Source: Herbiconiux aconitum (GTDB lineage: Bacteria; Actinomycetota; Actinomycetes; Actinomycetales; Microbacteriaceae). Taken from it: 64,000 nucleotides of DNA. This document shows positions 1-64,000 of this stretch, in pieces; the first letter of the stretch is position 1, and each line of letters opens with the position of its first letter. The DNA is taken from assembly GCF_024979235.1 (NCBI RefSeq), contig NZ_JANLCM010000001.1:2294001-2358000 (forward strand), read 5' to 3'. The notes under the pieces are model-generated. The model was not told the DNA's origin. It was given only the letters and a program-made list of their open reading frames with translations, and made no database searches. Made by a program: the position numbers and the translations under genes.

Positions 1-23
1 GCGGCACAGGAAGGAGCCGTCTG

Positions 24-1538
24 ATGGCGAAAGCGAAACTGATGGACTTCGACAAGGCGCTCGAACTCTTCGAGCCCGTGCTCGGCTTCGAGGTGCACGT
101 CGAACTCAACACCCGCACCAAGATGTTTTCGACCGCGCCCAACTTCTTCGGTGGCGAGCCCAACACGAACATCACGCCGGTCGACCTGGGTCTTCCGGGA
201 TCGTTGCCCGTGGTGAACGGCCAGGCCGTTCGTTACAGCATCAGTCTCGGGCTCGCTCTCGGCTGCTCCATCGCGCCCTCGAGTCGCTTCGCCCGCAAGA
301 ACTACTTCTACCCCGACCTGGCGAAGAACTACCAGATCTCGCAATACGACGAGCCGATCGCCTTCGGAGGGTCGGTCGACGTGGAGCTGCCCGACGGGCG
401 CCTGTTCACGGTGCCGATCGAGCGCGCTCACATGGAAGAGGATGCGGGCAAACTGACGCACGTCGGCGGCTCCACCGGGCGCATCCAGGGCGCCGAGTAC
501 TCGCTGGTCGACTACAACCGCGCCGGCGTGCCGTTGGTCGAGATCGTGACCGACATCATCTACGGCGCCGAGAAGGATGCTCCGGAACTGGCGAAGGCCT
601 ATGTCTCCACCATCCGAGACATCGTGGTGGCGCTCGGCATCTCCGACGCGAAGATGGAGCGCGGCAACCTCCGCTGCGACGCCAACATCTCGTTGCGCCC
701 GCGCACCGCGCCAGGCGAGCCTCCGGCGCCGCTCGGCACCCGCACCGAGACGAAGAACGTCAACTCGCTGCGCTCCGTGGAGCGGGCGATCCGGTACGAG
801 ATCCAGCGTCAGGCGCAGATCCTCGCCGACGGCGGAACGATCACGCAGGAGACCCGGCACTGGCACGAAGACACCGGCGCCACCTCGGCCGGTCGGCCGA
901 AGTCCGACGCGGATGACTACCGCTACTTCCCCGAGCCCGACCTGCTGCCCGTGGTGCCCTCGCTCGAGCTGATCGAGGAACTGCGGGCCGCCTTGCCCGA
1001 GCCGCCTGCCGCCCGCCGGCGCCGCCTGAAGCAGGAGTGGGGATTCACCGACCTCGAGTTCCAAGACGTGCAGAACGCCGGACTGCTGGTGGAGGTGACC
1101 GAGACGGTCGCCGCCGGGGCGTCGCCGCAGGCCGCACGCAAGTGGTGGTCGGGCGAGATCTCCCGCCTTGCCAACGCGCGCGATGCCGAGGCGTCGTCGC
1201 TGGTGTCGCCCTCCGACGTCGCCGCCCTCGTGGCCCTCATCGACAGCGGAGCCCTCAACGACCGCCTGGCCCGCCAGGTGCTCGAGGGCGTCATCGACGG
1301 CGAAGGATCACCACAGGAGGTCGTGGATGCGCGCGGACTCGCCGTGGTCTCCGACGACGGTGCTCTGATCGCTGCCATCGACGAGGCCCTCGCTGCCCAG
1401 CCCGACGTGCTCGCCAAGATCAGAGACGGCAAGGTGCAGGCCGCCGGAGCCGTCATCGGTGCGGTGATGAAGGCGATGAAGGGCCAGGCCGACGCGGCGC
1501 GCGTGCGCGAACTCGTGCTGGAGCGCGCGGCTTCGTAG
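24..1538 (+). CDS. gatB: Asp/Glu-tRNA amidotransferase subunit B
   Basis: This 504-residue protein is the tRNA-binding kinase-like subunit of GatCAB, which amidates misacylated Glu-tRNA(Gln) and/or Asp-tRNA(Asn) in the cytoplasm. The N-terminus has the family signature [10 protein letters not shown] (about residues 21-30), followed by the cradle domain with [17 protein letters not shown] (about 163-179) and a C-terminal YqeY-like helical domain ending in repeated alanine-rich helices. Length is normal for the family. The ATG has a good ribosome binding site (AGGAAGGAG at 7-15). gatC and gatA would be expected just upstream, outside the window. A terminator-like hairpin follows the stop, so this is probably the last gene of the operon. 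Confidence 0.97.
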
Positions 1539-1542
1539 TACA

Positions 1543-1568
1543 GAAGACCGCTGCTTCGCGGCGGCTTT
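1543..1568 (+). terminator. Hairpin after gatB
   Basis: The stem AAG-A-CCGCTG / CGGCGG-CTT with a CTTCG loop begins 5 bases after the gatB stop and is followed by a short T-rich run (TTTCT). It fits an intrinsic terminator with one bulged base. No pairing energy was computed. Confidence 0.55.
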
Positions 1569-1676
1569 CTGCTGCGGGTCGTCGAGCAGGGCCTGTTGCG
1601 TTCGATCTCGTGAGCGTCGCTGGGACGCGCCGACGACAGCCGGAGGGGTGTCGGTGGTCGCTCGTAGAGTGGCGCT

Positions 1677-2192
1677 ATGGACGTTCTCGTAGCCCAGATC
1701 ATCGTGACGACGATCAGTGTCACCGGCGGTGCGCTGCTGGCGCTCCTGATCGACCGCGGCAAGGGGCGACGGGTCGAGCGGATCGCCGAGGTGAACGCTC
1801 TGCGTCTGCTGACGATCGAGATCGGTTCCCGGCGTGCGTTGTCGCCCGAGCAGAGCGCGTCGCCGCTGTCGATCGACCGGGCCGATCCCGATTCCGATCT
1901 GAACCGGGTGATGCGTTCGGTGGTGCTCCTCCGCAAAGAGGTCCGCACGGCGCGGAGGTCGTTGCGTCCGCAATCCACCGCCTGGAATCCGCTCAACTAC
2001 ATGGTCGCCGCCTGCAACATCTTCATCGAGAACGTCGACGAGCGGCCATCGTCGATCGTCTCCGAACTCGAGATCCTGCGGATCGATCTCGACGCACTGC
2101 TGCTCGAACTCTGCGCCACCAACCCGAAAGAGCTGGTCTACCGCCCGGCGGGGTCGACGGCATACCGACGCCCTTCAGAGCTCCAGAGCTGA
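1677..2192 (+). CDS. Small single-TM membrane-anchored protein, function unknown
   Basis: This 171-residue protein is not recognised. Residues 5-23 form one hydrophobic N-terminal helix (IIVTTISVTGGALLALLI), followed by a basic stretch (DRGKGRRVERI) and a soluble, mostly helical remainder with an acidic region. The topology suggests an inner-membrane anchor with a cytoplasmic domain. The ATG has no strong Shine-Dalgarno sequence, and the gene stands alone between the gatB terminator and a reverse-strand pseudogene. The reading frame has normal high-GC third-position use, which supports it being coding. No function can be assigned. Confidence 0.6.
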   Translation: MDVLVAQIIVTTISVTGGALLALLIDRGKGRRVERIAEVNALRLLTIEIGSRRALSPEQSASPLSIDRADPDSDLNRVMRSVVLLRKEVRTARRSLRPQSTAWNPLNYMVAACNIFIENVDERPSSIVSELEILRIDLDALLLELCATNPKELVYRPAGSTAYRRPSELQS

Positions 2193-2227
2193 GCTGAGCA
2201 GAGCAGGGCTGGGGCGAAGCGAGCACC

Positions 2228-2822
2228 TCAGGCGCTGATGCGATCGTCACGCCCGGTGAGCGCGAGCAGACGCGACTGGAGGGGCGCGTCATCCGGAACC
2301 GCCACGGGCGAGCTGAACAGTCCGCTCGCCTCGAGCGTGTCGCGCTGGGGTTCGAAGACGGTCCACACGTGCTCGATGAGTTCCTCGTCGATCCGCTCGT
2401 CGACGCCCAGCGCGCGGGCCAGGTCCCAGGTGTGGATGGTGACGTCGGAGACCTGCTCCTTGAGGTAGTCGATCACGGTCACGGTGTCGTAGGAGAGGTT
2501 CACCTGCGCGCTCGGCGACGCGTCGTGCCAGGCCGTCGTCGCGGCCAGGGAGTAGAGATGCCATTCGTGGGTGAGGTCGTCCTTCAACGGGCTGAGGCGA
2601 CTCTTGGCCTGCCTCGTGGTGAGCCCCGAGAGCAGCCACGGAACCCACTGCTGCTCCTCGATGACATGACTGACGAGCTGGGCGACGTTCCAGTCGGTGT
2701 CGGGGGTGGGCGCCGGTCCAGTCGGTCACGGCGGCGACCCGCCCGGCGAACTCACGGTGGGCGCGCTTCTGGAGGCGCAGCCAGGTCGTCGCTTCGGGGT
2801 GCGGGGTTCGTGCGGCAGTCAT
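2228..2822 (-). pseudogene. TIGR03086/DinB-superfamily (maleylpyruvate isomerase N-terminal type) gene with a frameshift
   Basis: Two overlapping reverse-strand frames add up to one protein of about 197 residues. The N-terminal part begins MTAARTPHPEATTW at 2822 and runs to about TDWTG. The sequence APTPDTDWNVAQLVSHVIEE then continues in another frame into KDDLTHEWHLYSL and to the stop at 2228. The break lies near 2700-2718, next to a run of five Gs, and is explained by a single extra base. The helical DinB-like fold of this actinobacterial family, often called mycothiol-dependent, matches both halves. The ribosome binding site GGAG precedes the ATG. Either the gene is truly broken or there is one sequencing error; both halves otherwise look intact. 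Confidence 0.75.
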
Positions 2823-2934
2823 AGGGGGTCTCCTTCGATCTCTATTGTCAATGACGCAGCCCGGATGCGCATTCCGGCCGGTCACGGGAGGGGCACCGGA
2901 TACGCGGCCAGCGAACAGCAGGTAATGTCGCCCT

Positions 2935-3495
2935 GTGCCGACTCACCCCGCCGCCCCGATCATCCGTTCTCTCACCGATGCCGACGTCGACCGGCTCGTT
3001 CTGCTCAATCGCCGAGCGGTGCCGGCCGTGAACGACATCGGTGCGGACGAGATGCGCACGCTCCTCGCGCAGGCGCAGCTGGCAGCTGCGGTGCTCGACC
3101 CCGGGCACCCGGAGCCGGCGCATCCGGATGCCGTGGTGGGCTTCGTGCTGGCTCTGCCGCCGGGCGTCGACTACGCGAGTGAGAACTACCGCTGGTTCAG
3201 CGAGCGCGCGGGTGACGACGGGGGTTTCCTCTACGTCGACCGCATCGTGGTGGCGGAGGGGCACCGCAGCGCGGGGCTCGGCGCCGTGCTCTACGACGCC
3301 GTCTTCGCTGCAGCCCGCGAGTCGGGTGCCACCGAGGTGGACTGCGAGGTCAACGTCGAGCCACCGAACCCCGGTTCCCTTGCCTTCCACGCGCGCCTCG
3401 GCTTCTGGGAGGTCGGCCGTCAGGCCACCAAGGGCGGCGCTGTCGTGGTCGCTCTCCTGGCCGCCGACGTATCCGACTTTCGCGACCTCCCCTAA
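2935..3495 (+). CDS. GNAT-family N-acetyltransferase
   Basis: This 186-residue protein carries the acetyl-CoA binding core of the GNAT fold. The N-terminal beta-alpha unit is IIRSLTDADVDRLVLLNRRA. The middle strand is GFLYVDRIVVAEGHRSAGLGAVLYD (motif A, here R/Q-x-x-G-x-G/A read as HRSAGLG at about residues 109-115). The C-terminal strand is FHARLGFWEVGRQ. A GTG start is used, because no ATG fits the conserved N-terminus. The substrate cannot be told from sequence. It is divergent from the broken TIGR03086 gene and convergent with the following aldo-keto reductase, with a large palindrome in between. Confidence 0.85.
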   Translation: MPTHPAAPIIRSLTDADVDRLVLLNRRAVPAVNDIGADEMRTLLAQAQLAAAVLDPGHPEPAHPDAVVGFVLALPPGVDYASENYRWFSERAGDDGGFLYVDRIVVAEGHRSAGLGAVLYDAVFAAARESGATEVDCEVNVEPPNPGSLAFHARLGFWEVGRQATKGGAVVVALLAADVSDFRDLP

Positions 3496-3500
3496 CCACC

Positions 3501-3558
3501 GCGACCCGCCAAAATCCGCCCTCCGAAGCAAGAAGGAGGGCGGATATTGGCGAGTCGC
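3501..3558. repeat. Inverted repeat family B, copy 1
   Basis: The 24-base arms at 3501-3524 and 3535-3558 pair with two mismatches around a 10-base loop. Outer part: GCGAC-CCGCCAAAA against TATTGGCGAGTCGC. Inner part: TCCGCCCTCC against GGAGGGCGGA. It sits between convergent genes and could act as a bidirectional terminator. Related outer arms recur at 47094-47153 and 58971-59028. Confidence 0.8.
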
Positions 3559-3612
3559 GAGGAGGTCGTGCGGGTCGTGTGGGTCGCGCGGCGCTCGGGC
3601 GCGCCCGAGCGA

Positions 3613-4617
3613 TCAGACCAGGCGGTGCGCCGGCGACGTCGTCTGCGCCGCGTCGCGCTCGGCCAGGTCGCCGATGATGTCGTCGATCTGCGCCAGCACC
3701 TCGGGCGAGAGCGTCACACCCGACGCCTCGACGTTCGAGGAGACCTGCTCGGGCCGTGAGGCTCCGATCAGAGCCGAAGCCACGTTGTCGTTCGAGAGCA
3801 CCCACGCGATGGCGAGCTGCGCCAGGGTGAGTCCGAGCTCGGAGGCCACCGGCGCGAGCAGCTGCACGCGCTCGAGAACCTCGTCGCGCATCCAGGACTT
3901 CACCATGTCGGCGCCGCCCTTCTCGTCGGTGGCGCGGCTGCCCTCGGGTGCCGGCTGACCGGGCAGGTACTTGCCGGTCAGCACGCCCTGCGCCACGGGC
4001 GACCAGACGATCTGCGAGATGCCGAGCTCACGGGAGGTGGGCACGACCTCCTCTTCGATGACCCGCCAGAGCATCGAGTACTGCGGCTGGTTCGAGATGA
4101 GCTGGAAGCCGAGCTCGCGTGACAGCGCATGCGCCTCGCGCAGCTGCTGGGCGTTCCACTCGCTCACACCGATGTAGAGGGCCTTGCCCTGGCGCACGAT
4201 GTCGGCGAAGGCCTGCATCGTCTCTTCGAGCGGGGTCTCGTAGTCGTAGCGGTGCGCCTGGTAGAGGTCGACGTAGTCGGTCTTGAGGCGGCGGAGCGAG
4301 GCGTTGATCGACTCGCTGATGTGCTTGCGCGAGAGGCCGGTGTCGTTCGGGCCGGCCGGTCCGGTCGGGAAGTAGACCTTGGTGAAGATCTCGAGCGATT
4401 CGCGCCGCTGGCCGGCGAGGGCGTCGCCGAGAACCGTCTCGGCGGCCGTGTTGGCGTAGGCGTCTGCCGTGTCGAAGGTGGTGATCCCGGCGTCGAGAGC
4501 CGCCTGCACGCACCGCGTGGCGATGTCGTTCTCGACCTGTGACCCGTGGGTCAGCCAGTTTCCGTACGTGATTTCGGAGATCTTGAGTCCGCTGTTACCG
4601 AGGTATCGATACTTCAT
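3613..4617 (-). CDS. Aldo/keto reductase (Kv-beta/YghZ-like)
   Basis: This 334-residue NADPH-dependent oxidoreductase is a TIM barrel. Visible family features are the N-terminal YRYLGNSGLKISEITYGNW, the catalytic Asp/Tyr region TTFDTADAYANTAAE (about residues 44-58), the Lys in EIFTKVYFPTG (about 80), and the His in VDLYQAHRYDYETPLEE (about 119). The cofactor-binding segment near the C-terminus is SALIGASRPEQVSSNVEAS. It resembles the potassium-channel beta subunit/YghZ clade, which reduces aldehydes and methylglyoxal. The substrate is unknown. It is 10 bases from the MprF-like gene stop and transcribed in the same direction, so read-through from that operon is possible. A second family member lies at 57966-58958. 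Confidence 0.92.
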   Translation of the reverse strand: MKYRYLGNSGLKISEITYGNWLTHGSQVENDIATRCVQAALDAGITTFDTADAYANTAAETVLGDALAGQRRESLEIFTKVYFPTGPAGPNDTGLSRKHISESINASLRRLKTDYVDLYQAHRYDYETPLEETMQAFADIVRQGKALYIGVSEWNAQQLREAHALSRELGFQLISNQPQYSMLWRVIEEEVVPTSRELGISQIVWSPVAQGVLTGKYLPGQPAPEGSRATDEKGGADMVKSWMRDEVLERVQLLAPVASELGLTLAQLAIAWVLSNDNVASALIGASRPEQVSSNVEASGVTLSPEVLAQIDDIIGDLAERDAAQTTSPAHRLV

Positions 4618-4627
4618 ACCTCACAAC

Positions 4628-7165
4628 TTACTCCCGCCCGGACAGGGCGCGAACCGCCTGGCGGGCCGACAGCGTCGGCAGATAGGCCCGACCGAGAGCC
4701 AGCCCGATCGCCGGCAACGTGAGCGGATCGCGGAAGCACAGATGAAGCTGCTGCACCGACGGCTGGAACTTCATCTTGAACCGCAGCAGCGACTGGAAGC
4801 CGTATACCGGTTCGAGGGTACGGCTGAGGAATTTCAGGATGCCCGTCGACTGCTGATCGCGCCCGTCTCCGGCCACCGCGAGAGGCGCCCCCGACAGGCT
4901 CACGAACGGCACGCCGTCGTCGCGGGCACGCAGAATGGTCTGCGCGATCAAGAACTCCATCACCCCGTTCAGGCCGTCGGGTCGCCGCCGCATGAAGTCG
5001 AGGGTCCAGCCGACGACGCGCCCCTCGGCGTAGCTCGGCAGCCAGCTGGTGACTCCCTGCACCCGGTCGTCGTCGTCGAGAGCCACCATCAGTCGAACCT
5101 CGGGAGCCATCAGCTCGTCGACCCCGCCGAGCGTGAACCCCATCTCCGGCAGGCCCTTCTCCGCCACCCAGAGCTCCGAGATCTCGCGGATCTGCGTGGT
5201 CACGAACGGCCCGAGCTCCGCGTAGTTGCGCCATTCGGCCCGCACACCCTCTTTCGCCGCCCGGTTGATCGAGGTGCGGATGTCCTGCATCTTCTTGCCC
5301 TCGAGCGACCATTCGGCCGGATGCACGATCGTCTCCTCCGCCACCCGCAACGATGACCAGCCGGCCTCCGTCAGGGCGTCTCGCACGGCATCCGTCACCG
5401 AGTAGAACGCCGGCGTCCAGCCGCGGTCGGTGCAGTAGGTCGCGAAGGCGAAGGCGGTCGACGGATGCGTGCCCGCCGGGCCCAGCGGATCCCCGGTCGT
5501 GATCGCCACGTTGTTCACCACCCGGTAGGCCACCGCGTTTCCGTCGGGGGCGAACCAATAGTGGTTGCCGGTCCAGGTCGCCATCCACGACAGCGTTCCG
5601 CCCGACCCGGTGCGGAGGAGCTCCCGCACTCGCACCTCGTCGGTGACGGCGCCCCGCGGATGCACGTGCCGCATACCGAGGAACGCGGCGACGATCGTGG
5701 CCGCCCAGAACACCGGGCCAACCCATTGCGAGGCCACCACGGCGACCGGCCCGACGGGGAAGATGTCTTTCGGCTCGAACGACAAGAAGCCCACCGGCAC
5801 GAACCGCTCCGGTAGGTCGAGGAGCAGGTCGCCGAACGCGGCCGGTGGGCTGAACTGGTCGTGTGCCGCATGCACGATCACGAGGTAGACCACCGAGACA
5901 CCGACGAAGAGCGCGCCGACGAGCGCGAAGAACCGCAGTGTCGACCCGGCTCCCACTTCGGGCGGGAACAAACGCAGCGATGCCACCAGCCCGAGGGCGA
6001 TCACGACGGGCACCAGCGCCGAGACGGTCTCGAACGCCCGGAAGTTCTCGGCTGCCGCCGTCTGGAACGCGGTGTACTCCGAGCTCGAGAGCAGCGGCAG
6101 AAATCCGAAGTAGACGGCAGCGAGCAGTGCCAGCGCCAGGTTGATCCACACCGCCAGCCAGAGCGCCACCCGCCGGCCGCGCTGGATGCCCCAGGCCGAC
6201 ACGAGCAGCGCCAAGAGCGGCAGCAGGGTGAGCAGCACCGCTCCCGGCCCGTCGAGTCGGGAGAGGGCCAGGGCGTTCACGCAGTGCCGGGTGTAGTCGC
6301 CGGTCTGGCAGTGGGCGGCGATGGCGGCGTAGTCGCGGAGCGGGTCGCGGAACAACAGCCCGAGCGGGTTCAGCGCCCCGCCACCGGTGGGGGCGACGAT
6401 GGTCACGAGAGGCCCCAGCGCCGTCACGGCGACGAGGGCGGCCAGCAGCGTCCGCGTCTCGCGCCGAGTGGCACGCGGCCGGCGCACCACCAGCGGCTTG
6501 CGGGCGAGCGCCATCCCGAGCAGCAGGCCGACGACGGCGGCGAAGAGACGGTAGCCATCGGAAGGCTGACCCGAATAGAGCACGAAGACGAGGATCACGG
6601 CGAACCCGACGATGCGCACCCGCCGCTTGAGCAGCGGGCCGGCGAAGGCGCTCGCCGCCATCACCACCCCGACCACCGCGATGATCGGATCGACGGTGCG
6701 ATGGGTGCGGGTGATCTCAGCCGAGTAGAGGTCGAGGCCCACGCCGAGCGCCTCGGTGACGAGCCCCAGCACGATGCCGAGCACGGTCACCACCACGAAG
6801 GCCAGCACGGTGCGCCAGTGCCCCATCCGGCGCTCGGCCCAGCCCAGGCCGACGACGATCGCCACCACCACGAACACCAGCAGCAGCGGGTTCCAGACGA
6901 AGAACACCGAGGTGATGGTGGAGACCCAGTCGTGGTCGACGAAGACGGTGTCGAACCCGGTCGACACGAAGGCATCCATGCCGCCTCGCGCCCGGCCGGG
7001 GTGCATCGACATGCGCACGAAGCTCGCGGCCAGCACCAGGGCGAGCACCACCCAGGTCACAGGGATGGAGCGGGCGTGCCGCGCGGCTTTCTGCAGCAGC
7101 CGGCGGCGGGCATCCGGACCTCTCGTGGTGGTGTCGCCGCGCGTGACCGTGTCGCTCTGCGTCAC
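4628..7165 (-). CDS. MprF-like membrane protein with DUF2156 aminoacyl-phosphatidylglycerol synthase domain
   Basis: This is an 845-residue protein. The first half has many hydrophobic helices (for example VTWVVLALVLAASFVRMSM and LLLVFVVVAIVVGLGWAERR), consistent with a multi-span integral membrane or flippase-type domain. The last 330 residues form the soluble DUF2156 (GNAT-like) domain of lysyl/alanyl-phosphatidylglycerol synthases, with SWMATWTGNHYWF, EETIVHPAEWSLEGKKMQD, and RRPDGLNGVMEFLIAQTIL followed by FVSLSGAPLA. The known role of the family is transfer of an amino acid from aminoacyl-tRNA to phosphatidylglycerol at the membrane, lowering surface charge and giving cationic peptide resistance. 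The start is GTG. It lies 4 bases downstream of the membrane esterase gene, so the two are co-transcribed. Confidence 0.85.
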   Translation of the reverse strand: MTQSDTVTRGDTTTRGPDARRRLLQKAARHARSIPVTWVVLALVLAASFVRMSMHPGRARGGMDAFVSTGFDTVFVDHDWVSTITSVFFVWNPLLLVFVVVAIVVGLGWAERRMGHWRTVLAFVVVTVLGIVLGLVTEALGVGLDLYSAEITRTHRTVDPIIAVVGVVMAASAFAGPLLKRRVRIVGFAVILVFVLYSGQPSDGYRLFAAVVGLLLGMALARKPLVVRRPRATRRETRTLLAALVAVTALGPLVTIVAPTGGGALNPLGLLFRDPLRDYAAIAAHCQTGDYTRHCVNALALSRLDGPGAVLLTLLPLLALLVSAWGIQRGRRVALWLAVWINLALALLAAVYFGFLPLLSSSEYTAFQTAAAENFRAFETVSALVPVVIALGLVASLRLFPPEVGAGSTLRFFALVGALFVGVSVVYLVIVHAAHDQFSPPAAFGDLLLDLPERFVPVGFLSFEPKDIFPVGPVAVVASQWVGPVFWAATIVAAFLGMRHVHPRGAVTDEVRVRELLRTGSGGTLSWMATWTGNHYWFAPDGNAVAYRVVNNVAITTGDPLGPAGTHPSTAFAFATYCTDRGWTPAFYSVTDAVRDALTEAGWSSLRVAEETIVHPAEWSLEGKKMQDIRTSINRAAKEGVRAEWRNYAELGPFVTTQIREISELWVAEKGLPEMGFTLGGVDELMAPEVRLMVALDDDDRVQGVTSWLPSYAEGRVVGWTLDFMRRRPDGLNGVMEFLIAQTILRARDDGVPFVSLSGAPLAVAGDGRDQQSTGILKFLSRTLEPVYGFQSLLRFKMKFQPSVQQLHLCFRDPLTLPAIGLALGRAYLPTLSARQAVRALSGRE

Positions 7166-7169
7166 CTGG

Positions 7170-8480
7170 TCACCGGTTCAGTCCCCAGTGGTCGGCGATC
7201 AGCCCGAGGCCCTGTTTGAAGACGTAGGCCCAGGTCGTGGCGTCATGCGCGCTGCCCGGCGACTCGATGTAGGTCGCCGTCATGCCTGCCGCCTGCGCAT
7301 CGGCATAGAGCGTCTTGACCCCCGGCAGATAGACGCTGTCGTCGCTGCCGACCCCGAACACCGCGAACATGTCGCTGTAAGGGGTGTGGGCGGCCATGAT
7401 GGCCGCGGGGTAGGCCGCTGCGTACTTCGCCGCGTCGCCGCCGAAGCCCTTGTCGATGGTGGTCTGCGGGTCGCCGAGCTTCGGGAACTCCTCGCCCGAG
7501 GCGTCGAGAATCGCCCCGAAGAGCTCCGGATGCGCGGCACCGAGCTGGATCGAGCAGGTTCCACCCTGCGAGTAGCCGCCGATTCCCCAGTAGCGCGGGC
7601 CGGGGAGCACGGGCAGGTTGGCGGTGATCCAAGCCGGCACGTCGACCGTGAGGTAGGTGGCGGAGTTGCCGATGGGCGAGTCGACGCACATCGGGTTGAC
7701 GTCGGGCGACCCGAGCTGATCGGGCGACACCACGATCGGCGCGAGTCCCTGGTGGGCGGCAGCGTAGGCATCCAGACTCTGGCGGAGTTTCGCGGCGTCG
7801 AGCGGCGCATCCGGACTCCCCGGCTGACCCGACATCATGATCAGCACCGGAAGTTTCGGGGGATCGGCCGTGAGTGCGGCGGGCGGCAGGTAGACCACGG
7901 CGTCGCGGGCGTGGAAACCGGATGCGGTGGCCGGGATGGTGACCGTTCCGACCGCTCCCTGGGTGGGCAGGTCGGCCGGGGCGGTCCAGGTGGCGATCGT
8001 GGGCTGGGTGGCCGGATCGGGTTTCGCGATGGTCGGCAGCACGTCGCCGGCATAAGCACTGAGCCCGAGGGCGCTGCGCACCGTGGGGTACTGCCCGAAG
8101 TCGATGTTGATGGTCATGGCGGTCGCACCGGCGAAGAGCACGATGGCGAGGATCGAGGCGATGACCCGCCGCCAGGTCGCCCACCAGAAGGAGGCGATCG
8201 CGACGCCGAAGCCGGCGAAGCCGAGGGCGATCCAGAGGCGTACCACCGGCGTGAGCTCGGCGCCGAACAGGTCGAGGGCGTCGTTCAGCAGCCAGGTGAG
8301 GCCGATGCCGACCGCGGCGCCGACGACCGCCGCGCCGAGGGCGACGACGAGCCAGTGCGAGCGGCGCCAGCGCGGGCCGGGTCGCACGAACAGCAGCAGG
8401 AGCGCGGCGATCGCCGCCGCCGCGTACACCGCGATGACGAGGGGCCCGGAGAGGAGTCCCACGTCGAGGAGTGGTTTCAC
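7170..8480 (-). CDS. Membrane-anchored alpha/beta hydrolase (esterase family)
   Basis: This 436-residue protein has a membrane domain of about four helices in residues 1-130 (LLSGPLVIAVYAAAAIAALLLLF, HWLVVALGAAVVGAAVGIG, and two more). A C-terminal esterase-D/mycolyltransferase-like alpha/beta-hydrolase domain follows. The nucleophile elbow is GGYSQGG, a likely acid lies in GVGSDDSVYLPG, and the His is in SPGSAHDATTWAY. The catalytic domain is predicted to lie outside the membrane. It is the first gene of a two-gene unit with the MprF-like gene, which suggests it acts on lipids or aminoacylated lipids, for example as a hydrolase of aminoacyl-phosphatidylglycerol. That role is inference from the gene pair. 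The start is GTG. Confidence 0.82.
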   Translation of the reverse strand: MKPLLDVGLLSGPLVIAVYAAAAIAALLLLFVRPGPRWRRSHWLVVALGAAVVGAAVGIGLTWLLNDALDLFGAELTPVVRLWIALGFAGFGVAIASFWWATWRRVIASILAIVLFAGATAMTINIDFGQYPTVRSALGLSAYAGDVLPTIAKPDPATQPTIATWTAPADLPTQGAVGTVTIPATASGFHARDAVVYLPPAALTADPPKLPVLIMMSGQPGSPDAPLDAAKLRQSLDAYAAAHQGLAPIVVSPDQLGSPDVNPMCVDSPIGNSATYLTVDVPAWITANLPVLPGPRYWGIGGYSQGGTCSIQLGAAHPELFGAILDASGEEFPKLGDPQTTIDKGFGGDAAKYAAAYPAAIMAAHTPYSDMFAVFGVGSDDSVYLPGVKTLYADAQAAGMTATYIESPGSAHDATTWAYVFKQGLGLIADHWGLNR

Positions 8481-8658
8481 GGTGGTTCCTGTCGGCTCGG
8501 CGCGCGGCCGGCAGTGGCCGGGCGTCGATCAGTATTTTCCCACCGTCTGGACGATCTCTGGGAGAACGCCATGCGAGGGCTGCATCACGGGTTTCGGGTC
8601 TCCCTCCGGTGTCGGCGGTTCCGCCCCGGGTGCCCTCCGTTCCGCTTAAGCTCGGGGT

Positions 8659-9906
8659 ATGGATGGCGCGGCAGAACCGATCGGCGAGCCGAGTCCGTCG
8701 ATCCTGCACGTCGACATGGATGCGTTCTTCGCCTCCGTGGAGTTGCTCTCGCATCCGGAGCTCCGTGGCAAGCCCGTCATCATCGGTGGGCATTCCCCCC
8801 GCGCGGTGGTGACCAGCGCCACCTACGAGGCGCGCGCCTTCGGCGTGCACTCCGCGATGCCCGTGGGCGCGGCACTCCGGCTGTGTCCGAAGGCCATCGT
8901 GCTCGAACCGCACATGCACCTCTACCGGGAGGCGTCGCAGGCCGTGATGGCGCTGTTCCGTGAGGTGACCCCGCTGGTCGAGCCGCTCAGCATCGACGAA
9001 GCGTTCCTCGACGTGGCAGGCGCCCGGCGGCTGCTCGGCGAGTCCGATGTCATCGCCGCGCGGTTGCGTGCCCGGGTGTTCGAGCAGACCGGGCTGCCCT
9101 GCTCGGTCGGCGTGGCGCCCACCAAGTTCATGGCCAAACTGGCGTCGGGGCGGGCCAAACCCGACGGCATGCTCGTCATCCGGCCGTCAGAGGTGCTCGC
9201 CTACCTGCATCCGCTTCCCGTGCGCGCGCTCTGGGGCGTCGGCGGCAAGACGGCCGAGCAGCTCGAGCGGCTGGGGCTGCGCACGGTCGGCGACATCGCC
9301 GACACACCGCTCGATGCGCTCGTGCGCGCGGTGGGCGACGCCACCGGAACGAAACTTCACGAGCTCGCGCTCGGGATCGACCCGCGCGAGGTGGTGCCGG
9401 TCGGTCAGGAGAAGAGCGTGGGTCACGAGCGCACCTTCGACATCGACGAACGGTCGCCGGATGTGCTGCGCCGCGAACTCCTGCACCAGTCGACGAGGGT
9501 GGCTGTGCGCTTGCGGGCGGCAGGCCTCGTGGGCCGCACGGTGGCGCTGAAGTTGCGCTACGCCGACTTCACCACGATCTCGAGGTCGCGCACGCTGTCC
9601 GAACCGACCGACCTCGGCAAGCGCATCTTCGACGAGGTGTCCGCCATCTACGAGGCGGTCGGCTCGCGCGGCGAGGCCATCCGACTCATCGGGGTGCGGG
9701 TGGAGCAGCTCTCTGAGGCCGGCGCCGCCGTGCACCAGCCGGCCCTGTGGGCCGACGAGACCGTGCCCTCCGAGGGCTGGCGCGACGCCGAGCGCACAAT
9801 CGACCGCGTGACGGCCAAGTTCGGCACCGACTCGGTGCGCCCCGCCTCCCTCGTCAACGCCCCGAAGTCGGGCGAGACCGCCGACCGCAACGGCACCCGC
9901 CGCTGA
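8659..9906 (+). CDS. dinB: DNA polymerase IV
   Basis: This 415-residue Y-family translesion polymerase has the palm motifs ILHVDMDAFFASVELL (metal-binding Asp near residue 18) and SIDEAFLDV (catalytic Asp-Glu near residue 115). The helix-hairpin-helix region is ALWGVGGKTAEQLERLGLRTVGDIA, and the little-finger domain contains VALKLRYADFTTISRSRTL. It extends undamaged and damaged templates distributively. I see no C-terminal beta-clamp motif I would vouch for. The gene is single, divergent from the esterase operon. No LexA-type box was recognised in the 178-base upstream gap. Confidence 0.95.
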   Translation: MDGAAEPIGEPSPSILHVDMDAFFASVELLSHPELRGKPVIIGGHSPRAVVTSATYEARAFGVHSAMPVGAALRLCPKAIVLEPHMHLYREASQAVMALFREVTPLVEPLSIDEAFLDVAGARRLLGESDVIAARLRARVFEQTGLPCSVGVAPTKFMAKLASGRAKPDGMLVIRPSEVLAYLHPLPVRALWGVGGKTAEQLERLGLRTVGDIADTPLDALVRAVGDATGTKLHELALGIDPREVVPVGQEKSVGHERTFDIDERSPDVLRRELLHQSTRVAVRLRAAGLVGRTVALKLRYADFTTISRSRTLSEPTDLGKRIFDEVSAIYEAVGSRGEAIRLIGVRVEQLSEAGAAVHQPALWADETVPSEGWRDAERTIDRVTAKFGTDSVRPASLVNAPKSGETADRNGTRR

Positions 9907-9924
9907 TCGCCCGCGGGAGCGTGC

Positions 9925-9984
9925 GCTCACTCGTCCCAAACGGGCCCGAACTGCGAGATCTGCCCCGTTAAGGGACGAGTGAGC
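9925..9984. repeat. Inverted repeat family A, copy 1
   Basis: The left arm GCTCACTCGTCCC (9925-9937) is followed by AAACGGGC. The right arm GGGACGAGTGAGC (9972-9984) is preceded by TGCCCCGTTAA. The outer 13 bases are perfectly complementary, and inner AACGGG/CCCGTT pairing extends the stem. It lies between the convergent dinB and treZ genes. Copies 2 and 3 are at 16897-16949 and 17939-17996. Confidence 0.85.
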
Positions 9985-9990
9985 GGCGGC

Positions 9991-11802
9991 TCAGAGGCGG
10001 GAGACCGCCACGGAGTGGGGTGCGAGGCTGGCCAGAACGGGCGGGAGGGGCTCGCCACGCAGGTGCTCGTGCGATGAGAACAGAGGAGCGCCGAAGCGGG
10101 GGGCGATCGTCGCCAGATCGAGCGGGGCATCCGAGAGGTTCACGGCGAGCACGATCGGAGGGCGCTCGAGCACCAGCCAGCGGGCCTCCTCGCTGAAGTC
10201 GACGTGCACATCCGAGAGTCGCAGCTCTTCGCCCGGTGGCAGGGTGGCGCGGATCGCGGCGAGCGCCCGGTACACCGACAACATCGCGCGGTGCTCCGGA
10301 TGCTCCGGGTCGTCGATCTCGCTCCAGTCGAGTTTCGAGCGTTCGAACGTCTCCGGATCTTGCGGATCGGGCACCACCGACTCGTCCCACCCCATCTTCG
10401 CGAACTCCGCGATGCGCCCCTCGGCGGTCGCGCGGCCGAGCTCGGGCTCCGGATGCGAGGTGAAGAACTGCCAGGGCGTCGATGCCGCCCACTCCTCGCC
10501 CATGAAGAGCATCGGCGTGAACGGGCCGAGCAGGGTGAGCGCGGCCGCGATCGCGAGGTCGTCGGGCGAGAGGGTGGCCGTGAGGCGGTCGCCGACGGCG
10601 CGGTTGCCGATCTGATCGTGGTTCTGCGACGCCACCACCAGCCGCCAGGGTGCCGTCTGGGCGCGATCGAGTTCGATGCCGTGCACCCGGCCGCGGAAGC
10701 TCGACCAGGTGCCGTCGTGAAAGAAGCCGCGCGTCAGCACCTTCGCGAGCGCGCCGACCGAGTCGAAGTCGGCGTAGTAGCCGGTGGTCTCACCGGTGAG
10801 GTTCACGTGCACCGCGTGGTGGAAGTCGTCGCTCCACTGCCCGTCGAGGCCGTAGCCCTCGTCGCGGTGCTGGAACATCACCGGGTCGTTGAGGTCCGAT
10901 TCTGCGATCAGGGCGCGACGGATGCCCGTGCTCGCCGACAACTCGTCGACCGCGGCCGCGAGCTCCGCCAGCAGGTGCACCGGGCCGCCATCGACCAGCG
11001 CGTGCACGGCATCCAGCCGCAAGCCGTCGACGTGGTAGTCGCCGAGCCACATCAGCGCGTCGTCGATGATGAAGCGCCGCACCTCCGACGAGCCCTCCCC
11101 GTCGAGGTTCACCGAGGTGCCCCAGGTGTTACTGCTCGCATCGTTCAGATACGGGCCGAACAGTGGCAGGTAGTTGCCGCTCGGGCCCAGGTGGTTGTAG
11201 ACGACGTCTTGGATCACGGCCAGACCGGATGCGTGACAGGCGTCGACGAAGCGGCGATAGGCATCCGGCCCGCCGTAGCCCTCGTGCACGGTGAACCAGG
11301 CGACCCCGTCGTAGCCCCAGTTGTGCGTGCCGTTGAAGCCGTTCACGGGCAGCAGCTCGACGTGTGTGACACCGATCGAGCGCAGGTGGTCGAGTCGCGA
11401 GGCCGCAGCGTCGAGGGTGCCCTCGGGGGTGAAGGTTCCGACGTGCAGCTCGTAGATCTCGGCGTGGTCGATGGGGGAGCCGCGCCACTGGTCGTCGTGC
11501 CAGGCGTAGTCAGCCGGATCGTCGGTGCGCGAGAGGCCGTGCACGCCCTCGGGCTGACGGCGGGAGCGCGGATCGGGATAGGGCCCGGCGCCGTCGAGCA
11601 GGTAGCCGTAGTCGAGGCCCGGCCGCCAGGCGGGCGCGTCGGGGCCGGCGCGCCACCAGCCGTCGTCGCCGACGACCATCGGATGCGCGGTGTGCGGCCC
11701 GCTGCCCGTTCCGTCGATGGCACCCGGGCTCCGGTCGTCGCCGAGGATCAGCTGCACCCGCTCGGCGCGGGGCGCCCAGACGTCGAAATTCCTCTTCGTC
11801 AT
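9991..11802 (-). CDS. treZ: Malto-oligosyltrehalose trehalohydrolase
   Basis: This 603-residue GH13 enzyme hydrolyses maltooligosyl-trehalose to release trehalose. The N-terminal carbohydrate-binding module starts [20 protein letters not shown]. The barrel motifs are [16 protein letters not shown] (region I), [10 protein letters not shown] with the catalytic Asp (region II), [10 protein letters not shown] with the catalytic Glu (region III) and [10 protein letters not shown] (region IV). The start chosen is the ATG at 11802, which overlaps the treY stop in an ATGA arrangement, so treZ is translationally coupled to treY. The same frame is open far upstream, but that part is antisense shadow within treY. 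Confidence 0.95.
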
Positions 11803-14150
11803 CGCTCGTCGATCCTCTCCAGCAGCGCGACCGGGTAGCGCTCCAGCACGGCGGCGAGCCGCACGTCGCGGTCGCCGAAGATGCGCCCCGTGAACGCGTC
11901 GACGTAGCCGTTGCCGGCCTCGGGCAGTTCGAGCGTCGTGTCGTCCCAGCCGCCGTGCCGGGCGAGTCCGAGCGGCAGCCGGGTCGCGATCGTCACGGCC
12001 CCGCCCCGGTCGAACGCGAGCACGTGCTGCGCGGCCGAGCCACGGGCCTCGAGTCCGCGGTAGCTCGTGAACAGCTCGGGCCGGTCGCGGCGCACGTGGA
12101 GCGCCGTCGACACGACGAGCAGCTTGGCTGCGCCGGTCTCGTCGATCGCGGGCAGTTCGCCGGCCTCCTGGATGCCGAGCAGCTCCGCACGCTCGTCGAA
12201 GTCGACGGGCCGGCGGTTGTCGGGGTCGACGAGCGAGAGGTCCCAGAGCTCGCTGCCCTGGTAGACGTCCGGTACGCCGACCGTGGTCAGCTGCACGAGC
12301 TTGGCCGAGAGGGAGTTGCTGCGGCCCGCGCTCTGGATCGCGGCGAGCTGGCTCTCCAGCACTCCGCGTGGGATCGGGTCGGTGTAGACGGCATCGATGG
12401 CGTGCGACATCCGCTCTTCGAAGGCGGCATCCGGATCGAGCCAGCTCGTCGAGACGCCTGCCTCCCGTGCTGCCTTCAGGGCGTAGGCCTGGGCGCGCTC
12501 GCGGGAGATCGGCCACGCGCCGACGAGTGCTTGCCAGAGGAGCGCCTCGAAGGAGGCGTCGCCGAGAGGCAGCAGGTGCTGCAGCTTCGAGAGGGTGCCG
12601 CTCCAGCCGTCGGGGATCTCGGCGAGCACCGAGATGCGCGCCCGCACGTCTTCGGAGCGCTTCGTGTCATGGGTCGAGAGCGTCGTCATCGAGTCGGGCA
12701 TCAGCTCGAGCCGCCGGCGTTGCTGTTCGTGGAACTCTTCTGGCTCGAGGCTCAGCTCGGCCGGATCGGCGCCCACCTCGGTGAGGCTGGTGAGCCCGGT
12801 CCAACGATAGAACGCCGTGTCTTCGACGCCCTTGGCCATCACCATGCCGGAGGTCTGCTGGAACCGCACGCTCGGTGCGGCTCCCGTTCGACCGAGCACC
12901 TCCGCGGTCGCGGCCAGCACCGCCTCGAGCTCGGGGCGCCGCCGCGTGGCCTCGACGAGGGCGTGTTCGAGCTGCTCGCGGCCCTCGGGCAGGTAGGAGC
13001 GGTAGACCGGAAAGCAGGTGAGCAGCTCGGCGACCGCGTCCGCGACATCCGTTGGGCTCGGGATGTTCGCGCCAGCCTGCAGGTCGAGGCCACCGCTCCG
13101 CTCGATGTCGCGGGTGAGGCGCAGCACTTCGGCGCGCAGGATGCCGTCGGCGATGCCCCGCTTGGTGCCGTGGATGAGGTCGTTCCAGGCGGAGCGCACG
13201 TCGTGGGTGGTCTCGCCTGCAACGAGGGTGGCGGCGCCGGCGGGGTCGATCAAGACGCGGTCGATGCCCGCCAGGGCGTCATAGCCCGTCGTGCCCGCGG
13301 TGCTCCAGGCGGGCGGGAGCGGCTCCGCGCCCTCGAGGATCTTCTCCACCAGCACGTACGCCCCGTCGGTCAACGTCGCCAGCCGATCAAGGTAGCCGCC
13401 CGGATCGGCGAGCCCGTCAGGATGATCGACCCGCAGCCCGTCGACGAGCCCCTCCCGGAACCAGCGCCCGATCTCGGCGTGCGACTCGTCGAACACCCAC
13501 GGCTCCTCGACCCGGATGGCCGCGAGCGACGACACCGCGAAGAAGCGCCGGTAGTTCAGCTCCGCACTCTCGCGTCGCCAGTTCATCAGCTCGTAGTTCT
13601 GCCGATCGTGCACTGTGCGGGCGTCGGCCCCGTCGTCGGCCGTGCCCGGAGCGATCGGGTAGAGATGGTCGTAGTAGGCGAGAACGGATGCGCCGTGGGG
13701 CCCGTCGGCCTCGATCCGCAGGGCGTCGAGCGAGTCGTCGCCGAGCACCGGGATGCGGATGCGCCCGCCGCCCGCGGCCCAGTCCACGTCGAACGCCTCG
13801 GCATAGCGCGACCTCTCACCGAAGGTCAGCAGATCCCACCACCACGGGTTCGCCGCGGGCGTCGCGACGCCGACGTGGTTCGGCACGATGTCGACCAGCA
13901 CTCCCATCCCGGCAGCGTGTGCCGCCTCCGAGAGGGCGTGCAGTCCGTCCGCGCCGCCGCGCGACTCGTCGACGCGCGAGTGGTCGGTCACGTCGTAGCC
14001 GTGCTGAGAGCCTGCCTCAGCTTGCAACACAGGGGAGAGGTAGACCCAATCGACGCCGAGGCGCGAGAGGTACGGCACGATGCGCGCCGCATCCCACAGC
14101 GTGAATTCGGGAGTGATCTGGAACCGATAGGTGGAGCGGGGCGTGCGCAT
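11799..14150 (-). CDS. treY: Malto-oligosyltrehalose synthase
   Basis: This 783-residue GH13_26 intramolecular transglucosylase converts the reducing-end alpha-1,4 linkage of a maltodextrin into the alpha,alpha-1,1 linkage of trehalose. The N-terminus [19 protein letters not shown] is typical. Barrel motifs are [41 protein letters not shown] with the nucleophile Asp, [14 protein letters not shown] with the acid Glu, and [14 protein letters not shown]. It is the middle gene of a treX-treY-treZ operon, 34 bases after treX and overlapping treZ by 4 bases. AGGACT lies just upstream of the ATG. Confidence 0.96.
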
Positions 14151-14184
14151 CCGGAGTCCTTCTTCTGCTTCTGCCGGTTACTGC

Positions 14185-16386
<2,202 letters not shown>

Positions 16387-16501
16387 GTGTTCTCCTGTCG
16401 GGGTCTGAGCCCACGCTACCCGGAATCGCCATCCGGCCCATGGGGTGCGGACTGGATCTCGGGGCCTATCCCGGCGACGACGATCGCGGTACCGTTGATC
16501 C

Positions 16502-16876
16502 ATGGCGAACCTTGTGGAGACTCTCACCGACGCGACCCGCACCATCGGAGTCGGAGCTGCCTACGGCGATCCGGTCACGATCGACGGAGCGACCATCGTG
16601 CCCGTGGCCCTCGTCTGGTCGGGTTTCGGTGGCGGCAACGGCACCGCATCCTCCCCGGGAGCCACCGTCGCGTCGTCGGACAAGCTCGGCGCGGGCGATG
16701 CCAACGGCGAGGGTTTCGGGGGCGGCGGCGTGTCGATCCCCATCGGTGCCTACGTCACCACGGCGGGCGAGGCCAAGTTCCAGCCCAACCTCATCTCCCT
16801 CCTCGCGGTCTCCATCCCCGTCATCGTCACCGCGGGTTGGTCCCTGGCCCGAGTCATCCGGGCCCTCAAGAAGTAA
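16502..16876 (+). CDS. GerW/YtfJ-family protein
   Basis: This 124-residue protein starts MANLVETLTDATRTIGVGAAYGDP and has a glycine-rich middle (GFGGGNGT, GEGFGGGGVSIPIGAYV). It ends in one hydrophobic segment (LISLLAVSIPVIVTAGWSLA) and a basic tail (RALKK). This matches the GerW (YtfJ) family, known from Bacillus spore germination but common in non-sporulating actinobacteria, where its role is unknown. The likely topology is a C-terminal membrane anchor. It is a single gene facing away from treX, and an inverted repeat follows it. Confidence 0.75.
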   Translation: MANLVETLTDATRTIGVGAAYGDPVTIDGATIVPVALVWSGFGGGNGTASSPGATVASSDKLGAGDANGEGFGGGGVSIPIGAYVTTAGEAKFQPNLISLLAVSIPVIVTAGWSLARVIRALKK

Positions 16877-16896
16877 CCCACCGCTCGTCCCCTCCC

Positions 16897-16949
16897 ACTC
16901 GTCCCTAAGTGGGCAGTTTCACGCGTCTTGGGCCAGTTAGGGACGAGTC
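16897..16949. repeat. Inverted repeat family A, copy 2
   Basis: The arms ACTCGTCCCTAA (16897-16908) and TTAGGGACGAGT (16938-16949) are perfect 12-base complements around a 29-base interior. It lies between the convergent GerW-like and DUF559 genes, and the right arm touches the DUF559 stop codon. A bidirectional terminator is possible. Confidence 0.85.
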
Positions 16950-17916
16950 ACACAGGTGCGCCAGCGGCGCGGAGGGCGTGACGCACGAGGGTGGGCGCGA
17001 GGGCAAGGGTGGAGTTGCGGATGCGCACGACACGATTGCCCGCCTCGTGCAGGTCGTCGAGGCGACGGATGTCGCGTTCATACTGACGTGTGCTGGTTCT
17101 GTGCTGGTCGCCGTCGTACTCGACGATCACCTTCCACGCGGGGTAGATCATGTCGACGCGGGCGATCCAGGTTCCGGATGCGTCGAACACGTTGATGCCG
17201 ATCTCGGGTTCGGGTAAGCCCGCGGCGAGCAGGCGCAATCGCACCAGGGTCTCCCGGCGTGATTCGGCACCGTCGCGCACCTGCGCGACAACTCGCCGGG
17301 CGCGCACACTGCCGCGCCCCCGGAATGCGGCGACTCGTTCTGCCAGTTCCTGGACCGTGCAGTACGGGCGAGGGTCGCGAGGCACCTGTCGCGCCGGGGT
17401 GAGGACGAGATGATCACCGGCCGCTACGAGATCGTCGTCCGACAGGGAACTCGCCAAGTGACACCACGTTGTGGACGGGTCGGAGAGGGGCAGCCCGTAC
17501 CGCGTCGCAACCACGAGGAGCTCGTCGGAGATCTGATGCCCGATGACGCCGCGAGCCTTAGCCGCACGTCGTTGGCCGACAGTGGAGACGTGGATGTCGG
17601 CACCGTCACGCCACTCGGTCGGCAGCGGCACGCCCCACAGCTCCGCAGCGGTGAGGTGCGAGAAGAACTCGATGTCGCGCATCCGCCGTGCGTAAGCATG
17701 GCAATGCTGAACGAGGGACAGCGGGCCGCCTCGTGCGACGCGCACTCCGCGGAACGGACGTGCCAGATCGTCGCCGCGTAGCCGGTCGGTTCCCACGCCG
17801 AGGTCGAGCGCCTGCGCCAGCGCGAACGGTGACCGCCGAAGAGGCTCGGGAAGCGGATCTTTGCGAGGCACCCACCCATCCTCCTGTGCCCGCCCCCTCC
17901 ATCCTGAGTTATCCAC
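16948..17916 (-). CDS. DUF559 (Vsr-like endonuclease fold) protein with AbiEi-like N-terminus
   Basis: This 322-residue protein has an N-terminal winged-helix/AbiEi-like part (LDLGVGTDRLRGDDLARPFRGVRV, then FFSHLTAAELWGVPLP). The C-terminal DUF559 domain has the nuclease-like signature VIVEYDGDQHRTSTRQYERDIRR followed by LDDLHEAGNRVVRIR. DUF559 is related to very-short-patch-repair endonucleases, and these actinobacterial proteins have no settled function. The GTG at 17916 is used; a GTG 48 bases downstream (VPRKDPLPEP) is an alternative start. The gene is a lone unit bracketed by family A inverted repeats, and its start overlaps a TTATCCACA sequence. Confidence 0.75.
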   Translation of the reverse strand: MDNSGWRGRAQEDGWVPRKDPLPEPLRRSPFALAQALDLGVGTDRLRGDDLARPFRGVRVARGGPLSLVQHCHAYARRMRDIEFFSHLTAAELWGVPLPTEWRDGADIHVSTVGQRRAAKARGVIGHQISDELLVVATRYGLPLSDPSTTWCHLASSLSDDDLVAAGDHLVLTPARQVPRDPRPYCTVQELAERVAAFRGRGSVRARRVVAQVRDGAESRRETLVRLRLLAAGLPEPEIGINVFDASGTWIARVDMIYPAWKVIVEYDGDQHRTSTRQYERDIRRLDDLHEAGNRVVRIRNSTLALAPTLVRHALRAAGAPV

Positions 17917-17938
17917 AGCTCCACTCTCCCGGGGGCGG

Positions 17939-17996
17939 GCGACTCGTCCCTAACTGGGCACGTTCGGCGAATTCTGCCCCGTTTGGGACGAGTCGC
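17939..17996. repeat. Inverted repeat family A, copy 3
   Basis: The 22-base arms at 17939-17960 and 17975-17996 pair with two mismatches. The left arm reads GCGACTCGTCCCTAACTGGG. The right arm reads CCCCGTTTGGGACGAGTCGC near its end. The loop is 14 bases. Unlike the other copies it lies between divergent genes, directly upstream of the ykoE promoter. Confidence 0.85.
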
Positions 17997-18013
17997 GCGA
18001 GGCGGGGCGGGCC

Positions 18014-18019
18014 TATACT
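18014..18019 (+). promoter_or_regulatory. -10 box of the thiamine operon
   Basis: TATACT lies 7 bases upstream of the first base of the conserved riboswitch region, the distance expected if transcription starts near 18026. No clear -35 hexamer was seen. The right arm of family A copy 3 occupies the adjoining upstream sequence. Confidence 0.5.
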
Positions 18020-18025
18020 GGGGGC

Positions 18026-18115
18026 ACACGGGAGTCCGGTGAGCCGGGCTGAGAGGAAGGTTCTCAACCTTCGACCGTCGAACCTGATCTGGATCATGCC
18101 AGCGCAGGGAGGCAT
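18026..18115 (+). promoter_or_regulatory. TPP riboswitch (THI element)
   Basis: The conserved thi-box segments are all present. GGGAGTCCGGTGAGCCGG and GGCTGAGAGG form the pyrimidine-sensor arm. A variable stem GAAGGTTCTCAACCTTC follows. GACCGTCGAACCTGATC, TGGATCATGCCAGCG and CAGGGAGGCA complete the pyrophosphate-sensor arm. The element precedes the YkoE-type ECF transporter genes, a known TPP-regulated set. Binding of thiamine pyrophosphate is expected to lower expression. Confidence 0.95.
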
Positions 18116-18176
18116 CTCTGGGTTTCGGCGTGGTGGCCGTCCGCGAAAGCGGACAGCACCTACGACGTGCCCGCCC

Positions 18177-18204
18177 GTGCCCCTTCCACTGAATGAAAGG
18201 GCAC
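18177..18204 (+). promoter_or_regulatory. Possible ribosome-binding-site hairpin of ykoE leader
   Basis: GTGCCC (18177-18182) can pair with GGGCAC (18199-18204). The enclosed strand carries GAAAGG, the only Shine-Dalgarno-like sequence before the GTG at 18210. The hairpin could be the expression platform that hides the ribosome binding site when TPP is bound. A second small hairpin, GTCCGC-GAAA-GCGGAC, lies at 18139-18154. Confidence 0.5.
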
Positions 18205-18209
18205 GAAAA

Positions 18210-18830
18210 GTGCACACCACCACAGCTCAAGCCGCACGGCGCACCCGCGTCAGCTACCGCTGGCGGGTCGTCGACATCGTCGTCGCCAGCGTCATCGGCG
18301 TCGCCTCCGGACTCATCTTCTGGGTCTGGAACCTCACCTACACCCCTGTCAGCGCTCCCCTCGAAGCGCTCCTCCCCGGCGCGCAGTCGCTCGTGTACGG
18401 CTTCTGGCTGTTCGCGGGTGTGCTCGGCGGGCTCATCATCCGCAAACCCGGTGCCGCTGTCTTCACCGAACTCGTGGCGGCCGTGGTCTCGGCTCTCGTG
18501 GGCACCCAGTGGGGCGTGCTCACCCTCGTGTCGGGCATCGTGCAGGGGCTCGGCGCCGAGATCGTGTTCGCGATCTTCCTCTACGCGAACTACCGCGTCT
18601 ACGTCGCCATCCTCGCCGGCGCCGGAGCGGGACTCGCCATGGGCATCAACGACTCGATCCTCTGGTATGCCGGAAACGGCATGGACTTCAAGACGATCTA
18701 CGTCGTCTGCGCGGTCATCGGCGGCGCCGTGATCGCGGGTCTGCTCTCCTGGGTGGTGGTGCGGGCTCTCGCCCGAACCGGCGCGCTCAACCGCTTCGCC
18801 TCCGGGCGTGAGGTGACGGCGAGGGCGTAG
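18210..18830 (+). CDS. ykoE: ECF transporter S component, YkoE family
   Basis: This 206-residue membrane protein is the substrate-binding component of a thiamine or HMP energy-coupling factor transporter. The sequence shows about six hydrophobic helices: VVDIVVASVIGVASGLIFWVW, LVYGFWLFAGVLGGLII, VFTELVAAVVSALVG, VLTLVSGIVQGLGAEIVF, YVAILAGAGAGLAMGI and IYVVCAVIGGAVIAGLLSWVVV. The conserved YkoE acidic/aromatic positions (W near residue 35, E in FTELVAA) are present. The GTG start is chosen because homologues begin near THTAQ-VSYRWRVVDIV. It is the first gene downstream of the TPP riboswitch. Confidence 0.9.
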   Translation: MHTTTAQAARRTRVSYRWRVVDIVVASVIGVASGLIFWVWNLTYTPVSAPLEALLPGAQSLVYGFWLFAGVLGGLIIRKPGAAVFTELVAAVVSALVGTQWGVLTLVSGIVQGLGAEIVFAIFLYANYRVYVAILAGAGAGLAMGINDSILWYAGNGMDFKTIYVVCAVIGGAVIAGLLSWVVVRALARTGALNRFASGREVTARA

Positions 18831-18833
18831 CGG

Positions 18834-20465
18834 ATGCCGCGGAGCCACGAACCGGCGACACCGGTGCAGCCCCTTCCCGCAGGCTTTCGGGCCGCGGGCT
18901 GGGGCTGGCGGCATGCAGGGCGCTCCTCGTGGGCGGTTCGGGGACTCGACCTCGTGATCGAGCCGGGCGAGCGTGTGCTGCTGCTCGGCGCATCCGGGGC
19001 CGGTAAGTCGACGCTGATCCAAGCCTTCGCGGGTGTGCTGGGCGGCGCCGACGAAGGCGAAGAAGAGGGCACCCTCGAGGTCGCCGGCCACGACCCGCGC
19101 CACACCCGCGGTCGAGTGGGCCTGGTGGCGCAAGACCCCGATTCACAGATCGTGCTCGCCCGCGTGGGCGACGACGTGGCCTTCGGATGCGAGAACCTCG
19201 GCGTGCCCCGCCCCGAGATCTGGCAGCGGGTCGACCGAGCGCTCGGCGCGGTCGGACTCGACCTGCCGCTCGACCGCTCGACCTCGGAACTCTCCGGGGG
19301 CCAGAAGCAGCGCGTGGCGCTTGCCGGCGTCGTGGCGATGCAGCCGGGGGTGATCCTGCTGGACGAGCCGACGGCGAACCTCGACCCCGACGGCGTGGTG
19401 GAGGTGCGGGATGCGGTCGCCGACCTGGTGCGCCGGTCGGCAGCCACCTTCGTGGTGATCGAGCATCGCGTCGACATCTGGCTCGACGTGGTGGACCGGG
19501 TGGTGGTGCTGGCGCCCGGCGGGGGAGTGCTCGCCGACGGCGACCCCGCGACCGTGCTGGGACAGCGCGGCGACGAGCTCGCCCGCGATGGCGTCTGGGT
19601 GCCGGGTCGCGATCCGCTCGCGGGTCGACCAGCCCGCCCGGCGCGCGTGCGCCGGCCATCCCGATCCGAGCATGCGGCTGAGCACGGTGCGGCATCGGCC
19701 GTGCGCCCCACTGCGGTCGGCGGGGGATCGGATGCCCGCAAGCCCGTCCTGCTGACGGCGCGCGGACTCGACGTGGCACGGGTCGCCGGTGTCACGGTGG
19801 CTCAGGGGATCGACCTCGAACTCCGCGCCGGGGAAGCCACCGCCATTACCGGCCCGAACGGAGCAGGCAAGACGACTCTCGCACTCACGGTGGCCGGCCT
19901 CATCCCGCCCGCCGGAGGTGTGCTCGAAGCATCCGCCGCACTCGCCGACGGAACACATACCCGGCGCGGCATGCATGCGCCGTCCACCTCGCCGATCGCC
20001 TGGCGCTCTCGCGACCTGCTCACGCGCATCGGGATGGTTTTCCAAGATCCCGAACACCAATTCGTCACCGGCAGCGTGCGCGCCGAACTGGAGATCTCAC
20101 TCGCGACGCTGAAGCTCGTGCCCGACGAGATCTCCGCGCGCGTCGCCGAGGTGGCGAGCCGACTGAGGCTCGACCGGCTGCTGAACGCCAATCCCTTCAC
20201 CCTTTCCGGTGGGGAGAAGCGGCGGCTCTCGGTCGCCTCGGCCCTGGTGGCCCGGCCGCGCGTCCTCGTGCTCGACGAACCGACCTTCGGGCAGGACTCC
20301 CGCACCTGGGCCGAACTCGTTCGCCTGCTCGCCGAGCAGCTCGATCGCGGAACCGCCGTCGTGGCGGTGACCCACGACCGCGCCTTCGTCGAAGCCCTGG
20401 CCGATCAGGAGATCGTCGTGGGCACGCGGCACCGCGCGACCTCAGCCGAGGCGACCCGCTCATGA
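18834..20465 (+). CDS. ykoD: ECF transporter dual ATPase (YkoD type)
   Basis: This 543-residue protein fuses two ABC ATPase domains, as in YkoD. Domain 1 (about residues 20-250) has Walker A GASGAGKST, signature LSGGQKQRVAL and Walker B VILLDEPTANLDPDG. A low-complexity linker (about 260-300) carries the arginine-rich RPARPARVRRPSR. Domain 2 has Walker A GPNGAGKTT, signature LSGGEKRRLSV and Walker B VLVLDEPTFGQD. ATP hydrolysis powers uptake with the T component. It starts 3 bases after the ykoE stop and overlaps ykoC by 4 bases (ATGA). Confidence 0.93.
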   Translation: MPRSHEPATPVQPLPAGFRAAGWGWRHAGRSSWAVRGLDLVIEPGERVLLLGASGAGKSTLIQAFAGVLGGADEGEEEGTLEVAGHDPRHTRGRVGLVAQDPDSQIVLARVGDDVAFGCENLGVPRPEIWQRVDRALGAVGLDLPLDRSTSELSGGQKQRVALAGVVAMQPGVILLDEPTANLDPDGVVEVRDAVADLVRRSAATFVVIEHRVDIWLDVVDRVVVLAPGGGVLADGDPATVLGQRGDELARDGVWVPGRDPLAGRPARPARVRRPSRSEHAAEHGAASAVRPTAVGGGSDARKPVLLTARGLDVARVAGVTVAQGIDLELRAGEATAITGPNGAGKTTLALTVAGLIPPAGGVLEASAALADGTHTRRGMHAPSTSPIAWRSRDLLTRIGMVFQDPEHQFVTGSVRAELEISLATLKLVPDEISARVAEVASRLRLDRLLNANPFTLSGGEKRRLSVASALVARPRVLVLDEPTFGQDSRTWAELVRLLAEQLDRGTAVVAVTHDRAFVEALADQEIVVGTRHRATSAEATRS

Positions 20466-21244
20466 CCGTTCTCGCCCCGCCCCGAGGTACCCGGCGCATC
20501 CATTCGATCAACCCCGTCGCGAAGCTCGCCGCCTCGCTCGTGCTCAGCGCCATCCTGCTGGTCACCATCGACTGGGTCTCGGCGGCTGTGGCGCTCGCGC
20601 TGGAGAGCGTGCTCTTCGTGTGGGCGGGTCTCGGCCCGCGCGCCTTCTTCCGTCGCACGTTCGCGATCTGGATCGCAGCGCCGCTCGCCGGCCTCACAAC
20701 GCTCCTCTACGGCGTCACCTCCGGGCAGGTCTACTGGCAGTTCCTGCTCATGGAGATCAGCGACGGCTCGATCTCGCTGGCCGTGGCGACGGTGCTCCGC
20801 ATCCTCGCCATCGGGCTCCCCGCCGTCGTTCTCTTCGCCACCATCGACCCCACCGACCTCGCCGACGGCCTGGCTCAGGTCTGGCACCTGCCGAGCCGAT
20901 TCGTGCTCGGCGCGTTGGCGGGCCTGCGCCTCATCGCACTCTTCTTGCAGGACTGGCGCCAGCTCGAACTCGCCCGGCGGGCCCGTGGTCTCGGCGACTC
21001 CGGCCGGCTGCGGCGCTTCGCCAGTCAGGCCTTCGCCCTGCTGGTCATCTCGATCCGTCGGGGCAGTAAACTCGCCACCGCCATGGAGGCGCGCGGGTTC
21101 GGCGGAGCGACCGTGCGCACCTGGGCCCGTGAGTCGTCGTTCGGCGGGCGCGAGTGGCTCCTCGTGCTCGTCGGGGCCGCGATCGGCGCGGTGGCCATCG
21201 CCGTCGCGGTCGCGACCGGCTCGTTCAACTTCATCATCGGATGA
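20462..21244 (+). CDS. ykoC: ECF transporter T component (YkoC type)
   Basis: This 260-residue transmembrane coupling protein links the S component to the ATPases. Hydrophobic helices occur at LAASLVLSAILLVTIDW, FAIWIAAPLAGLTTLLYG, ATVLRILAIGLPAVVLFA and LLVLVGAAIGAVAIAVAVA. The two coupling A-R-G motifs are seen as LARRARGLGDSGRLRRF and AMEARGFGGATVRTW. It overlaps the ATPase gene by 4 bases, so translation is coupled. Regulated with ykoE and ykoD by the upstream TPP riboswitch. Confidence 0.92.
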   Translation: MTVLAPPRGTRRIHSINPVAKLAASLVLSAILLVTIDWVSAAVALALESVLFVWAGLGPRAFFRRTFAIWIAAPLAGLTTLLYGVTSGQVYWQFLLMEISDGSISLAVATVLRILAIGLPAVVLFATIDPTDLADGLAQVWHLPSRFVLGALAGLRLIALFLQDWRQLELARRARGLGDSGRLRRFASQAFALLVISIRRGSKLATAMEARGFGGATVRTWARESSFGGREWLLVLVGAAIGAVAIAVAVATGSFNFIIG

Positions 21245-21272
21245 GCGGGGCTGACATGAGCGGGGCGGTCAC

Positions 21273-21761
21273 ATGACCGTGATCCTGATCGACGGCCCGA
21301 GCGGCTCGGGCAAGACTCTGCTGGCGCTCCGGATGCGCGACCACTGGGTCGGCGCCGACCGTCCGACCCTCGTGCATCTCGATGACGTCTACCCCGGGTG
21401 GGACGGCCTGGATGCCGCGGGCGAGCAGGTGAACCGGCACCTCCTCGAGCCGCTGCGCGCAGGCCTGCCCGCGCGCTGGCAGCGATACGACTGGACCGCC
21501 GGAGAACCGGCCGAATGGCACGATGTCGACCCGTCGCATCCGCTGATCGTCGAGGGCTGCGGCGCTCTCACGAGATCGAACAGGGCCCTGGCCGACCTCG
21601 CCATCTGGGTCGAGACCGATGACGAGACGCGCAAGGCGAGAGCGATCGCGCGCGACGGCGAGAGCTACCTGCGGGAGTGGGACCGCTGGGATGCGCAGTG
21701 GCGGGCGTTCGTGCGCCGCGAGAATCCGCGCGAACTCGCCACGATGGTCGTGCCGACCTGA
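21273..21761 (+). CDS. Small P-loop kinase, uridine-kinase-like
   Basis: This 162-residue protein has a Walker A motif right at the N-terminus (VILIDGPSGSGKTLLALRM, residues 3-21) and an acidic DDVYPGWDGLD segment (about 36-46) like the substrate-site Asp of uridine kinase/NK-family enzymes. A Walker B-like strand is PLIVEGCGALTRSN, and an Arg-rich lid is ETRKARAIARDGE. It probably phosphorylates a small nucleoside-like or vitamin-like substrate. It lies 28 bases after ykoC in the same direction, so co-transcription with the thiamine transporter is possible. A kinase acting on the imported compound is speculation. Confidence 0.75.
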   Translation: MTVILIDGPSGSGKTLLALRMRDHWVGADRPTLVHLDDVYPGWDGLDAAGEQVNRHLLEPLRAGLPARWQRYDWTAGEPAEWHDVDPSHPLIVEGCGALTRSNRALADLAIWVETDDETRKARAIARDGESYLREWDRWDAQWRAFVRRENPRELATMVVPT

Positions 21762-21763
21762 CG

Positions 21764-23053
21764 TCAGCCCTTCGTGCGCGAGTCGATGAACGCCGAGATC
21801 ACGGGCACCGGATTGGTCAGGCGCCAGAGCGGCCCCGGGTCGCGGAGGCGCTGGTCGAGTTCGAGCAGCACGGTGATGTCGCCGTCGGGGGTCGTGACGG
21901 TGACGCTGCCGACCTGCTCGCCCTTCGCTCCCGTGGTGATCGGTTTCGCGTCGACGCGGTACTGCAGCCCCGAGGCGTCCCAGAGCATCCGTGATTCCGT
22001 GGCCGTGGCCACGCCTCGCGCCGTCTCGCCCCAGGGGGTGGTGTATGTCACGAAGGCTTGCCCCTCGGTCACCACGTCGGTCTGCGTGATGGTGCCCGCA
22101 GCCGAACCGGCGAGGGCTTCGAGGTCGGCGTCGAGCGTGTCCCAATCGGGTTCCCGGATGAACGCCCCGTAGAGCGTGGCTGTGGCGGCATCGGTTCCGG
22201 ATGCGCCGCTTGACGAACCGGCGACCGGCACCGCCAGCGCGAACAGGTAGCAGATGCCGGCCTGATCGGTGTAGCTGCGCGAGACGCCCGTGTAGCCGAG
22301 TTCGGGCTGGTAGGCCGCGAGGTTGTCGACCCGGCGGTTGCCCGGCAGCGTGATGTCGTCGGCGTCGGATGCCATGATCTCCGAGATCGACGCCTCGGAG
22401 AACGCGAAGGCGCTCACCCGGGCGAGGTCGGAGGCGGTGCCGATGTCGTTCTCGTCGAGCCCCGTGGCATCGACCACCGTGATGCCCGTGAGGCCTCGGG
22501 CGGTGAGCCAGGCCTGGGCGGCCTCGAGATAGGCGTCGATCGATCCGTAGGCCCAACGGGCGAGGGTGTCGGCGTGGTTGTTGCTCGAGCCGAGCAGCAT
22601 CGCCTCCATCATCTCGCGCTGTGTCCAGTTCTCGCCCTGGGCGACCGCGACGGTGCGGGCGCTCTCGGCGATGTATTTCTGATAGCCGTCGGCGTCGGCC
22701 TTCGATACCGCGATCGTCGGCCCTTCGCTGCCGGCGGCCAAAGGCTTCGCGGCCAGCACCACGAGTGCGGTGATGATCTTGGCCGATCCGCCCATCGGCA
22801 CGGCCTCGGTGAGTCCGGCCGAGGCGATCACGGGTGTCGCCACGTCGGCCACGATCGCACTCGCCCCGGTGGCCGGCATGGTGGGGCTGGCCGTGGTGGC
22901 GGCGCCGCCCGTGGTCTCGTCGACCGAGGCGCTCGCCGACGGAAGGGGGCCGACGAGTGTCGCGGGGCCGTACAGTCCGAGCCCGAGGATGACGAAGACG
23001 CCGACGAGCACGATGACGGCTCTCACCGCCTTGCGCCCGACCGTCGTTGCCAT
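21764..23053 (-). CDS. D-alanyl-D-alanine carboxypeptidase-like protein, catalytic motifs degenerate
   Basis: This 429-residue protein has an N-terminal membrane anchor or signal (AVRAVIVLVGVFVILGLGLYG) and then a Ser/Thr-rich linker. An S11 peptidase-like domain follows, covering about residues 90-300. The position of the active Ser in the SxxK motif reads G-S-A-K (MGGSAKIITALVVL), with Gly where the Ser should be. The SxN motif is intact (GSSNNHADTL). The KTG position reads YTG (LGYTGVSRSYTDQAG). The C-terminal domain resembles the beta-rich PBP5 extension. It is probably a non-catalytic cell-wall binding or scaffold protein facing the outside. The convergent end lies 3 bases from the kinase gene. 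Confidence 0.8.
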   Translation of the reverse strand: MATTVGRKAVRAVIVLVGVFVILGLGLYGPATLVGPLPSASASVDETTGGAATTASPTMPATGASAIVADVATPVIASAGLTEAVPMGGSAKIITALVVLAAKPLAAGSEGPTIAVSKADADGYQKYIAESARTVAVAQGENWTQREMMEAMLLGSSNNHADTLARWAYGSIDAYLEAAQAWLTARGLTGITVVDATGLDENDIGTASDLARVSAFAFSEASISEIMASDADDITLPGNRRVDNLAAYQPELGYTGVSRSYTDQAGICYLFALAVPVAGSSSGASGTDAATATLYGAFIREPDWDTLDADLEALAGSAAGTITQTDVVTEGQAFVTYTTPWGETARGVATATESRMLWDASGLQYRVDAKPITTGAKGEQVGSVTVTTPDGDITVLLELDQRLRDPGPLWRLTNPVPVISAFIDSRTKG

Positions 23054-23175
23054 GACTCCAGGCTACGGGGGCGACCATACCCTCCCGGGTATCGACTCGG
23101 TTGCGAGTTGCTGAGCATCTGCCGTCAAGCCGTGGGCGCCGCTCGTCCTAGCCGTCTGCGGCGTGCTGACCCGCG

Positions 23176-23526
23176 CTACCCCCAGCCGAGCTCGTGCAGC
23201 TTCTCGTCGTCGATGCCGTAATAGTGCGCGATCTCGTGCACCAGGGTGACGTGCACCTGGTCGCGGAGTTCGTCGACGTCGGCGCAGATCGCCAGCAGCG
23301 GCTCCCGGAAGACGGTGATGCGGTCGGGCATCTCGCCGAAGCCGTATTGCCCCCGTTCGGTGAGGGCGACGCCGTCGTAGAGGCCGAGGAGATCGAGCGA
23401 GCCGTCCTCCGGGCGGTCCTCCACCACGAACATCACGTTGTCGAGGCCGTCCATCATGTCGTCGGGCAGACGGTCGAGTTCGTCGCCGACGAGTTGCTCG
23501 AAGGCTTCCGCATCCATCTCGACCAT
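23176..23526 (-). CDS. Zincin-like metallopeptidase type 2 family protein
   Basis: This 116-residue protein carries the HExxH zinc motif in VTLVHEIAHYYGIDDEKL near the C-terminus, with the third ligand likely in the following ELGWG region. The N-terminal part is MVEMDAEAFEQLVGDELDRLP, and PDRITVFREPLL lies in the middle. This matches the PF06262 family, in which peptidase activity has rarely been shown. The ATG at 23526 is chosen for AGGATGCTC spacing and family length. A longer start at 23601 would run through the terminator hairpin of tRNA-His. The gene stands alone between the carboxypeptidase-like gene and tRNA-His. Confidence 0.85.
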   Translation of the reverse strand: MVEMDAEAFEQLVGDELDRLPDDMMDGLDNVMFVVEDRPEDGSLDLLGLYDGVALTERGQYGFGEMPDRITVFREPLLAICADVDELRDQVHVTLVHEIAHYYGIDDEKLHELGWG

Positions 23527-23564
23527 GAGCATCCTGTCGTGCGTGATTCGTGCTGTGAGACGAC

Positions 23565-23590
23565 GATGGCCCGGGAGAACCCGGGCCATC
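23565..23590 (-). terminator. Terminator downstream of tRNA-His
   Basis: A perfect 11-base stem, GATGGCCCGGG / CCCGGGCCATC with a 4-base loop, lies 22 bases beyond the tRNA 3' end. On the transcribed strand it is followed by GTCGTC rather than a strong U run, so efficiency is uncertain. Confidence 0.6.
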
Positions 23591-23611
23591 ACGCTGTGCA
23601 ACTAGCACATC

Positions 23612-23688
23612 TGGGGTGAATAACGGGACTCGAACCCGCGACATCCGGCACCACAAGCCAGCGCTCTACCAACTGAGCTATATCCACC
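23612..23688 (-). tRNA. tRNA-His (anticodon GTG)
   Basis: The reverse strand folds into a cloverleaf with acceptor GTGGATA / TATTCAC, a D-arm starting GCTCAGTTGG, anticodon loop CTTGTGGT with GTG, and a T-arm GCGGGTTCGAGTCCCGT. The extra 5' G (G-1) opposite a C at the discriminator position is the hallmark of tRNA-His. A CCA end is encoded. Confidence 0.95.
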
Positions 23689-23698
23689 ATGTTCACCT

Positions 23699-23736
23699 CG
23701 CAATCGCGATTGCGTGGCAACGATAGAAGATTCTAT
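23699..23736. repeat. Two perfect palindromes upstream of tRNA-His
   Basis: CGCAATCG-CGATTGCG (23699-23714) is a perfect 16-base palindrome. ATAGAA-GA-TTCTAT (23723-23736) is a second one, ending at the orn stop codon. They lie between orn and tRNA-His on the strand read by both. They may mark the end of orn or a leader/promoter region of the tRNA. Confidence 0.6.
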
Positions 23737-24356
23737 TACATCCGCGAGCCGAATTCGCGCACCACGTCGGCCGAGAGGGTCTTGAGCTCGGTTGAGGTGG
23801 GCCCGGGCTCGGCGATGAACACCGCTTTGCGGTAGTACTCGAGCTCGCGGATCGACTCCAGGATGTCGGCGAGGGCTCGGTGGCCGCCGGCCTTCTCCGG
23901 GGCGTTGAAGTAGACCCGGGGGAACCAGCGACGGGCGAGCTCCTTGATGGAGGAGACGTCGATGCTGCGGTAGTGCAGGTGGCCGTCGACCCGCGGCATG
24001 AACTTCGAGATGAACGAGCGGTCGGTGCCGATCGTGTTGCCCGCGAGCGGGGCCTGCTGGGGAGTGGGCACGAACTTCAGGATGTATTCGAGCACCTGGT
24101 ATTCAGCATCCGCGAGACTCACCCCATTCGGAATCTCCTCGGAGAGACCACTCGTCTCATGCATCTTCGTGACGAAATCGTTCATGTTCGCCAGTGCGGA
24201 GTCGTCGGGTTTGATGACGATGCTGAAGCCCGGGTCGACCAGTGCGAGGTCGAAGTCGGTGATGACCACCGCCACCTCGACCAGCTCGTCGACCTCGAGG
24301 TCCAACCCTGTCATCTCGCAGTCGATCCAGACGAGACGGTCTGAGGAAGAGCTCAT
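23736..24356 (-). CDS. orn: Oligoribonuclease
   Basis: This 206-residue DEDDh 3'-5' exoribonuclease degrades 2-5 nt RNA (including pGpG and nanoRNA) to mononucleotides in the cytoplasm. Active-site motifs: VWIDCEMTGLDLEVDELVEV (DED part, residues 9-28), NTIGTDRSFISKFMP (second Asp), and PEKAGGHRALADILESI with the catalytic His and final Asp. Length is as usual for bacterial Orn. It is divergently transcribed from the SCO4848-like gene. The ATG lies at the edge of the 45-base shared promoter gap. Confidence 0.97.
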   Translation of the reverse strand: MSSSSDRLVWIDCEMTGLDLEVDELVEVAVVITDFDLALVDPGFSIVIKPDDSALANMNDFVTKMHETSGLSEEIPNGVSLADAEYQVLEYILKFVPTPQQAPLAGNTIGTDRSFISKFMPRVDGHLHYRSIDVSSIKELARRWFPRVYFNAPEKAGGHRALADILESIRELEYYRKAVFIAEPGPTSTELKTLSADVVREFGSRM

Positions 24357-24410
24357 GAGCCGAGTCTAGCGGCGGCCTCGGACACCGCGGGCGCTCGTAG
24401 AATGGCGCCG

Positions 24411-24629
24411 ATGATCACAACACTCGCCATCCTCCTCTTCGTCAACGCCGCCTGGAACGCGATCGTCTGGCCGCAGTTCTTCAAGCGGGTCAACCGCGAC
24501 GAACGCGCTCGCGACGACGCCGGCAAGCCTACGACCTTCCTCATCGTGCACGCCGTGCTGATCGGCATCTCGCTGCTCATCGCCGCAATCTCGGCGGTCG
24601 TCGCAATCGTCGCGCTGGTGAGCCAGTAG
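24411..24629 (+). CDS. SCO4848-type small membrane protein
   Basis: This protein has about 72 residues and two hydrophobic helices (ITTLAILLFVNAAWNAIVWPQFF and TTFLIVHAVLIGISLLIAAI). They flank a charged loop (RVNRDERARDDAGK). It matches the actinobacterial SCO4848 family of small inner-membrane proteins, whose function is unknown. A start nine bases earlier (MAPM) is equally possible. The gene is single, divergent from orn. Confidence 0.75.
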   Translation: MITTLAILLFVNAAWNAIVWPQFFKRVNRDERARDDAGKPTTFLIVHAVLIGISLLIAAISAVVAIVALVSQ

Positions 24630-24664
24630 GACGTCGCATCCGGCTCTTGCGATATATTTCGATA

Positions 24665-24690
24665 CCAAATACTCTGAACAAAGTATTTGG
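24665..24690. promoter_or_regulatory. PadR-type palindromic operator
   Basis: CCAAATACT (24665-24673) and AGTATTTGG (24682-24690) are perfect reverse complements separated by 8 bases. The right arm runs into the GGAGGTG ribosome binding site of the padR gene. This symmetry and position are what is known for PadR-family self-regulation, so binding would block both transcription and translation start. Confidence 0.75.
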
Positions 24691-24698
24691 AGGTGAGT

Positions 24699-25376
24699 AT
24701 GTCGCGTCGAGCCATTGCCAATCCGCTCGCACTGGCCGTGCTGTCGTGCCTGTGGGAGCGCCCGATGTACCCGTACGAGATCACCACCACCCTGCGTGAG
24801 CGCGGTAAAGAAGACAGCATCCGCCTGAACTTCGGCTCGCTCTACGCGGTCATGAAGTCGCTCGAGAAGCACGGCTTCATCGAGGAGTCCCGCTTCGAAC
24901 GCGAGGGCAACCGCCCTGAGCGCACCGTCTACGAGATCACGGCGGAGGGTAGGCGGGAGACCACCGAGTGGCTCCGCGACCTCCTCGAGACGCCGGCGAA
25001 GGAGTATCCGGCGATCGAGGCGGGGTTGTCGCTCATGGCGATCCTGCCGCCGCGCGAGGTCGCCGGGCTGCTCCGTACGCGCGCCCAACTCCTCACCTCC
25101 GAGCTCGAGCGCCGCGAGGCGGTGGCCTCGGGGCCGGAGTTCGCGGGTCTGCCCGAGATCTTCACCGCGGAGTTCGACTACAAGCTCGCGCTGCTGCGCG
25201 CCGAACGCGATTACATCGCCGCCTTCGCCGACCGCCTCGACAGGGGCGAAGTCGGCGGTCAAGACGTGTGGGCCCGCATGCACGAGTTGCTCGCGCAGGG
25301 CCGGCCGGCCCACGAGGTGCAACAGCTCCTCGCGCCCCATCTTCCGAAGGAGGCGGCCACCGGCACACACGAGTAG
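24699..25376 (+). CDS. PadR-family transcriptional regulator
   Basis: This 225-residue regulator has an N-terminal winged helix (NPLALAVLSCLWERPMYPYEITTTL and NFGSLYAVMKSLEKHGFIEE, with the wing RPERTVYEITAEGRRE). The long C-terminal helical domain (about residues 95-225) is typical of PadR subfamily 2 (Vir-like). The ATG at 24699 is chosen for the GGAGGTGAGT ribosome binding site; a TTG 12 bases upstream is less likely. The family represses exporter genes and responds to drugs or phenolics. The ABC exporter that follows, 199 bases downstream, is the probable target. Confidence 0.92.
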   Translation: MSRRAIANPLALAVLSCLWERPMYPYEITTTLRERGKEDSIRLNFGSLYAVMKSLEKHGFIEESRFEREGNRPERTVYEITAEGRRETTEWLRDLLETPAKEYPAIEAGLSLMAILPPREVAGLLRTRAQLLTSELERREAVASGPEFAGLPEIFTAEFDYKLALLRAERDYIAAFADRLDRGEVGGQDVWARMHELLAQGRPAHEVQQLLAPHLPKEAATGTHE

Positions 25377-25396
25377 GGCTACGCCCACCATGAAAC

Positions 25397-25428
25397 GGCG
25401 GTCCGGATGCGCCAACATCCGAACCGCC
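25397..25428 (+). terminator. Hairpin between padR and the ABC genes
   Basis: GGCGGT-CCGGATG pairs with CATCCG-AACCGCC around a 6-base loop. No strong T run follows, so it may attenuate rather than fully stop transcription into the ABC genes. The rest of the 199-base gap (to 25575) shows no further recognised signal. Confidence 0.5.
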
Positions 25429-25575
25429 TGAACCCGAGTCGTCCGTTTCCGGACCTGCGTCAACAGCTGCCTCGAGGCTCTTCGCCATCGTACTCATGTG
25501 CACAGGGTCTCCGCCCGACCCGCGATTCCGCGGACCGGGGCCCGACAGACGACTCCTCAACCGAAGGAGAACACC

Positions 25576-26571
25576 ATGGCGAACACCACTGGCGCGCCGG
25601 CCCTCGAGGCCTCCGCGCTCACCAAGACATATCCGGGCGGGCGGGGCAGACACACTGTCACGGCTCTCGACGGCCTCAGCTTCGAGGCATCCGAGGGCAC
25701 CGTCTTCGGCCTGCTCGGCCCCAACGGAGCGGGCAAGTCGACGACCGTCAAGATCTTGTCGACACTGTCCCGGGCCGATTCCGGTCGCGCGTTCGTCGCC
25801 GGAATCGACGTCGCCGCCCGACCCGACCGGGTGCGGCACGCGATCGGGTTCGTGGCCCAGAAGCAGGTTTCCGACCCCATGGACACCGGGCGGGAGAACC
25901 TCGTGCTGGCCGGGCGGCTCCAGGGCATGACAGGGGGCGACGCGAAGGCCCGCGCCTACGAGCTGCTGCAGCGCTTTTCGCTGGAGGAGGCGGGCGACCG
26001 ACTCGTCAAAACCTACTCGGGCGGGATGGCGCGCAAGCTCGACGTGGCGATCGGCCTGATGAACCGCCCGGCCGTGCTCTTTCTCGACGAGCCGACCACC
26101 GGTCTCGATCCGGAGGCGCGGGCCGAGATGTGGGCCGAGATCGAACGGATGTCGGTGGAGGAACGGATGACCGTGCTGCTCACCACGCACTACCTCGAGG
26201 AGGCCGACCGGCTGGCCTCGCGACTGGCGATCGTCGATCACGGCCGGGTCGTCGCATCCGGAACTCCAGAAGAACTGAAGAACGAATTGCGTGGCGACAC
26301 AGTGGTGATCGAACTCGGGGCCGAATCGGATGCGGGCGTCGCGTTGGCCGCGATCGCTCGCCTCGACCTGCTGCGCGAGGTGGCGGCGGCCGGGCACGTG
26401 CTGCGTGCTCGCGCAGACGCGGGGGCGACCGCCTTGCCGCTCGCGCTGGCGCTGCTCGATGACGCGGGCATCCGGGTCGCCTCGGCCACCGTCGCCCGGC
26501 CGAGCCTCGACGACGTCTACCTCAACCACACCGGGCGCACCTTCGCCCGCGCGCAGGGAGAGGAGCTGTGA
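25576..26571 (+). CDS. ABC exporter ATPase (DrrA type)
   Basis: This 331-residue ATP-binding protein of a daunorubicin-resistance-like exporter has Walker A GPNGAGKST (about residues 49-57), Q-loop FVAQKQVSDP, signature YSGGMARKLDVAIGL, and Walker B VLFLDEPTTGLDPEA. The H-loop is LLTTHYLEEADRLA. The C-terminal 80 residues form the DUF4162-like extension of DrrA. The ATG is chosen for AAGGAG upstream. It overlaps the permease start (TGATG) and is probably repressed by the upstream PadR protein. The substrate is unknown. Confidence 0.93.
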   Translation: MANTTGAPALEASALTKTYPGGRGRHTVTALDGLSFEASEGTVFGLLGPNGAGKSTTVKILSTLSRADSGRAFVAGIDVAARPDRVRHAIGFVAQKQVSDPMDTGRENLVLAGRLQGMTGGDAKARAYELLQRFSLEEAGDRLVKTYSGGMARKLDVAIGLMNRPAVLFLDEPTTGLDPEARAEMWAEIERMSVEERMTVLLTTHYLEEADRLASRLAIVDHGRVVASGTPEELKNELRGDTVVIELGAESDAGVALAAIARLDLLREVAAAGHVLRARADAGATALPLALALLDDAGIRVASATVARPSLDDVYLNHTGRTFARAQGEEL

Positions 26572-27347
26572 TGACCTTCCTCAGCCACACCGCGTTCCTC
26601 ACCGGTCGCCAGTTGCGCGCCTTCTGGCGCATGCCGGCGTTCCTCGTGATGAACCTCATCCAGCCCGTCATCTGGTTGCTGCTTTTCGGGCAGCTGTTCA
26701 AATCGGTCATCGAGATTCCCGGATTCGGCGCCGCCGGCACGTACCTCGAGTTCCTGACGCCGGGCATCGTGATGATGATGGCGCTGTTCGGCAGCGCCTG
26801 GGCGGGCACCGTCTACATCCAAGACATGGATCGGGGCGTGATGGACAGGTTCCTTACCTCGCCCACCAGCCGCGGCGCGCTGATCGTGTCGACGATCGTC
26901 TACCAGGGCATCCTCGCGGTGGTGCAGTCACTGCTGGTGCTGCTGATCGCATGGTTGGCGGGGGCACGCTTCTCCGGCGGCGTTCTGGGAGTGGTGGTGC
27001 TGCTCGTCGCCGTCGTGCTGCTCACGGCGGTTTTCGCCGCTTTCTCGAACGCGATCGCGCTGCTCGCCCGCCAGCAGACGGCGCTGATCGGCATCTCGCA
27101 GTTGATCTCGTTTCCGCTGATGTTCCTCAGCTCGGCGATCATGAACACCGCGCTGTCGCCGCAGTGGGTACAGGATGTCGCGCGCTACAACCCGTTCGAG
27201 TGGGCTGTGATCGTCGGCCGGTCGGCACTGTCGGAAGCGCCGGACTGGGCCTCCATCTGGCTCCACCTCGGGCTGCTGGCCGCACTGGCCGTGGTGATGG
27301 CGTGGCTGGCGACGCGGGCGTTCCGCAGCTATCAGCGGAGCGCATAG
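26571..27347 (+). CDS. ABC-2 type exporter permease (DrrB type)
   Basis: This 258-residue membrane protein has about six hydrophobic helices: FLVMNLIQPVIWLLLFG, TPGIVMMMALFGSAWAGTVY, GILAVVQSLLVLLIAWL, LGVVVLLVAVVLLTAVFAAF, ALIGISQLISFPLMFLSSA and LGLLAALAVVMAWL. The ABC-2 family signature region is DMDRGVMDRFLTSPTSRGAL. It pairs with the DrrA-type ATPase as an exporter. The ATG at 26571 shares a base with the ATPase stop; the GTG at 26568 is an alternative start. Confidence 0.92.
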   Translation: MTFLSHTAFLTGRQLRAFWRMPAFLVMNLIQPVIWLLLFGQLFKSVIEIPGFGAAGTYLEFLTPGIVMMMALFGSAWAGTVYIQDMDRGVMDRFLTSPTSRGALIVSTIVYQGILAVVQSLLVLLIAWLAGARFSGGVLGVVVLLVAVVLLTAVFAAFSNAIALLARQQTALIGISQLISFPLMFLSSAIMNTALSPQWVQDVARYNPFEWAVIVGRSALSEAPDWASIWLHLGLLAALAVVMAWLATRAFRSYQRSA

Positions 27348-27367
27348 TGCTCGGGGCTGGGGAGGCG

Positions 27368-27440
27368 TGCCCCTGGCTGGATTCGAACCAGCGACAAACG
27401 GATTAGAAGGCCGGTGCTCTATCCACTGAGCTACAGGGGC
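27368..27440 (-). tRNA. tRNA-Arg (anticodon TCT)
   Basis: The reverse strand gives acceptor GCCCCTG / CAGGGGC, D-arm GCTCAGTGGATAGAGC, an anticodon arm CCGGCCTTCTAATCCG with TCT in the loop, and T-arm GCTGGTTCGAATCCAGC. The discriminator base is A, with no encoded CCA. It reads AGA codons, which are rare in this high-GC genome. Confidence 0.93.
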
Positions 27441-27517
27441 GACCCCGAAAGCGTACTACGACGCGGCGGGCGTCCCTGTAGCTCCCAGTGCCTACTCGGT
27501 CGGATTACTCGGTCGCG

Positions 27518-28444
27518 CTACTCGGATGCGCGCGGCGGGAACGCGTGCACCGGCGGCGGGATCTCGCCCGAGGCGCGTGCATCTGCGGGGTCGACCGTGA
27601 ACTCCAGGTCGGCCAGCGGCGACGGTGCTCCGGGAGCGACGCCGCGCGTGCCGTTGCCCGAAGCCACCTGCTGCACCGTGGGGCGTGGCTCGTGCGTGGG
27701 TGGCAGGGGAGCGGCCGGGGCGATGACCGCGGTTGCGGCGCCCGATGCGTAGCTCGAGGTGCCCGATCCGTAACTCACGGGTTCGGCGATCGGTGTGGCG
27801 GGGGCGCTTGAGGCGGCGGGAGTGCTCGATGCCGTCGGAGTGCTGAGTGCTCCGGGGGCACTCAGAGCCTCGGTGCCGGCGTACTGGGAGTGGTGTTGCT
27901 GCGCTACCCAAGCATCCTGTTGCGCGAGCAGTTCGCGCTCGGTGGACGCGTCTTCGGTGGCCCAACGCTCAAGGTCGCTCTGGAAGACCCGCTTCGCGCG
28001 GCCCGGACGCTGCTGCCACTCGATCAGGCGGTCACGGAACTCGAAGACGGCCGGCTCGACCTGGTAGCCGAAGGTCGCCGACTCGCGCTTCATCTCGGCG
28101 AGGGCATGGGCGGCCCAGTTCGCCGCGACATCCGCTCCCTTGATCGGCAGCAGGCGCACCTGGATGTCGGCCTGACCGGTCGCCCGGTCGGAGAGGATCT
28201 GCTCCTGCGGCGTGAGCGAATTCCATACCGAGGCCTGTTCGGCGGCGTCGATGAGCGACGCGATGGCCGAGATCTTCAGCTCACGATCGTGCTTGGCGAG
28301 GAGGCGCTTGACCGAGCTGTGCGCGATCCACGCGGCGAGCAGACCCGCCACGATGATCGCCACCGCGGGCAAGACGATGTCGGAGACCACGAACTCTCCG
28401 GTGGGTGAAGTGAGCCACCGGACGAATGCATTCCACCATTCCAT
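27518..28444 (-). CDS. Membrane-anchored protein with proline/serine-rich C-terminal tail, function unknown
   Basis: This protein has about 308 residues. The N-terminus MEWWNAFVRWLTSP is followed by one strong hydrophobic helix (IVLPAVAIIVAGLLAAWIAH). A charged helical region of about 130 residues comes next (for example EFRDRLIEWQQRPGRAKRVFQSDLERW). The last third is low-complexity and rich in Ser, Ala, Pro and Thr. It is probably a single-span protein with a cytoplasmic helical domain. No family was recognised. The start at 28444 is preferred over an ATG 9 bases upstream. Confidence 0.65.
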   Translation of the reverse strand: MEWWNAFVRWLTSPTGEFVVSDIVLPAVAIIVAGLLAAWIAHSSVKRLLAKHDRELKISAIASLIDAAEQASVWNSLTPQEQILSDRATGQADIQVRLLPIKGADVAANWAAHALAEMKRESATFGYQVEPAVFEFRDRLIEWQQRPGRAKRVFQSDLERWATEDASTERELLAQQDAWVAQQHHSQYAGTEALSAPGALSTPTASSTPAASSAPATPIAEPVSYGSGTSSYASGAATAVIAPAAPLPPTHEPRPTVQQVASGNGTRGVAPGAPSPLADLEFTVDPADARASGEIPPPVHAFPPRASE

Positions 28445-28518
28445 GAGGCGCACACTACCCCGCAGTATTCGGATGGCTGTTGCGACGAGCCGGTGTCGCC
28501 GGAACTGGTGTCACGATC

Positions 28519-28593
28519 GTCATCACGGCTCGTGTCATCGCAACTCCAGTCAACGCAGTTCTTGTCACCGCAGCTCTTGTCAACGCAGGCATT
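28519..28593. repeat. Imperfect 15-bp tandem repeat, five units
   Basis: Five consecutive units start at 28519, 28534, 28549, 28564 and 28579. The best-kept are GTCAACGCAGTTCTT and GTCACCGCAGCTCTT. The array fills most of the gap between two reverse-strand genes, and its last unit overlaps the end of the 73-residue gene. Confidence 0.75.
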
Positions 28594-28801
28594 CGGCGGC
28601 CTCCTCCCGCTCAGCGAACTCGCCGATGGCCACCAGCCGCAGGGGCGGATGGAGCCGGGTGGCGCGGTAGCGCGGCAGCCCCTCCGACTCGAACTCCTCG
28701 ACGTAGCCGAGGAGGATGCCCGACGGGGCGGTCACGCGCCAGTACCCGTCGCGGACGCGGCGGAGCTCCGGGCGATGCAAGATCGGGGTCGTGGTGGTCA
28801 T
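28580..28801 (-). CDS. Short conserved-looking actinobacterial protein, function unknown
   Basis: This 73-residue protein reads like a small beta-rich domain (RRVRDGYWRVTAPSGILLGYV, then RYRATRLHPPLRLVAIGEF), with an acidic end EREEAAECLR. There are no signal peptide or membrane segments. The ATG is 59 bases from the start of the divergent msrA. Its end runs into the 15-bp tandem repeat. Small proteins of this kind are common in Microbacteriaceae without a named family. Confidence 0.55.
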   Translation of the reverse strand: MTTTTPILHRPELRRVRDGYWRVTAPSGILLGYVEEFESEGLPRYRATRLHPPLRLVAIGEFAEREEAAECLR

Positions 28802-28860
28802 GATCCGACGGTAGATCCAGCCACCGACATCGCGTTTCCGGGCGGTCGTAGAATCGGGGC

Positions 28861-29388
28861 ATGGAAACCTTCGTTCTCGCAGGAGGCTGCTTCTGGTGCC
28901 TCGACGCGGTCTACCGCACCCTCGAGGGTGTCGACGACGTCGTCTCGGGATACACCGGCGGCACCGTCCCGAATCCCAGTTACGAACTGGTGTGCACCGG
29001 CAGCACCGGACATGCCGAAGCGGTCGAGGTGCGTTTCGACCCGTCGGTCATCCCGGCCGACATCATCCTCGATGTCTTCTTCACCCTGCACGACCCGCGG
29101 CAATTGAACCGTCAAGGCAACGACGTGGGCACGCAGTACCGATCGGCGATGTTCTACCAGGGCGAGGAGCAGAAGGCCCTGTTCGAGGCATCGCTCGTGC
29201 GCGCCGGGGAGCTGTGGGACGGCGGTATCGTCACGACGCTCGAGCCGCTCGGGGAGTTCTACCGGGCCGAGGAATACCACCAGGACTTCTTCGCGAAGAA
29301 CCCGGGTCAGGGCTACTGCATGGCCGTCGCGGTGCCGAAAGTCTCGAAGGTGCGCAAGGCCTACGCGAGCTACATCAAGGCCGCCTGA
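28861..29388 (+). CDS. msrA: Peptide methionine (S)-S-oxide reductase
   Basis: This 175-residue cytoplasmic repair enzyme reduces the S epimer of methionine sulfoxide. The active-site motif GGCFWC lies at residues 8-13 (catalytic Cys in GCFWCLDAVYR). Other conserved segments are SGYTGGTVPNPSYELVCTGSTGHAEAV, split here as two blocks, and FFTLHDPRQLNRQGNDVGTQYRS. There is no MsrB fusion. The C-terminal resolving Cys lies in GQGYCMAV. It is a lone gene followed by a strong terminator. Confidence 0.96.
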   Translation: METFVLAGGCFWCLDAVYRTLEGVDDVVSGYTGGTVPNPSYELVCTGSTGHAEAVEVRFDPSVIPADIILDVFFTLHDPRQLNRQGNDVGTQYRSAMFYQGEEQKALFEASLVRAGELWDGGIVTTLEPLGEFYRAEEYHQDFFAKNPGQGYCMAVAVPKVSKVRKAYASYIKAA

Positions 29389-29407
29389 CCTCTCCACCAC
29401 ATTTTCC

Positions 29408-29448
29408 AACGGCCGAGGCCCCGTGCACAGATACGGGCCTCGGCCGTT
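29408..29448 (+). terminator. Terminator after msrA
   Basis: AACGGCCGAGGCCCCGT (29408-29424) pairs with ACGGGCCTCGGCCGTT (29433-29448) with one bulge, giving a 16-base GC-rich stem. CTTCGTCG follows. It stands 19 bases after the msrA stop and separates msrA from ssb. Confidence 0.75.
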
Positions 29449-29519
29449 CTTCGTCGTCGCTCCCTGCGCAGAATCGGGTGGTCACAACGACCACAGACCA
29501 CGATCACAAGGAGCACAGG

Positions 29520-30143
29520 ATGCCCGACCACTTGACCCTCACCGGAGTCGTCGCCACGTCGCCTCGGCACATCACCACGAACTCGGGGCTCGACATCACG
29601 AGCTTCCGGTTGGCCTCGGGTCAGCGCCGCTTCGACCGCGAGCAGAAACGCTGGGTCGACGCCGAGACGAACTGGTACACCGTGACCACGTTCCGCCAGC
29701 TCGCGCTCAACGTCGCCAGTTCGATCGAGCGGGGCCAGCACGTCGTGGTCACCGGGCGGCTGCGTGTCCGCGCCTGGGAGAACGGCGACAAGTCCGGCAC
29801 CACGATCGAACTGGAGGCCGAGGCAGCGGGGCACGACCTCAGCTGGGGAACCTCGGCGTACACGAAGACGATCTTCTCCGGTTCGCCGGGTGAGCAGACC
29901 GAGTCGTCGGGCGGGGGGTTCGTGCCGCCAGAATCGTCGAGCGCGCCCGGGCTCGCTCAAGCGGGCTGGGCGCCTCCGCCTCTGTCTGGAGGGGCACCGG
30001 ATGCCGGCGACTCCGGTGGGTCGACGGGAGAAGGCGGGCCCACGGCAGACGGCGCCGACGGCGGGTCGGTGGATGATTCGGATGCCCTGTCGTCAGAAGA
30101 CGGAGAAGGTGCCGCATCCGGGAGCCTGCTCGTGCCATTTTGA
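29520..30143 (+). CDS. ssb: Accessory single-stranded DNA-binding protein
   Basis: This 207-residue protein has an OB fold in residues 1-110 (LTLTGVVATSPRHITTNSGLD, VDAETNWYTVTTFRQLALNV, QHVVVTGRLRVRAWENGDKSG). A glycine- and serine-rich, acidic tail follows. The very end is SGSLLVPF and not the usual DDxIPF, so partner recruitment through the SSB tip may be weak. The genomic context lacks rpsF and rpsR, so this is probably the second SSB paralogue known from actinobacteria, linked to recombination, competence or division. GGAGCACAGG precedes the ATG. Confidence 0.88.
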   Translation: MPDHLTLTGVVATSPRHITTNSGLDITSFRLASGQRRFDREQKRWVDAETNWYTVTTFRQLALNVASSIERGQHVVVTGRLRVRAWENGDKSGTTIELEAEAAGHDLSWGTSAYTKTIFSGSPGEQTESSGGGFVPPESSSAPGLAQAGWAPPPLSGGAPDAGDSGGSTGEGGPTADGADGGSVDDSDALSSEDGEGAASGSLLVPF

Positions 30144-30259
30144 CCGGGGGAGCCCAGAGGGTGGGGGCTCACAGCCGGATCGCCCGGCGACCGCATAAAC
30201 TCATGGACGGCCCACGGGCCGTTCCACGGGGCACCGCGATCGAGAGGACACTGCGAGCG

Positions 30260-30793
30260 ATGCACACGAAACGAGGCGCAACCGCACTCGGCAGCCGATC
30301 GAATCGACGCGGCCTGCACCGCCGCGGTGCGGTGCTCGCCGTGATCCCGGTGGGGTTGTCGCTGCTGCTCGCCGCGTGCACCGCCGGGCCATCCGCTCCG
30401 TCGACCTCAACGGCCCCGACCACGAGTGCCTCGTCGAGCGCGACGGCGACTCCCACCCCGGTGGCCAGCACTCTGAACCCCGGCGGCTCGGCGGCCGACA
30501 ACCAGGCATTTTTCGACTCGGTCAACCGGGCGCTCATTGCGAGCAACCCGGCCGCCGGTGGTGTCGAATTCACGAGCAACCTGCGCACCAACGGATTCGA
30601 CATCGCGGCGATGCAGGTCACGGCCGACACGACCACGGTCGGGGTCGCGGCCGACTCGATCCAGTTCTCGGTGCACTGGGGCGACGACTGCCTGATCGGG
30701 CAGTACGGCCAGGGCCAGTACGAGAGCATCGTCGCCCCCGCCCTCGGCACCGGGGCGTGCCTAGTGGGTCAGACCCGCGCCATAGACTGGTAA
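30260..30793 (+). CDS. Putative lipoprotein (DUF6993-like)
   Basis: This 177-residue secreted protein has a signal with a basic start (HTKRGATALGSRSNRRGLHRR), the hydrophobic segment AVLAVIPVGLSLLLAAC and a lipobox LAAC, so the Cys would be lipidated and anchored outside the membrane. A Ser/Thr/Pro linker and then a small globular domain follow (DNQAFFDSVNRALIASNPAAGG, SIQFSVHWGDDCLIGQYGQG). The pattern resembles DUF6993, but that assignment is tentative. GAGAGGA lies upstream of the ATG. It ends 2 bases before ettA and probably shares its transcript. Confidence 0.75.
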   Translation: MHTKRGATALGSRSNRRGLHRRGAVLAVIPVGLSLLLAACTAGPSAPSTSTAPTTSASSSATATPTPVASTLNPGGSAADNQAFFDSVNRALIASNPAAGGVEFTSNLRTNGFDIAAMQVTADTTTVGVAADSIQFSVHWGDDCLIGQYGQGQYESIVAPALGTGACLVGQTRAIDW

Positions 30794-30795
30794 GC

Positions 30796-32478
<1,683 letters not shown>

Positions 32479-32490
32479 AAGCGATCAGCG

Positions 32491-32973
32491 ATGCGACTGC
32501 ATGTTCCGATCCAGCTGCGCTGGAGCGACCTCGACGCCTACGGGCACGTCAACAACGCCTCGATGCTGAAGATCCTCGAAGAAGCGCGTGTCTTCGCCTT
32601 CTGGGTCGACGGCGACCTGACCGACCCCACGCAGGCGGCGTGGACGACGGCGGTCATCGACGCCAGCCCCACGACGCGCACGAAGAGCGTCATCTCGCGC
32701 CAGGAGATCGAATACGTGCGCTCGATGCCCTACATCCGGCAGCCGATCGACGTCGAACTCTGGATCGGACACCTGGGTGGCGCCAGCCTCGACGTCTACT
32801 ACGAGATCAAGAGCCCACTCGCGTTGCCGCCTCAGGTCACCTACGTGAAAGCCTCCACCACGCTGGTACTGGTCGACGCCGACACCGAGCGGCCGCGGCG
32901 CATCCTGCCGCACGAGCGCGAGGCCTGGGAGCCTTACCTCGACGAGCCGCTCACCTTCCGCCGCCGCACCTGA
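32491..32973 (+). CDS. 4HB-type acyl-CoA thioesterase
   Basis: This 160-residue hotdog-fold enzyme carries the catalytic region LRWSDLDAYGHVNNASMLKILEEARV (Asp near residue 16, as in 4-hydroxybenzoyl-CoA thioesterases) and the second conserved segment YEIKSPLALPPQVTYVKAST. It hydrolyses acyl-CoA to free acid and CoA. It lies 12 bases after ettA and is probably co-transcribed; no functional link is obvious. It is convergent, 6 bases apart, with a TesB-type thioesterase. Confidence 0.9.
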   Translation: MRLHVPIQLRWSDLDAYGHVNNASMLKILEEARVFAFWVDGDLTDPTQAAWTTAVIDASPTTRTKSVISRQEIEYVRSMPYIRQPIDVELWIGHLGGASLDVYYEIKSPLALPPQVTYVKASTTLVLVDADTERPRRILPHEREAWEPYLDEPLTFRRRT

Positions 32974-32979
32974 CGCGCA

Positions 32980-33852
32980 TCAGCCCTCCTGCGCGATCCG
33001 GAGCATGCCCTCCTGAGCCACGGATGCGATGAGTCGCCCGCCGCGGTCGTAGATGCTGCCGAGCGCGAATCCGCGTCCGCCACCGGCGCTCGGCGAGGTC
33101 TGCGTGTAGAGAAGCCACTCGTCGGCTCGGGCGAAGCGGTGCCACCACATCGCATGGTCGAGGCTCGCCATCTTGAGGTCGGGACGACCCCAGGCGATGC
33201 CGTGCCGGCGCATCACGGGCTCCAGGATGGCGTAGTCGCTCGCGTAGGCCAGCGCCGCGCGGTGCAGGTTCGGGTCGTCGGGCAGCCGGCCGAGCGCCTT
33301 GATCCAGACGGCCTGATGCGCGAGGTGCTCGCCCTCCACCGAGAGGTAGATCGGCGAGGGCACGTGCCGCATGTCGAAGGCGCGCTCGCGAGCCCAGGTG
33401 CGGGCGATCGGGTGGTCGATCTTCGAGAGCACCTCGGCGGCACTCGGCAGGTCGTCGGGCCCGGGCAGGTCGGTGGGCATCTCGACCTGGTGCTCGATGC
33501 CGGCATCCTCGGTCTGGAACGAGAAGATGGCCGAGAGGATCGGCACACCGTTCTGGTAGGCCTGGGTGCGCCGGGTCGAGAACGACCGGCCGTCGTGGAT
33601 GCGCTCGACCGCGAAGGTGATCGGCAGGGCGGAATCGCCGGGCCTCAGGAAGTAGCCGTGCAGCGAATGCACGACGCGGCTGGGCTCGACGGTGCGCACC
33701 GCGGCGATCACCGACTGGGCGAGCACCTGGCCACCGAAGACACGGCCGTTCGGCATCGACTGCGACGGACCGGTGAAGATGTCTTCTTCGGTTCTCGCGC
33801 CGGTGTCGGCGAGATCGAGCGTGGTGAGGAAGCCGGAGAGGGCGTCGGACAT
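32980..33852 (-). CDS. tesB: Acyl-CoA thioesterase II (TesB)
   Basis: This 290-residue double-hotdog thioesterase cleaves medium- and long-chain acyl-CoA. Conserved regions: DIFTGPSQSMPNGRVFGGQVLAQ (N-terminal hotdog), LHGYFLRPGDSALPITFAVERIHDGRSFSTRR (split here as two blocks), and the C-terminal catalytic Asp region SLDHAMWWHRFARADEWLLY. It is read against the small thioesterase gene. The divergent gap to the next gene (33853-33931) has AT-rich TAGTTTAGACA, a possible promoter for either. Confidence 0.93.
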   Translation of the reverse strand: MSDALSGFLTTLDLADTGARTEEDIFTGPSQSMPNGRVFGGQVLAQSVIAAVRTVEPSRVVHSLHGYFLRPGDSALPITFAVERIHDGRSFSTRRTQAYQNGVPILSAIFSFQTEDAGIEHQVEMPTDLPGPDDLPSAAEVLSKIDHPIARTWARERAFDMRHVPSPIYLSVEGEHLAHQAVWIKALGRLPDDPNLHRAALAYASDYAILEPVMRRHGIAWGRPDLKMASLDHAMWWHRFARADEWLLYTQTSPSAGGGRGFALGSIYDRGGRLIASVAQEGMLRIAQEG

Positions 33853-33931
33853 GGTTCCTCCGAAGAGTTCAGGACGCGGCGTCGTGACGAAAGTCGTTCT
33901 CGTTCACTGTGAAGTAGTTTAGACAGCAGAG

Positions 33932-34615
33932 ATGGTCCAGTTCTTCACGCTCATCGACGCCGCGTCGCTCGGCGACCTCAAGGTCTTCCTCGGCCGCGCC
34001 GCGCGCGTCGAGAACGGCTCGGTCCGCCTGATCGGCGGTCTCGGTGTCCTCGCCGCCTACACCGCCGTGCTGACCCCCAAGGGGCTGCTCGATTCGACGC
34101 CGACGGTGCTGGGTCTCCGCACCTTCGCTCTGGGGAGCCCGGATGCCTTCGACGTCGTGGTGAGCATCCGTGCGCTCCTCGATCGCCTCGCCCAGCTCTC
34201 GCTGGTCAGCAACTCCGAGTCGGGGCCGATCGACGTTCCTCTGCCGCCGCCCGACACCGGAATCGCCTGGGCCGGCATCAGCCCCCCGCGAGGAGGGTGG
34301 CAGCCGGCCGGAACCCTGCCCTCGAAGCTGCTCGAGACCGTCGCGCGCACCGGCATCGCCGAAGTCGCGGCCGCCGTGCCGGCCGACACCGGCGAGCAAC
34401 TCGTGCACCGCGTGCGTTCCGAGGTCTGGGGGCGGGAGCTCGCCGAGAACGAGCTCCCCGACCTGCATCCGCGCATCCCGGCCGGAGCCGCCTTCTGCGC
34501 TGTGAGCCTGGGCTTCGTGCGCCGCGACGACGAGGAGGTGCGCGTGTTCCACGTTGGCCCGTGGCTCCGCCTCACCTTGCGCCGCGGACACGTGCTCGTT
34601 CTCGTGAGGCGCTAG
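33932..34615 (+). CDS. Conserved actinobacterial protein of unknown function
   Basis: This 227-residue protein has no recognisable domain. It starts MVQFFTLIDAASLGDLKVFLGRAARVE. The middle reads VVVSIRALLDRLAQLSLV, SNSESGPIDVPLPPPDTGIAW and GISPPRGGWQPAGTLPSK. It ends DEEVRVFHVGPWLRLTLRRGHVL. There are no membrane segments. The actinobacterial family is often found near thioesterase or lipid genes, as here, but the function is unknown. A partial family C repeat follows the stop at once, then a palindrome and the second C copy. Confidence 0.7.
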   Translation: MVQFFTLIDAASLGDLKVFLGRAARVENGSVRLIGGLGVLAAYTAVLTPKGLLDSTPTVLGLRTFALGSPDAFDVVVSIRALLDRLAQLSLVSNSESGPIDVPLPPPDTGIAWAGISPPRGGWQPAGTLPSKLLETVARTGIAEVAAAVPADTGEQLVHRVRSEVWGRELAENELPDLHPRIPAGAAFCAVSLGFVRRDDEEVRVFHVGPWLRLTLRRGHVLVLVRR

Positions 34616-34616
34616 A

Positions 34617-34655
34617 GGCCCTCACCCTGGGCCATCGAACGCGGCCCGCGGCCTA
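34617..34655 (+). repeat. Partial family C element (3' tail only)
   Basis: Directly after the stop of the preceding gene, CTCACCCTGGGCCATCGA and then GCGGCCCGCGGCC match the 3' end of complete family C elements (see 42206-42290). The box and hairpins of the core are missing. The orientation is + (sense to the preceding gene). Confidence 0.65.
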
Positions 34656-34673
34656 CGATCGCGCGGGGCGGAG

Positions 34674-34735
34674 AACTCCAAACGTGGCGCACACCGCATC
34701 CCCATACGGGCGCGGTTTCCCCCTCGTTTGGAGTT
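34674..34735. repeat. 62-bp palindrome between convergent genes
   Basis: AACTCCAAACG (34674-34684) and CGTTTGGAGTT (34725-34735) are perfect 11-base complements. An inner ACCGC/GCGGT pair lies at 34692-34696 and 34712-34716. Size and design resemble families A and B, but the arm sequence was seen only once. It could form a nested hairpin or bidirectional terminator. Confidence 0.75.
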
Positions 34736-34785
34736 GTCCGAGCAACACATCCCCGAGAGCGACCGCAACAGGCCCTACTCGATGC

Positions 34786-34900
34786 CCCAGGGTGAGCGCG
34801 CGGCCGCGTCAGCGACCGCACGCGAACATGTCGCGCGGCGCCGGGCAAGGACCGGCGCCGCCCGAGGACGCCGCGCGCAGCACGGCGCCCGAGGCAGCTA
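34786..34900 (-). repeat. Family C structured 3'-UTR element, copy 1
   Basis: 115 bases directly after the TAG stop of the FAD-dehydrogenase gene (reverse strand). On that strand two GC hairpins come first, then the box CGACATGT (34826-34833), then a stem-loop with GGTCGC / GCGGCC at its top, ending CCCTGGG (34786-34792). It differs from copy 2 at only nine positions with no gaps. The 65-base distance from stop to box is the same in both. Confidence 0.9.
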
Positions 34901-36535
34901 CCGACTCGCCGCTCTCCCCGCCTGGCGGCCCGAGAACAGGCACCCACCCAAGAAGGTGCCCTCGAGCGCCCGGTAGCCGTGCATCCCGCCTCCACCGAAG
35001 CCGCTCACTTCACCGGCGGCATACAGACCGGCGATCGGTGCTCCGGATGCGTCGAGCACGCGTCCGTCGAGATCCGTCGACACCCCACCGAGGCTCTTGC
35101 GGGTGAGGATGTGCAGCTTCACGGCGATCAGCGGCCCAGCCTTCGGGTCGAGCAGCCGGTGCGGTTTGGCGGCCCGGATCAGCTTGTCCCCGAGGTAACG
35201 CCGGGCGCCGCGCACCGCGGTGATCTGCGCATCCTTCGTGAAGGTGTTGGCGATCTCGCGATCCCGCGCGAAGACTTCGCGGGTCACGCGGGCCGCATCG
35301 AGCGCACCGGACGGCTCGAGTCGCGCCATGCCGTGCAGCAACTCCGGCAGTGTGTCGGCCACCACGAAGTCGACGCCCCGCGACTTGAACGCCTCCACTG
35401 GACCGGGAGCGCCCGGACGGATGCGCTGCGCCAGCAACCGCAGGTCCTTGCCCGTGAGATCGGGGTTCTGCTCACTGCCCGAGAGGGCGAACTCCTTCTC
35501 GATGATCGACTGCGTCAGCACGAACCAGCTGTAGTCGTAGCCCGTGCCCAGGATGTGTTCGAGGGTGCCGAGCGTGTCGAATCCGGGGAACAGTGGCACC
35601 GGCAGCCGCGCGCCCGTCGCATCCAGCCACAGCGACGACGGCCCGGGGAGGATGCGGATGCCGTGCAGCGGCCAGACGGGGTCGAAGTTCGTGATGCCTT
35701 CCGTGTAGTGCCACATCCGGTCGGTGTTCACGAGACGGGCTCCGGCGCGCTCGCTGATGGCGAGCATCCGGCCGTCGACGTGCTCGGGAACGCCGGACAG
35801 CATGGTGGCCGGGGGAGCCCCGAGCCGCGAGGGCCATGAGGCACGAACCAGGTCGTGGTTGCCGCCGATGCCGCCGCTGGTCACGATGACGGCGCCGGCC
35901 GACAACTCGAAGTCGCCCACCACGTCCCGTGAGCTCGATTCGCCGCGCGCGGCCGAGCTCGGCGCGAGCACCGCGCCGCGCACACCGGTGACGATGCCGT
36001 CCGAGGTCACGATCTCGTCGACGCGGTGACGGTGCAGGATGCTCGCCCGCCCGTCGTCGAGGCCCGCCCGGAACCGCGCGATGAACGGCGCGAGTACCCC
36101 GGGGCCCGTGCCCCAGGTGATGTGGAAGCGCGGCACGGAGTTGCCGTGCCCGTTGGCCGTGTAGCCGCCACGCTCGGCCCAGCCCACCACGGGGAAGAAC
36201 CGTACGCCGCGTTCGTGCAGCCAGGCCCGCTTCTCACCGGCCGCGAACTGCAGGTAGGCCTCGGCCCATTTCTTCGGCCAGTCGTCTTCGGGGCGGTCGA
36301 AGCCGGCGCTGCCGATCCAGTCCTGCCGGGCGAGCTCGAGACTGTCGCGCACGCGCATCCGTCGCTGCTCCGGGCTGTCGATGAGGAAGATGCCGCCGAA
36401 CGACCACCAGGCCTGCCCACCGAGGGATGCCGCGGGCTCCTGCTCCACGATCGTCACCTGCTTGCCGGCATCCAGCAGTTCGCAGGCAGCCACCAAGCCG
36501 GCGAGACCGGCCCCCACCACGATCGCGTCTGGCAT
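34898..36535 (-). CDS. FAD-binding dehydrogenase (KstD/fumarate-reductase-like)
   Basis: This 545-residue flavoprotein has the N-terminal dinucleotide-binding motif VVGAGLAGLVAACELLDAGK and the FAD-contacting SLGGQAWWSFGGIF. The active-site region is HITWGTGPGVLAPFI. The C-terminal flavin segment is GLYAAGEVSGFGGGGMHGYR, followed by FLGGCLFSGRQAG. It belongs to the 3-ketosteroid delta-1-dehydrogenase-like family, and the substrate is unknown. No heme or membrane segment is seen. It is the last gene of an operon after a truncated globin (39 bases) and mscS. A family C repeat begins at its TAG stop. Confidence 0.9.
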   Translation of the reverse strand: MPDAIVVGAGLAGLVAACELLDAGKQVTIVEQEPAASLGGQAWWSFGGIFLIDSPEQRRMRVRDSLELARQDWIGSAGFDRPEDDWPKKWAEAYLQFAAGEKRAWLHERGVRFFPVVGWAERGGYTANGHGNSVPRFHITWGTGPGVLAPFIARFRAGLDDGRASILHRHRVDEIVTSDGIVTGVRGAVLAPSSAARGESSSRDVVGDFELSAGAVIVTSGGIGGNHDLVRASWPSRLGAPPATMLSGVPEHVDGRMLAISERAGARLVNTDRMWHYTEGITNFDPVWPLHGIRILPGPSSLWLDATGARLPVPLFPGFDTLGTLEHILGTGYDYSWFVLTQSIIEKEFALSGSEQNPDLTGKDLRLLAQRIRPGAPGPVEAFKSRGVDFVVADTLPELLHGMARLEPSGALDAARVTREVFARDREIANTFTKDAQITAVRGARRYLGDKLIRAAKPHRLLDPKAGPLIAVKLHILTRKSLGGVSTDLDGRVLDASGAPIAGLYAAGEVSGFGGGGMHGYRALEGTFLGGCLFSGRQAGRAASR

Positions 36536-36574
36536 GCGACTCCTTCGTCGTCGGTTACTCGTGACCGGTATTCG

Positions 36575-36979
36575 TCACTCGTCGAAAGTATTCACCATCG
36601 CATGCGCTGCGCGCTCGAGGTAACCCCAGAGGATTTCTCTGTCGAGCGGCGACAACTCGATCGAGTCCACGGCCACCTGCATGTGTGCGAGCCAACGGTC
36701 GCGCGCATCCGGGTTGACCTTGAATGGGTTGTGGCGCATCCGGAGCCGCGGATGCCCGCGCTGCTCGCTGTAGGTGCCCGGCCCGCCCCAGTACTGCTCG
36801 AGAAAGAGGGTGAGTCGCTCGACCGCGCCGTCCCAGTCGTCGGCCGGATACATCGGCTTCAGCACGGGATCGGTCGCCACGCCCTCGTAGAACTTCGTCA
36901 CCAACGCCACGAAGGTCGGGTGCCCGCCGATCTGCTCGTAGAACGGATGCTCGGGCATTTTCGGAGAGATCTCGATCAC
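36575..36979 (-). CDS. glbO: Truncated hemoglobin, group II (trHbO)
   Basis: This 134-residue 2-on-2 globin binds heme and O2/NO. PFYEQIGGHPTFVALVTKFYEGV carries the B10-type Tyr. The proximal His is in RGHPRLRMRHNPF. The G8-type Trp is in DARDRWLAHM. Group II globins in actinobacteria handle NO or deliver O2 to membranes. The GTG at 36979 is used; a start seven codons later (MPEHPFYEQ) is possible. It begins 3 bases after the mscS stop and lies 39 bases before the FAD-dehydrogenase, so it may pass electrons to or from that flavoprotein. Confidence 0.93.
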   Translation of the reverse strand: MIEISPKMPEHPFYEQIGGHPTFVALVTKFYEGVATDPVLKPMYPADDWDGAVERLTLFLEQYWGGPGTYSEQRGHPRLRMRHNPFKVNPDARDRWLAHMQVAVDSIELSPLDREILWGYLERAAHAMVNTFDE

Positions 36980-36982
36980 GAT

Positions 36983-37975
36983 CTAATTGTGTCCCTTCGA
37001 GCCCGATTGCGTGGGCTCGCTGGTGGCGACCGACTTGGTGCGCGGCGGCCGTGCACCTTTCACGCTGGTCGCGCCCTCGAAGCCCGAGAGCACGACCGTG
37101 TTCAGAGACGGCAAGGTCACGTCGAGCTCGTCGAGCGCCCGCTTCAGGCGGATGCGCAGATCGCGGGCCACGTCGTCCTTCGCCGAGGTGCGCGTCTTCA
37201 CCACGACACGGATGACGAGTGCTTCGGCCGAGATCGACTCCAGGCCCCAGATCTCGGGCTTCTCGATCACCCGCGAGCGCCACTTGGGCTCGTTCGACAT
37301 GGTGACGGCGGTTTCGAGGATCTTGTCCTGCACAACGTCGAGATCGGCGTCATAAGGAATGGCGAGGTCGATGATGACGCGGGCCCAGCCCTGCGACATG
37401 TTGCCGACCCGCAGGATCTCGCCGTTGCGCACGAACCAGAGGGTTCCGTTCACGTCACGCACCTGGGTGACACGAATGCCGACCCCCTCGACCACGCCGG
37501 TGGCCGGGCCGAGGTCGACGACGTCGCCGACGCCGAGCTGATCCTCGAACACCATGAACAGGCCGTTCAGCACGTCTTTCACGATGTTCTGCGCGCCGAA
37601 GCCGAGACCGGCGCCGAGAGCTGCGGTGAGCAGCGCGAGCGAGCCGAGCACGGTCGGGTCGATCGTGTTGACGAGCAGGATGACACCGACCACGACGATC
37701 GTGACGTTGATGACGTTGGTGAGCACCGTTCCGAGCGTGCGTGTGCGTTGCACGATGCGCACCGCAGCCAGAGGCGAGGCGTTCAGCGCCTGGGTGTCGG
37801 TGACGTTCTGCTTCTTCTTGACCCCGTTGACCACCTGATCGACCAGGCGTCGCACGGTGAAGAGCAGAATTCCTCGCAGCACGATCGCGCCGATGATGAT
37901 GACGAGGATGCTGATGGGCACTCGGTAGTCGTTGAGGAACGAATTGAAGTTCGCCCAGATCGTGTTCCAGTCCAT
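36983..37975 (-). CDS. mscS: MscS-family mechanosensitive channel
   Basis: This 330-residue small-conductance mechanosensitive channel has about three N-terminal hydrophobic helices (ISILVIIIGAIVLRGILLF, TLGTVLTNVINVTIVVVGVILLV, VLGSLALLTAALGAGLGFGAQ). The third is the pore helix with the Gly/Ala pattern, followed by the beta domain (GVGDVVDLGPATGVVEGVGIRVT). The cytoplasmic C-terminal part is charged. It relieves osmotic down-shock. It is the first gene of the mscS-trHbO-FAD operon. The C-terminal tail of about 40 residues is basic and disordered. Confidence 0.92.
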   Translation of the reverse strand: MDWNTIWANFNSFLNDYRVPISILVIIIGAIVLRGILLFTVRRLVDQVVNGVKKKQNVTDTQALNASPLAAVRIVQRTRTLGTVLTNVINVTIVVVGVILLVNTIDPTVLGSLALLTAALGAGLGFGAQNIVKDVLNGLFMVFEDQLGVGDVVDLGPATGVVEGVGIRVTQVRDVNGTLWFVRNGEILRVGNMSQGWARVIIDLAIPYDADLDVVQDKILETAVTMSNEPKWRSRVIEKPEIWGLESISAEALVIRVVVKTRTSAKDDVARDLRIRLKRALDELDVTLPSLNTVVLSGFEGATSVKGARPPRTKSVATSEPTQSGSKGHN

Positions 37976-38081
37976 ATGGGGAAGATCCTACGGGCCGACT
38001 CTTGGCAGAAGCTCAGTGCCGGGTTGCGCGCGCCCGCTCACACCTCGCTACCATGAGGCACCCCTAGCGGAGGAGGACCCC

Positions 38082-38663
38082 ATGGGCAAGGTGGTCATGT
38101 ACAGCTCGGTGTCGGTGGACGGCTTCATCGCCGACGAGAACGATCAGCCCGGACCGCTGTTCGACTGGTTGACCGGTGGTGACGTCGCGTTGGACGAGAG
38201 CGGTGTGCTGAAGGTGTCGCAAGCGTCCTACGACTACATCCGGCCGTACTGGGATCAGATCGGGGTGACGATCGCCGGCCGCCATGTCTTCGACCTGACG
38301 GACGGCTGGGACGGCACGCCTCCGAGCGGGATCGACCACGTGGTGGTCGTGACGCACCGGCGTCGACCTTCGGGCTGGGGCCTCGAGGCACCGTTCCATT
38401 TTGTCGACGGCGTCGAGGCAGCTGTGGCCAAGGCGCAGGAACTGGCCGGTGACCGCATCGTGGAGGTCGCCGCCGGCGACGTCGGTGGCCAGGTGCTGGC
38501 CGCGGGCTTGGTCGACGAGGTGCGGATGGATGTCGTTCCCGTCGTGTTCGGCGCCGGCAAGCGCTACTTCGGACCGATCGACGCCCAGCACCTGTTAGAA
38601 GGCCCCGACGACGTCATCCAGGGCGACCGAGTGCTGCACGTGCGCTATCGAGTCCGCCCCTGA
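38082..38663 (+). CDS. DHFR/RibD C-terminal-like reductase
   Basis: This 193-residue protein starts GKVVMYSSVSVDGFIADENDQPG, the signature of RibD_C/dihydrofolate-reductase-like proteins. The NADPH-binding segment is DQIGVTIAGRHVFDLTDGWDG. VAAGDVGGQVLAAGLVDEVRMDVVPVVFGAG is split here across the conserved strand-helix-strand. The substrate is probably a pteridine- or pyrimidine-like compound. The ATG has GGAGGAGGACCC just upstream. It is divergent from mscS and convergent with pepN across family C copy 2. Confidence 0.88.
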   Translation: MGKVVMYSSVSVDGFIADENDQPGPLFDWLTGGDVALDESGVLKVSQASYDYIRPYWDQIGVTIAGRHVFDLTDGWDGTPPSGIDHVVVVTHRRRPSGWGLEAPFHFVDGVEAAVAKAQELAGDRIVEVAAGDVGGQVLAAGLVDEVRMDVVPVVFGAGKRYFGPIDAQHLLEGPDDVIQGDRVLHVRYRVRP

Positions 38664-38773
38664 CCGACTTGGGGCCCGGCCCAGTCCTCATTGCGCAGCT
38701 TGTCGCGCGATGGCGCGGCCTGTCGCACTGGCGCAGGCCGCGGGACACGACGCAACAGGCCGCTCCCGAACGC

Positions 38774-38888
38774 CCCAGGGTGAGCGCGAGGCCGCGCAAG
38801 CGACCTCACGCGAACATGTCGCGCGGCGCCGGGCAAGGACCGGCGACGCCCGAGGAGGCCGCGCGAAGCACGGCCCCCGAGGCAACTA
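38774..38888 (-). repeat. Family C structured 3'-UTR element, copy 2
   Basis: 115 bases directly after the pepN TAG stop on the reverse strand: two hairpins, the CGACATGT box (38814-38821, read on minus), the stem-loop with GGTCGC / GCGGCC, and CCCTGGG at the end. It has the same length as copy 1 with about 92 percent identity. The neighbouring genes are unrelated to those beside copy 1. Confidence 0.9.
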
Positions 38889-41438
38889 AGAAGCGTCCCG
38901 CCCCTGCGCCGCCAGCGCCCGATCCACTCCCGCGAGGTTCTCGATCACCAAGCGCCGCAACGCCGGAATGCCCTCGTTCGCCGGGTCGTCGAGCCACGCC
39001 TGGGTCGCATCCCGCAGCTCCTGGTTCGCCAGTGCGGCGGGGTACAGCCCGTTGATGACGGAGGCGGCGATCGCGTAGCTGCGGTTCGCCCAGAGCGGCT
39101 GCAGCGCCTCGAAGTAGCGCGGAACGAGCGGCGCGAACAGCGCCGGGTCGCTGCCACGCTGGAAGCCGAGGCCGGTGGCTCGCACGATCGCGTTCGGGGC
39201 CGTGTCGGTGTCGACCAGTGACGCGAACGCCGCAGCCTTGCCCTCGGGTGTCGGGATGGCCGCGGTGGCGTGCGCCGCCGACTGCTGGCCCGACGCGGTG
39301 TTGTCGGCCTCGAGGGTGGCGTCGATCTCGGCCTGACCGGCCCGGCCTCCCGCGACGAGCGCGATGAGCAGCTCCCAGGTGAGGTCGGTGTCGATATCGA
39401 GGCCCTCGAGCATCACGGTGCCGTCGTGCAGGTGCGCCACGTTCTCGAGCTGCTCGTCGGTGCTGGCGAGGGCGGCGAAGAACTTCACGAACTGGAACTG
39501 CGCATCCGATCCCGGCGCGGCGTCGAGTGCGAGCTTCCACAGCGCGTCGGCGGCGGTGCGGATCGTCTCGGTGCGTGCATCCGGAGCCACGTATTGCGTT
39601 GCCGTGAGCACCAACTGGCCCAGCACGGTGCGGATCGTGGTCGACTCCGTCTCAGTGGCGATGTTGCCGAGCACCAGGCGCACGAAGTCGCGGCCGCGGG
39701 TCTCGGCGTCACGCGTCGCGTCCCAGGCCGAACCCCACACCAGCGATCGGGCCAGCGGGCTCTCGATCGACGCGAGGTGCTCGATCGCGATGTCGAGCGA
39801 GTACGCATCCAGGCGGATCTTCGCGTAGGCGAGGTCGTCGTCGTTCAGCAGCACCAAGTCGGGCCGCTCACGGCCCACGAGCTCCGGCACCTCGGTGCGC
39901 GTGCCGTCGACGTCGAGTTCGACCCGGTAGTCACGCACGAGGCGGTCGTTCGCGACGTTGTAGAAGCCGATCGCCAGACGGTGCGGGCGGATGGTGGGAT
40001 AGTCGAGCGCTGCTTCCTGCAGCACGGCGAACGAGGTGATGATCCCATCCGCGTTCACCTCGATGGCGGGCCGCAACGTGTTCACCCCCGCGGTCTCGAG
40101 CCAGAGCTGCGACCATTCGGTGAGGTCGCGGCCGCTCGTGGTCTCGAGCTCGGTGAGCAGGTCGTTCAGCTCGGTGTTGCCGAACTGGTGCTTGTTGACG
40201 TAGGCGGCGACGCCGGCCATGAACTCGTCCTGACCGACCCAGGCCACGAGCTGCTTCAGCACCGAGGCGCCCTTGGCGTAGGTGATGCCGTCGAAGTTCA
40301 CCTGCACGTCTTCGAGGTCGTTGATGGTGGCGACGATCGGATGCGTCGACGGCAGCTGATCCTGCCGGTAGGCCCAGCTCTTCTCCATCGCGGCGAAGGT
40401 GGTCCAGGCTTCTTTCCACTCGGTGGCTTCGGCCGTCGCGAGCGTCGACATGTATTCGGCGAACGACTCGTTCAGCCATAGGTCGTTCCACCAGCGCATG
40501 GTCACAAGATCGCCGAACCACATGTGGGCGAGCTCGTGCAGGATCGTCACGACCCGGCGCTCGCGCACCGCATCGGTCACCTTCGAGCGGAACACGTAGG
40601 TCTCGGTGAAGGTCACCGCGCCCGCGTTCTCCATGGCGCCCGCGTTGAACTCGGGCACGAAGAGCTGGTCGTACTTCGCGAAGGGGTAGGGGAAGTCGTA
40701 CTTCTCCTCGTAGAACGCGAAGCCCTCGCGGGTCTTCTCGAAGATGTAGTCGGCATCCATGTACTGCGAGAGAGAAGCGCGCGAGAACACGCCGAGCGGG
40801 ATGACTCGGCCATCGGCGCTGGTGAGTTCGCTTCGCTCCACGATGTACGGACCGGCGACGATGGCCGTGATGTACGAGGAGATGCGCGGGGTGGGCTCGA
40901 AGGTCCACGTCGCGGTCTCGCCAGGATTGGCCGTCACGGGCTCGGGCGTGGGGGAGTTCGACACGACCTCCCAGTAGTCGGGGGCGGTGACGGTGAAGGT
41001 GAAGGTGGCCTTGAGGTCGGGCTGCTCGAACACCGCGAACATGCGGCGCGAGTCGGGCACCTCGAACTGGCTGTAGAGGTAGACCTCGTCGTCGACCGGA
41101 TCGACGAAGCGGTGCAGGCCCTCACCCGTGTTGGTGTACTCCATGTCGGCGTCGACCACGAGCGTGTTCTCGGCTTTGAGAGCGGGCAGCTGGATGCGCA
41201 CGCCGTCGGAGACGGTGGCGGGGTCGAGCGACTCGCCGTTCAGCGTCACGGCGTGCACCGTGCGCGTGATGGCGTCGATGAACGTCGACGCCCCCTCGGT
41301 GGCCGTGAAGGTGACGGTGGTGGTGCTGCGGAACGTCTCGGGACCTGTTGTGAGGTCGAGCACGACGTCGTAGCTCTTCGTTGCGAGGAGCGCAGCGCGC
41401 TCCTGGGCTTCGGCTCGGGTGAGGTTTTCTCCTGGCAC
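38886..41438 (-). CDS. pepN: Aminopeptidase N
   Basis: This 850-residue M1 zinc aminopeptidase of the cytoplasm removes N-terminal residues from peptides. The substrate motif is FNAGAMENAGAVTF. The zinc site is HELAHMWFGDLVTMRWWN, and the second Glu lies in LWLNESFAEYMSTLA. The ERAP1-like C-terminal helical domain fills the last 350 residues. The N-terminus MPGENLTRAEAQERAALLATKSYDV is typical of actinobacterial PepN, and length is normal. It is a single gene facing the DHFR-like gene. Confidence 0.97.
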   Translation of the reverse strand: MPGENLTRAEAQERAALLATKSYDVVLDLTTGPETFRSTTTVTFTATEGASTFIDAITRTVHAVTLNGESLDPATVSDGVRIQLPALKAENTLVVDADMEYTNTGEGLHRFVDPVDDEVYLYSQFEVPDSRRMFAVFEQPDLKATFTFTVTAPDYWEVVSNSPTPEPVTANPGETATWTFEPTPRISSYITAIVAGPYIVERSELTSADGRVIPLGVFSRASLSQYMDADYIFEKTREGFAFYEEKYDFPYPFAKYDQLFVPEFNAGAMENAGAVTFTETYVFRSKVTDAVRERRVVTILHELAHMWFGDLVTMRWWNDLWLNESFAEYMSTLATAEATEWKEAWTTFAAMEKSWAYRQDQLPSTHPIVATINDLEDVQVNFDGITYAKGASVLKQLVAWVGQDEFMAGVAAYVNKHQFGNTELNDLLTELETTSGRDLTEWSQLWLETAGVNTLRPAIEVNADGIITSFAVLQEAALDYPTIRPHRLAIGFYNVANDRLVRDYRVELDVDGTRTEVPELVGRERPDLVLLNDDDLAYAKIRLDAYSLDIAIEHLASIESPLARSLVWGSAWDATRDAETRGRDFVRLVLGNIATETESTTIRTVLGQLVLTATQYVAPDARTETIRTAADALWKLALDAAPGSDAQFQFVKFFAALASTDEQLENVAHLHDGTVMLEGLDIDTDLTWELLIALVAGGRAGQAEIDATLEADNTASGQQSAAHATAAIPTPEGKAAAFASLVDTDTAPNAIVRATGLGFQRGSDPALFAPLVPRYFEALQPLWANRSYAIAASVINGLYPAALANQELRDATQAWLDDPANEGIPALRRLVIENLAGVDRALAAQGRDAS

Positions 41439-41533
41439 TGGTTGCTCTCCTTTTCGATTGCCCGATCAGCCTAATGGGGGCGCCCGGTCAGGGCATCCGG
41501 CATATCCGCAGGGGGCGCGTGGTTCGATGAAAC

Positions 41534-42145
41534 ATGACCTCTTCGAAGACAGCTGTTGATTTCTGGTTCGACCCCTCGTGCCCCTGGGCGTGGATGACCT
41601 CCCGCTGGGTCGACGAGGTGGCGGAGCACCGTGACCTCGACGTCACCTGGCACATCATGAGCCTCGCGGTGCTGAACGAGAACAACGACGACATCTCCGA
41701 TTCGTACAAGGCGTTCTTTCCCCGCGCTCTCCGCTACACCCGCCTCGTGGCCGCGGCCGCAGAGCTGCACGGGCAGCAGGTGGTGAAGCCGCTTTACGAC
41801 GCGCTCGGCACCCGCATCCACCCGGGCGGTTCCGTCGACCCCGACGAAGTGATTCCGGCGGCGCTCGCCGAGGTCGGCCTGCCGGCGTCGCTCGCCGCCT
41901 ACTCCGAGTCCGACGAGTACGACCCGCAGATGCGTGCCTCCCACTTCGACGGCATCGACCGGGTGGGCCAGGATGTCGGAACCCCCGTGATCGCGGTGAA
42001 CGGGACCGCCTTCTTCGGACCCGTGATCAGCCCGGTGCCCACCGGCGAGATGGCGCTGACGCTGTGGGACGGGGTGGTGGCCGCGGCGTCGTACGACGGG
42101 TTCTTCGAGATCAAGCGGTCGCGGACTAGGGAGCCGCAGTTCTAG
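41534..42145 (+). CDS. Mycothiol-dependent nitroreductase Rv2466c-like (DsbA family)
   Basis: This 203-residue thioredoxin-fold protein has N-terminal VDFWFDPSCPWAWMTSRWVDEV. The redox motif is CPWA: the first Cys is kept and the second is Ala, whereas I recall Mycobacterium Rv2466c with CPWC. The helical insert is MSLAVLNENNDDISDSYKAF, and the cis-Pro region reads DVGTPVIAVNGTAFFG. It probably uses mycothiol for reduction of disulfides or nitro compounds, here perhaps by a monothiol mechanism. It is divergent from pepN. A terminator hairpin and family C copy 3 follow. Confidence 0.88.
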   Translation: MTSSKTAVDFWFDPSCPWAWMTSRWVDEVAEHRDLDVTWHIMSLAVLNENNDDISDSYKAFFPRALRYTRLVAAAAELHGQQVVKPLYDALGTRIHPGGSVDPDEVIPAALAEVGLPASLAAYSESDEYDPQMRASHFDGIDRVGQDVGTPVIAVNGTAFFGPVISPVPTGEMALTLWDGVVAAASYDGFFEIKRSRTREPQF

Positions 42146-42168
42146 GGGGTACCGCTCCGCCGCTCTTC

Positions 42169-42199
42169 GGGCTCGCCCGGCCTTCGGCTGGGCGGGCCC
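42169..42199 (+). terminator. Terminator hairpin after the nitroreductase gene
   Basis: GGGC-T-CGCCC pairs with GGGCG-GGCCC around a GGCCTTCGGCT top, followed by TTATT. It lies 23 bases after the stop and before family C copy 3, so copy 3 would be transcribed only by read-through. Confidence 0.6.
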
Positions 42200-42205
42200 T
42201 TATTG

Positions 42206-42290
42206 CTCGCGCCGCCGCTGCTGCGGCGCGAGGCGACATGTTCGCGTGAGGTCGCTTCGCGGCCTCGCGCTCACCCTGGGTCGATGAGCG
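42206..42290 (+). repeat. Family C structured 3'-UTR element, copy 3
   Basis: The perfect hairpin CTCGCGCCGC / GCGGCGCGAG (42206-42232) is followed by the box CGACATGT (42234-42241), then the stem-loop TTCGCGTGA-GGTCGC / GCGGCC-TCGCGCTCA (42241-42273) and CCCTGGG. The orientation is the same as the nitroreductase gene. From 42291 to 42420 nothing further was recognised. Confidence 0.9.
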
Positions 42291-42420
42291 CGGCCTGCGG
42301 CCTGCGGTCTCGTTGCCCACGGCGTTTGGGATGAGGCTGCGGCCCGCAAATCCCGGTCTCGCTGCCTCCGTCCTCCCGTACGGGAGGAGGAGACGCACAC
42401 GACGGCCGTATGCGGGGGTC

Positions 42421-43215
42421 TTACCGCGCTGCTCCTCCCGAAAAGAGGGTGCGGGTCAGGTGGAGAGTGGCGGCGGCGAGCACCGTGGCTGCGGCCAGCC
42501 AGCCGCCGGCCGTCTCCACGACTCCGAGCGCGAGGTCGAAGGCTCCGGACGCGCCGGCGCGGTGCGACGTGGTCGCGAGGGCGACGGCGCCTCCGGCCGC
42601 CGTGCCCGCCGCCACCACCGACCAGAAGAAGACCGCCGAGGCCCGGCGGGCGTCGCCCGGCCGGGCGAACGGGCGGCGCCGGATCAGCCACACCGTCAGC
42701 CAAGCCGTGACCGCGACGAGCCCCAGCAGCGAGCTCACGTAGTGCAGCCAGACGGCGAGGGGGAGTCCCGCGAGACGCTCGTCGAGCGCGGGGAGGAGCA
42801 CGCCGCCCCAGCGTCCGGCGTGGGTGAAGCCGTCCCAGACGACGTGGGTCAGCACCCCGATTGCCAACGCGGCGACAAGCAGCGCGATGCCGGCCGCCGT
42901 CGTACCGAGCGACCGCCATCCGTCGGCCGCTGTGCCCGACCACTCGCTCGGCAGCCGCTCGGCCAGCGCCCGGGGTAACACCTCCCGAGCCACCGGTCGC
43001 ACCACGACCCGCCACAGCGCGAACGCCACGAACGCCAGCACCAGCCCGGTCAGCGGAAACCACGGCAGCTCGTGCGTCGACCCGTAGTCGAAACCCACGG
43101 GAAGGAACAGCGGTAGATCGGGCGCCATGGCTCCGGCGGCGACGGCCCCGGCCGGCAGCGCCGTGCGCACGAACGGCACCGCGACGATCGCATGGCTCAC
43201 GGTGAACGGCACCAC
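42421..43215 (-). CDS. DUF4184-family integral membrane protein
   Basis: This 264-residue protein has about six to seven hydrophobic helices. Its N-terminus, MVPFTVSHAIVAVPFV, and the conserved GAMAPDLPLFLP, HELPWFPLTGL and LTHVVWDGFTHAGRW match DUF4184. The His and Asp residues resemble membrane metal-dependent hydrolase families such as YdjM/LexA-binding, but activity has not been shown. It is divergent from rpiB. The stop is 131 bases beyond family C copy 3. Confidence 0.85.
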   Translation of the reverse strand: MVPFTVSHAIVAVPFVRTALPAGAVAAGAMAPDLPLFLPVGFDYGSTHELPWFPLTGLVLAFVAFALWRVVVRPVAREVLPRALAERLPSEWSGTAADGWRSLGTTAAGIALLVAALAIGVLTHVVWDGFTHAGRWGGVLLPALDERLAGLPLAVWLHYVSSLLGLVAVTAWLTVWLIRRRPFARPGDARRASAVFFWSVVAAGTAAGGAVALATTSHRAGASGAFDLALGVVETAGGWLAAATVLAAATLHLTRTLFSGGAAR

Positions 43216-43258
43216 GGCAGCGTACCCGCCTGTGCTCTCCCAGCAATAAACTCATCCC

Positions 43259-43747
43259 ATGCGAATCCACATCGGCACCGATCACGCCGGGCTCGACTTC
43301 AGCAAGCAGATCCAGAAGCACCTCACCGCCGCCGGTCACGAGGTCATCGATCACGGCCCCGAGTCGTACGACCCCATCGACGACTACCCGTCGTTCTGCA
43401 TCAACGCCGCGCACGGAGTCGTCGAAGACCAGCGTGCCGGGGTCGAGGCACTCGGCGTCGTCTTCGGCGGATCGGGCAACGGCGAGCAGATCGCCGCGAA
43501 CAAGGTCGACGGGGTGCGCGCCGCCCTCGCCTGGAACGAGGCCACCGCCAAACTCGCCCGCCAGCACAACGACGCGAACGTCGTGGCCATCGGCGCCCGG
43601 CAGCACACCGTCGAGGAGGCGCTCGCCCTGATCGACTTCTTCGTCAACGAGCCGTTCTCGCTCGAGGAGCGGCACGCGCGCCGCATCGCTCAGCTCGCCG
43701 AGTACGAGACCACCGGCGCGATCGCCGGCCACCACATCGACGCGTAG
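43259..43747 (+). CDS. rpiB: Ribose-5-phosphate isomerase B
   Basis: This 162-residue enzyme interconverts ribose-5-phosphate and ribulose-5-phosphate in the pentose phosphate pathway. HIGTDHAGLDFSKQIQKHL is the phosphate-binding start. GGSGNGEQIAANKVDGVRAAL is the actinobacterial-type loop in which Glu, not Cys, is the catalytic base. DHGPESYDPIDDYPSFC lies in the middle. It starts a + strand run rpiB-nei-PaiB-amidohydrolase with short spacers, so these may be one transcript. Confidence 0.96.
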   Translation: MRIHIGTDHAGLDFSKQIQKHLTAAGHEVIDHGPESYDPIDDYPSFCINAAHGVVEDQRAGVEALGVVFGGSGNGEQIAANKVDGVRAALAWNEATAKLARQHNDANVVAIGARQHTVEEALALIDFFVNEPFSLEERHARRIAQLAEYETTGAIAGHHIDA

Positions 43748-43776
43748 CGCCCGCGTCGTCACCAGAGGGAGCACCG

Positions 43777-44856
43777 ATGCCCGAGGGTCATTCCGTCCAC
43801 CGCATCGCGCGGCAGTTCGCGCGCAACTTCGTGGGGAAGCGGGTGGAGGCGAGCTCTCCGCAGGGCCGCTTCGCCGAGGGCGCGTCGTTGCTCGACGGCA
43901 AGACGATGACGGCCTCACGCGCCGTGGGCAAGCAGATGTTCCTCGAGTTCGACGGGGTGATCTGGTTGCGCGTGCATCTGGGCATCTACGGCGCCTGGGA
44001 TTTCGCGGGCGACATCACGACCGACGCCACGATCCGTTCGGCGGGCGGCCGGATGGGGCAGAACAACCAACGCGGCACCGTTCTGGGCGACACCCCCGAA
44101 GGCACGATCGACGAGATCGCGATCGGCGAGGCGGCCCAGGCGGATGCCGCCGGCACGGATGCGTTCCGTACCGTGCCCGAAGGCCCCGACGACGCAGACG
44201 GTGAAGACTCGATCAGCTCGATCGGCGCCCCTCGGCGTGCCCGACTGCGGATGGCCGAGCAGGAGAAGGCCGGTGAGGAGTACGGCAGCTTCCCGCCCGA
44301 ACCGGTCGGCGCCGTTCGCGTGCGTCTGCTCACGGAGACGGCCGTCGCCGACCTGCGCGGCCCGACCGCTTGCGAGGTGCTCGACCCGGCGCAGGTGGAT
44401 GCGGTGATCGCGAAGCTCGGCCCCGATCCGTTGCTCGACGACTCCGCGGCAGCCGAGGAGCGCTTCGTCGCCGCGGTCACGAAGAAGCCGACACCGATCG
44501 CCCTGCTGCTCATGGACCAGAGCGTCGTCAGCGGCATCGGCAACGTCTACCGCGCCGAGATGCTGTTCCGCGCCCGGCTCGAACCGCACACTCCTGGCAA
44601 GCTCGTGCCCACCGACACCGTGCGCGCTCTCTGGCGAGACTGGGCCTACCTGCTCGACCTCGGCGTGCGCACCGGGCAGATGCTCACGATGGACGACCTC
44701 GACGACGAGGCCTATGCCAAAGCGATGGCGAGCCGCGCCGACCGGCACTGGGTCTACAAGCGAGAAGGCCTGCCGTGCCGCATCTGCGGAACCCATATCC
44801 TGCTCGAGGAGCTCGGCGGCCGCAAGCTCTACTGGTGCCCGATCGATCAGGTGTGA
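43777..44856 (+). CDS. nei: Nei/Fpg-family DNA glycosylase-lyase (endonuclease VIII type)
   Basis: This 359-residue base-excision enzyme has the catalytic N-terminus MPEGHSVHRIARQF (Pro-1 Schiff base, Glu-2). Helix-two-turn-helix ALLLMDQSVVSGIGNVYRAEML binds DNA. The C-terminal zinc finger has C-x2-C, 16 residues, and then C-P-I-D in place of the last C-x2-C, so the fourth ligand is Asp. It is about 80-100 residues longer than usual because of an acidic, Gly/Ala-rich insert (about residues 80-170) between the beta sandwich and helical domain. The ATG at 43777 is chosen for MPEGHS. Confidence 0.93.
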   Translation: MPEGHSVHRIARQFARNFVGKRVEASSPQGRFAEGASLLDGKTMTASRAVGKQMFLEFDGVIWLRVHLGIYGAWDFAGDITTDATIRSAGGRMGQNNQRGTVLGDTPEGTIDEIAIGEAAQADAAGTDAFRTVPEGPDDADGEDSISSIGAPRRARLRMAEQEKAGEEYGSFPPEPVGAVRVRLLTETAVADLRGPTACEVLDPAQVDAVIAKLGPDPLLDDSAAAEERFVAAVTKKPTPIALLLMDQSVVSGIGNVYRAEMLFRARLEPHTPGKLVPTDTVRALWRDWAYLLDLGVRTGQMLTMDDLDDEAYAKAMASRADRHWVYKREGLPCRICGTHILLEELGGRKLYWCPIDQV

Positions 44857-44857
44857 C

Positions 44858-45493
44858 ATGCGCCACAATCCCGTTTTCGACCTCACCGACCCCGACGAGA
44901 TCCGTCGGCTGATCGGCGAGAACCCGTGGGCCACGATCGTGTCGTCGACCTCGAACGGTCTCGTCGCCTCCCATTACCCCGTGCTGGTCGACGACTCGCG
45001 CGAGGAGCTCGCGATCGTGAGCCACGTCGGCCGGCCGGATGAGCGGCTGCACGAGTGGGGAGACCACGAGGTGCTGGTGATCATCCAGGGCCCGCACGGC
45101 TACATCTCGCCCGGCTGGTACGATCCGTCGCCCGCGGTGCCCACCTGGAACTTCGTGACGGCGCACCTCTACGGCGTGCCCGAGATCCTCCCCGCCGACG
45201 AGAACCTCCGCGTGCTCGAACAGCTCGTCGATCACTTCGAAGACCCGATGCCGAATCCGCGGCGGATGCGCGGCACCCTCGAGAACTCGGCCTACGCCGA
45301 TCGCATCAGCGCGGGAACGGTGGGGTTCCGGCTGCCGGTGACGCGGTTCACGGCGAAGGTCAAGATGAGCCAGAACCGCGACGAGGAGACGCAGCAGCGC
45401 ATCGTGGGGGAGCTCGAGGGTTCTGGGCCCTACGCGAGCGCCGAGCTGGCGCGCGAGATGCGGTTGGCCAACCCCGAGGTCTTCGGGGCGTGA
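44858..45493 (+). CDS. FMN-binding PaiB-type protein
   Basis: This 211-residue protein is a split-barrel flavin-binding domain. Conserved segments are HNPVFDLTDPDEIRRLIGENP, WATIVSSTSNGLVASHYPVLVDD, and SPGWYDPSPAVPTWNFVTAHLYG, the hallmark of PaiB/negative transcriptional regulator-like proteins. The last 100 residues contain VKMSQNRDEETQQRIVGELEG. Members bind FMN; a regulatory role is described for Bacillus PaiB and is uncertain here. Its ATG is 1 base after the nei stop, so translation is coupled. It overlaps the amidohydrolase start by 4 bases (GTGA). Confidence 0.88.
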   Translation: MRHNPVFDLTDPDEIRRLIGENPWATIVSSTSNGLVASHYPVLVDDSREELAIVSHVGRPDERLHEWGDHEVLVIIQGPHGYISPGWYDPSPAVPTWNFVTAHLYGVPEILPADENLRVLEQLVDHFEDPMPNPRRMRGTLENSAYADRISAGTVGFRLPVTRFTAKVKMSQNRDEETQQRIVGELEGSGPYASAELAREMRLANPEVFGA

Positions 45494-47091
45494 GCGCTGC
45501 GACTTCGTTGCTCCTGGCGGGGGCGCGGATGCCCGGTGAGACGGAGCCGGTCGACGTCACGATCGCTGACGGCCGGGTCATGGCCGTCGTTCCTGCCGGC
45601 CGTGGTGATTTCGGGCGTACGAGCACGGGAGCGAGCCCTGTGGAGGCGTCGCTTAGCTCCACGTTCGCCCGAAACGACAGCGCATCGGCGGAACGGATCG
45701 ATCTCGAGGGCCGCTGGGTGATCCCGGGCCTTTGGGACAACCACGTGCACTTCAGCGCCTGGGCGGCCGTCTCGCGCCGCCTCGACGTCTCGGCCGCCCG
45801 CTCGGCTGCCGAAGTCATCGCCCTGGTGCGCGACGCGATGGACGGTCGGCCGCGAGCGACCGACGGCGTGCCGACGGGCGGAGCCGCAGTCGGGGGCGGG
45901 GTGCTCGTGGGGTTCGGGTTCCGTGACGGTCTGTGGGCCGACGAGCCGACCGCCGCGGGCCTCGACGCCGTGTCGGGCGGTCGCCCGGTCGTGCTCGTCT
46001 CCGGCGACCTGCACTGCTGCTGGCTGAACTCGGCCGCGCTCACCCGGTTTGGCCGCGCCGGGCATCCCACCGGCGTGCTGCGTGAAGACGACGCGTTCGC
46101 GGTGCAGCGCGCACTCGACGACGTGCCCACCGCCACGATCGACGCCTGGGCACTCGATGCTGCGCGGGCAGCTGCGGCTCGCGGCGTGGTGGGTGTCGTC
46201 GATCTCGAGATGGCCTGGAACCACGACGTCTGGCGGCGCCGCGCGGCTGCTGGTCACGACCTGTTGCGCGTCGAGTTCGGCATCTACCCGCAGCACCTCG
46301 ATCGCGCGATCGCGGCGGGCCTGCGCACGGGCGACGTCGTCGACGGCGGCATCGTGCGCGTCGGCCCGTTCAAGGTCATCACCGACGGGTCGCTGAACAC
46401 CCGCACCGCCTACTGCTTCGACGAATATCCGGGGCTCGAGGGCCGACCCGACTCGCGCGGACTCCTCACCGTGCCGCCCGCGGAACTCGAGGCGCTGCTC
46501 GCCCGGGCCACCGCCGCCGGGCTGATGCCGGCCGTTCACGCCATCGGCGACCACGCCAACACCCTCGTGCTCGATGCGTTCGAGCGAATCGGATGCTCGG
46601 GCTCGCTCGAGCACGCGCAACTGCTCGCGCTCGCCGACATCCCCCGCTTCGCCGCCCTCGGCGTCGTGGCGAGCGTGCAGCCGGAGCACGCGATGGACGA
46701 CCGGGATGTCGCCGACCGCTTCTGGGCCGGCCGCACCGGCCGCTCCTTCGCCCTCGCGAGCCTGCTCGAGGCCGGCGCGGCGCTGGCCCTCGGCTCCGAC
46801 GCCCCCGTCGCGCCTCTCGACCCTTGGGTCACGATGGCGGCCGCGGTGGGGCGCACCCGCGACGGGCGCGAGCCGTGGCATCCGGAGCAGCGCATCTCGG
46901 CTGCCGCGGCGCTCGCGGCGTCCACCCGGGCGGGCACGCGCATCCGTGTCGGCGCCCCCGCCGATCTCGCGGTGACCGACCTCGACCCCCTCGTGCCGAG
47001 CGACGACCCGACCGCCGCTGCCGACCGCTTGCGCACCATACCCGTCGCGCTGACGCTCCTCGCCGGGCGTGCCACCCACCGCACCCTCTGA
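45490..47091 (+). CDS. Amidohydrolase (YtcJ-like)
   Basis: This 533-residue metal-dependent hydrolase of the amidohydrolase-3 group has the metal motif VIPGLWDNHVHF (HxH), the Lys-Asp region VGPFKVITDGSLNTR, the His pair PAVHAIGDHANTLVLDA, and the final Asp in ALGSDAPVAPLDPW. It is cytoplasmic with unknown substrate. A GTG start overlaps the PaiB-like stop. Residues about 40-61 (DFGRTSTGASP, then VEASLSSTFARN) are coded by a 66-base palindrome inserted in frame between the N-terminal beta sandwich and the barrel. Confidence 0.93.
   Translation: MSAATSLLLAGARMPGETEPVDVTIADGRVMAVVPAGRGDFGRTSTGASPVEASLSSTFARNDSASAERIDLEGRWVIPGLWDNHVHFSAWAAVSRRLDVSAARSAAEVIALVRDAMDGRPRATDGVPTGGAAVGGGVLVGFGFRDGLWADEPTAAGLDAVSGGRPVVLVSGDLHCCWLNSAALTRFGRAGHPTGVLREDDAFAVQRALDDVPTATIDAWALDAARAAAARGVVGVVDLEMAWNHDVWRRRAAAGHDLLRVEFGIYPQHLDRAIAAGLRTGDVVDGGIVRVGPFKVITDGSLNTRTAYCFDEYPGLEGRPDSRGLLTVPPAELEALLARATAAGLMPAVHAIGDHANTLVLDAFERIGCSGSLEHAQLLALADIPRFAALGVVASVQPEHAMDDRDVADRFWAGRTGRSFALASLLEAGAALALGSDAPVAPLDPWVTMAAAVGRTRDGREPWHPEQRISAAAALAASTRAGTRIRVGAPADLAVTDLDPLVPSDDPTAAADRLRTIPVALTLLAGRATHRTL
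45609..45674. repeat. 66-bp palindrome inside the amidohydrolase gene
   Basis: TTTCGGGCGTACG (45609-45621) pairs with CGTTCGCCCGAAA (45662-45674) at 12 of 13 positions. The interior holds two smaller hairpins: CACGGG/CCCTGTG and GTGGAG/CTCCAC. The element is exactly 22 codons long and keeps the reading frame. Confidence 0.8.
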
Positions 47092-47093
47092 CC

Positions 47094-47153
47094 CGCGAAT
47101 CGCCAAAACACGCCGTGACGTGTCGGGTCGTAGCGACGGATTTTGGCGACTCG
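47094..47153. repeat. Inverted repeat family B, copy 2
   Basis: CGCGAATCGCCAAAA (47094-47108) faces TTTTGGCGACTCG (47141-47153). ATCGCCAAAA pairs with TTTTGGCGAC with one mismatch, and the GA(A/G)TCG part matches other copies. It lies between the convergent amidohydrolase and dps genes. Confidence 0.75.
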
Positions 47154-47177
47154 ACGAGAAACGCCGCCGAGCACGAA

Positions 47178-47212
47178 AAAGCGGGCGCCACCCCGGAGGG
47201 CGCGCCCGCTTT
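47178..47212 (-). terminator. Terminator after dps
   Basis: A perfect 11-base stem, AAAGCGGGCGC / GCGCCCGCTTT, around a 13-base loop. On the reverse strand it is followed by TTTTTCG and lies 17 bases after the dps stop. It can also stop transcription arriving from the amidohydrolase side. Confidence 0.8.
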
Positions 47213-47229
47213 CGCGAAGGGCTCGAGAA

Positions 47230-47715
47230 CTACGCGGCGATGTGCGCGAAGAGGAACCAGCGGTCTTTGTCGAGGCCGCGGGCGATCTCGATCGCCACGT
47301 CCTGGCTGGTCTGGTCGATGAGGTCGAGTTCTTTCACGGCCTTGTTGACCACGACGAGCGCCACGTCGATCTGCTCGATGATCGTCGCGATCATCGCATC
47401 CGAGGCGAGGAATCCGGCCGGCATCTTGGCGGCGCCGGTCTTTTCGGCGACCGTCTGGATGCGGGCATCGATCGGCAGGCCGAGGGCCACGACACGCTCG
47501 GCGGCCGTGTCGGCGTAGTCCTGGGCGTGGTCGACGACCTGGTCGAGCAGCTCGTGCACTCCGATGAAGTTGGCGCCCCGCACGTGCCAGTGCGCCTGCT
47601 TGCCGTTCACGGCGAGGGCCTGGAGTTCGATGACCACCGGGCCGAGGAACTGCGCCGCAGCTGCGGCGACATCCGGGCTCGTGGTGCTGGTGGGGGTGGT
47701 GATTACCTCAGTCAT
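47230..47715 (-). CDS. dps: Dps-family ferritin-like DNA-protection protein
   Basis: This 161-residue four-helix protein forms dodecamers that oxidise and store iron and guard DNA. The ferroxidase helix reads KQAHWHVRGANFIGVHELLDQ, with His and Asp ligands, and DHAQDYADTAAERVVALG is the second helix. The C-terminus DKDRWFLFAHIA is typical of Dps. The ATG at 47715 (MTEVITTPTS) is chosen because GGAAGGACACC precedes it; ten upstream residues would otherwise be added. It is probably induced by stress. A family B palindrome and a terminator follow the gene. Confidence 0.93.
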   Translation of the reverse strand: MTEVITTPTSTTSPDVAAAAAQFLGPVVIELQALAVNGKQAHWHVRGANFIGVHELLDQVVDHAQDYADTAAERVVALGLPIDARIQTVAEKTGAAKMPAGFLASDAMIATIIEQIDVALVVVNKAVKELDLIDQTSQDVAIEIARGLDKDRWFLFAHIAA

Positions 47716-47788
47716 TGGGTGTCCTTCCGATTCCCTATGCCTCAACGGTACTCAGCCAGAAAAATGCCGCAAGCAAGCTGAGGCTCGG

Positions 47789-48262
47789 CTAAATGTCTTC
47801 AGAAGCCGGGAACGGGCGCCGGAAGTACGCGTTCGAGTTGGGCAGGTACATGGTCACGATCGCCACCACCGCGACGAGCGCATGGGCGATCGCGGTGCCC
47901 GGGTTGCTGAGGAACTCGTAATACACCCCGACCAGACCGATGACACCCAACACCGTCAGGGTGTTGCGCGCCCACACCCGCCCCCGCAGCATGAACACCG
48001 CACACACGATGCGGAGCACTGCGACGAGCGCGATCAGGACGCCGGCCGTGATGAACAGGCCCACCAGCGCTGCCGCCTCCGAGTTCTCCACCCCGACGAC
48101 GAGCGGGATGGCGCCCGCGATGAGTGCGAAGCCGAGCCCGCCGATGACCGTGAGGATGCCCTCGGCGATCCAGAGCCAGAACGAGATCTTCACCTCCAGG
48201 GGGGAGGCGAGCAGGGCCGGCTCGTCGGTGAATTCCGGACCGGAGAGTTCGTCATCGGACAT
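47789..48262 (-). CDS. Small integral membrane protein, function unknown
   Basis: This 157-residue protein has an acidic N-terminus (SDDELSGPEFTDEPALLASP) and four hydrophobic helices: FWLWIAEGILTVIGGLGFALI, AALVGLFITAGVLIALVAVL, NTLTVLGVIGLVGVYYEFL and AIAHALVAVVAIVTMYLP. The tail is RRPFPASEDI. It looks like the actinobacterial four-helix membrane proteins with no known role. It is divergent from the DUF4190 gene, sharing a 133-base promoter gap, and lies 74 bases upstream of the dps start on the same strand. Confidence 0.75.
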   Translation of the reverse strand: MSDDELSGPEFTDEPALLASPLEVKISFWLWIAEGILTVIGGLGFALIAGAIPLVVGVENSEAAALVGLFITAGVLIALVAVLRIVCAVFMLRGRVWARNTLTVLGVIGLVGVYYEFLSNPGTAIAHALVAVVAIVTMYLPNSNAYFRRPFPASEDI

Positions 48263-48395
48263 GTTCTGGCCTTTCGTCGGCGGTGCTGATCGTCGGCTGT
48301 GTGCTGACGAGACTATCGCTCCTGACTTCTGCGGCCGGCGAATTCACCCTCGAACACGGGTGCAATCCGTTGGGCCCAGTGCCACACTGGGAAAG

Positions 48396-49442
48396 GTGAC
48401 GAATCTTCCGCCCGGAGCTGGGCCCACCGACAATTCCGACGACGAGAACAACGGCGCGGTTCCGCCCGTTCCGCCTGTTCCTCCGCTACCTCCGGTGCCG
48501 CCGGTCAGCCCGCCTCCCGCCGGGACCTCGGGCCAGGATGCGCCGCCCCCCTACCAGCCGCCGCCCGCGTATGTTCCGCCGCCGGCGTACGCGGAGGTGC
48601 CTCCCGGGCAGGTGCCTCCCGGCCAATACGGCCAGCCACCCCAGTACGGCGGCCCCCCGCCCGCAGCCCCGCCGGGCGGCGTCAACGGTCTGGCGATCGC
48701 GTCGATCATCGTGGGCGGTGTCGCCTTCATCGGCGCGTTCATCCCGTTCCTCAACTACGCGGTCTGGTTCGTCGCGCTGGTCGGTCTCGTGCTCGGCATC
48801 ATCGCACTCGTGCGCAAGGGCAAGAGCAAAGGTCTCGCCATCGGAGGCACGATCCTCTCCGCGGTGGCCTTGATCCTCTCGATCGTGCTCGCGATCGTCT
48901 ACACCGTCGGCTTCATCGGCGCGGTGAACCAGGCCGTCGACGAGGGCCTGGCCACCATCACGCCGATCCCCGCCGACCCGTTGCCGAGCGACGACCCCTT
49001 CGCCACGACCGAGCCCGATGAAGGCACCGACGACGGCACCGACGACGGGGGCCTCGGTGACGTGATCGCGGCCCAGTTCGGCCAGGTCGTCACCTACGAC
49101 GACGGCATGGAGATCTCGGTTTCGGAGCCGACACCGTTCACACCATCAGGCAATGCGGTCGGCGCCGACCAGGCGACGAACCTCTCGTTCACGGTCACGA
49201 TCGTCAACGGCACCGCGACCGACTACCAGCCGTTCTCGTTCTCCACCGTCACCTCCGGCGGCGTAGAGGCGAGCCTCATCATCGACCCCGACAACGGGGC
49301 CGAAGGGCTGCCGCCGGTCGACACCATCCCTGCCGGGCAGACCGTGACCTACGTCGAGGCCTACTCGGTCGCCGACGCGAACGACGTCGTCTTCGACGTG
49401 GCGCCCGGCTTCGAATACACGACCGCCCGCTTCACGAACTGA
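48396..49442 (+). CDS. DUF4190-domain membrane protein with proline-rich N-terminus
   Basis: This 348-residue protein has a Pro/Gly/Tyr-rich cytoplasmic N-terminus (PPVPPVPPLPPVPPVSPPP, then PPPYQPPPAYVPPPA), as in WW- or SH3-binding tails. Two hydrophobic helices follow (GLAIASIIVGGVAFIGAFI, LIL repeated in GGTILSAVALILSIVL), the DUF4190 core. A linker rich in Asp/Thr and an external beta-sandwich domain resembling DUF4352 follow (AAQFGQVVTYDDGMEISVSEP, LSFTVTIVNGTATDYQPF). The GTG start is used. The outer domain may bind a ligand. Confidence 0.82.
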   Translation: MTNLPPGAGPTDNSDDENNGAVPPVPPVPPLPPVPPVSPPPAGTSGQDAPPPYQPPPAYVPPPAYAEVPPGQVPPGQYGQPPQYGGPPPAAPPGGVNGLAIASIIVGGVAFIGAFIPFLNYAVWFVALVGLVLGIIALVRKGKSKGLAIGGTILSAVALILSIVLAIVYTVGFIGAVNQAVDEGLATITPIPADPLPSDDPFATTEPDEGTDDGTDDGGLGDVIAAQFGQVVTYDDGMEISVSEPTPFTPSGNAVGADQATNLSFTVTIVNGTATDYQPFSFSTVTSGGVEASLIIDPDNGAEGLPPVDTIPAGQTVTYVEAYSVADANDVVFDVAPGFEYTTARFTN

Positions 49443-49457
49443 GCGTCAGCATCCCGA

Positions 49458-50531
49458 TCAGCTCACCGCGCGCATGAACGCGGTGAGCTGATCGGCGATG
49501 AGCTGAGGTTCCTCGAGGGCGAGGAAGTGCCCGCCGCGATGGGGCGCCGAATACTGCCGGATGTCGCTGGCCGCGCGTTCGGCGATGGAGCGCGGGAACG
49601 CATCCATGTCGATCTCGTGGCTCTGCGTGACGGCGACGGGCACCGTGATCGTCGGCCGCGGCGCGTTCGAGGGATAGTCGAGGTACTGCCGGAACGACGT
49701 GCCGATGCTCTCAGTGACCCAGTAGAGCGTGAGCGCGGTGCAGAGGGTGTCGCGGTCCCAGCGCGATTCGAGGTCGCCGTCGCAGTCGCTCCAGGCGCGG
49801 TACTTGTCGAGGATCCAGGCGGCCAGCCCGGAGGGGGAGTCGGCGAGGGCGGCCGCGATCGTGTCGGGGCGGGTGCTCATGATGTCGCTGTACCCCGAGT
49901 CCCACTCGTCGCGCGCCGCCTCGGCGTCGAAGAAGGCCTGTTCGGCGGGGGTGATCGGATGCGCGTCGAAGTCGGCCGGGAACGGCCCGTGGATGACATG
50001 CAGGCCCGCCACCTCGCCCGGATACATCGTGGCGAGCCATCCGGATGCCGCGCCACCGATGTCACCCCCGAAGGCGAAGTACCGCTCGTACCCGAGCGTC
50101 TCGGTCATCAGTTGGTGAAACCCCTCGGCGATCGCCGCCCGGGTGAGGGGTCCTTCGGGCAGCGACGACCAGAGGAATCCGGGGAGCGTCGGGATGACGA
50201 CGTCGACGTCGAGCAGATCGGCGAGCGGCAGCATCTCCACGAAACTGCTCGGCCACCCGTGCGCCAGCAGCACCGGCGGTCGGCTCGAGTCGCGTCGCCG
50301 ATGCACGAAGTGCTGCCCCCGGTCGATGAACTGCGGATACGCGTTCAGCCGCGTCTCCGCCGCCCGCCAGTCGAACTCCCCGCCCCAATACGCCACGAGT
50401 GATCGCAAATACGCGGGATCGACCCCCGCATCCCACCCCGCAGCACTCGGCGAGGTGAACCGAGAGCGAGCCAGTCGAGCCCGAAGGTCGTCGAGAACCT
50501 CATCGGAAACGGAGATACGAAAAGCGTCCAT
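49458..50531 (-). CDS. Epoxide-hydrolase-like alpha/beta hydrolase (EHN domain)
   Basis: This 357-residue protein has the N-terminal EHN region (FRISVSDEVLDDLRARLARSR, ending in the GGEFDWRAAETRLN segment). The oxyanion motif is HGWPSSF, and the nucleophile elbow FGGDIGGAASGW carries Asp. A conserved Tyr pair is likely, and the catalytic His lies in HRGGHFLALEEPQ. It opens epoxides to diols; the substrate is unknown. The convergent end lies 15 bases from the DUF4190 gene stop. A 110-base gap separates its start from tRNA-Gly. Confidence 0.92.
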   Translation of the reverse strand: MDAFRISVSDEVLDDLRARLARSRFTSPSAAGWDAGVDPAYLRSLVAYWGGEFDWRAAETRLNAYPQFIDRGQHFVHRRRDSSRPPVLLAHGWPSSFVEMLPLADLLDVDVVIPTLPGFLWSSLPEGPLTRAAIAEGFHQLMTETLGYERYFAFGGDIGGAASGWLATMYPGEVAGLHVIHGPFPADFDAHPITPAEQAFFDAEAARDEWDSGYSDIMSTRPDTIAAALADSPSGLAAWILDKYRAWSDCDGDLESRWDRDTLCTALTLYWVTESIGTSFRQYLDYPSNAPRPTITVPVAVTQSHEIDMDAFPRSIAERAASDIRQYSAPHRGGHFLALEEPQLIADQLTAFMRAVS

Positions 50532-50641
50532 CCCCCGAAGCTAGTCGTACGACGAAGCGATGAGGTGAGAAGCGGCCCGGGTGAGGGTGCGCCATGACGG
50601 GCCGCGCGACGCCGCAGGAGCGGCGGCGTCGCGAAAAGAGG

Positions 50642-50712
50642 AGAGGGGATGACGGGAATCGAACCCGCGTGATCAGTTTGGAAGACTGAGGCTCTACCAT
50701 TGAGCTACATCC
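50642..50712 (-). tRNA. tRNA-Gly (anticodon TCC)
   Basis: The reverse strand gives acceptor GGGGATG / CATCCCC, D-arm GCTCAATGGTAGAGC, anticodon arm CTCAGTCTTCCAAACTGA with TCC, and T-arm GCGGGTTCGATTCCCGT. The discriminator base is T, with no encoded CCA. It decodes GGA and, by wobble, GGG. It is divergent from tRNA-Pro. Confidence 0.93.
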
Positions 50713-50819
50713 CCGTGAGGGGCTTTCACCCCAGGCACCCGAACATCGTAGTACAGCTTCGGGGGTGCTGTGTGTCAGCACCTGGGCGTGCAGTAGACTT
50801 GCCGAGGCCATTTCGCCGC

Positions 50820-50894
50820 CGGGGCGTAGCTCAGCTTGGCTAGAGCGCCCGCTTTGGGAGCGGGAGGTCGCAGGTTCGAATCCTGTCGCCCCGA
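50820..50894 (+). tRNA. tRNA-Pro (anticodon TGG)
   Basis: Acceptor CGGGGCG / CGCCCCG, D-arm GCTCAGCTTGGCTAGAGC, anticodon arm CCCGCTTTGGGAGCGGG with TGG, T-arm GCAGGTTCGAATCCTGT, discriminator A, no encoded CCA. A TAGACT -10-like hexamer lies at 50794-50799. The trigger factor gene starts 41 bases after the tRNA, so both may share one promoter and be separated by RNase P and related processing. Confidence 0.95.
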
Positions 50895-50934
50895 CACGAC
50901 GCCGAACCTCACAACCATCAGGAGAGACCCCAAC

Positions 50935-52311
50935 GTGAAGACCACGGTCGAAAAGCTCAGCCCCACGCGTGTGAAGATCGCCATCTTCGTCACCCCCGAC
51001 GAACTGAAGCCCAGCATCGATCACGCTTACGGCCACATCGCCGAGCAGATCAACATCCCCGGCTTCCGCAAGGGCAAGGTGCCGCCGCCCATCATCAATC
51101 AGCGCGTCGGCAAAGAAGCCGTGCTCGAGCACGCCGTCAACGACGGTCTCGACGGCTTCTACCGTGCCGCGGTCGACGAGAACGAGCTCCGCCCGCTCGG
51201 CCGCCCGCAGGCCGACATCGTCGAGTGGCCGAAGGCCGACGACTTCTCCGGCGACCTCGAGCTCGCCATCGAGGTCGACGTGCGCCCTGAGATCGACCTG
51301 CCCGACTATGAGGGCTTCGAGGTGGCTGTCGAGCCCGCCGTCGTCAGCGACGCGGATGTCGACGAGGAGCTCGAGCGCCTGCGCAGCCGCTTCGGCACGC
51401 TCGTGACGGTCGACCGCCCGGCCAAGACCGGTGACTTCGCCCAGCTCGACCTCGTCGCCATGGTCGACGACGTCGAGGTCGACACCGCGTCCGGCATCTC
51501 CTACGAGATCGGCTCCGGCGAGCTGCTCGAGGGTATCGACGAGGCGCTCGACACGCTCACCGCGGGCGAGACCACCACCTTCGAGGCCCCGCTGCTCGGC
51601 GGCGACTACGCCGGCCGCGACGCGCTCGTCACGGTCACGCTGAACGCGGTGAAGGAGCGCGAGCTCCCCGAGGCCGACGACGACTTCGCGCAGATCGCCA
51701 GCGAGTTCGACACGCTCGACGAGCTGAAGGCCGACCTCAAGAGCCAGGTCGAGAAGCAGAAGGCGTTCGGCCAGGCCTCAGAGGCCCGCACGAAGATCGT
51801 CGAGAGCCTGCTCGAGAAGGTCGACGTGCCGGTTCCCCCGGCTCTCATCGAAGACGAGGTGCAGCGTCACCTCGAGAGCGAGAACCGCCTCGAAGACGAC
51901 GTGCACCGCGCCGAGGTCACCGAGTCGAGCGAGAACACCTTCCGCACGCAGATCCTGCTCGATGCGGTCGTCGACAAAGAAGAGGTCAAGGTCTCGCAAG
52001 ACGAGCTCACCCAGTACCTCGTGCAGTCCTCGGCCCAGTACGGCATGGACCCGAACGAGTTCGTGAAGATCCTCTCCGAGTCGAACCAGATCCCGGCCAT
52101 GGTCGCCGAGGTGGCCCGTAACAAGGCACTCGCGATCATCCTGTCGAAGGCGAAGGTCGTCGACACCGACGGCAAGGCCGTCGACATCTCCGAGTTCACC
52201 ACCCTCGCGGCCGACGACGAGGGCGAGAACCTGGTCGGGGCCAGCACCCTCGGCGCCGACGACCACGCCGGCCACGACCACGACCACGACCACGCGGGTC
52301 ACTCGCACTAG
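50935..52311 (+). CDS. tig: Trigger factor
   Basis: This 458-residue ribosome-bound chaperone with peptidyl-prolyl isomerase activity has the ribosome-docking signature GFRKGKVPP at residues 44-52 ([16 protein letters not shown]). The FKBP-type isomerase domain covers about residues 150-240 ([17 protein letters not shown]), and the C-terminal chaperone helices follow. The last 20 residues are unusual, with [17 protein letters not shown], a His/Asp stretch able to bind metal ions. The GTG has AGGAGAG upstream. A terminator follows the gene. Confidence 0.96.
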
Positions 52312-52340
52312 TCGCATCGGCGGTCACGCACCGCACTCGG

Positions 52341-52374
52341 GAAGGGCTCGCATCCAGACGGATGCGGGCCCTTC
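52341..52374 (+). terminator. Terminator after tig
   Basis: GAAGGGC-TCGCATCC pairs with GGATGCG-GGCCCTTC around a 4-base AGAC loop, followed by TTCTGTTT. This is a 15-base stem with one mismatch, 30 bases after the tig stop. Confidence 0.8.
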
Positions 52375-52423
52375 TTCTGTTTCACGGGTGTCGCCGGCGC
52401 CCGACCCAGGGCAGACTGGGGGC

Positions 52424-53290
52424 ATGACCGCGCCGACATCCGACGCGCTCCACCCGCACGCGGGTGTCGCGGGCGATCGACGCGCCGCGAGTTGGGCCCT
52501 CCTGCCCGCCGTGCTGGTCTGCGGGGCGGCCATCCTCCTGTTCGGGCTGCGGCTCCCGGTGCCGGGATACCTGATGCTGGTCGGCGGGGTCGTGCTGGCG
52601 TTCCTGTTGGAACGGCGGGGCCTCACCACCGCGGGGTTCGGCCGCGATCTCCTGCTGGTGGCTCTCGGCCAAGCCATCGTGAACACCATCTCGGTCGAGG
52701 CCGACATCAGCTACGGCAACATGGCGCTGATGGGCACGGTGCTCGCCCTGGCGGTGGCGGTGCCCTACCTGATCTCCCGGTTCCTCTACCGCGACCGGGC
52801 CATCCGCTTCCCCTGGCGTGGTGGCGGGCGCTGGGGGCGGTTCCACTGGGGCTACATCGCTCTCGTCATCGGCCTCGGCTGGCTGATCCTGCCGTTCTAC
52901 TTCATCACCTCGGGGGTCTACCTCAACTGGCCGACGGTCAGTGAGCCCGACGAGGTTATCCGGTTGTTCATCGGCGTCAACGCGGTCGGCACCTGGGACG
53001 AGCTGTTCTTCATCTGCACGATCTACGCCCTCCTCCGTCGGCACTTCCCCGACTGGCTGGCGAACCTGCTGCAGGCGACGGTGTTCGTCTCCTTCCTCTG
53101 GGAACTGGGCTACCAGGCCTGGGGTCCGCTGCTCACCATCCCGTTCGCGCTGCTGCAGGGCTTCATCTTCAGTCGCACGAAGTCGCTCGGCTACGTCGTG
53201 ACGGTGCACCTGCTGTTCGACGCGGTGGTGTTCCTCGTCATCGCCCGAGCGCACAATCCGCAATGGCCCCCCATGTTCCTCGTGGGCTGA
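52424..53290 (+). CDS. CPBP-like integral membrane protein, catalytic motifs degenerate
   Basis: This 288-residue protein has about eight hydrophobic segments (LLPAVLVCGAAILLFGL, YLMLVGGVVLAFLL, YIALVIGLGWLILPFYFITSG, LGYVVTVHLLFDAVVFLVIA). The layout resembles CPBP/CAAX protease-like proteins. The first motif E-E-x3-R is replaced by W-D-E-L-F-F-I, and the F-x3-H motif is absent (SFLWELGYQ). Only the last H-x3-D (HLLFD) remains. Proteolytic activity is therefore doubtful. It lies between the tig terminator and clpP1 with a separate promoter region. Confidence 0.65.
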   Translation: MTAPTSDALHPHAGVAGDRRAASWALLPAVLVCGAAILLFGLRLPVPGYLMLVGGVVLAFLLERRGLTTAGFGRDLLLVALGQAIVNTISVEADISYGNMALMGTVLALAVAVPYLISRFLYRDRAIRFPWRGGGRWGRFHWGYIALVIGLGWLILPFYFITSGVYLNWPTVSEPDEVIRLFIGVNAVGTWDELFFICTIYALLRRHFPDWLANLLQATVFVSFLWELGYQAWGPLLTIPFALLQGFIFSRTKSLGYVVTVHLLFDAVVFLVIARAHNPQWPPMFLVG

Positions 53291-53323
53291 GCCGGCGCGG
53301 GCCCTGGAGCGAACCGAACACTC

Positions 53324-53337
53324 TGCCGACGGCGAAC
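53324..53337. promoter_or_regulatory. Candidate ClgR-type operator upstream of clpP1
   Basis: TGCCGACGGCGAAC fits the CGC-N5-GCG core recalled for corynebacterial and streptomycete ClgR sites with one deviation (TGC-CGACG-GCG). It lies about 65-80 bases upstream of the clpP1 ATG. A -10-like TAGATT (53365-53370) lies between it and the ribosome binding site GGAG. Confidence 0.45.
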
Positions 53338-53402
53338 ACGGGCGCCGCGGAACCTCCGCTCCAGTAGATTCAAACCACTGCAAGTGAATTGGAGCGACAC
53401 AC

Positions 53403-53996
53403 ATGGCCGAAACGGCTCTTCCATCCAGCGTCTTCGACCGTCTGTTGAAGGACCGCATCATCTGGCTCGGGTCCGAGGTTCGCGACGACAACGCGAACGA
53501 GATCTGCGCCAAGATCCTTCTGCTCGCGGCTGAAGACCCCAAGCGCGACATCTACCTCTACATCAACTCGCCCGGCGGCTCGATCACGGCCGGCATGGCG
53601 ATCTACGACACGATGAAGTTCGTTCCGAACGACATCGTCACCGTCGGCATCGGAATGGCCGCGTCGATGGGCCAGTTCCTCCTCACGTCGGGCACCAAGG
53701 GCAAGCGGTACATCACGCCCAACGCCCGCGTGCTCCTGCACCAGCCGCACGGCGGGTTCGGCGGCACCGCATCCGACATCCAGACCCAGGCCCAGCTCAT
53801 CCTGAGCATGAAGCAGCGTCTGGCCGAGCTCACCGCCGCCCAGACCGGCAAGACCGTCGAGCAGGTCAACGAAGATGGCGACCGCGACCGCTGGTTCAGC
53901 GCGCAGGAAGCGCTGGAGTACGGATTCGTCGACCACGTTCGCGAGTTCGCGAGCGACGTCATCGGCGGCGCCGGCACCGCGGCCGACCAGGTCTGA
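53403..53996 (+). CDS. clpP1: ATP-dependent Clp protease proteolytic subunit 1
   Basis: This 197-residue serine protease subunit has the catalytic Ser in [16 protein letters not shown], the His in [16 protein letters not shown], and the Asp in the following [12 protein letters not shown] region. The N-terminus [23 protein letters not shown] is normal. In actinobacteria ClpP1 and ClpP2 form a mixed 14-mer that works with ClpX or ClpC1. It lies 38 bases from clpP2 in one operon. A ClgR-like site precedes the promoter. No propeptide peculiarity is seen. Confidence 0.97.
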
Positions 53997-54033
53997 TCAG
54001 CACCGGATTTCGAGAGAAACAGGGATACAACTA

Positions 54034-54699
54034 ATGGAGACACCCACGTTCGGTGCGAGTGCATACCGCAACGGCACCATGCCGACGGATCGCTACATCC
54101 TGCCGACCTTCGAAGAGCGCACGGCTTATGGCTTCAAGCGCCAAGACCCGTACGCGAAGCTGTTCGAGGATCGCATCATCTTCCTCGGCGTGCAGATCGA
54201 CGACGCCTCGGCCGATGACATCATGGCCCAGCTGCTCGTGCTCGAGTCGCAGGACCCGGATCGCGACATCGAGATGTACATCAACTCACCCGGTGGCTCG
54301 TTCACCGCGATGACGGCGATCTACGACACGATGCAGTACGTGCGTCCGCAGATCCAGACCGTGTGCCTCGGCCAGGCGGCCTCCGCTGCGGCCGTATTGC
54401 TCGCGGCCGGAACGCCCGGCAAGCGCCTCGCTCTGCCGAACGCGCGCATCCTCATCCACCAGCCGGCCACCGGCCAGGGCGGCGGACAGGCGTCCGACAT
54501 CGAGATCCAGGCTCGCGAGATCCTGCGCATGCGCGAGTGGCTCGAGGGCACGCTCTCGCACCACTCGAACCGCACGCTGGAGCAGGTCAACAAGGACATC
54601 GACCGCGACAAGATCCTGTCGGCCGACGAGGCGCTGGAGTACGGCCTCATCGACCAGGTTCTGACGTCGCGCAAGAACGTCCCGGCGCTCGTCAGCTAG
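54034..54699 (+). CDS. clpP2: ATP-dependent Clp protease proteolytic subunit 2
   Basis: This 221-residue partner of ClpP1 has the catalytic Ser in [16 protein letters not shown], the His in [12 protein letters not shown], and the Asp in [13 protein letters not shown]. The start [21 protein letters not shown] gives the longer N-terminal propeptide typical of actinobacterial ClpP2, which is trimmed before assembly. The chosen ATG at 54034 has AGGGATAC upstream; the same frame is open earlier only as overlap with clpP1. A strong terminator and a family C element follow the TAG stop. Confidence 0.97.
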
Positions 54700-54711
54700 C
54701 TGTGCTGGTCC

Positions 54712-54746
54712 GGAGGGGCCCGTCGCCTGTGGCGGCGGGCCCCTCC
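54712..54746 (+). terminator. Terminator after clpP2
   Basis: GGAGGGGCCCGTCGCC (54712-54727) pairs with GGCGGCGGGCCCCTCC (54731-54746) over 16 bases with one G-T pair and a 3-base loop. It is one of the strongest hairpins in the window, 12 bases after the clpP2 stop. No long T run follows. Confidence 0.75.
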
Positions 54747-54747
54747 G

Positions 54748-54830
54748 CTCGCGCCGCCGCTTCTGCGGCGCGAGGCGACATGTGGCGGTCCGGTCGCTTC
54801 GCGGCCGGGCCGCCACCCAGGGTCGTCGAG
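54748..54830 (+). repeat. Family C structured 3'-UTR element, copy 4
   Basis: The perfect hairpin CTCGCGCCGC / GCGGCGCGAG (54748-54774), box CGACATGT (54776-54783), stem-loop TGGCGGTCC-GGTCGC / GCGGCC-GGGCCGCCA (54783-54815) and CCCAGGG. The lower stem arms differ from those of copy 3 yet remain complementary, so the pairing is conserved though the bases are not. Confidence 0.9.
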
Positions 54831-54869
54831 TACGGCCCGCAGCTTTCGATTCGCATCCCGGCGTAGTGG

Positions 54870-55379
54870 ATGCGATTTCACCAGCAGCCAGCGCATCCAT
54901 TCGGTGATTTTGGAGCTGCAAAGGCGCGGCTCTCGCGTGTTCTCCGCGGGCTTGTGGGACCCAAGTGGGGGTTCTTCCTGCGGGCCGAGACCATGCACGG
55001 CTACTACAGCTACCTCGAGGCGCTGCCGGATTCGCCCGATCGCGACTTCCACGAGATGAGCCACGGCGAGTCGTTTCTGGCCCTGCTCGACCGCAAGATC
55101 GACTCGCCCGGCTTCTTCTGCCTCGACGAGCCGGAGGCTGCCCTCTCCTTCGGCTCCACGCTGCGGTATCTCGGGCAGCTCGACGCCCTGGCCAAGGCCG
55201 GCGCACAGGTCGTGTGCGCCACGCACTCGCCGGTGCTGGCCTCGCTGCCCGGTGCGACCATCCTCGAACTCGGCGAGTGGGGTATCCGCGAGTCGGCCTG
55301 GCACGACCTCGAACTCGTGCACCACTGGCGCAGCTTTCTGGATGCGCCGGGCCGTTACCTGCGTCACATCGTCGATTGA
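54870..55379 (+). pseudogene. 5'-truncated AAA-family ATPase remnant
   Basis: The frame codes the C-terminal half of an actinobacterial AAA/ABC-like ATPase. WGFFLRAETMHGYYSYLEAL, HEMSHGESFLALLDRK (signature-like), GFFCLDEPEAALSFGST (Walker B) and QVVCATHSPVLASLPGATI (H-loop) are all present and in order. The Walker A half that should precede them is missing: only about 25 unrelated-looking residues separate the ATG from this region. A family C element lies 40 bases upstream. The remaining 170 codons have no stop, so loss of the 5' half was recent or the fragment is kept. It is not expected to bind ATP. Confidence 0.75.
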
Positions 55380-55469
55380 GCGACGGATGAGGGGAATGTG
55401 GCGTCGTTGGCCGTGCTTGTCCGGGGTTCAGGTTAGGCTCGACAGAACACAGCGTTTAGGAGGCTGGGC

Positions 55470-56747
55470 ATGGCACGCATAGGAGAGAGCGCCGACCTGC
55501 TCAAGTGCTCGTTCTGCGGAAAGAGCCAGAAGCAGGTTCAGCAGCTCATCGCCGGTCCCGGTGTCTACATCTGCGACGAATGCGTCGAGTTGTGCAACGA
55601 GATCATCGAGGAGCGTCTGTCCGAGGCCAGCGAAGAGGCGGCCAGCGAGTTCGAACTCCCGAAGCCGAAGGAGATCTATTCCTTCCTCGAGGAGTACGTG
55701 ATCGGGCAAGACGCAGCGAAGCGCGCCCTCAGCGTCGCGGTCTACAACCACTACAAGCGCACCCGCGCCCGCACGGCGATCGTGTCGGCCGAGGCGCAGG
55801 CCTCCGAGGTCGAGATCGCGAAGAGCAACATCCTGCTCATCGGTCCCACCGGATGTGGCAAGACCTATCTCGCGCAAACCCTGGCGAAGCGGCTGAACGT
55901 GCCGTTCGCCGTGGCGGATGCGACAGCCCTCACCGAGGCGGGCTACGTCGGCGAAGACGTCGAGAACATTCTGCTGAAGCTGATCCAGGCCGCCGACTAC
56001 GACGTCAAGCGGGCCGAGACCGGCATCATCTACATCGACGAGGTCGACAAGATCGCCCGTAAGGCCGAGAACCCGTCGATCACCCGCGACGTCTCGGGCG
56101 AGGGCGTGCAGCAGGCGCTGCTGAAGATCCTCGAAGGCACGGTCGCGAGCGTTCCGCCGCAGGGTGGGCGCAAGCATCCGCATCAGGAGTTCATCCAGAT
56201 CGACACGACGAACGTGCTGTTCATCGTGGCGGGAGCCTTCGCAGGGCTCGAAGAGATCATCTCCCAGCGCGCCGGCCGCCGCGGCATCGGCTTCAACTCG
56301 CCGCTGTACAGCAAGAAGGCCGAAGCGAACCTGTTCGGCGAGGTGCTGCCGGAAGATCTGCACAAGTTCGGGCTCATCCCCGAGTTCATCGGCCGGCTTC
56401 CCGTGGTCACCACGGTCACGCCGCTCGATCAGGCCGCGCTCATGCAGATCCTCACGGTTCCGCGCAACGCGCTCGTGCGGCAATACCAGCGGATGTTCGA
56501 GCTCGACGGAGTCGAACTCGACTTCGAGCACGACGCCCTCGAGGCCATCGCTGATCTCGCGGTGCTCCGCCAGACCGGCGCCCGTGGCCTCCGCGCCATC
56601 ATGGAGGAGGTGCTCGGGCCCATCATGTTCGAGGTGCCCTCCACCGACGAGGTGGGCCGCGTCATCGTCACCCGCGAGGCCGTGCTCGAGAACGCAGCGC
56701 CCACGATCGTTCCCCGCAAACCGCGGCGCGAGGAGAAGTCGGCCTAA
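55470..56747 (+). CDS. clpX: ATP-dependent Clp protease ATP-binding subunit ClpX
   Basis: This 425-residue AAA+ unfoldase feeds substrates to ClpP1P2. The N-terminal zinc finger is [17 protein letters not shown] with the second pair in ICDECVELC. Walker A is [16 protein letters not shown], Walker [14 protein letters not shown], and the pore and sensor regions ([24 protein letters not shown]) are normal. IGF-type ClpP contact appears as GRRGIGFNS. It is separated from clpP2 by the ATPase remnant and has its own upstream region. An AGGAGG ribosome binding site precedes the ATG. Confidence 0.97.
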
Positions 56748-56824
56748 GCGCGCAAGGCACTCTCATCATCCAACCCATCTCGGCGGGGATCGTCTCCGCC
56801 ATCACGGGGTTCGCCAGTTCGTTC

Positions 56825-57937
56825 GTGCTCGTGGTCGCCGGCCTCCATGCCGTCGGCGCCACGGATGCACAAGCCTCCAGCGGTCTACTCGCCGTCTGCG
56901 TCATCAGCGGGCTCTGCTGCATCCTGCTCGCGTGGTCGTTCCGGATGCCGATCTCGTTCGCGTGGTCGACACCGGGCGCGGCCCTGCTCGTCGCAGCGGC
57001 CGCCACCACCGACGACTTCCGGGCTGCTGTCGGCGCCTTCCTCGTCTGCGGCGCTCTGATCGTGCTCTGTGGGCTGTGGCCGGCGCTCGGGCGCGCGATC
57101 ACGCGCATCCCGAAGCCGCTGGCGAGCGCCATGCTCGCGGGCATCCTGTTCCCGATCTGCCTGGCTCCCATCCAGGCCTCGGTCGAGATCCCGTGGCTCG
57201 CGTTGCCCGTGGTGATCACCTGGCTTCTCTTCTTCCGCCTCGCACCGCGCTGGGCAGTGCCCGCCGCCATGGTGGTGGCCGCCATCGGCATCGGCGTGAC
57301 CGGCGGGTCGGGCTGGCTGACCGAGGCGAGTCTCGCGCCGAGTCTCAGTTTCGTGGTGCCCGAGTTCGATCCACTGGTGATCGTGAGCCTCGGCCTTCCT
57401 CTGTTCATCGTGACGATGGCGGGCCAGAACGTGCCCGGGTTCGCCGTGATGTCGACCTTCGGATACGCCGTGCCACCTCGGCCGGCCCTGCTGGCCTCGG
57501 GCATCGGCACCATGACAGCCTCGTTCTTCGGTGGTCATGCCGTCAACCTCGCTGCCATCACCGCGGCCATCATGGCGGGGCCCGACTCGCATCCCGATCG
57601 CGACAAGCGGTGGGTGGCCTCGGTGACCGCCGGCATCCTCTACGTGGTGTTCGGCCTGGCGGCCGGCGTCGCCACCGCGCTCATCGCGGCGGCGCCCCCG
57701 ATCCTCATCACCGCCGTGGCGGGGCTGGCGCTCCTCGGCGCCCTGGTGGCGGCAGTGTCGAACGCCATCGAAGACCCGGCGCACCGCATCCCGGCCATCG
57801 CCACCTTCTTGGTGACGGCATCCGGAGTCTCCATCGTGAGCATCGGATCGGCCTTCTGGGGCCTGCTCGTCGGGGGCGTGATCATGCTGTGGAGCGCCTT
57901 CCCGTGGCGGCGTCGTAAAGTGATCGAGGGGTCCTGA
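56825..57937 (+). CDS. benE: Benzoate/H+ symporter BenE-like transporter (start codon unclear)
   Basis: This is a BenE-family proton-coupled uptake permease with about 12 hydrophobic helices (SGLLAVCVISGLCCILLAWSF, ALLVAAAATTDDFRAAVGA, LLFFRLAPRWAVPAAMVVAAI, LASGIGTMTASFFGGHAVNL). The first conserved helix (QPISAGIVSAITGFASSFVL) begins upstream of the GTG at 56825, from about 56771, but the frame there has no ATG, GTG or TTG back into clpX. An ATC near 56765 preceded by CAAGG, or a sequencing error, may explain it. Reported from 56825 only because that is the first usual start codon. Confidence 0.8.
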   Translation: MLVVAGLHAVGATDAQASSGLLAVCVISGLCCILLAWSFRMPISFAWSTPGAALLVAAAATTDDFRAAVGAFLVCGALIVLCGLWPALGRAITRIPKPLASAMLAGILFPICLAPIQASVEIPWLALPVVITWLLFFRLAPRWAVPAAMVVAAIGIGVTGGSGWLTEASLAPSLSFVVPEFDPLVIVSLGLPLFIVTMAGQNVPGFAVMSTFGYAVPPRPALLASGIGTMTASFFGGHAVNLAAITAAIMAGPDSHPDRDKRWVASVTAGILYVVFGLAAGVATALIAAAPPILITAVAGLALLGALVAAVSNAIEDPAHRIPAIATFLVTASGVSIVSIGSAFWGLLVGGVIMLWSAFPWRRRKVIEGS

Positions 57938-57965
57938 GACCCCGTCACGCGTCGAAGGGAATCGG

Positions 57966-58958
57966 ATGCAGTACACACGCCTCGGTCGGTCAGGGCTCGA
58001 GATCTCGGCGATCGTGCTCGGGTGCATGAGCTACGGCGAGCCGGGCCGCGGAACCCACCCGTGGTCGCTGCCCGAGGAGGAGTCGCGGCCGTTCTACCGT
58101 CGTGCCCTCGAGGCGGGAATCACCACCTTCGACACCGCTGACAGCTACTCGGCCGGGTCGAGCGAGGAGTTCGCCGGCCGGGCGCTCGGCGAATTCGCGC
58201 GGCGTGACGAGATCCAGATCGCGACGAAGGTGTATTTCCCTCTGCAGCACAGTCCGCTGCACGACGGGCCGAACAGCCGCGGGCTCTCGCGGGCGCACAT
58301 CCTCACCTCCATCGACGAGAGTCTGCGCCGTCTCGGCACCGACTACGTCGACCTCTACCAGATTCATCGGTGGGACGACGAGACGCCCATCGAAGAGACG
58401 ATGGAGGCCCTGAACGACGTCGTGCGCTCCGGCAAGGCGCGGTACATCGGCGCCTCGTCGATGTGGGCCTGGCAGTTCGCCAAGGCGCAGCACACGGCCG
58501 AGCGGAACGGCTGGACGCGCTTTGTATCGATGCAAGATCAGTACAACCTGCTGCAGCGCGAAGAGGAGCGGGAGATGCATCCGCTCGCCCTCGATCAGGG
58601 CGTGGGTGTGCTGCCGTGGAGCCCGCTGGCTCGCGGGCGTCTGACGCGGCCGTGGGGTGTGGAGACGGCGCGCACCGAGACCGACGAGGTGACGAAACGG
58701 ATGTACGGGCAGGCCGAGGAGGCCGACCGCGCGATCGTCGAGGCGGTGGGGCGGATCGCGGATGCCCGCGGTGTGAGTCGCGCGCAGGTCGCGTTGGCGT
58801 GGGTGCGTCAGCAGACCGCCGTGTCAGCGCCGATCGTGGGCGCCACGAAGCTGTCGCAGCTCGACGACGCGATCGCGTCGCTCGACGTCACGCTCGACGC
58901 CGAGGAGCTCGCCGCGCTCGAGGCGCCCTACACTCCCCGCCTTCCCGAAGGGTTCTGA
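57966..58958 (+). CDS. Aldo/keto reductase
   Basis: This 330-residue NADPH-dependent oxidoreductase has MQYTRLGRSGLEISAIVLGCMSYG, the Asp/Tyr pair in TTFDTADSYSAGSSEE, the Lys in EIQIATKVYFPLQ and the His in DLYQIHRWDDETPIEE. The cofactor segment is APIVGATKLSQLDDA. It belongs to the YajO/yeast YPR1-like group of the same superfamily as the reductase at 3613-4617, but is not a close copy. GAAGGGAATC precedes the ATG. It may be read with the BenE-like gene 28 bases upstream, which would suggest a role in degrading an imported aromatic; that is speculative. Confidence 0.92.
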   Translation: MQYTRLGRSGLEISAIVLGCMSYGEPGRGTHPWSLPEEESRPFYRRALEAGITTFDTADSYSAGSSEEFAGRALGEFARRDEIQIATKVYFPLQHSPLHDGPNSRGLSRAHILTSIDESLRRLGTDYVDLYQIHRWDDETPIEETMEALNDVVRSGKARYIGASSMWAWQFAKAQHTAERNGWTRFVSMQDQYNLLQREEEREMHPLALDQGVGVLPWSPLARGRLTRPWGVETARTETDEVTKRMYGQAEEADRAIVEAVGRIADARGVSRAQVALAWVRQQTAVSAPIVGATKLSQLDDAIASLDVTLDAEELAALEAPYTPRLPEGF

Positions 58959-58970
58959 GAGGCCCGCCGC

Positions 58971-59028
58971 CGAATCGCCAAAAACTGACGGAATGCGGGG
59001 GAGCGTTGCGGCGTGTTGTGGCGACTCG
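58971..59028. repeat. Inverted repeat family B, copy 3
   Basis: CGAATCGCCA (58971-58980), followed by AAAAC, faces TGGCGACTCG (59019-59028), preceded by GTTG. The arms pair with one mismatch. It lies between the aldo-keto reductase gene and a convergent small gene, 12 bases after the reductase stop. Confidence 0.7.
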
Positions 59029-59039
59029 ATGGGCGCGCG

Positions 59040-59279
59040 CTACGCCCCGGGGGTGACGACGGCGGCGTCCGTGTCCGCGTCGTACTCGATCACGGTCTCG
59101 TCGTCGAGCTCGACGACGGGTTTGCCCTCGAGCCAGGTCAGCGTCCAGCTCCATTCGGATGCTGCGACTCCCGCCTCGGCCAGCTCGCCCTCGACCTCGT
59201 AGATCGCGTCGATCACGGGCTGGGGGAGGCGCGACGGCGGTTCGTCGCCGACGAGCCACCGGGTTCCGAGCTGGATCAT
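59040..59279 (-). CDS. Small acidic protein, function unknown
   Basis: This 79-residue protein has a C-terminal acidic beta-rich part (WSWTLTWLEGKPVVELDDETV, then EYDADTDAAVV) and an N-terminal amphipathic helix (PQPVIDAIYEVEGELAEAGV). There are no membrane or signal segments. The ATG at 59279 is chosen because upstream frame is rich in Arg and Ser as in antisense shadow. It lies 22 bases downstream of the acetyltransferase stop on the same strand, probably as the last gene of the valS-GNAT unit. No family is recognised. Confidence 0.55.
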   Translation of the reverse strand: MIQLGTRWLVGDEPPSRLPQPVIDAIYEVEGELAEAGVAASEWSWTLTWLEGKPVVELDDETVIEYDADTDAAVVTPGA

Positions 59280-59301
59280 CAGAGGGTTCCGCCCTGCATC
59301 A

Positions 59302-59748
59302 TCAGAGTTCCTTGTCGTAGGTGACCCACTGGGTCTTCTCGGCCACGTTCTTGTAGAGCGAGCGCGCGGTCTCGTTGTCTTTCGCGGTGATCCAGCGCAC
59401 GATGCTCGCGCCTCGGGCACGGCCGACATCCGCAACGCCCTCGATCAGCGCGCTGGCGATGCCCTGCTTGCGGTTCTCGGGCAGCACGTAGAGGTCGTCG
59501 AGGTAGAGCCCGCGGCTCCCGGCGAGGGGGCGGGCGAACTCGCGGAAGTGGGCGAGACCCACCACCTCGCCGTTCTCGTCGACCGCCACCAGGCACTCGA
59601 GCTCGTTCGAGTCGTCGATGATCCAGCTCCACACCAGCACGGCCTTCTCGTCGTGCAGCGGCGTCTCGTAGAACTCTCCGTAGCCGGTGTACACCGCGTG
59701 CCACGGAAAGAACTCGCTCGTCTGGACGGGTCTGACCTCGATCGGCAT
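59302..59748 (-). CDS. GNAT-family N-acetyltransferase
   Basis: This 148-residue GNAT enzyme has motif A in LDDLYVLPENRKQGIASALIEG (residues about 83-104), with the Q/R-x-x-G-x-A core RKQGIA for acetyl-CoA. N-terminal IEVRPVQTSEFFPWHAVYTGY and C-terminal ETARSLYKNVAEKTQWVTYDK are typical. The ATG has GGAGGCGACG directly upstream and lies 15 bases after the valS stop, so it is probably co-transcribed with valS. The substrate is unknown. Confidence 0.88.
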   Translation of the reverse strand: MPIEVRPVQTSEFFPWHAVYTGYGEFYETPLHDEKAVLVWSWIIDDSNELECLVAVDENGEVVGLAHFREFARPLAGSRGLYLDDLYVLPENRKQGIASALIEGVADVGRARGASIVRWITAKDNETARSLYKNVAEKTQWVTYDKEL

Positions 59749-59762
59749 CGTCGCCTCCTGGC

Positions 59763-62381
59763 TCACTGGTTGCCCTCCGTCGTCTCGTCGGGTGCTAGAA
59801 CAATATCGCTGACCACCAGTTCCGCCGCGGAGGCGAACCGCAACTCCGCGATGCGGCCGACCGCCTTCAGATCGGCGGCGGCGAGCTGCAACAGGGCGAT
59901 CTGCTCGTCGGGGCCGGCGATGGTCGCGGAGGCGACCGCGGTCTTCTGCGACGCCTTGGCAGCGGTCTTCGCGCCACGGATGCCCACGAGCGCCTTGCCG
60001 GCGAGAGTGAGCAGGGGGGCGTGCGCCGGCAGCTCGGCGCTCACGCCGTCTGGCAGCGATGAGCTGACCGAGGCGGGCCAGGCGGCGTTGTGCACCGACT
60101 CCTCGTGCGTCCACGACCACACCTCTTCGGTGGCGAACGGCAGGTAGGGCGCGAACAGACGCAGCAGCACGTCGACTGCGGTCTGCAGAGCCAGCACGGC
60201 GGAGGCTTTGCCGGCCGCCTCCGACTCCTCGCGGTAGGCGCGCTCCTTCACGAGTTCGAGGTAGTCGTCGCAGAAGGTCCAGAAGAAGGTCTCGGTGATC
60301 TCGAGCGCGCGGGCGTGGTCGTAGTTCTCCAGCGCGGTCGTGGCCTGGCGCACGACCTCGTCGAGGGCAGTGAGCATGCTCTGGTCGACGGGCTCGGTGA
60401 TCGCAGTATGACCCGACGGCAGCTCGAAACCGTAGACGAACTTCGCCGCGTTCAAGACCTTGATGGCGAGGCGCCGCCCGATCTTGATCTGGGTGGGGTT
60501 CTTCTCGTCGAAGGCCGCGTCGGTGCCGAGCCGCGACGACGCGGCCCAGTAGCGCACCGCATCCGAGCCGTGGGTTTTCAGGATGTCGGCGGGCGTCACC
60601 ACGTTGCCCTTCGACTTCGACATCTTCTTGCGGTCGGGGTCGACGATGAAGCCGGAGAGCGAGGCGTGCGCCCAGGGCTTCTCGTTCGTCTCCAGCGTGG
60701 AGCGCAGCATCGTCGAGAAGAGCCAGGTGCGGATGATGTCCTGCCCCTGCGGCCGCAGATCATAGGGGAACACCATTCCCCACAGCTCCTCGTCGCGCAT
60801 CCAGCCGCCCGCGAGCTGCGGGGTGAGGGAGGAGGTGGCCCAGGTGTCCATCACGTCGACCTCGCCCTGGAAGCCGCCGGGAACACCGCGCTGCGCCTCG
60901 GAATACCCGGGCGCCGGGTCGGACGACGGGTCGACCGGCAGGATGTCGCGGGTGGCGAGGATCGGCTCGTCGAACTTCGGGTTGCCGTCGCCGTCGAGCG
61001 GGTACCACACCGGCAGTGGCACGCCGAAGAAGCGCTGACGCGAGATGAGCCAGTCACCGGTGAGGCCGCCCACCCAGTTCTCGTAGCGCACGCGCATGAA
61101 GTCGGGGTGCCAGTCGAGCTCGGCGCCGAGTTCGAGGAGGCGGGCGCGCAGTTCCTCGTCGCGCGCGCCGTTCTTCACGTACCACTGGCGTGTCGACACG
61201 ATCTCGAGCGGGCGGTCGCCCTTCTCGAAGAACTTCACGGGGTGCACGATCGGCTTCGGGTCGCCGATCAGCTCGCCCGATTCGCGCAGCAGTTCCACGA
61301 CGGCCTGCTTCGCCGAGAACACCGTCTTGCCGGCCAGCTGCGCGTAGGCGGCCTTGCCCGCTTCGGTGGTGATCGCATCCGGAGCGTCGCTCACGATGCG
61401 CCCGTCGAAGCCGATGATCGCGCGGTTGGGCAGATCGAGGTCGCGCCACCAGATGACGTCGGTGAGGTCGCCGAAGGTGCAGATCATGGCGATGCCCGAG
61501 CCCTTATCGGCCTGGGCGAGGTGGTGGGCCACTACGGGCACCTCGACGCCGAACAGCGGGGTGGTGACGGTGGTGCCGAATAGCTCCTGGTAGCGCGGGT
61601 CATCCGGATGCGCCACCAGGGCCACGCAGGCGGGCAGCAGCTCGGGGCGGGTCGTCTCGATGAGCACGTCGTCGCCGTTCGGAGCGTGGAAGGCGAGGCG
61701 GTGGTAGGCGCCCGGCTGCTCCTTGTCTTCGAGCTCGGCCTGGGCGACCGCGGTGCGGAACGTCACGTCCCACAAGGTGGGGGCCATGGCCTGGTAGGCC
61801 TCGCCGCGCTCGATGTTGCGGAGGAACGCCAGCTGCGATGCGGTCTGCGACTCCAGGGAGATGGTGCGGTAGGTCTGAGTCCAGTCGACCGAGAGGCCGA
61901 GGTCGCGCCAGAGCGCCTCGAATTGCTTCTCGTCTTCGACAGTGAGGCGGTCGCAGAGCTCGATGAAGTTGCGGCGGGAGATCGGCAGCTGATCGGCCGC
62001 CTTGGAGCTCTTGTTGTCGCCGCCCTCGAACGGCGGCTCGAAGCCGGCGTCGTAGGGGAGCGAGGGGTCACAGCGCACGCCGTAGAAGTTCTGCACACGG
62101 CGCTCGGTGGGCAGGCCGTTGTCGTCCCAGCCGATGGGATAGAAGACGCGCTGACCCTGCATGCGGTGGTAGCGCGCGATCACGTCGGTGTGGGTGTAGC
62201 TGAAGACGTGGCCGATGTGCAGCGAGCCGGAGGCGGTCGGCGGTGGCGTGTCGATCGAGTAGACCGTCTCGCGTGTCGCGCCTTCACGGGGGAAGAGGTA
62301 AGTGCCGCGGGTCGACCACTCGGCGTCCCATTTGGCTTCGAGCCCTTCGAGCGCGGGTTTCTCCGGAACATTCGCGGTCAT
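59763..62381 (-). CDS. valS: Valyl-tRNA synthetase
   Basis: This 872-residue class I synthetase charges tRNA-Val and edits Thr. The HIGH motif is in SGSLHIGHVFSYTHTD (about residues 50-65) and KMSKS is in DRKKMSKSKGNVVTPAD (about 605). The editing domain is inserted between them (VLIETTRPELLPACVALVAHPDD, split). A C-terminal coiled-coil arm is short or absent. The ATG start MTANVPEKPALEGLEAKWD is in the expected place. It is the first gene of the valS-GNAT-small-protein set. Confidence 0.96.
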   Translation of the reverse strand: MTANVPEKPALEGLEAKWDAEWSTRGTYLFPREGATRETVYSIDTPPPTASGSLHIGHVFSYTHTDVIARYHRMQGQRVFYPIGWDDNGLPTERRVQNFYGVRCDPSLPYDAGFEPPFEGGDNKSSKAADQLPISRRNFIELCDRLTVEDEKQFEALWRDLGLSVDWTQTYRTISLESQTASQLAFLRNIERGEAYQAMAPTLWDVTFRTAVAQAELEDKEQPGAYHRLAFHAPNGDDVLIETTRPELLPACVALVAHPDDPRYQELFGTTVTTPLFGVEVPVVAHHLAQADKGSGIAMICTFGDLTDVIWWRDLDLPNRAIIGFDGRIVSDAPDAITTEAGKAAYAQLAGKTVFSAKQAVVELLRESGELIGDPKPIVHPVKFFEKGDRPLEIVSTRQWYVKNGARDEELRARLLELGAELDWHPDFMRVRYENWVGGLTGDWLISRQRFFGVPLPVWYPLDGDGNPKFDEPILATRDILPVDPSSDPAPGYSEAQRGVPGGFQGEVDVMDTWATSSLTPQLAGGWMRDEELWGMVFPYDLRPQGQDIIRTWLFSTMLRSTLETNEKPWAHASLSGFIVDPDRKKMSKSKGNVVTPADILKTHGSDAVRYWAASSRLGTDAAFDEKNPTQIKIGRRLAIKVLNAAKFVYGFELPSGHTAITEPVDQSMLTALDEVVRQATTALENYDHARALEITETFFWTFCDDYLELVKERAYREESEAAGKASAVLALQTAVDVLLRLFAPYLPFATEEVWSWTHEESVHNAAWPASVSSSLPDGVSAELPAHAPLLTLAGKALVGIRGAKTAAKASQKTAVASATIAGPDEQIALLQLAAADLKAVGRIAELRFASAAELVVSDIVLAPDETTEGNQ

Positions 62382-62446
62382 TGTGAGCCTCCAGCCCTAT
62401 AGACGGCACCGAGTCCAAGGTGCCTGATAGTCGTGACAACGCCATT

Positions 62447-64000
62447 CTACGGGTGAGCGGCGGCCGCACCTGGTATGGCCGTGACCGATGCGGTACGCGG
62501 ATCGTTCACGTCGTAGCCGAGCCATCGGTATCCAGCGATCACCTCGTCGATCGACCCCATGTGCAATGCGACTGTCGCCACGAGCCAGGCCGGCACCGGC
62601 GTCGACGGATCGAGCCACGGTGCTTGCCCGTCGCCATCCTGGCTGATCATTCTCAGGTGTCGCCACCGCACGAGACGGCGCTTCTCCTTTGGCAGGCCAA
62701 GCCTTCGGAGAAGGGTTCTCTTGCTTTCGCCGTGCTCGCTTGGGACGGGGACGTCATCAGAGAAGGTGATTCCGAATCGGCCGAGTCGCCGCCGCAGATC
62801 CGATACCGGCTCGCCCAACTCCCGCGACACGTCATGGAGATGTGCCATGGGCGAGACCTGGTCTGCCCGGAGAGTCGGTGCTTCGCCGTCGAGGTCCCGG
62901 CTCAGTAAGCGCACGTCGTGGTCGGTCGGCTCGGCACCCGTCAGGTCGAGCACGGGGACATCGACGAACCCCAGCGAGCGGAGAGTTTCGATGATCTCGC
63001 TGCAGAGCTTTCCGCTGGCTCGCGCCGCTCGTGATACGTGTCCCATCCCGACCGCGTCGGACGGCCTCAACCATGGTGCGATGCCGGTTGCATCTTCGCT
63101 CACTGCGATCAGATCTGCCGTGGGCAGGGGGCGCATGACAAGGGTGCGAGCCAGTTCGTCAAATTCGATGGTTCGCATCTCGAGTTCGCCAATGACGTCT
63201 GAAACCGGAATTCCGAGACGCCATGAAGTCTGCTGCAGGTCGAATGCGCTGAGCGGTCGAAATGTGCCGTCGGCGGTCTGTCGTCGGGCGAACGATAGCG
63301 CGGTTCGCACCACGGTATTCGTGTCGGGTAGCGCGTCAGCGTTTTCGGCAACCGGCAGACCGAGCTCGCGGGCGCGCGCAATGATCTGACGCAACGGATA
63401 GCGAAGGAGCCGTTCTGCGTCATAGATCGAGACGGCGCTCTCGAACCATCGGCTGGGTCGATCGTTTGTGCCGGACCGTTCAATGCGGATCGGCATCCCG
63501 AGCATGATCGCATCGGAAGGTCGCCCCGGCGCGACCGATCGATGGGCTGGCGCAGAAACCCCCAGCTCTGTGTACAGACCACCGGCCGCCAGTCGGGACA
63601 GTCGCCAGTTCACCACCGGTGTGGTGTTGCTGTTCGTCGAGTGTTCTTCGTCCCCAGGAACGAAGCCGGCCATGGCCACATCGACCTGCCTCTTGTGCAT
63701 CGTGATGGCGCGGTCATCGCGATCGAAGGCGCGTGCGATGATCGCGTCGGCCAGCCGGGGAAATCGCCCAGTCGCTCCCAACAGCCAATCCGGGTTCCCG
63801 ACGATGTGCCAAGCGTCAGCGACTGCCGTGCTCGCGGCCGCTTCGCACTGGGACTCGATCGCTTGAAAATCGAGACCGACGATCTTCTGCCGATCTGCCG
63901 TCAGAGCGGGTGAGTGAGCCCCGTGCAGGTTCATCACCATTCCCGGCAACCAGGCGCCCGCCCAAAGGCCATCTGCCAGGACTGCGCCGAGACCGTCCGC
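62447..64000 (-). CDS. 3' part of a large protein with tandem wHTH-like repeats (5' end outside window)
   Basis: At least 517 codons are open to the right edge, so the start is outside. I see about four degenerate repeats of 60-80 residues in the last 300 residues. Each has a pattern near S-x-D-x-D-G-x-x-P-W-L, then V, a helix with H/A, a Gly-Glu/Pro turn and L-x-R-L-x-x-L/F-G (for example SRDLDGEAPTLRADQV and RRRLGRFGI; SEDATGIAPWL and LRSLGF; SQDGDGQAPWL and YRWLGY). This resembles the wHTH repeats attached to Hsp90-like or NTPase proteins of actinobacterial conflict systems. GC content and codon use look lower than for neighbours, hinting at transfer. Function is inferred only. Confidence 0.65.
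   Translation of the reverse strand, partial: ADGLGAVLADGLWAGAWLPGMVMNLHGAHSPALTADRQKIVGLDFQAIESQCEAAASTAVADAWHIVGNPDWLLGATGRFPRLADAIIARAFDRDDRAITMHKRQVDVAMAGFVPGDEEHSTNSNTTPVVNWRLSRLAAGGLYTELGVSAPAHRSVAPGRPSDAIMLGMPIRIERSGTNDRPSRWFESAVSIYDAERLLRYPLRQIIARARELGLPVAENADALPDTNTVVRTALSFARRQTADGTFRPLSAFDLQQTSWRLGIPVSDVIGELEMRTIEFDELARTLVMRPLPTADLIAVSEDATGIAPWLRPSDAVGMGHVSRAARASGKLCSEIIETLRSLGFVDVPVLDLTGAEPTDHDVRLLSRDLDGEAPTLRADQVSPMAHLHDVSRELGEPVSDLRRRLGRFGITFSDDVPVPSEHGESKRTLLRRLGLPKEKRRLVRWRHLRMISQDGDGQAPWLDPSTPVPAWLVATVALHMGSIDEVIAGYRWLGYDVNDPRTASVTAIPGAAAAHP

Follow-up and report, generated by a model that had tools for sequence, protein, structure and literature searches.

A dispersed three-hairpin element behind genes in Herbiconiux, with covarying stems and a REP/BIME-like placement

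In a 64,000-nucleotide stretch of the Herbiconiux aconitum genome (the window; C1:2294001-2358000 of genome G000, 4.16 Mb), a first-pass annotation described four related inverted repeats, copies 1 to 4, whose stems differ in sequence while still pairing, and took this covariation as the usual sign that an RNA or DNA fold matters. The question raised by this locus is whether such compensated stems record selection on a fold, or the manner in which a repeat family writes its own arms.

Copy 3, an X-type element (42146..42296, + strand, far end approximate), begins directly 3' of the TAG stop (42143-42145) of an Rv2466c-like gene. It consists of a terminator-like hairpin A of 14 bp with T.G and G.T wobbles (42169..42199, +), hairpin B (42206..42232, +), the conserved and unpaired box CGACATG (42234..42240, +), and hairpin C (42241..42273, +), in which the outer arm is variable and the core GGTCGC/GCGGCC near-constant. 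Copy 4 (54700..54837, + strand, far end approximate), 3' of the TAG stop (54697-54699) of a Clp protease gene, repeats this order on the same strand, with hairpin A of 17 bp (54711..54747), hairpin B (54748..54774), the conserved CGACATG box (54776..54782) and hairpin C (54783..54815). Copies 1 and 2 are Y-type elements on the minus strand with approximate far ends, the former (34771..34897) behind the TAG stop of an FAD-binding gene (34898-36535, minus strand) and the latter (38758..38885) behind the TAG stop of an M1 aminopeptidase gene (38886-41438, minus strand). In addition, the tail of an apparently deleted X-type copy lies at 34616..34653 (+), after a gene at 33932-34615 (+), and a full X copy is found at the equivalent place in a second Herbiconiux genome, G002. 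A different repeat pair occurs at 47096-47154 and 58971-59029 (CGAATCGCCAAAA..GGCGACTCGA), and a similar palindrome lies in one of the G002 gaps compared.

Most of what had been read from copies 3 and 4 is borne out. The two have in common hairpin B, CTCGCGCCGC/GCGGCGCGAG, at 42206-42232 and 54748-54774, the box CGACATGT at 42234 and 54776, and GGTCGC..GCGGCC at 42250-42264 and 54792-54806, and at one stem position the exchange between A-T in copies 2 and 3 and C-G in copy 1 is real. Their lower arms differ, with the sequences that had been quoted, but the claim that each pairs with itself holds at every position only for copy 4, where TGGCGGTCC/GGGCCGCCA pairs at 9/9 positions, one of them T.G; in copy 3, TTCGCGTGA/TCGCGCTCA pairs at 7/9 positions, one again T.G, and T.C and C.T are unpaired. 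In 42241-42273, as in many copies, TC stands opposite TC near the stem foot, a place that is fully paired in others, and such tandem T.C/C.T mismatches near the foot occur in some or many copies in all three hairpins. Two further candidate helices were set aside. The hairpin GCGCGACATGTTCGCGT, seen in truncated folds of copies 1 and 2, is a cutting artefact, full-length folds giving hairpin C instead, and an outer CGAC/GTCG helix closing hairpin C was rejected by eye because its 3' side varies while CGAC hardly does.

The unit first described is also incomplete, as every copy has hairpin A in front of it and a conserved tail behind. The dispersed element is about 130 nt long with three predicted hairpins, one arm comprising in order hairpin A, hairpin B, the unpaired CGACATG, hairpin C and a tail (CACCCTGGGTCGTCGAG..GGCC). 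Two arm types share the part from CGACATG through hairpin C to the tail. X arms start with (TAG)GGTACCG.., carry hairpin A in several alternative stems, and mostly have a hairpin B with the stem CTCGCGCCGC; Y arms mostly start with YTAG or YTGG before YTGCC, have the hairpin A loop GTGCTTCGCGC, and mostly contain GGTCCNNGCC in hairpin B. Within the stems, the loop-side halves are near-constant and the outer halves variable, and in hairpin A several different stem sequences occupy the same place. Arms also occur as inverted pairs, at least 13 in the H. aconitum loci, spaced 212-310 bp apart with one at 468, and by eye these pairs share a common middle part. Eleven of the 13 combine X and Y (10 by script as a Y arm plus another arm, and L002 by eye), while L018 and L049 have two X-like arms each.

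The family is not a product of chance, though single words from it are not rare. In the H. aconitum genome the 22-mer CGACATGTTCGCGTGAGGTCGC has 76 matches at up to three mismatches, and the same pattern read backwards has none; within the window, CTCGCGCCGC with one mismatch occurs at chance level (49 against 52.6 expected). A covariance model (R1, built from 72 copies) finds 90 matches in this genome and, across the 16 Herbiconiux genomes, between 1 and 90 copies in each of 15, counts that may be low as 150 candidates were scored per genome. The sixteenth, G001, has zero matches to the model. When named genomes were scanned for an exact pattern, 67 loci came back, of which 58 are in Herbiconiux, five in one member of the Microbacteriaceae, and four are single occurrences in unrelated genera. 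Among 150 genomes drawn from the family, of which 147 belong to other genera, the model gave three weak outside matches (E 4e-4 to 9e-4) under stricter filters and with 25 candidates scored per genome. Two of these, L238 and L239, are hairpin-B-like palindromes and are not counted as members because no CGACATG box was seen beside them by eye. The element has thus been found so far in the genus Herbiconiux.

A single hairpin, CGCGCCGGTCCNNGCCCGGCGCG, is spread more widely, occurring in 8 of the 150 family genomes and in five genera including Herbiconiux, while the reversed pattern had no match among the matches listed for these genomes. It is of the same sequence type as hairpin B of the Y-type arms; outside the genus, unlike the element, it stands without CGACATG and hairpin C among the loci listed. 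In four other Microbacteriaceae genera (L243-L262), 6 of 16 loci, some of them overlapping, lie 8-9 nt past the stop codon of an open reading frame. This hairpin represents a wider REP-like family, for which we know of no earlier name.

The position of the element relative to genes is biased. By heuristic gene calls, 64 of the 77 H. aconitum copies lie behind a gene on the same strand, 61 of them within 230 nt, and of the 13 that were not placed so, 11 are between two opposite-strand genes. Convergent gaps hold 48 of the 77 copies, while 15 of 52 gaps in the window are convergent; besides the 11 already named, 11 copies lie between two same-strand genes, one is in a divergent gap, and six are not fully placed. 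The stop codon before a copy is TAG in 38 of 58 genes, compared to 37 of 124 other genes in the same loci (Fisher p 9e-6), and in 8 of the 58 this TAG is immediately followed by the YTG with which a Y arm starts. The start tetranucleotides of 36 Y copies are CTAG (12), TTAG (7), CTGG (4), TTGG (3), GTAG (1) and others (3), with six not found.

To the covariation itself two alignments were applied. A1 contains 72 of the 77 H. aconitum copies and 25 pairs, five copies (L018 +, L020 +, L023 +, L049 - and L101 -) having been dropped for an enlarged hairpin C loop; A2 contains 88 distinct rows (117 matches) from 95 hand-chosen loci in other genomes, aligned to a covariance model, which leans towards structure. 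In A1, 89.8% of cells pair, compared to 77.0% after shuffling, and 12 pairs are changed on both sides. The covariation score is 0.276 against 0.071 when shuffled; none of 500 shuffles reached it, and with partners slid the maximum is 0.059. For A2 the corresponding figures are 91.2% of cells paired and a score of 0.308 against 0.084. A tree-based null of our own approximation (FastTree, parsimony substitutions re-placed at random, 40 nulls, own script), to be read with the caveat that copies exchange modules, is exceeded at every value by 3 of the 25 pairs in A1 and 5 of the 25 in A2. Among pairs outside the structure, none does so in A1, and seven do in A2, around the hairpin B loop, where they are ascribed to its two loop types. 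The test over many copies that the first-pass annotation had proposed thus gives a strong signal in both alignments, with some pairs beating the tree-based null.

The pattern of the changes bears on what this signal means. When a pair in A1 changes to another standard pair, it does so on both sides in 208 cells and on one side in a single cell. Unpaired cells number 184 of 1799, and 159 of them fall at three pairs (columns 39/91, 40/90 and 6/26). Summed over the per-pair table of A2, there are 255 two-sided and 17 one-sided changes. Between the copies at the clpP end of G000 and G006, taken as orthologous as they lie behind the same gene, seven predicted pairs differ, of which four are compensated, one is changed on one side but still paired, and two are broken.

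A possible further origin for stem complementarity is seen at L098 (G000:C1:1515668-1515779, minus strand), where the upstream gene (..GDAGDRLYGTV stop), which we take to encode uracil phosphoribosyltransferase, supplies the 5' arm of hairpin A with its final codons and the first part of its stop codon. The 3' arm contains an exact 12-nt reverse complement of this gene end. In L116, the H. ginsengi orthologue, the corresponding codons are present without such a 3' arm. This suggests that stem arms can be written by fold-back copying, although L098 is a single clean case; in five more entries a stop falls within the called hairpin, but these are less clear, and at least one of them may not be an element.

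Given that standard-pair changes are nearly all double and that one arm is complementary to the end of a host gene, covariation argues less strongly for a selected fold than the first-pass annotation had it. The copies are a mobile repeat family and not independent lineages, and their covariation may be in part a signature of copying, even largely mutational, and not proof of a selected RNA. In its strongest form, this argument makes the element a selfish repeat that spreads as DNA with no role as RNA, its covariation arising from template switching between arms and exchange of hairpins, and gene 3' ends being merely the places where insertion is tolerated. The excess of double changes, the host-derived arm of L098 and the several stem sequences at the place of hairpin A would all fit, and passages of one study describe template switching as a source of compensatory changes (PMC8794818).

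Such a purely selfish origin is nevertheless unlikely, given three observations. In the clpP-end comparison of G000 and G006, one stem shows three single-pair compensations with unchanged pairs between them, which is not the trace of one copied block. Mere tolerance of insertion does not predict the gene-sense orientation bias. Furthermore, copying of one arm from the other should replace U.G by Watson-Crick pairs, but these copies, related as they are, retain wobbles at fixed positions in stems that differ in sequence. At one pair of hairpin C (A1 columns 49/81), U.G is present in 72/72 H. aconitum copies and in 86/86 A2 rows with letters there, and in many hairpin A strings that differ in sequence, U.G or G.U occupies the same places in the stem. 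Of 105 distinct hairpin A strings drawn from 173 distinct copies, 95 fold more stably as the sense strand, although some of these strings are not hairpin A, and these counts, like those of the wobbles, come from related copies and are not independent events. Among the window copies the sense strand folds better in 4/4, with -85.9 vs -68.8 and -77.0 vs -62.3 kcal/mol for copies 1 and 2, and -85.6 vs -73.9 and -101.5 vs -89.0 kcal/mol for copies 3 and 4. As covariation is strong and sense folds are better than antisense folds, the predicted fold on the gene-sense strand is well supported, which is the part of the first-pass claim that stands. Since pure copying from arm to arm would erase the wobbles, their presence calls for either some sense-strand selection or very recent copying, and the sense-strand bias favours a role at the 3' end of an RNA.

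Taken together, these features are probably best explained by a non-autonomous, REP/BIME-like dispersed element, mostly in gene sense behind stop codons, that would be transcribed with the mRNA 3' end and act there as a barrier, its stems being kept both by fold-back copying and by selection on the sense strand. The element starts at or behind a stop codon, preferentially TAG, is often present as an inverted X and Y pair, and mostly lies between two convergent genes. In this model, it would be transcribed together with the upstream gene and form the 3' end of its mRNA. Its hairpins would then act as a barrier that ends transcription and stops exonucleases for one or both convergent genes. The most likely function would be to end transcription or to shield the mRNA 3' end, which in convergent gaps would serve both genes. 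Complementarity of the stems would come partly from hairpin-templated copying during replication or insertion, and partly from sense-strand selection holding U.G wobbles at fixed stem positions.

A bolder version of the copying component is tentative and, in our estimate, does not seem likely. It holds that fold-back copying of target DNA, or of DNA nearby, renews the stems, so that covariation is the footprint of replication or insertion chemistry, and structure is inherited while sequence is not. The outer half of a stem would be rewritten, with one arm serving as template for the other, or in one case the final codons of the host gene doing so; the loop-side half and the U.G-bearing core would remain unchanged. 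More generally, these data warn that mutational processes can give a positive covariation test when the sequences are copies of a dispersed repeat, and the element offers a test bed for how far stem covariation reflects selection as opposed to templated copying.

Comparison of orthologous sites shows that copies come and go between species. At the clpP end, a full copy is present in 2 of 16 genomes (G000 and G006). Behind clpP in G015, L178 is a hairpin-A-like piece with no hairpin C and is a possible remnant. Most relatives have an ATPase-like gene next after clpP; in H. aconitum (54870-55379 in the window) and G006, the two genomes with a full element there, this gene apparently lacks its beginning, as judged by eye. 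At the pepN end, a gene-sense copy is present in G000, G004, G008 and, in part, G002, an inverted copy is found in G003, and none was seen in the 250 nt examined for the other 11 of 16 genomes. The G002 copy retains only hairpin A and the tail, showing that pieces can be lost. Behind the gene ending at 42145, H. aconitum has its X copy, a deleted Y copy stands at the same TAG in G004, and the other seven of eight relatives compared have no copy. Because arm types at one site differ between species, these sequences suggest independent gains at one site. The element is not essential, since most Herbiconiux orthologues at the examined sites are without it and G001 is matchless. All these comparisons use loci read by eye, as an automated search for filled and empty sites (104 places, 33 scored filled and 71 not, among the matches listed) had false positives (for example L012 vs L202, and element-only BLAST matches for L005 and L022), and in the empty-site comparisons, at most 16 of which were listed, the gaps were too diverged for exact insertion boundaries.

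How the element moves is a separate matter. Recognition of its hairpins as single-stranded DNA by a Y1 HUH transposase (RAYT/IS200-IS605 type), with TAG as the cleavage tag as in classical REPs, would agree with the enrichment of TAG at the element start, the gene-sense orientation, the palindromic structure and the inverted pairs, and passages of the work on tagged REPs report that their ends often supply a TAG stop (PMC3733652). This reading is improbable, however, as the H. aconitum genome, with its 90 copies, has no PF01797 match, the sole genus genome of 16 with one is G001, which has no element match, and the start is GTAG in only 1 of 36 Y copies. Derivation from a retroelement or group II intron was likewise rejected, given zero PF00078 matches in H. 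aconitum; such matches occur in 3 of the 16 genus genomes, G009, G001 and G007, which have 1, 0 and 25 element matches, respectively. BIMEs are bound by gyrase, and a chromosome-organising element of that kind, acting as duplex DNA between convergent genes, would fit the convergent gaps and inverted pairs but is very improbable, as duplex binding explains neither the variable but complementary arms nor the sense-strand bias, and many copies are single and one genus genome is without a match. The transcribed, REP/BIME-like barrier thus remains the favoured model, and the element can serve as a test bed for how REP-like repeats move without a RAYT.

Among known systems, the terminator-like character of the model finds a partial parallel in intrinsic terminators, which likewise place a GC-rich hairpin directly behind the stop, and in the X-type copy 3 hairpin A is followed by TTATT. 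The Y consensus differs in having no T-rich stretch after hairpin A, and the element as a whole differs in its three hairpins, dispersal and presence/absence variation. In a terminator scan of 34000-43500, hairpin A of copy 3 was the only element hairpin accepted, and the four hits in all, against 3.3 expected from shuffles, give no support by themselves to a role in ending transcription. At the Rfam gathering score, the element is unmatched across the whole window, where only four tRNAs and a TPP riboswitch are found, the latter (RF00059, 18018-18128) at 55.0 bits against a gathering score of 54.3.

The closest likeness is to REPs and BIMEs. As a palindromic repeat next to genes in many copies, the element shares the general character of tagged REPs, and with its 13 inverted pairs 212-468 bp apart it shows the closely spaced units in alternating orientation of a BIME. 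GTAG-tagged REPs, as described in passages of Di Nocera et al. (2013; PMC3733652), are multicopy palindromes beside gene 3' ends, mainly in convergent or unidirectional gaps, with inverted dimers, diverse stems and a terminus that often supplies the TAG stop, and judged by these passages the match in position, inverted dimers, TAG stop and diverse stems is close. A GTAG REP is, however, described there as one palindrome of 20-40 bp, as opposed to three hairpins in about 130 nt, and has a Y1 tyrosine transposase, whereas no RAYT was found in H. aconitum; the single GTAG start among 36 Y copies likewise sets the element apart from the tag. The CGTC-tagged REPs of the same passages have no dedicated transposase and form inverted dimers, as the element does, but differ from it in having loops of 4-5 and 8-9 bp stems whose first two positions are A-T (PMC3733652), and CGTC occurs in the element only inside the stem foot of hairpin B in many Y-type copies, with no unpaired tag. 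Membership in either tagged family is therefore not supported, and the element resembles, and would work like, a REP/BIME by analogy. The word Actinobacteria was not found in the main text of PMC3733652, no such element in Actinobacteria appeared in the titles and abstract openings of open-licence PMC papers among the matches listed, and one phrase searched with Herbiconiux in the same collection returned nothing. The present family thus adds to the known systems a REP/BIME-like element in Actinomycetota, with about 90 copies in a genome where no RAYT was found, and with orthologous sites at which its presence and absence can be compared.
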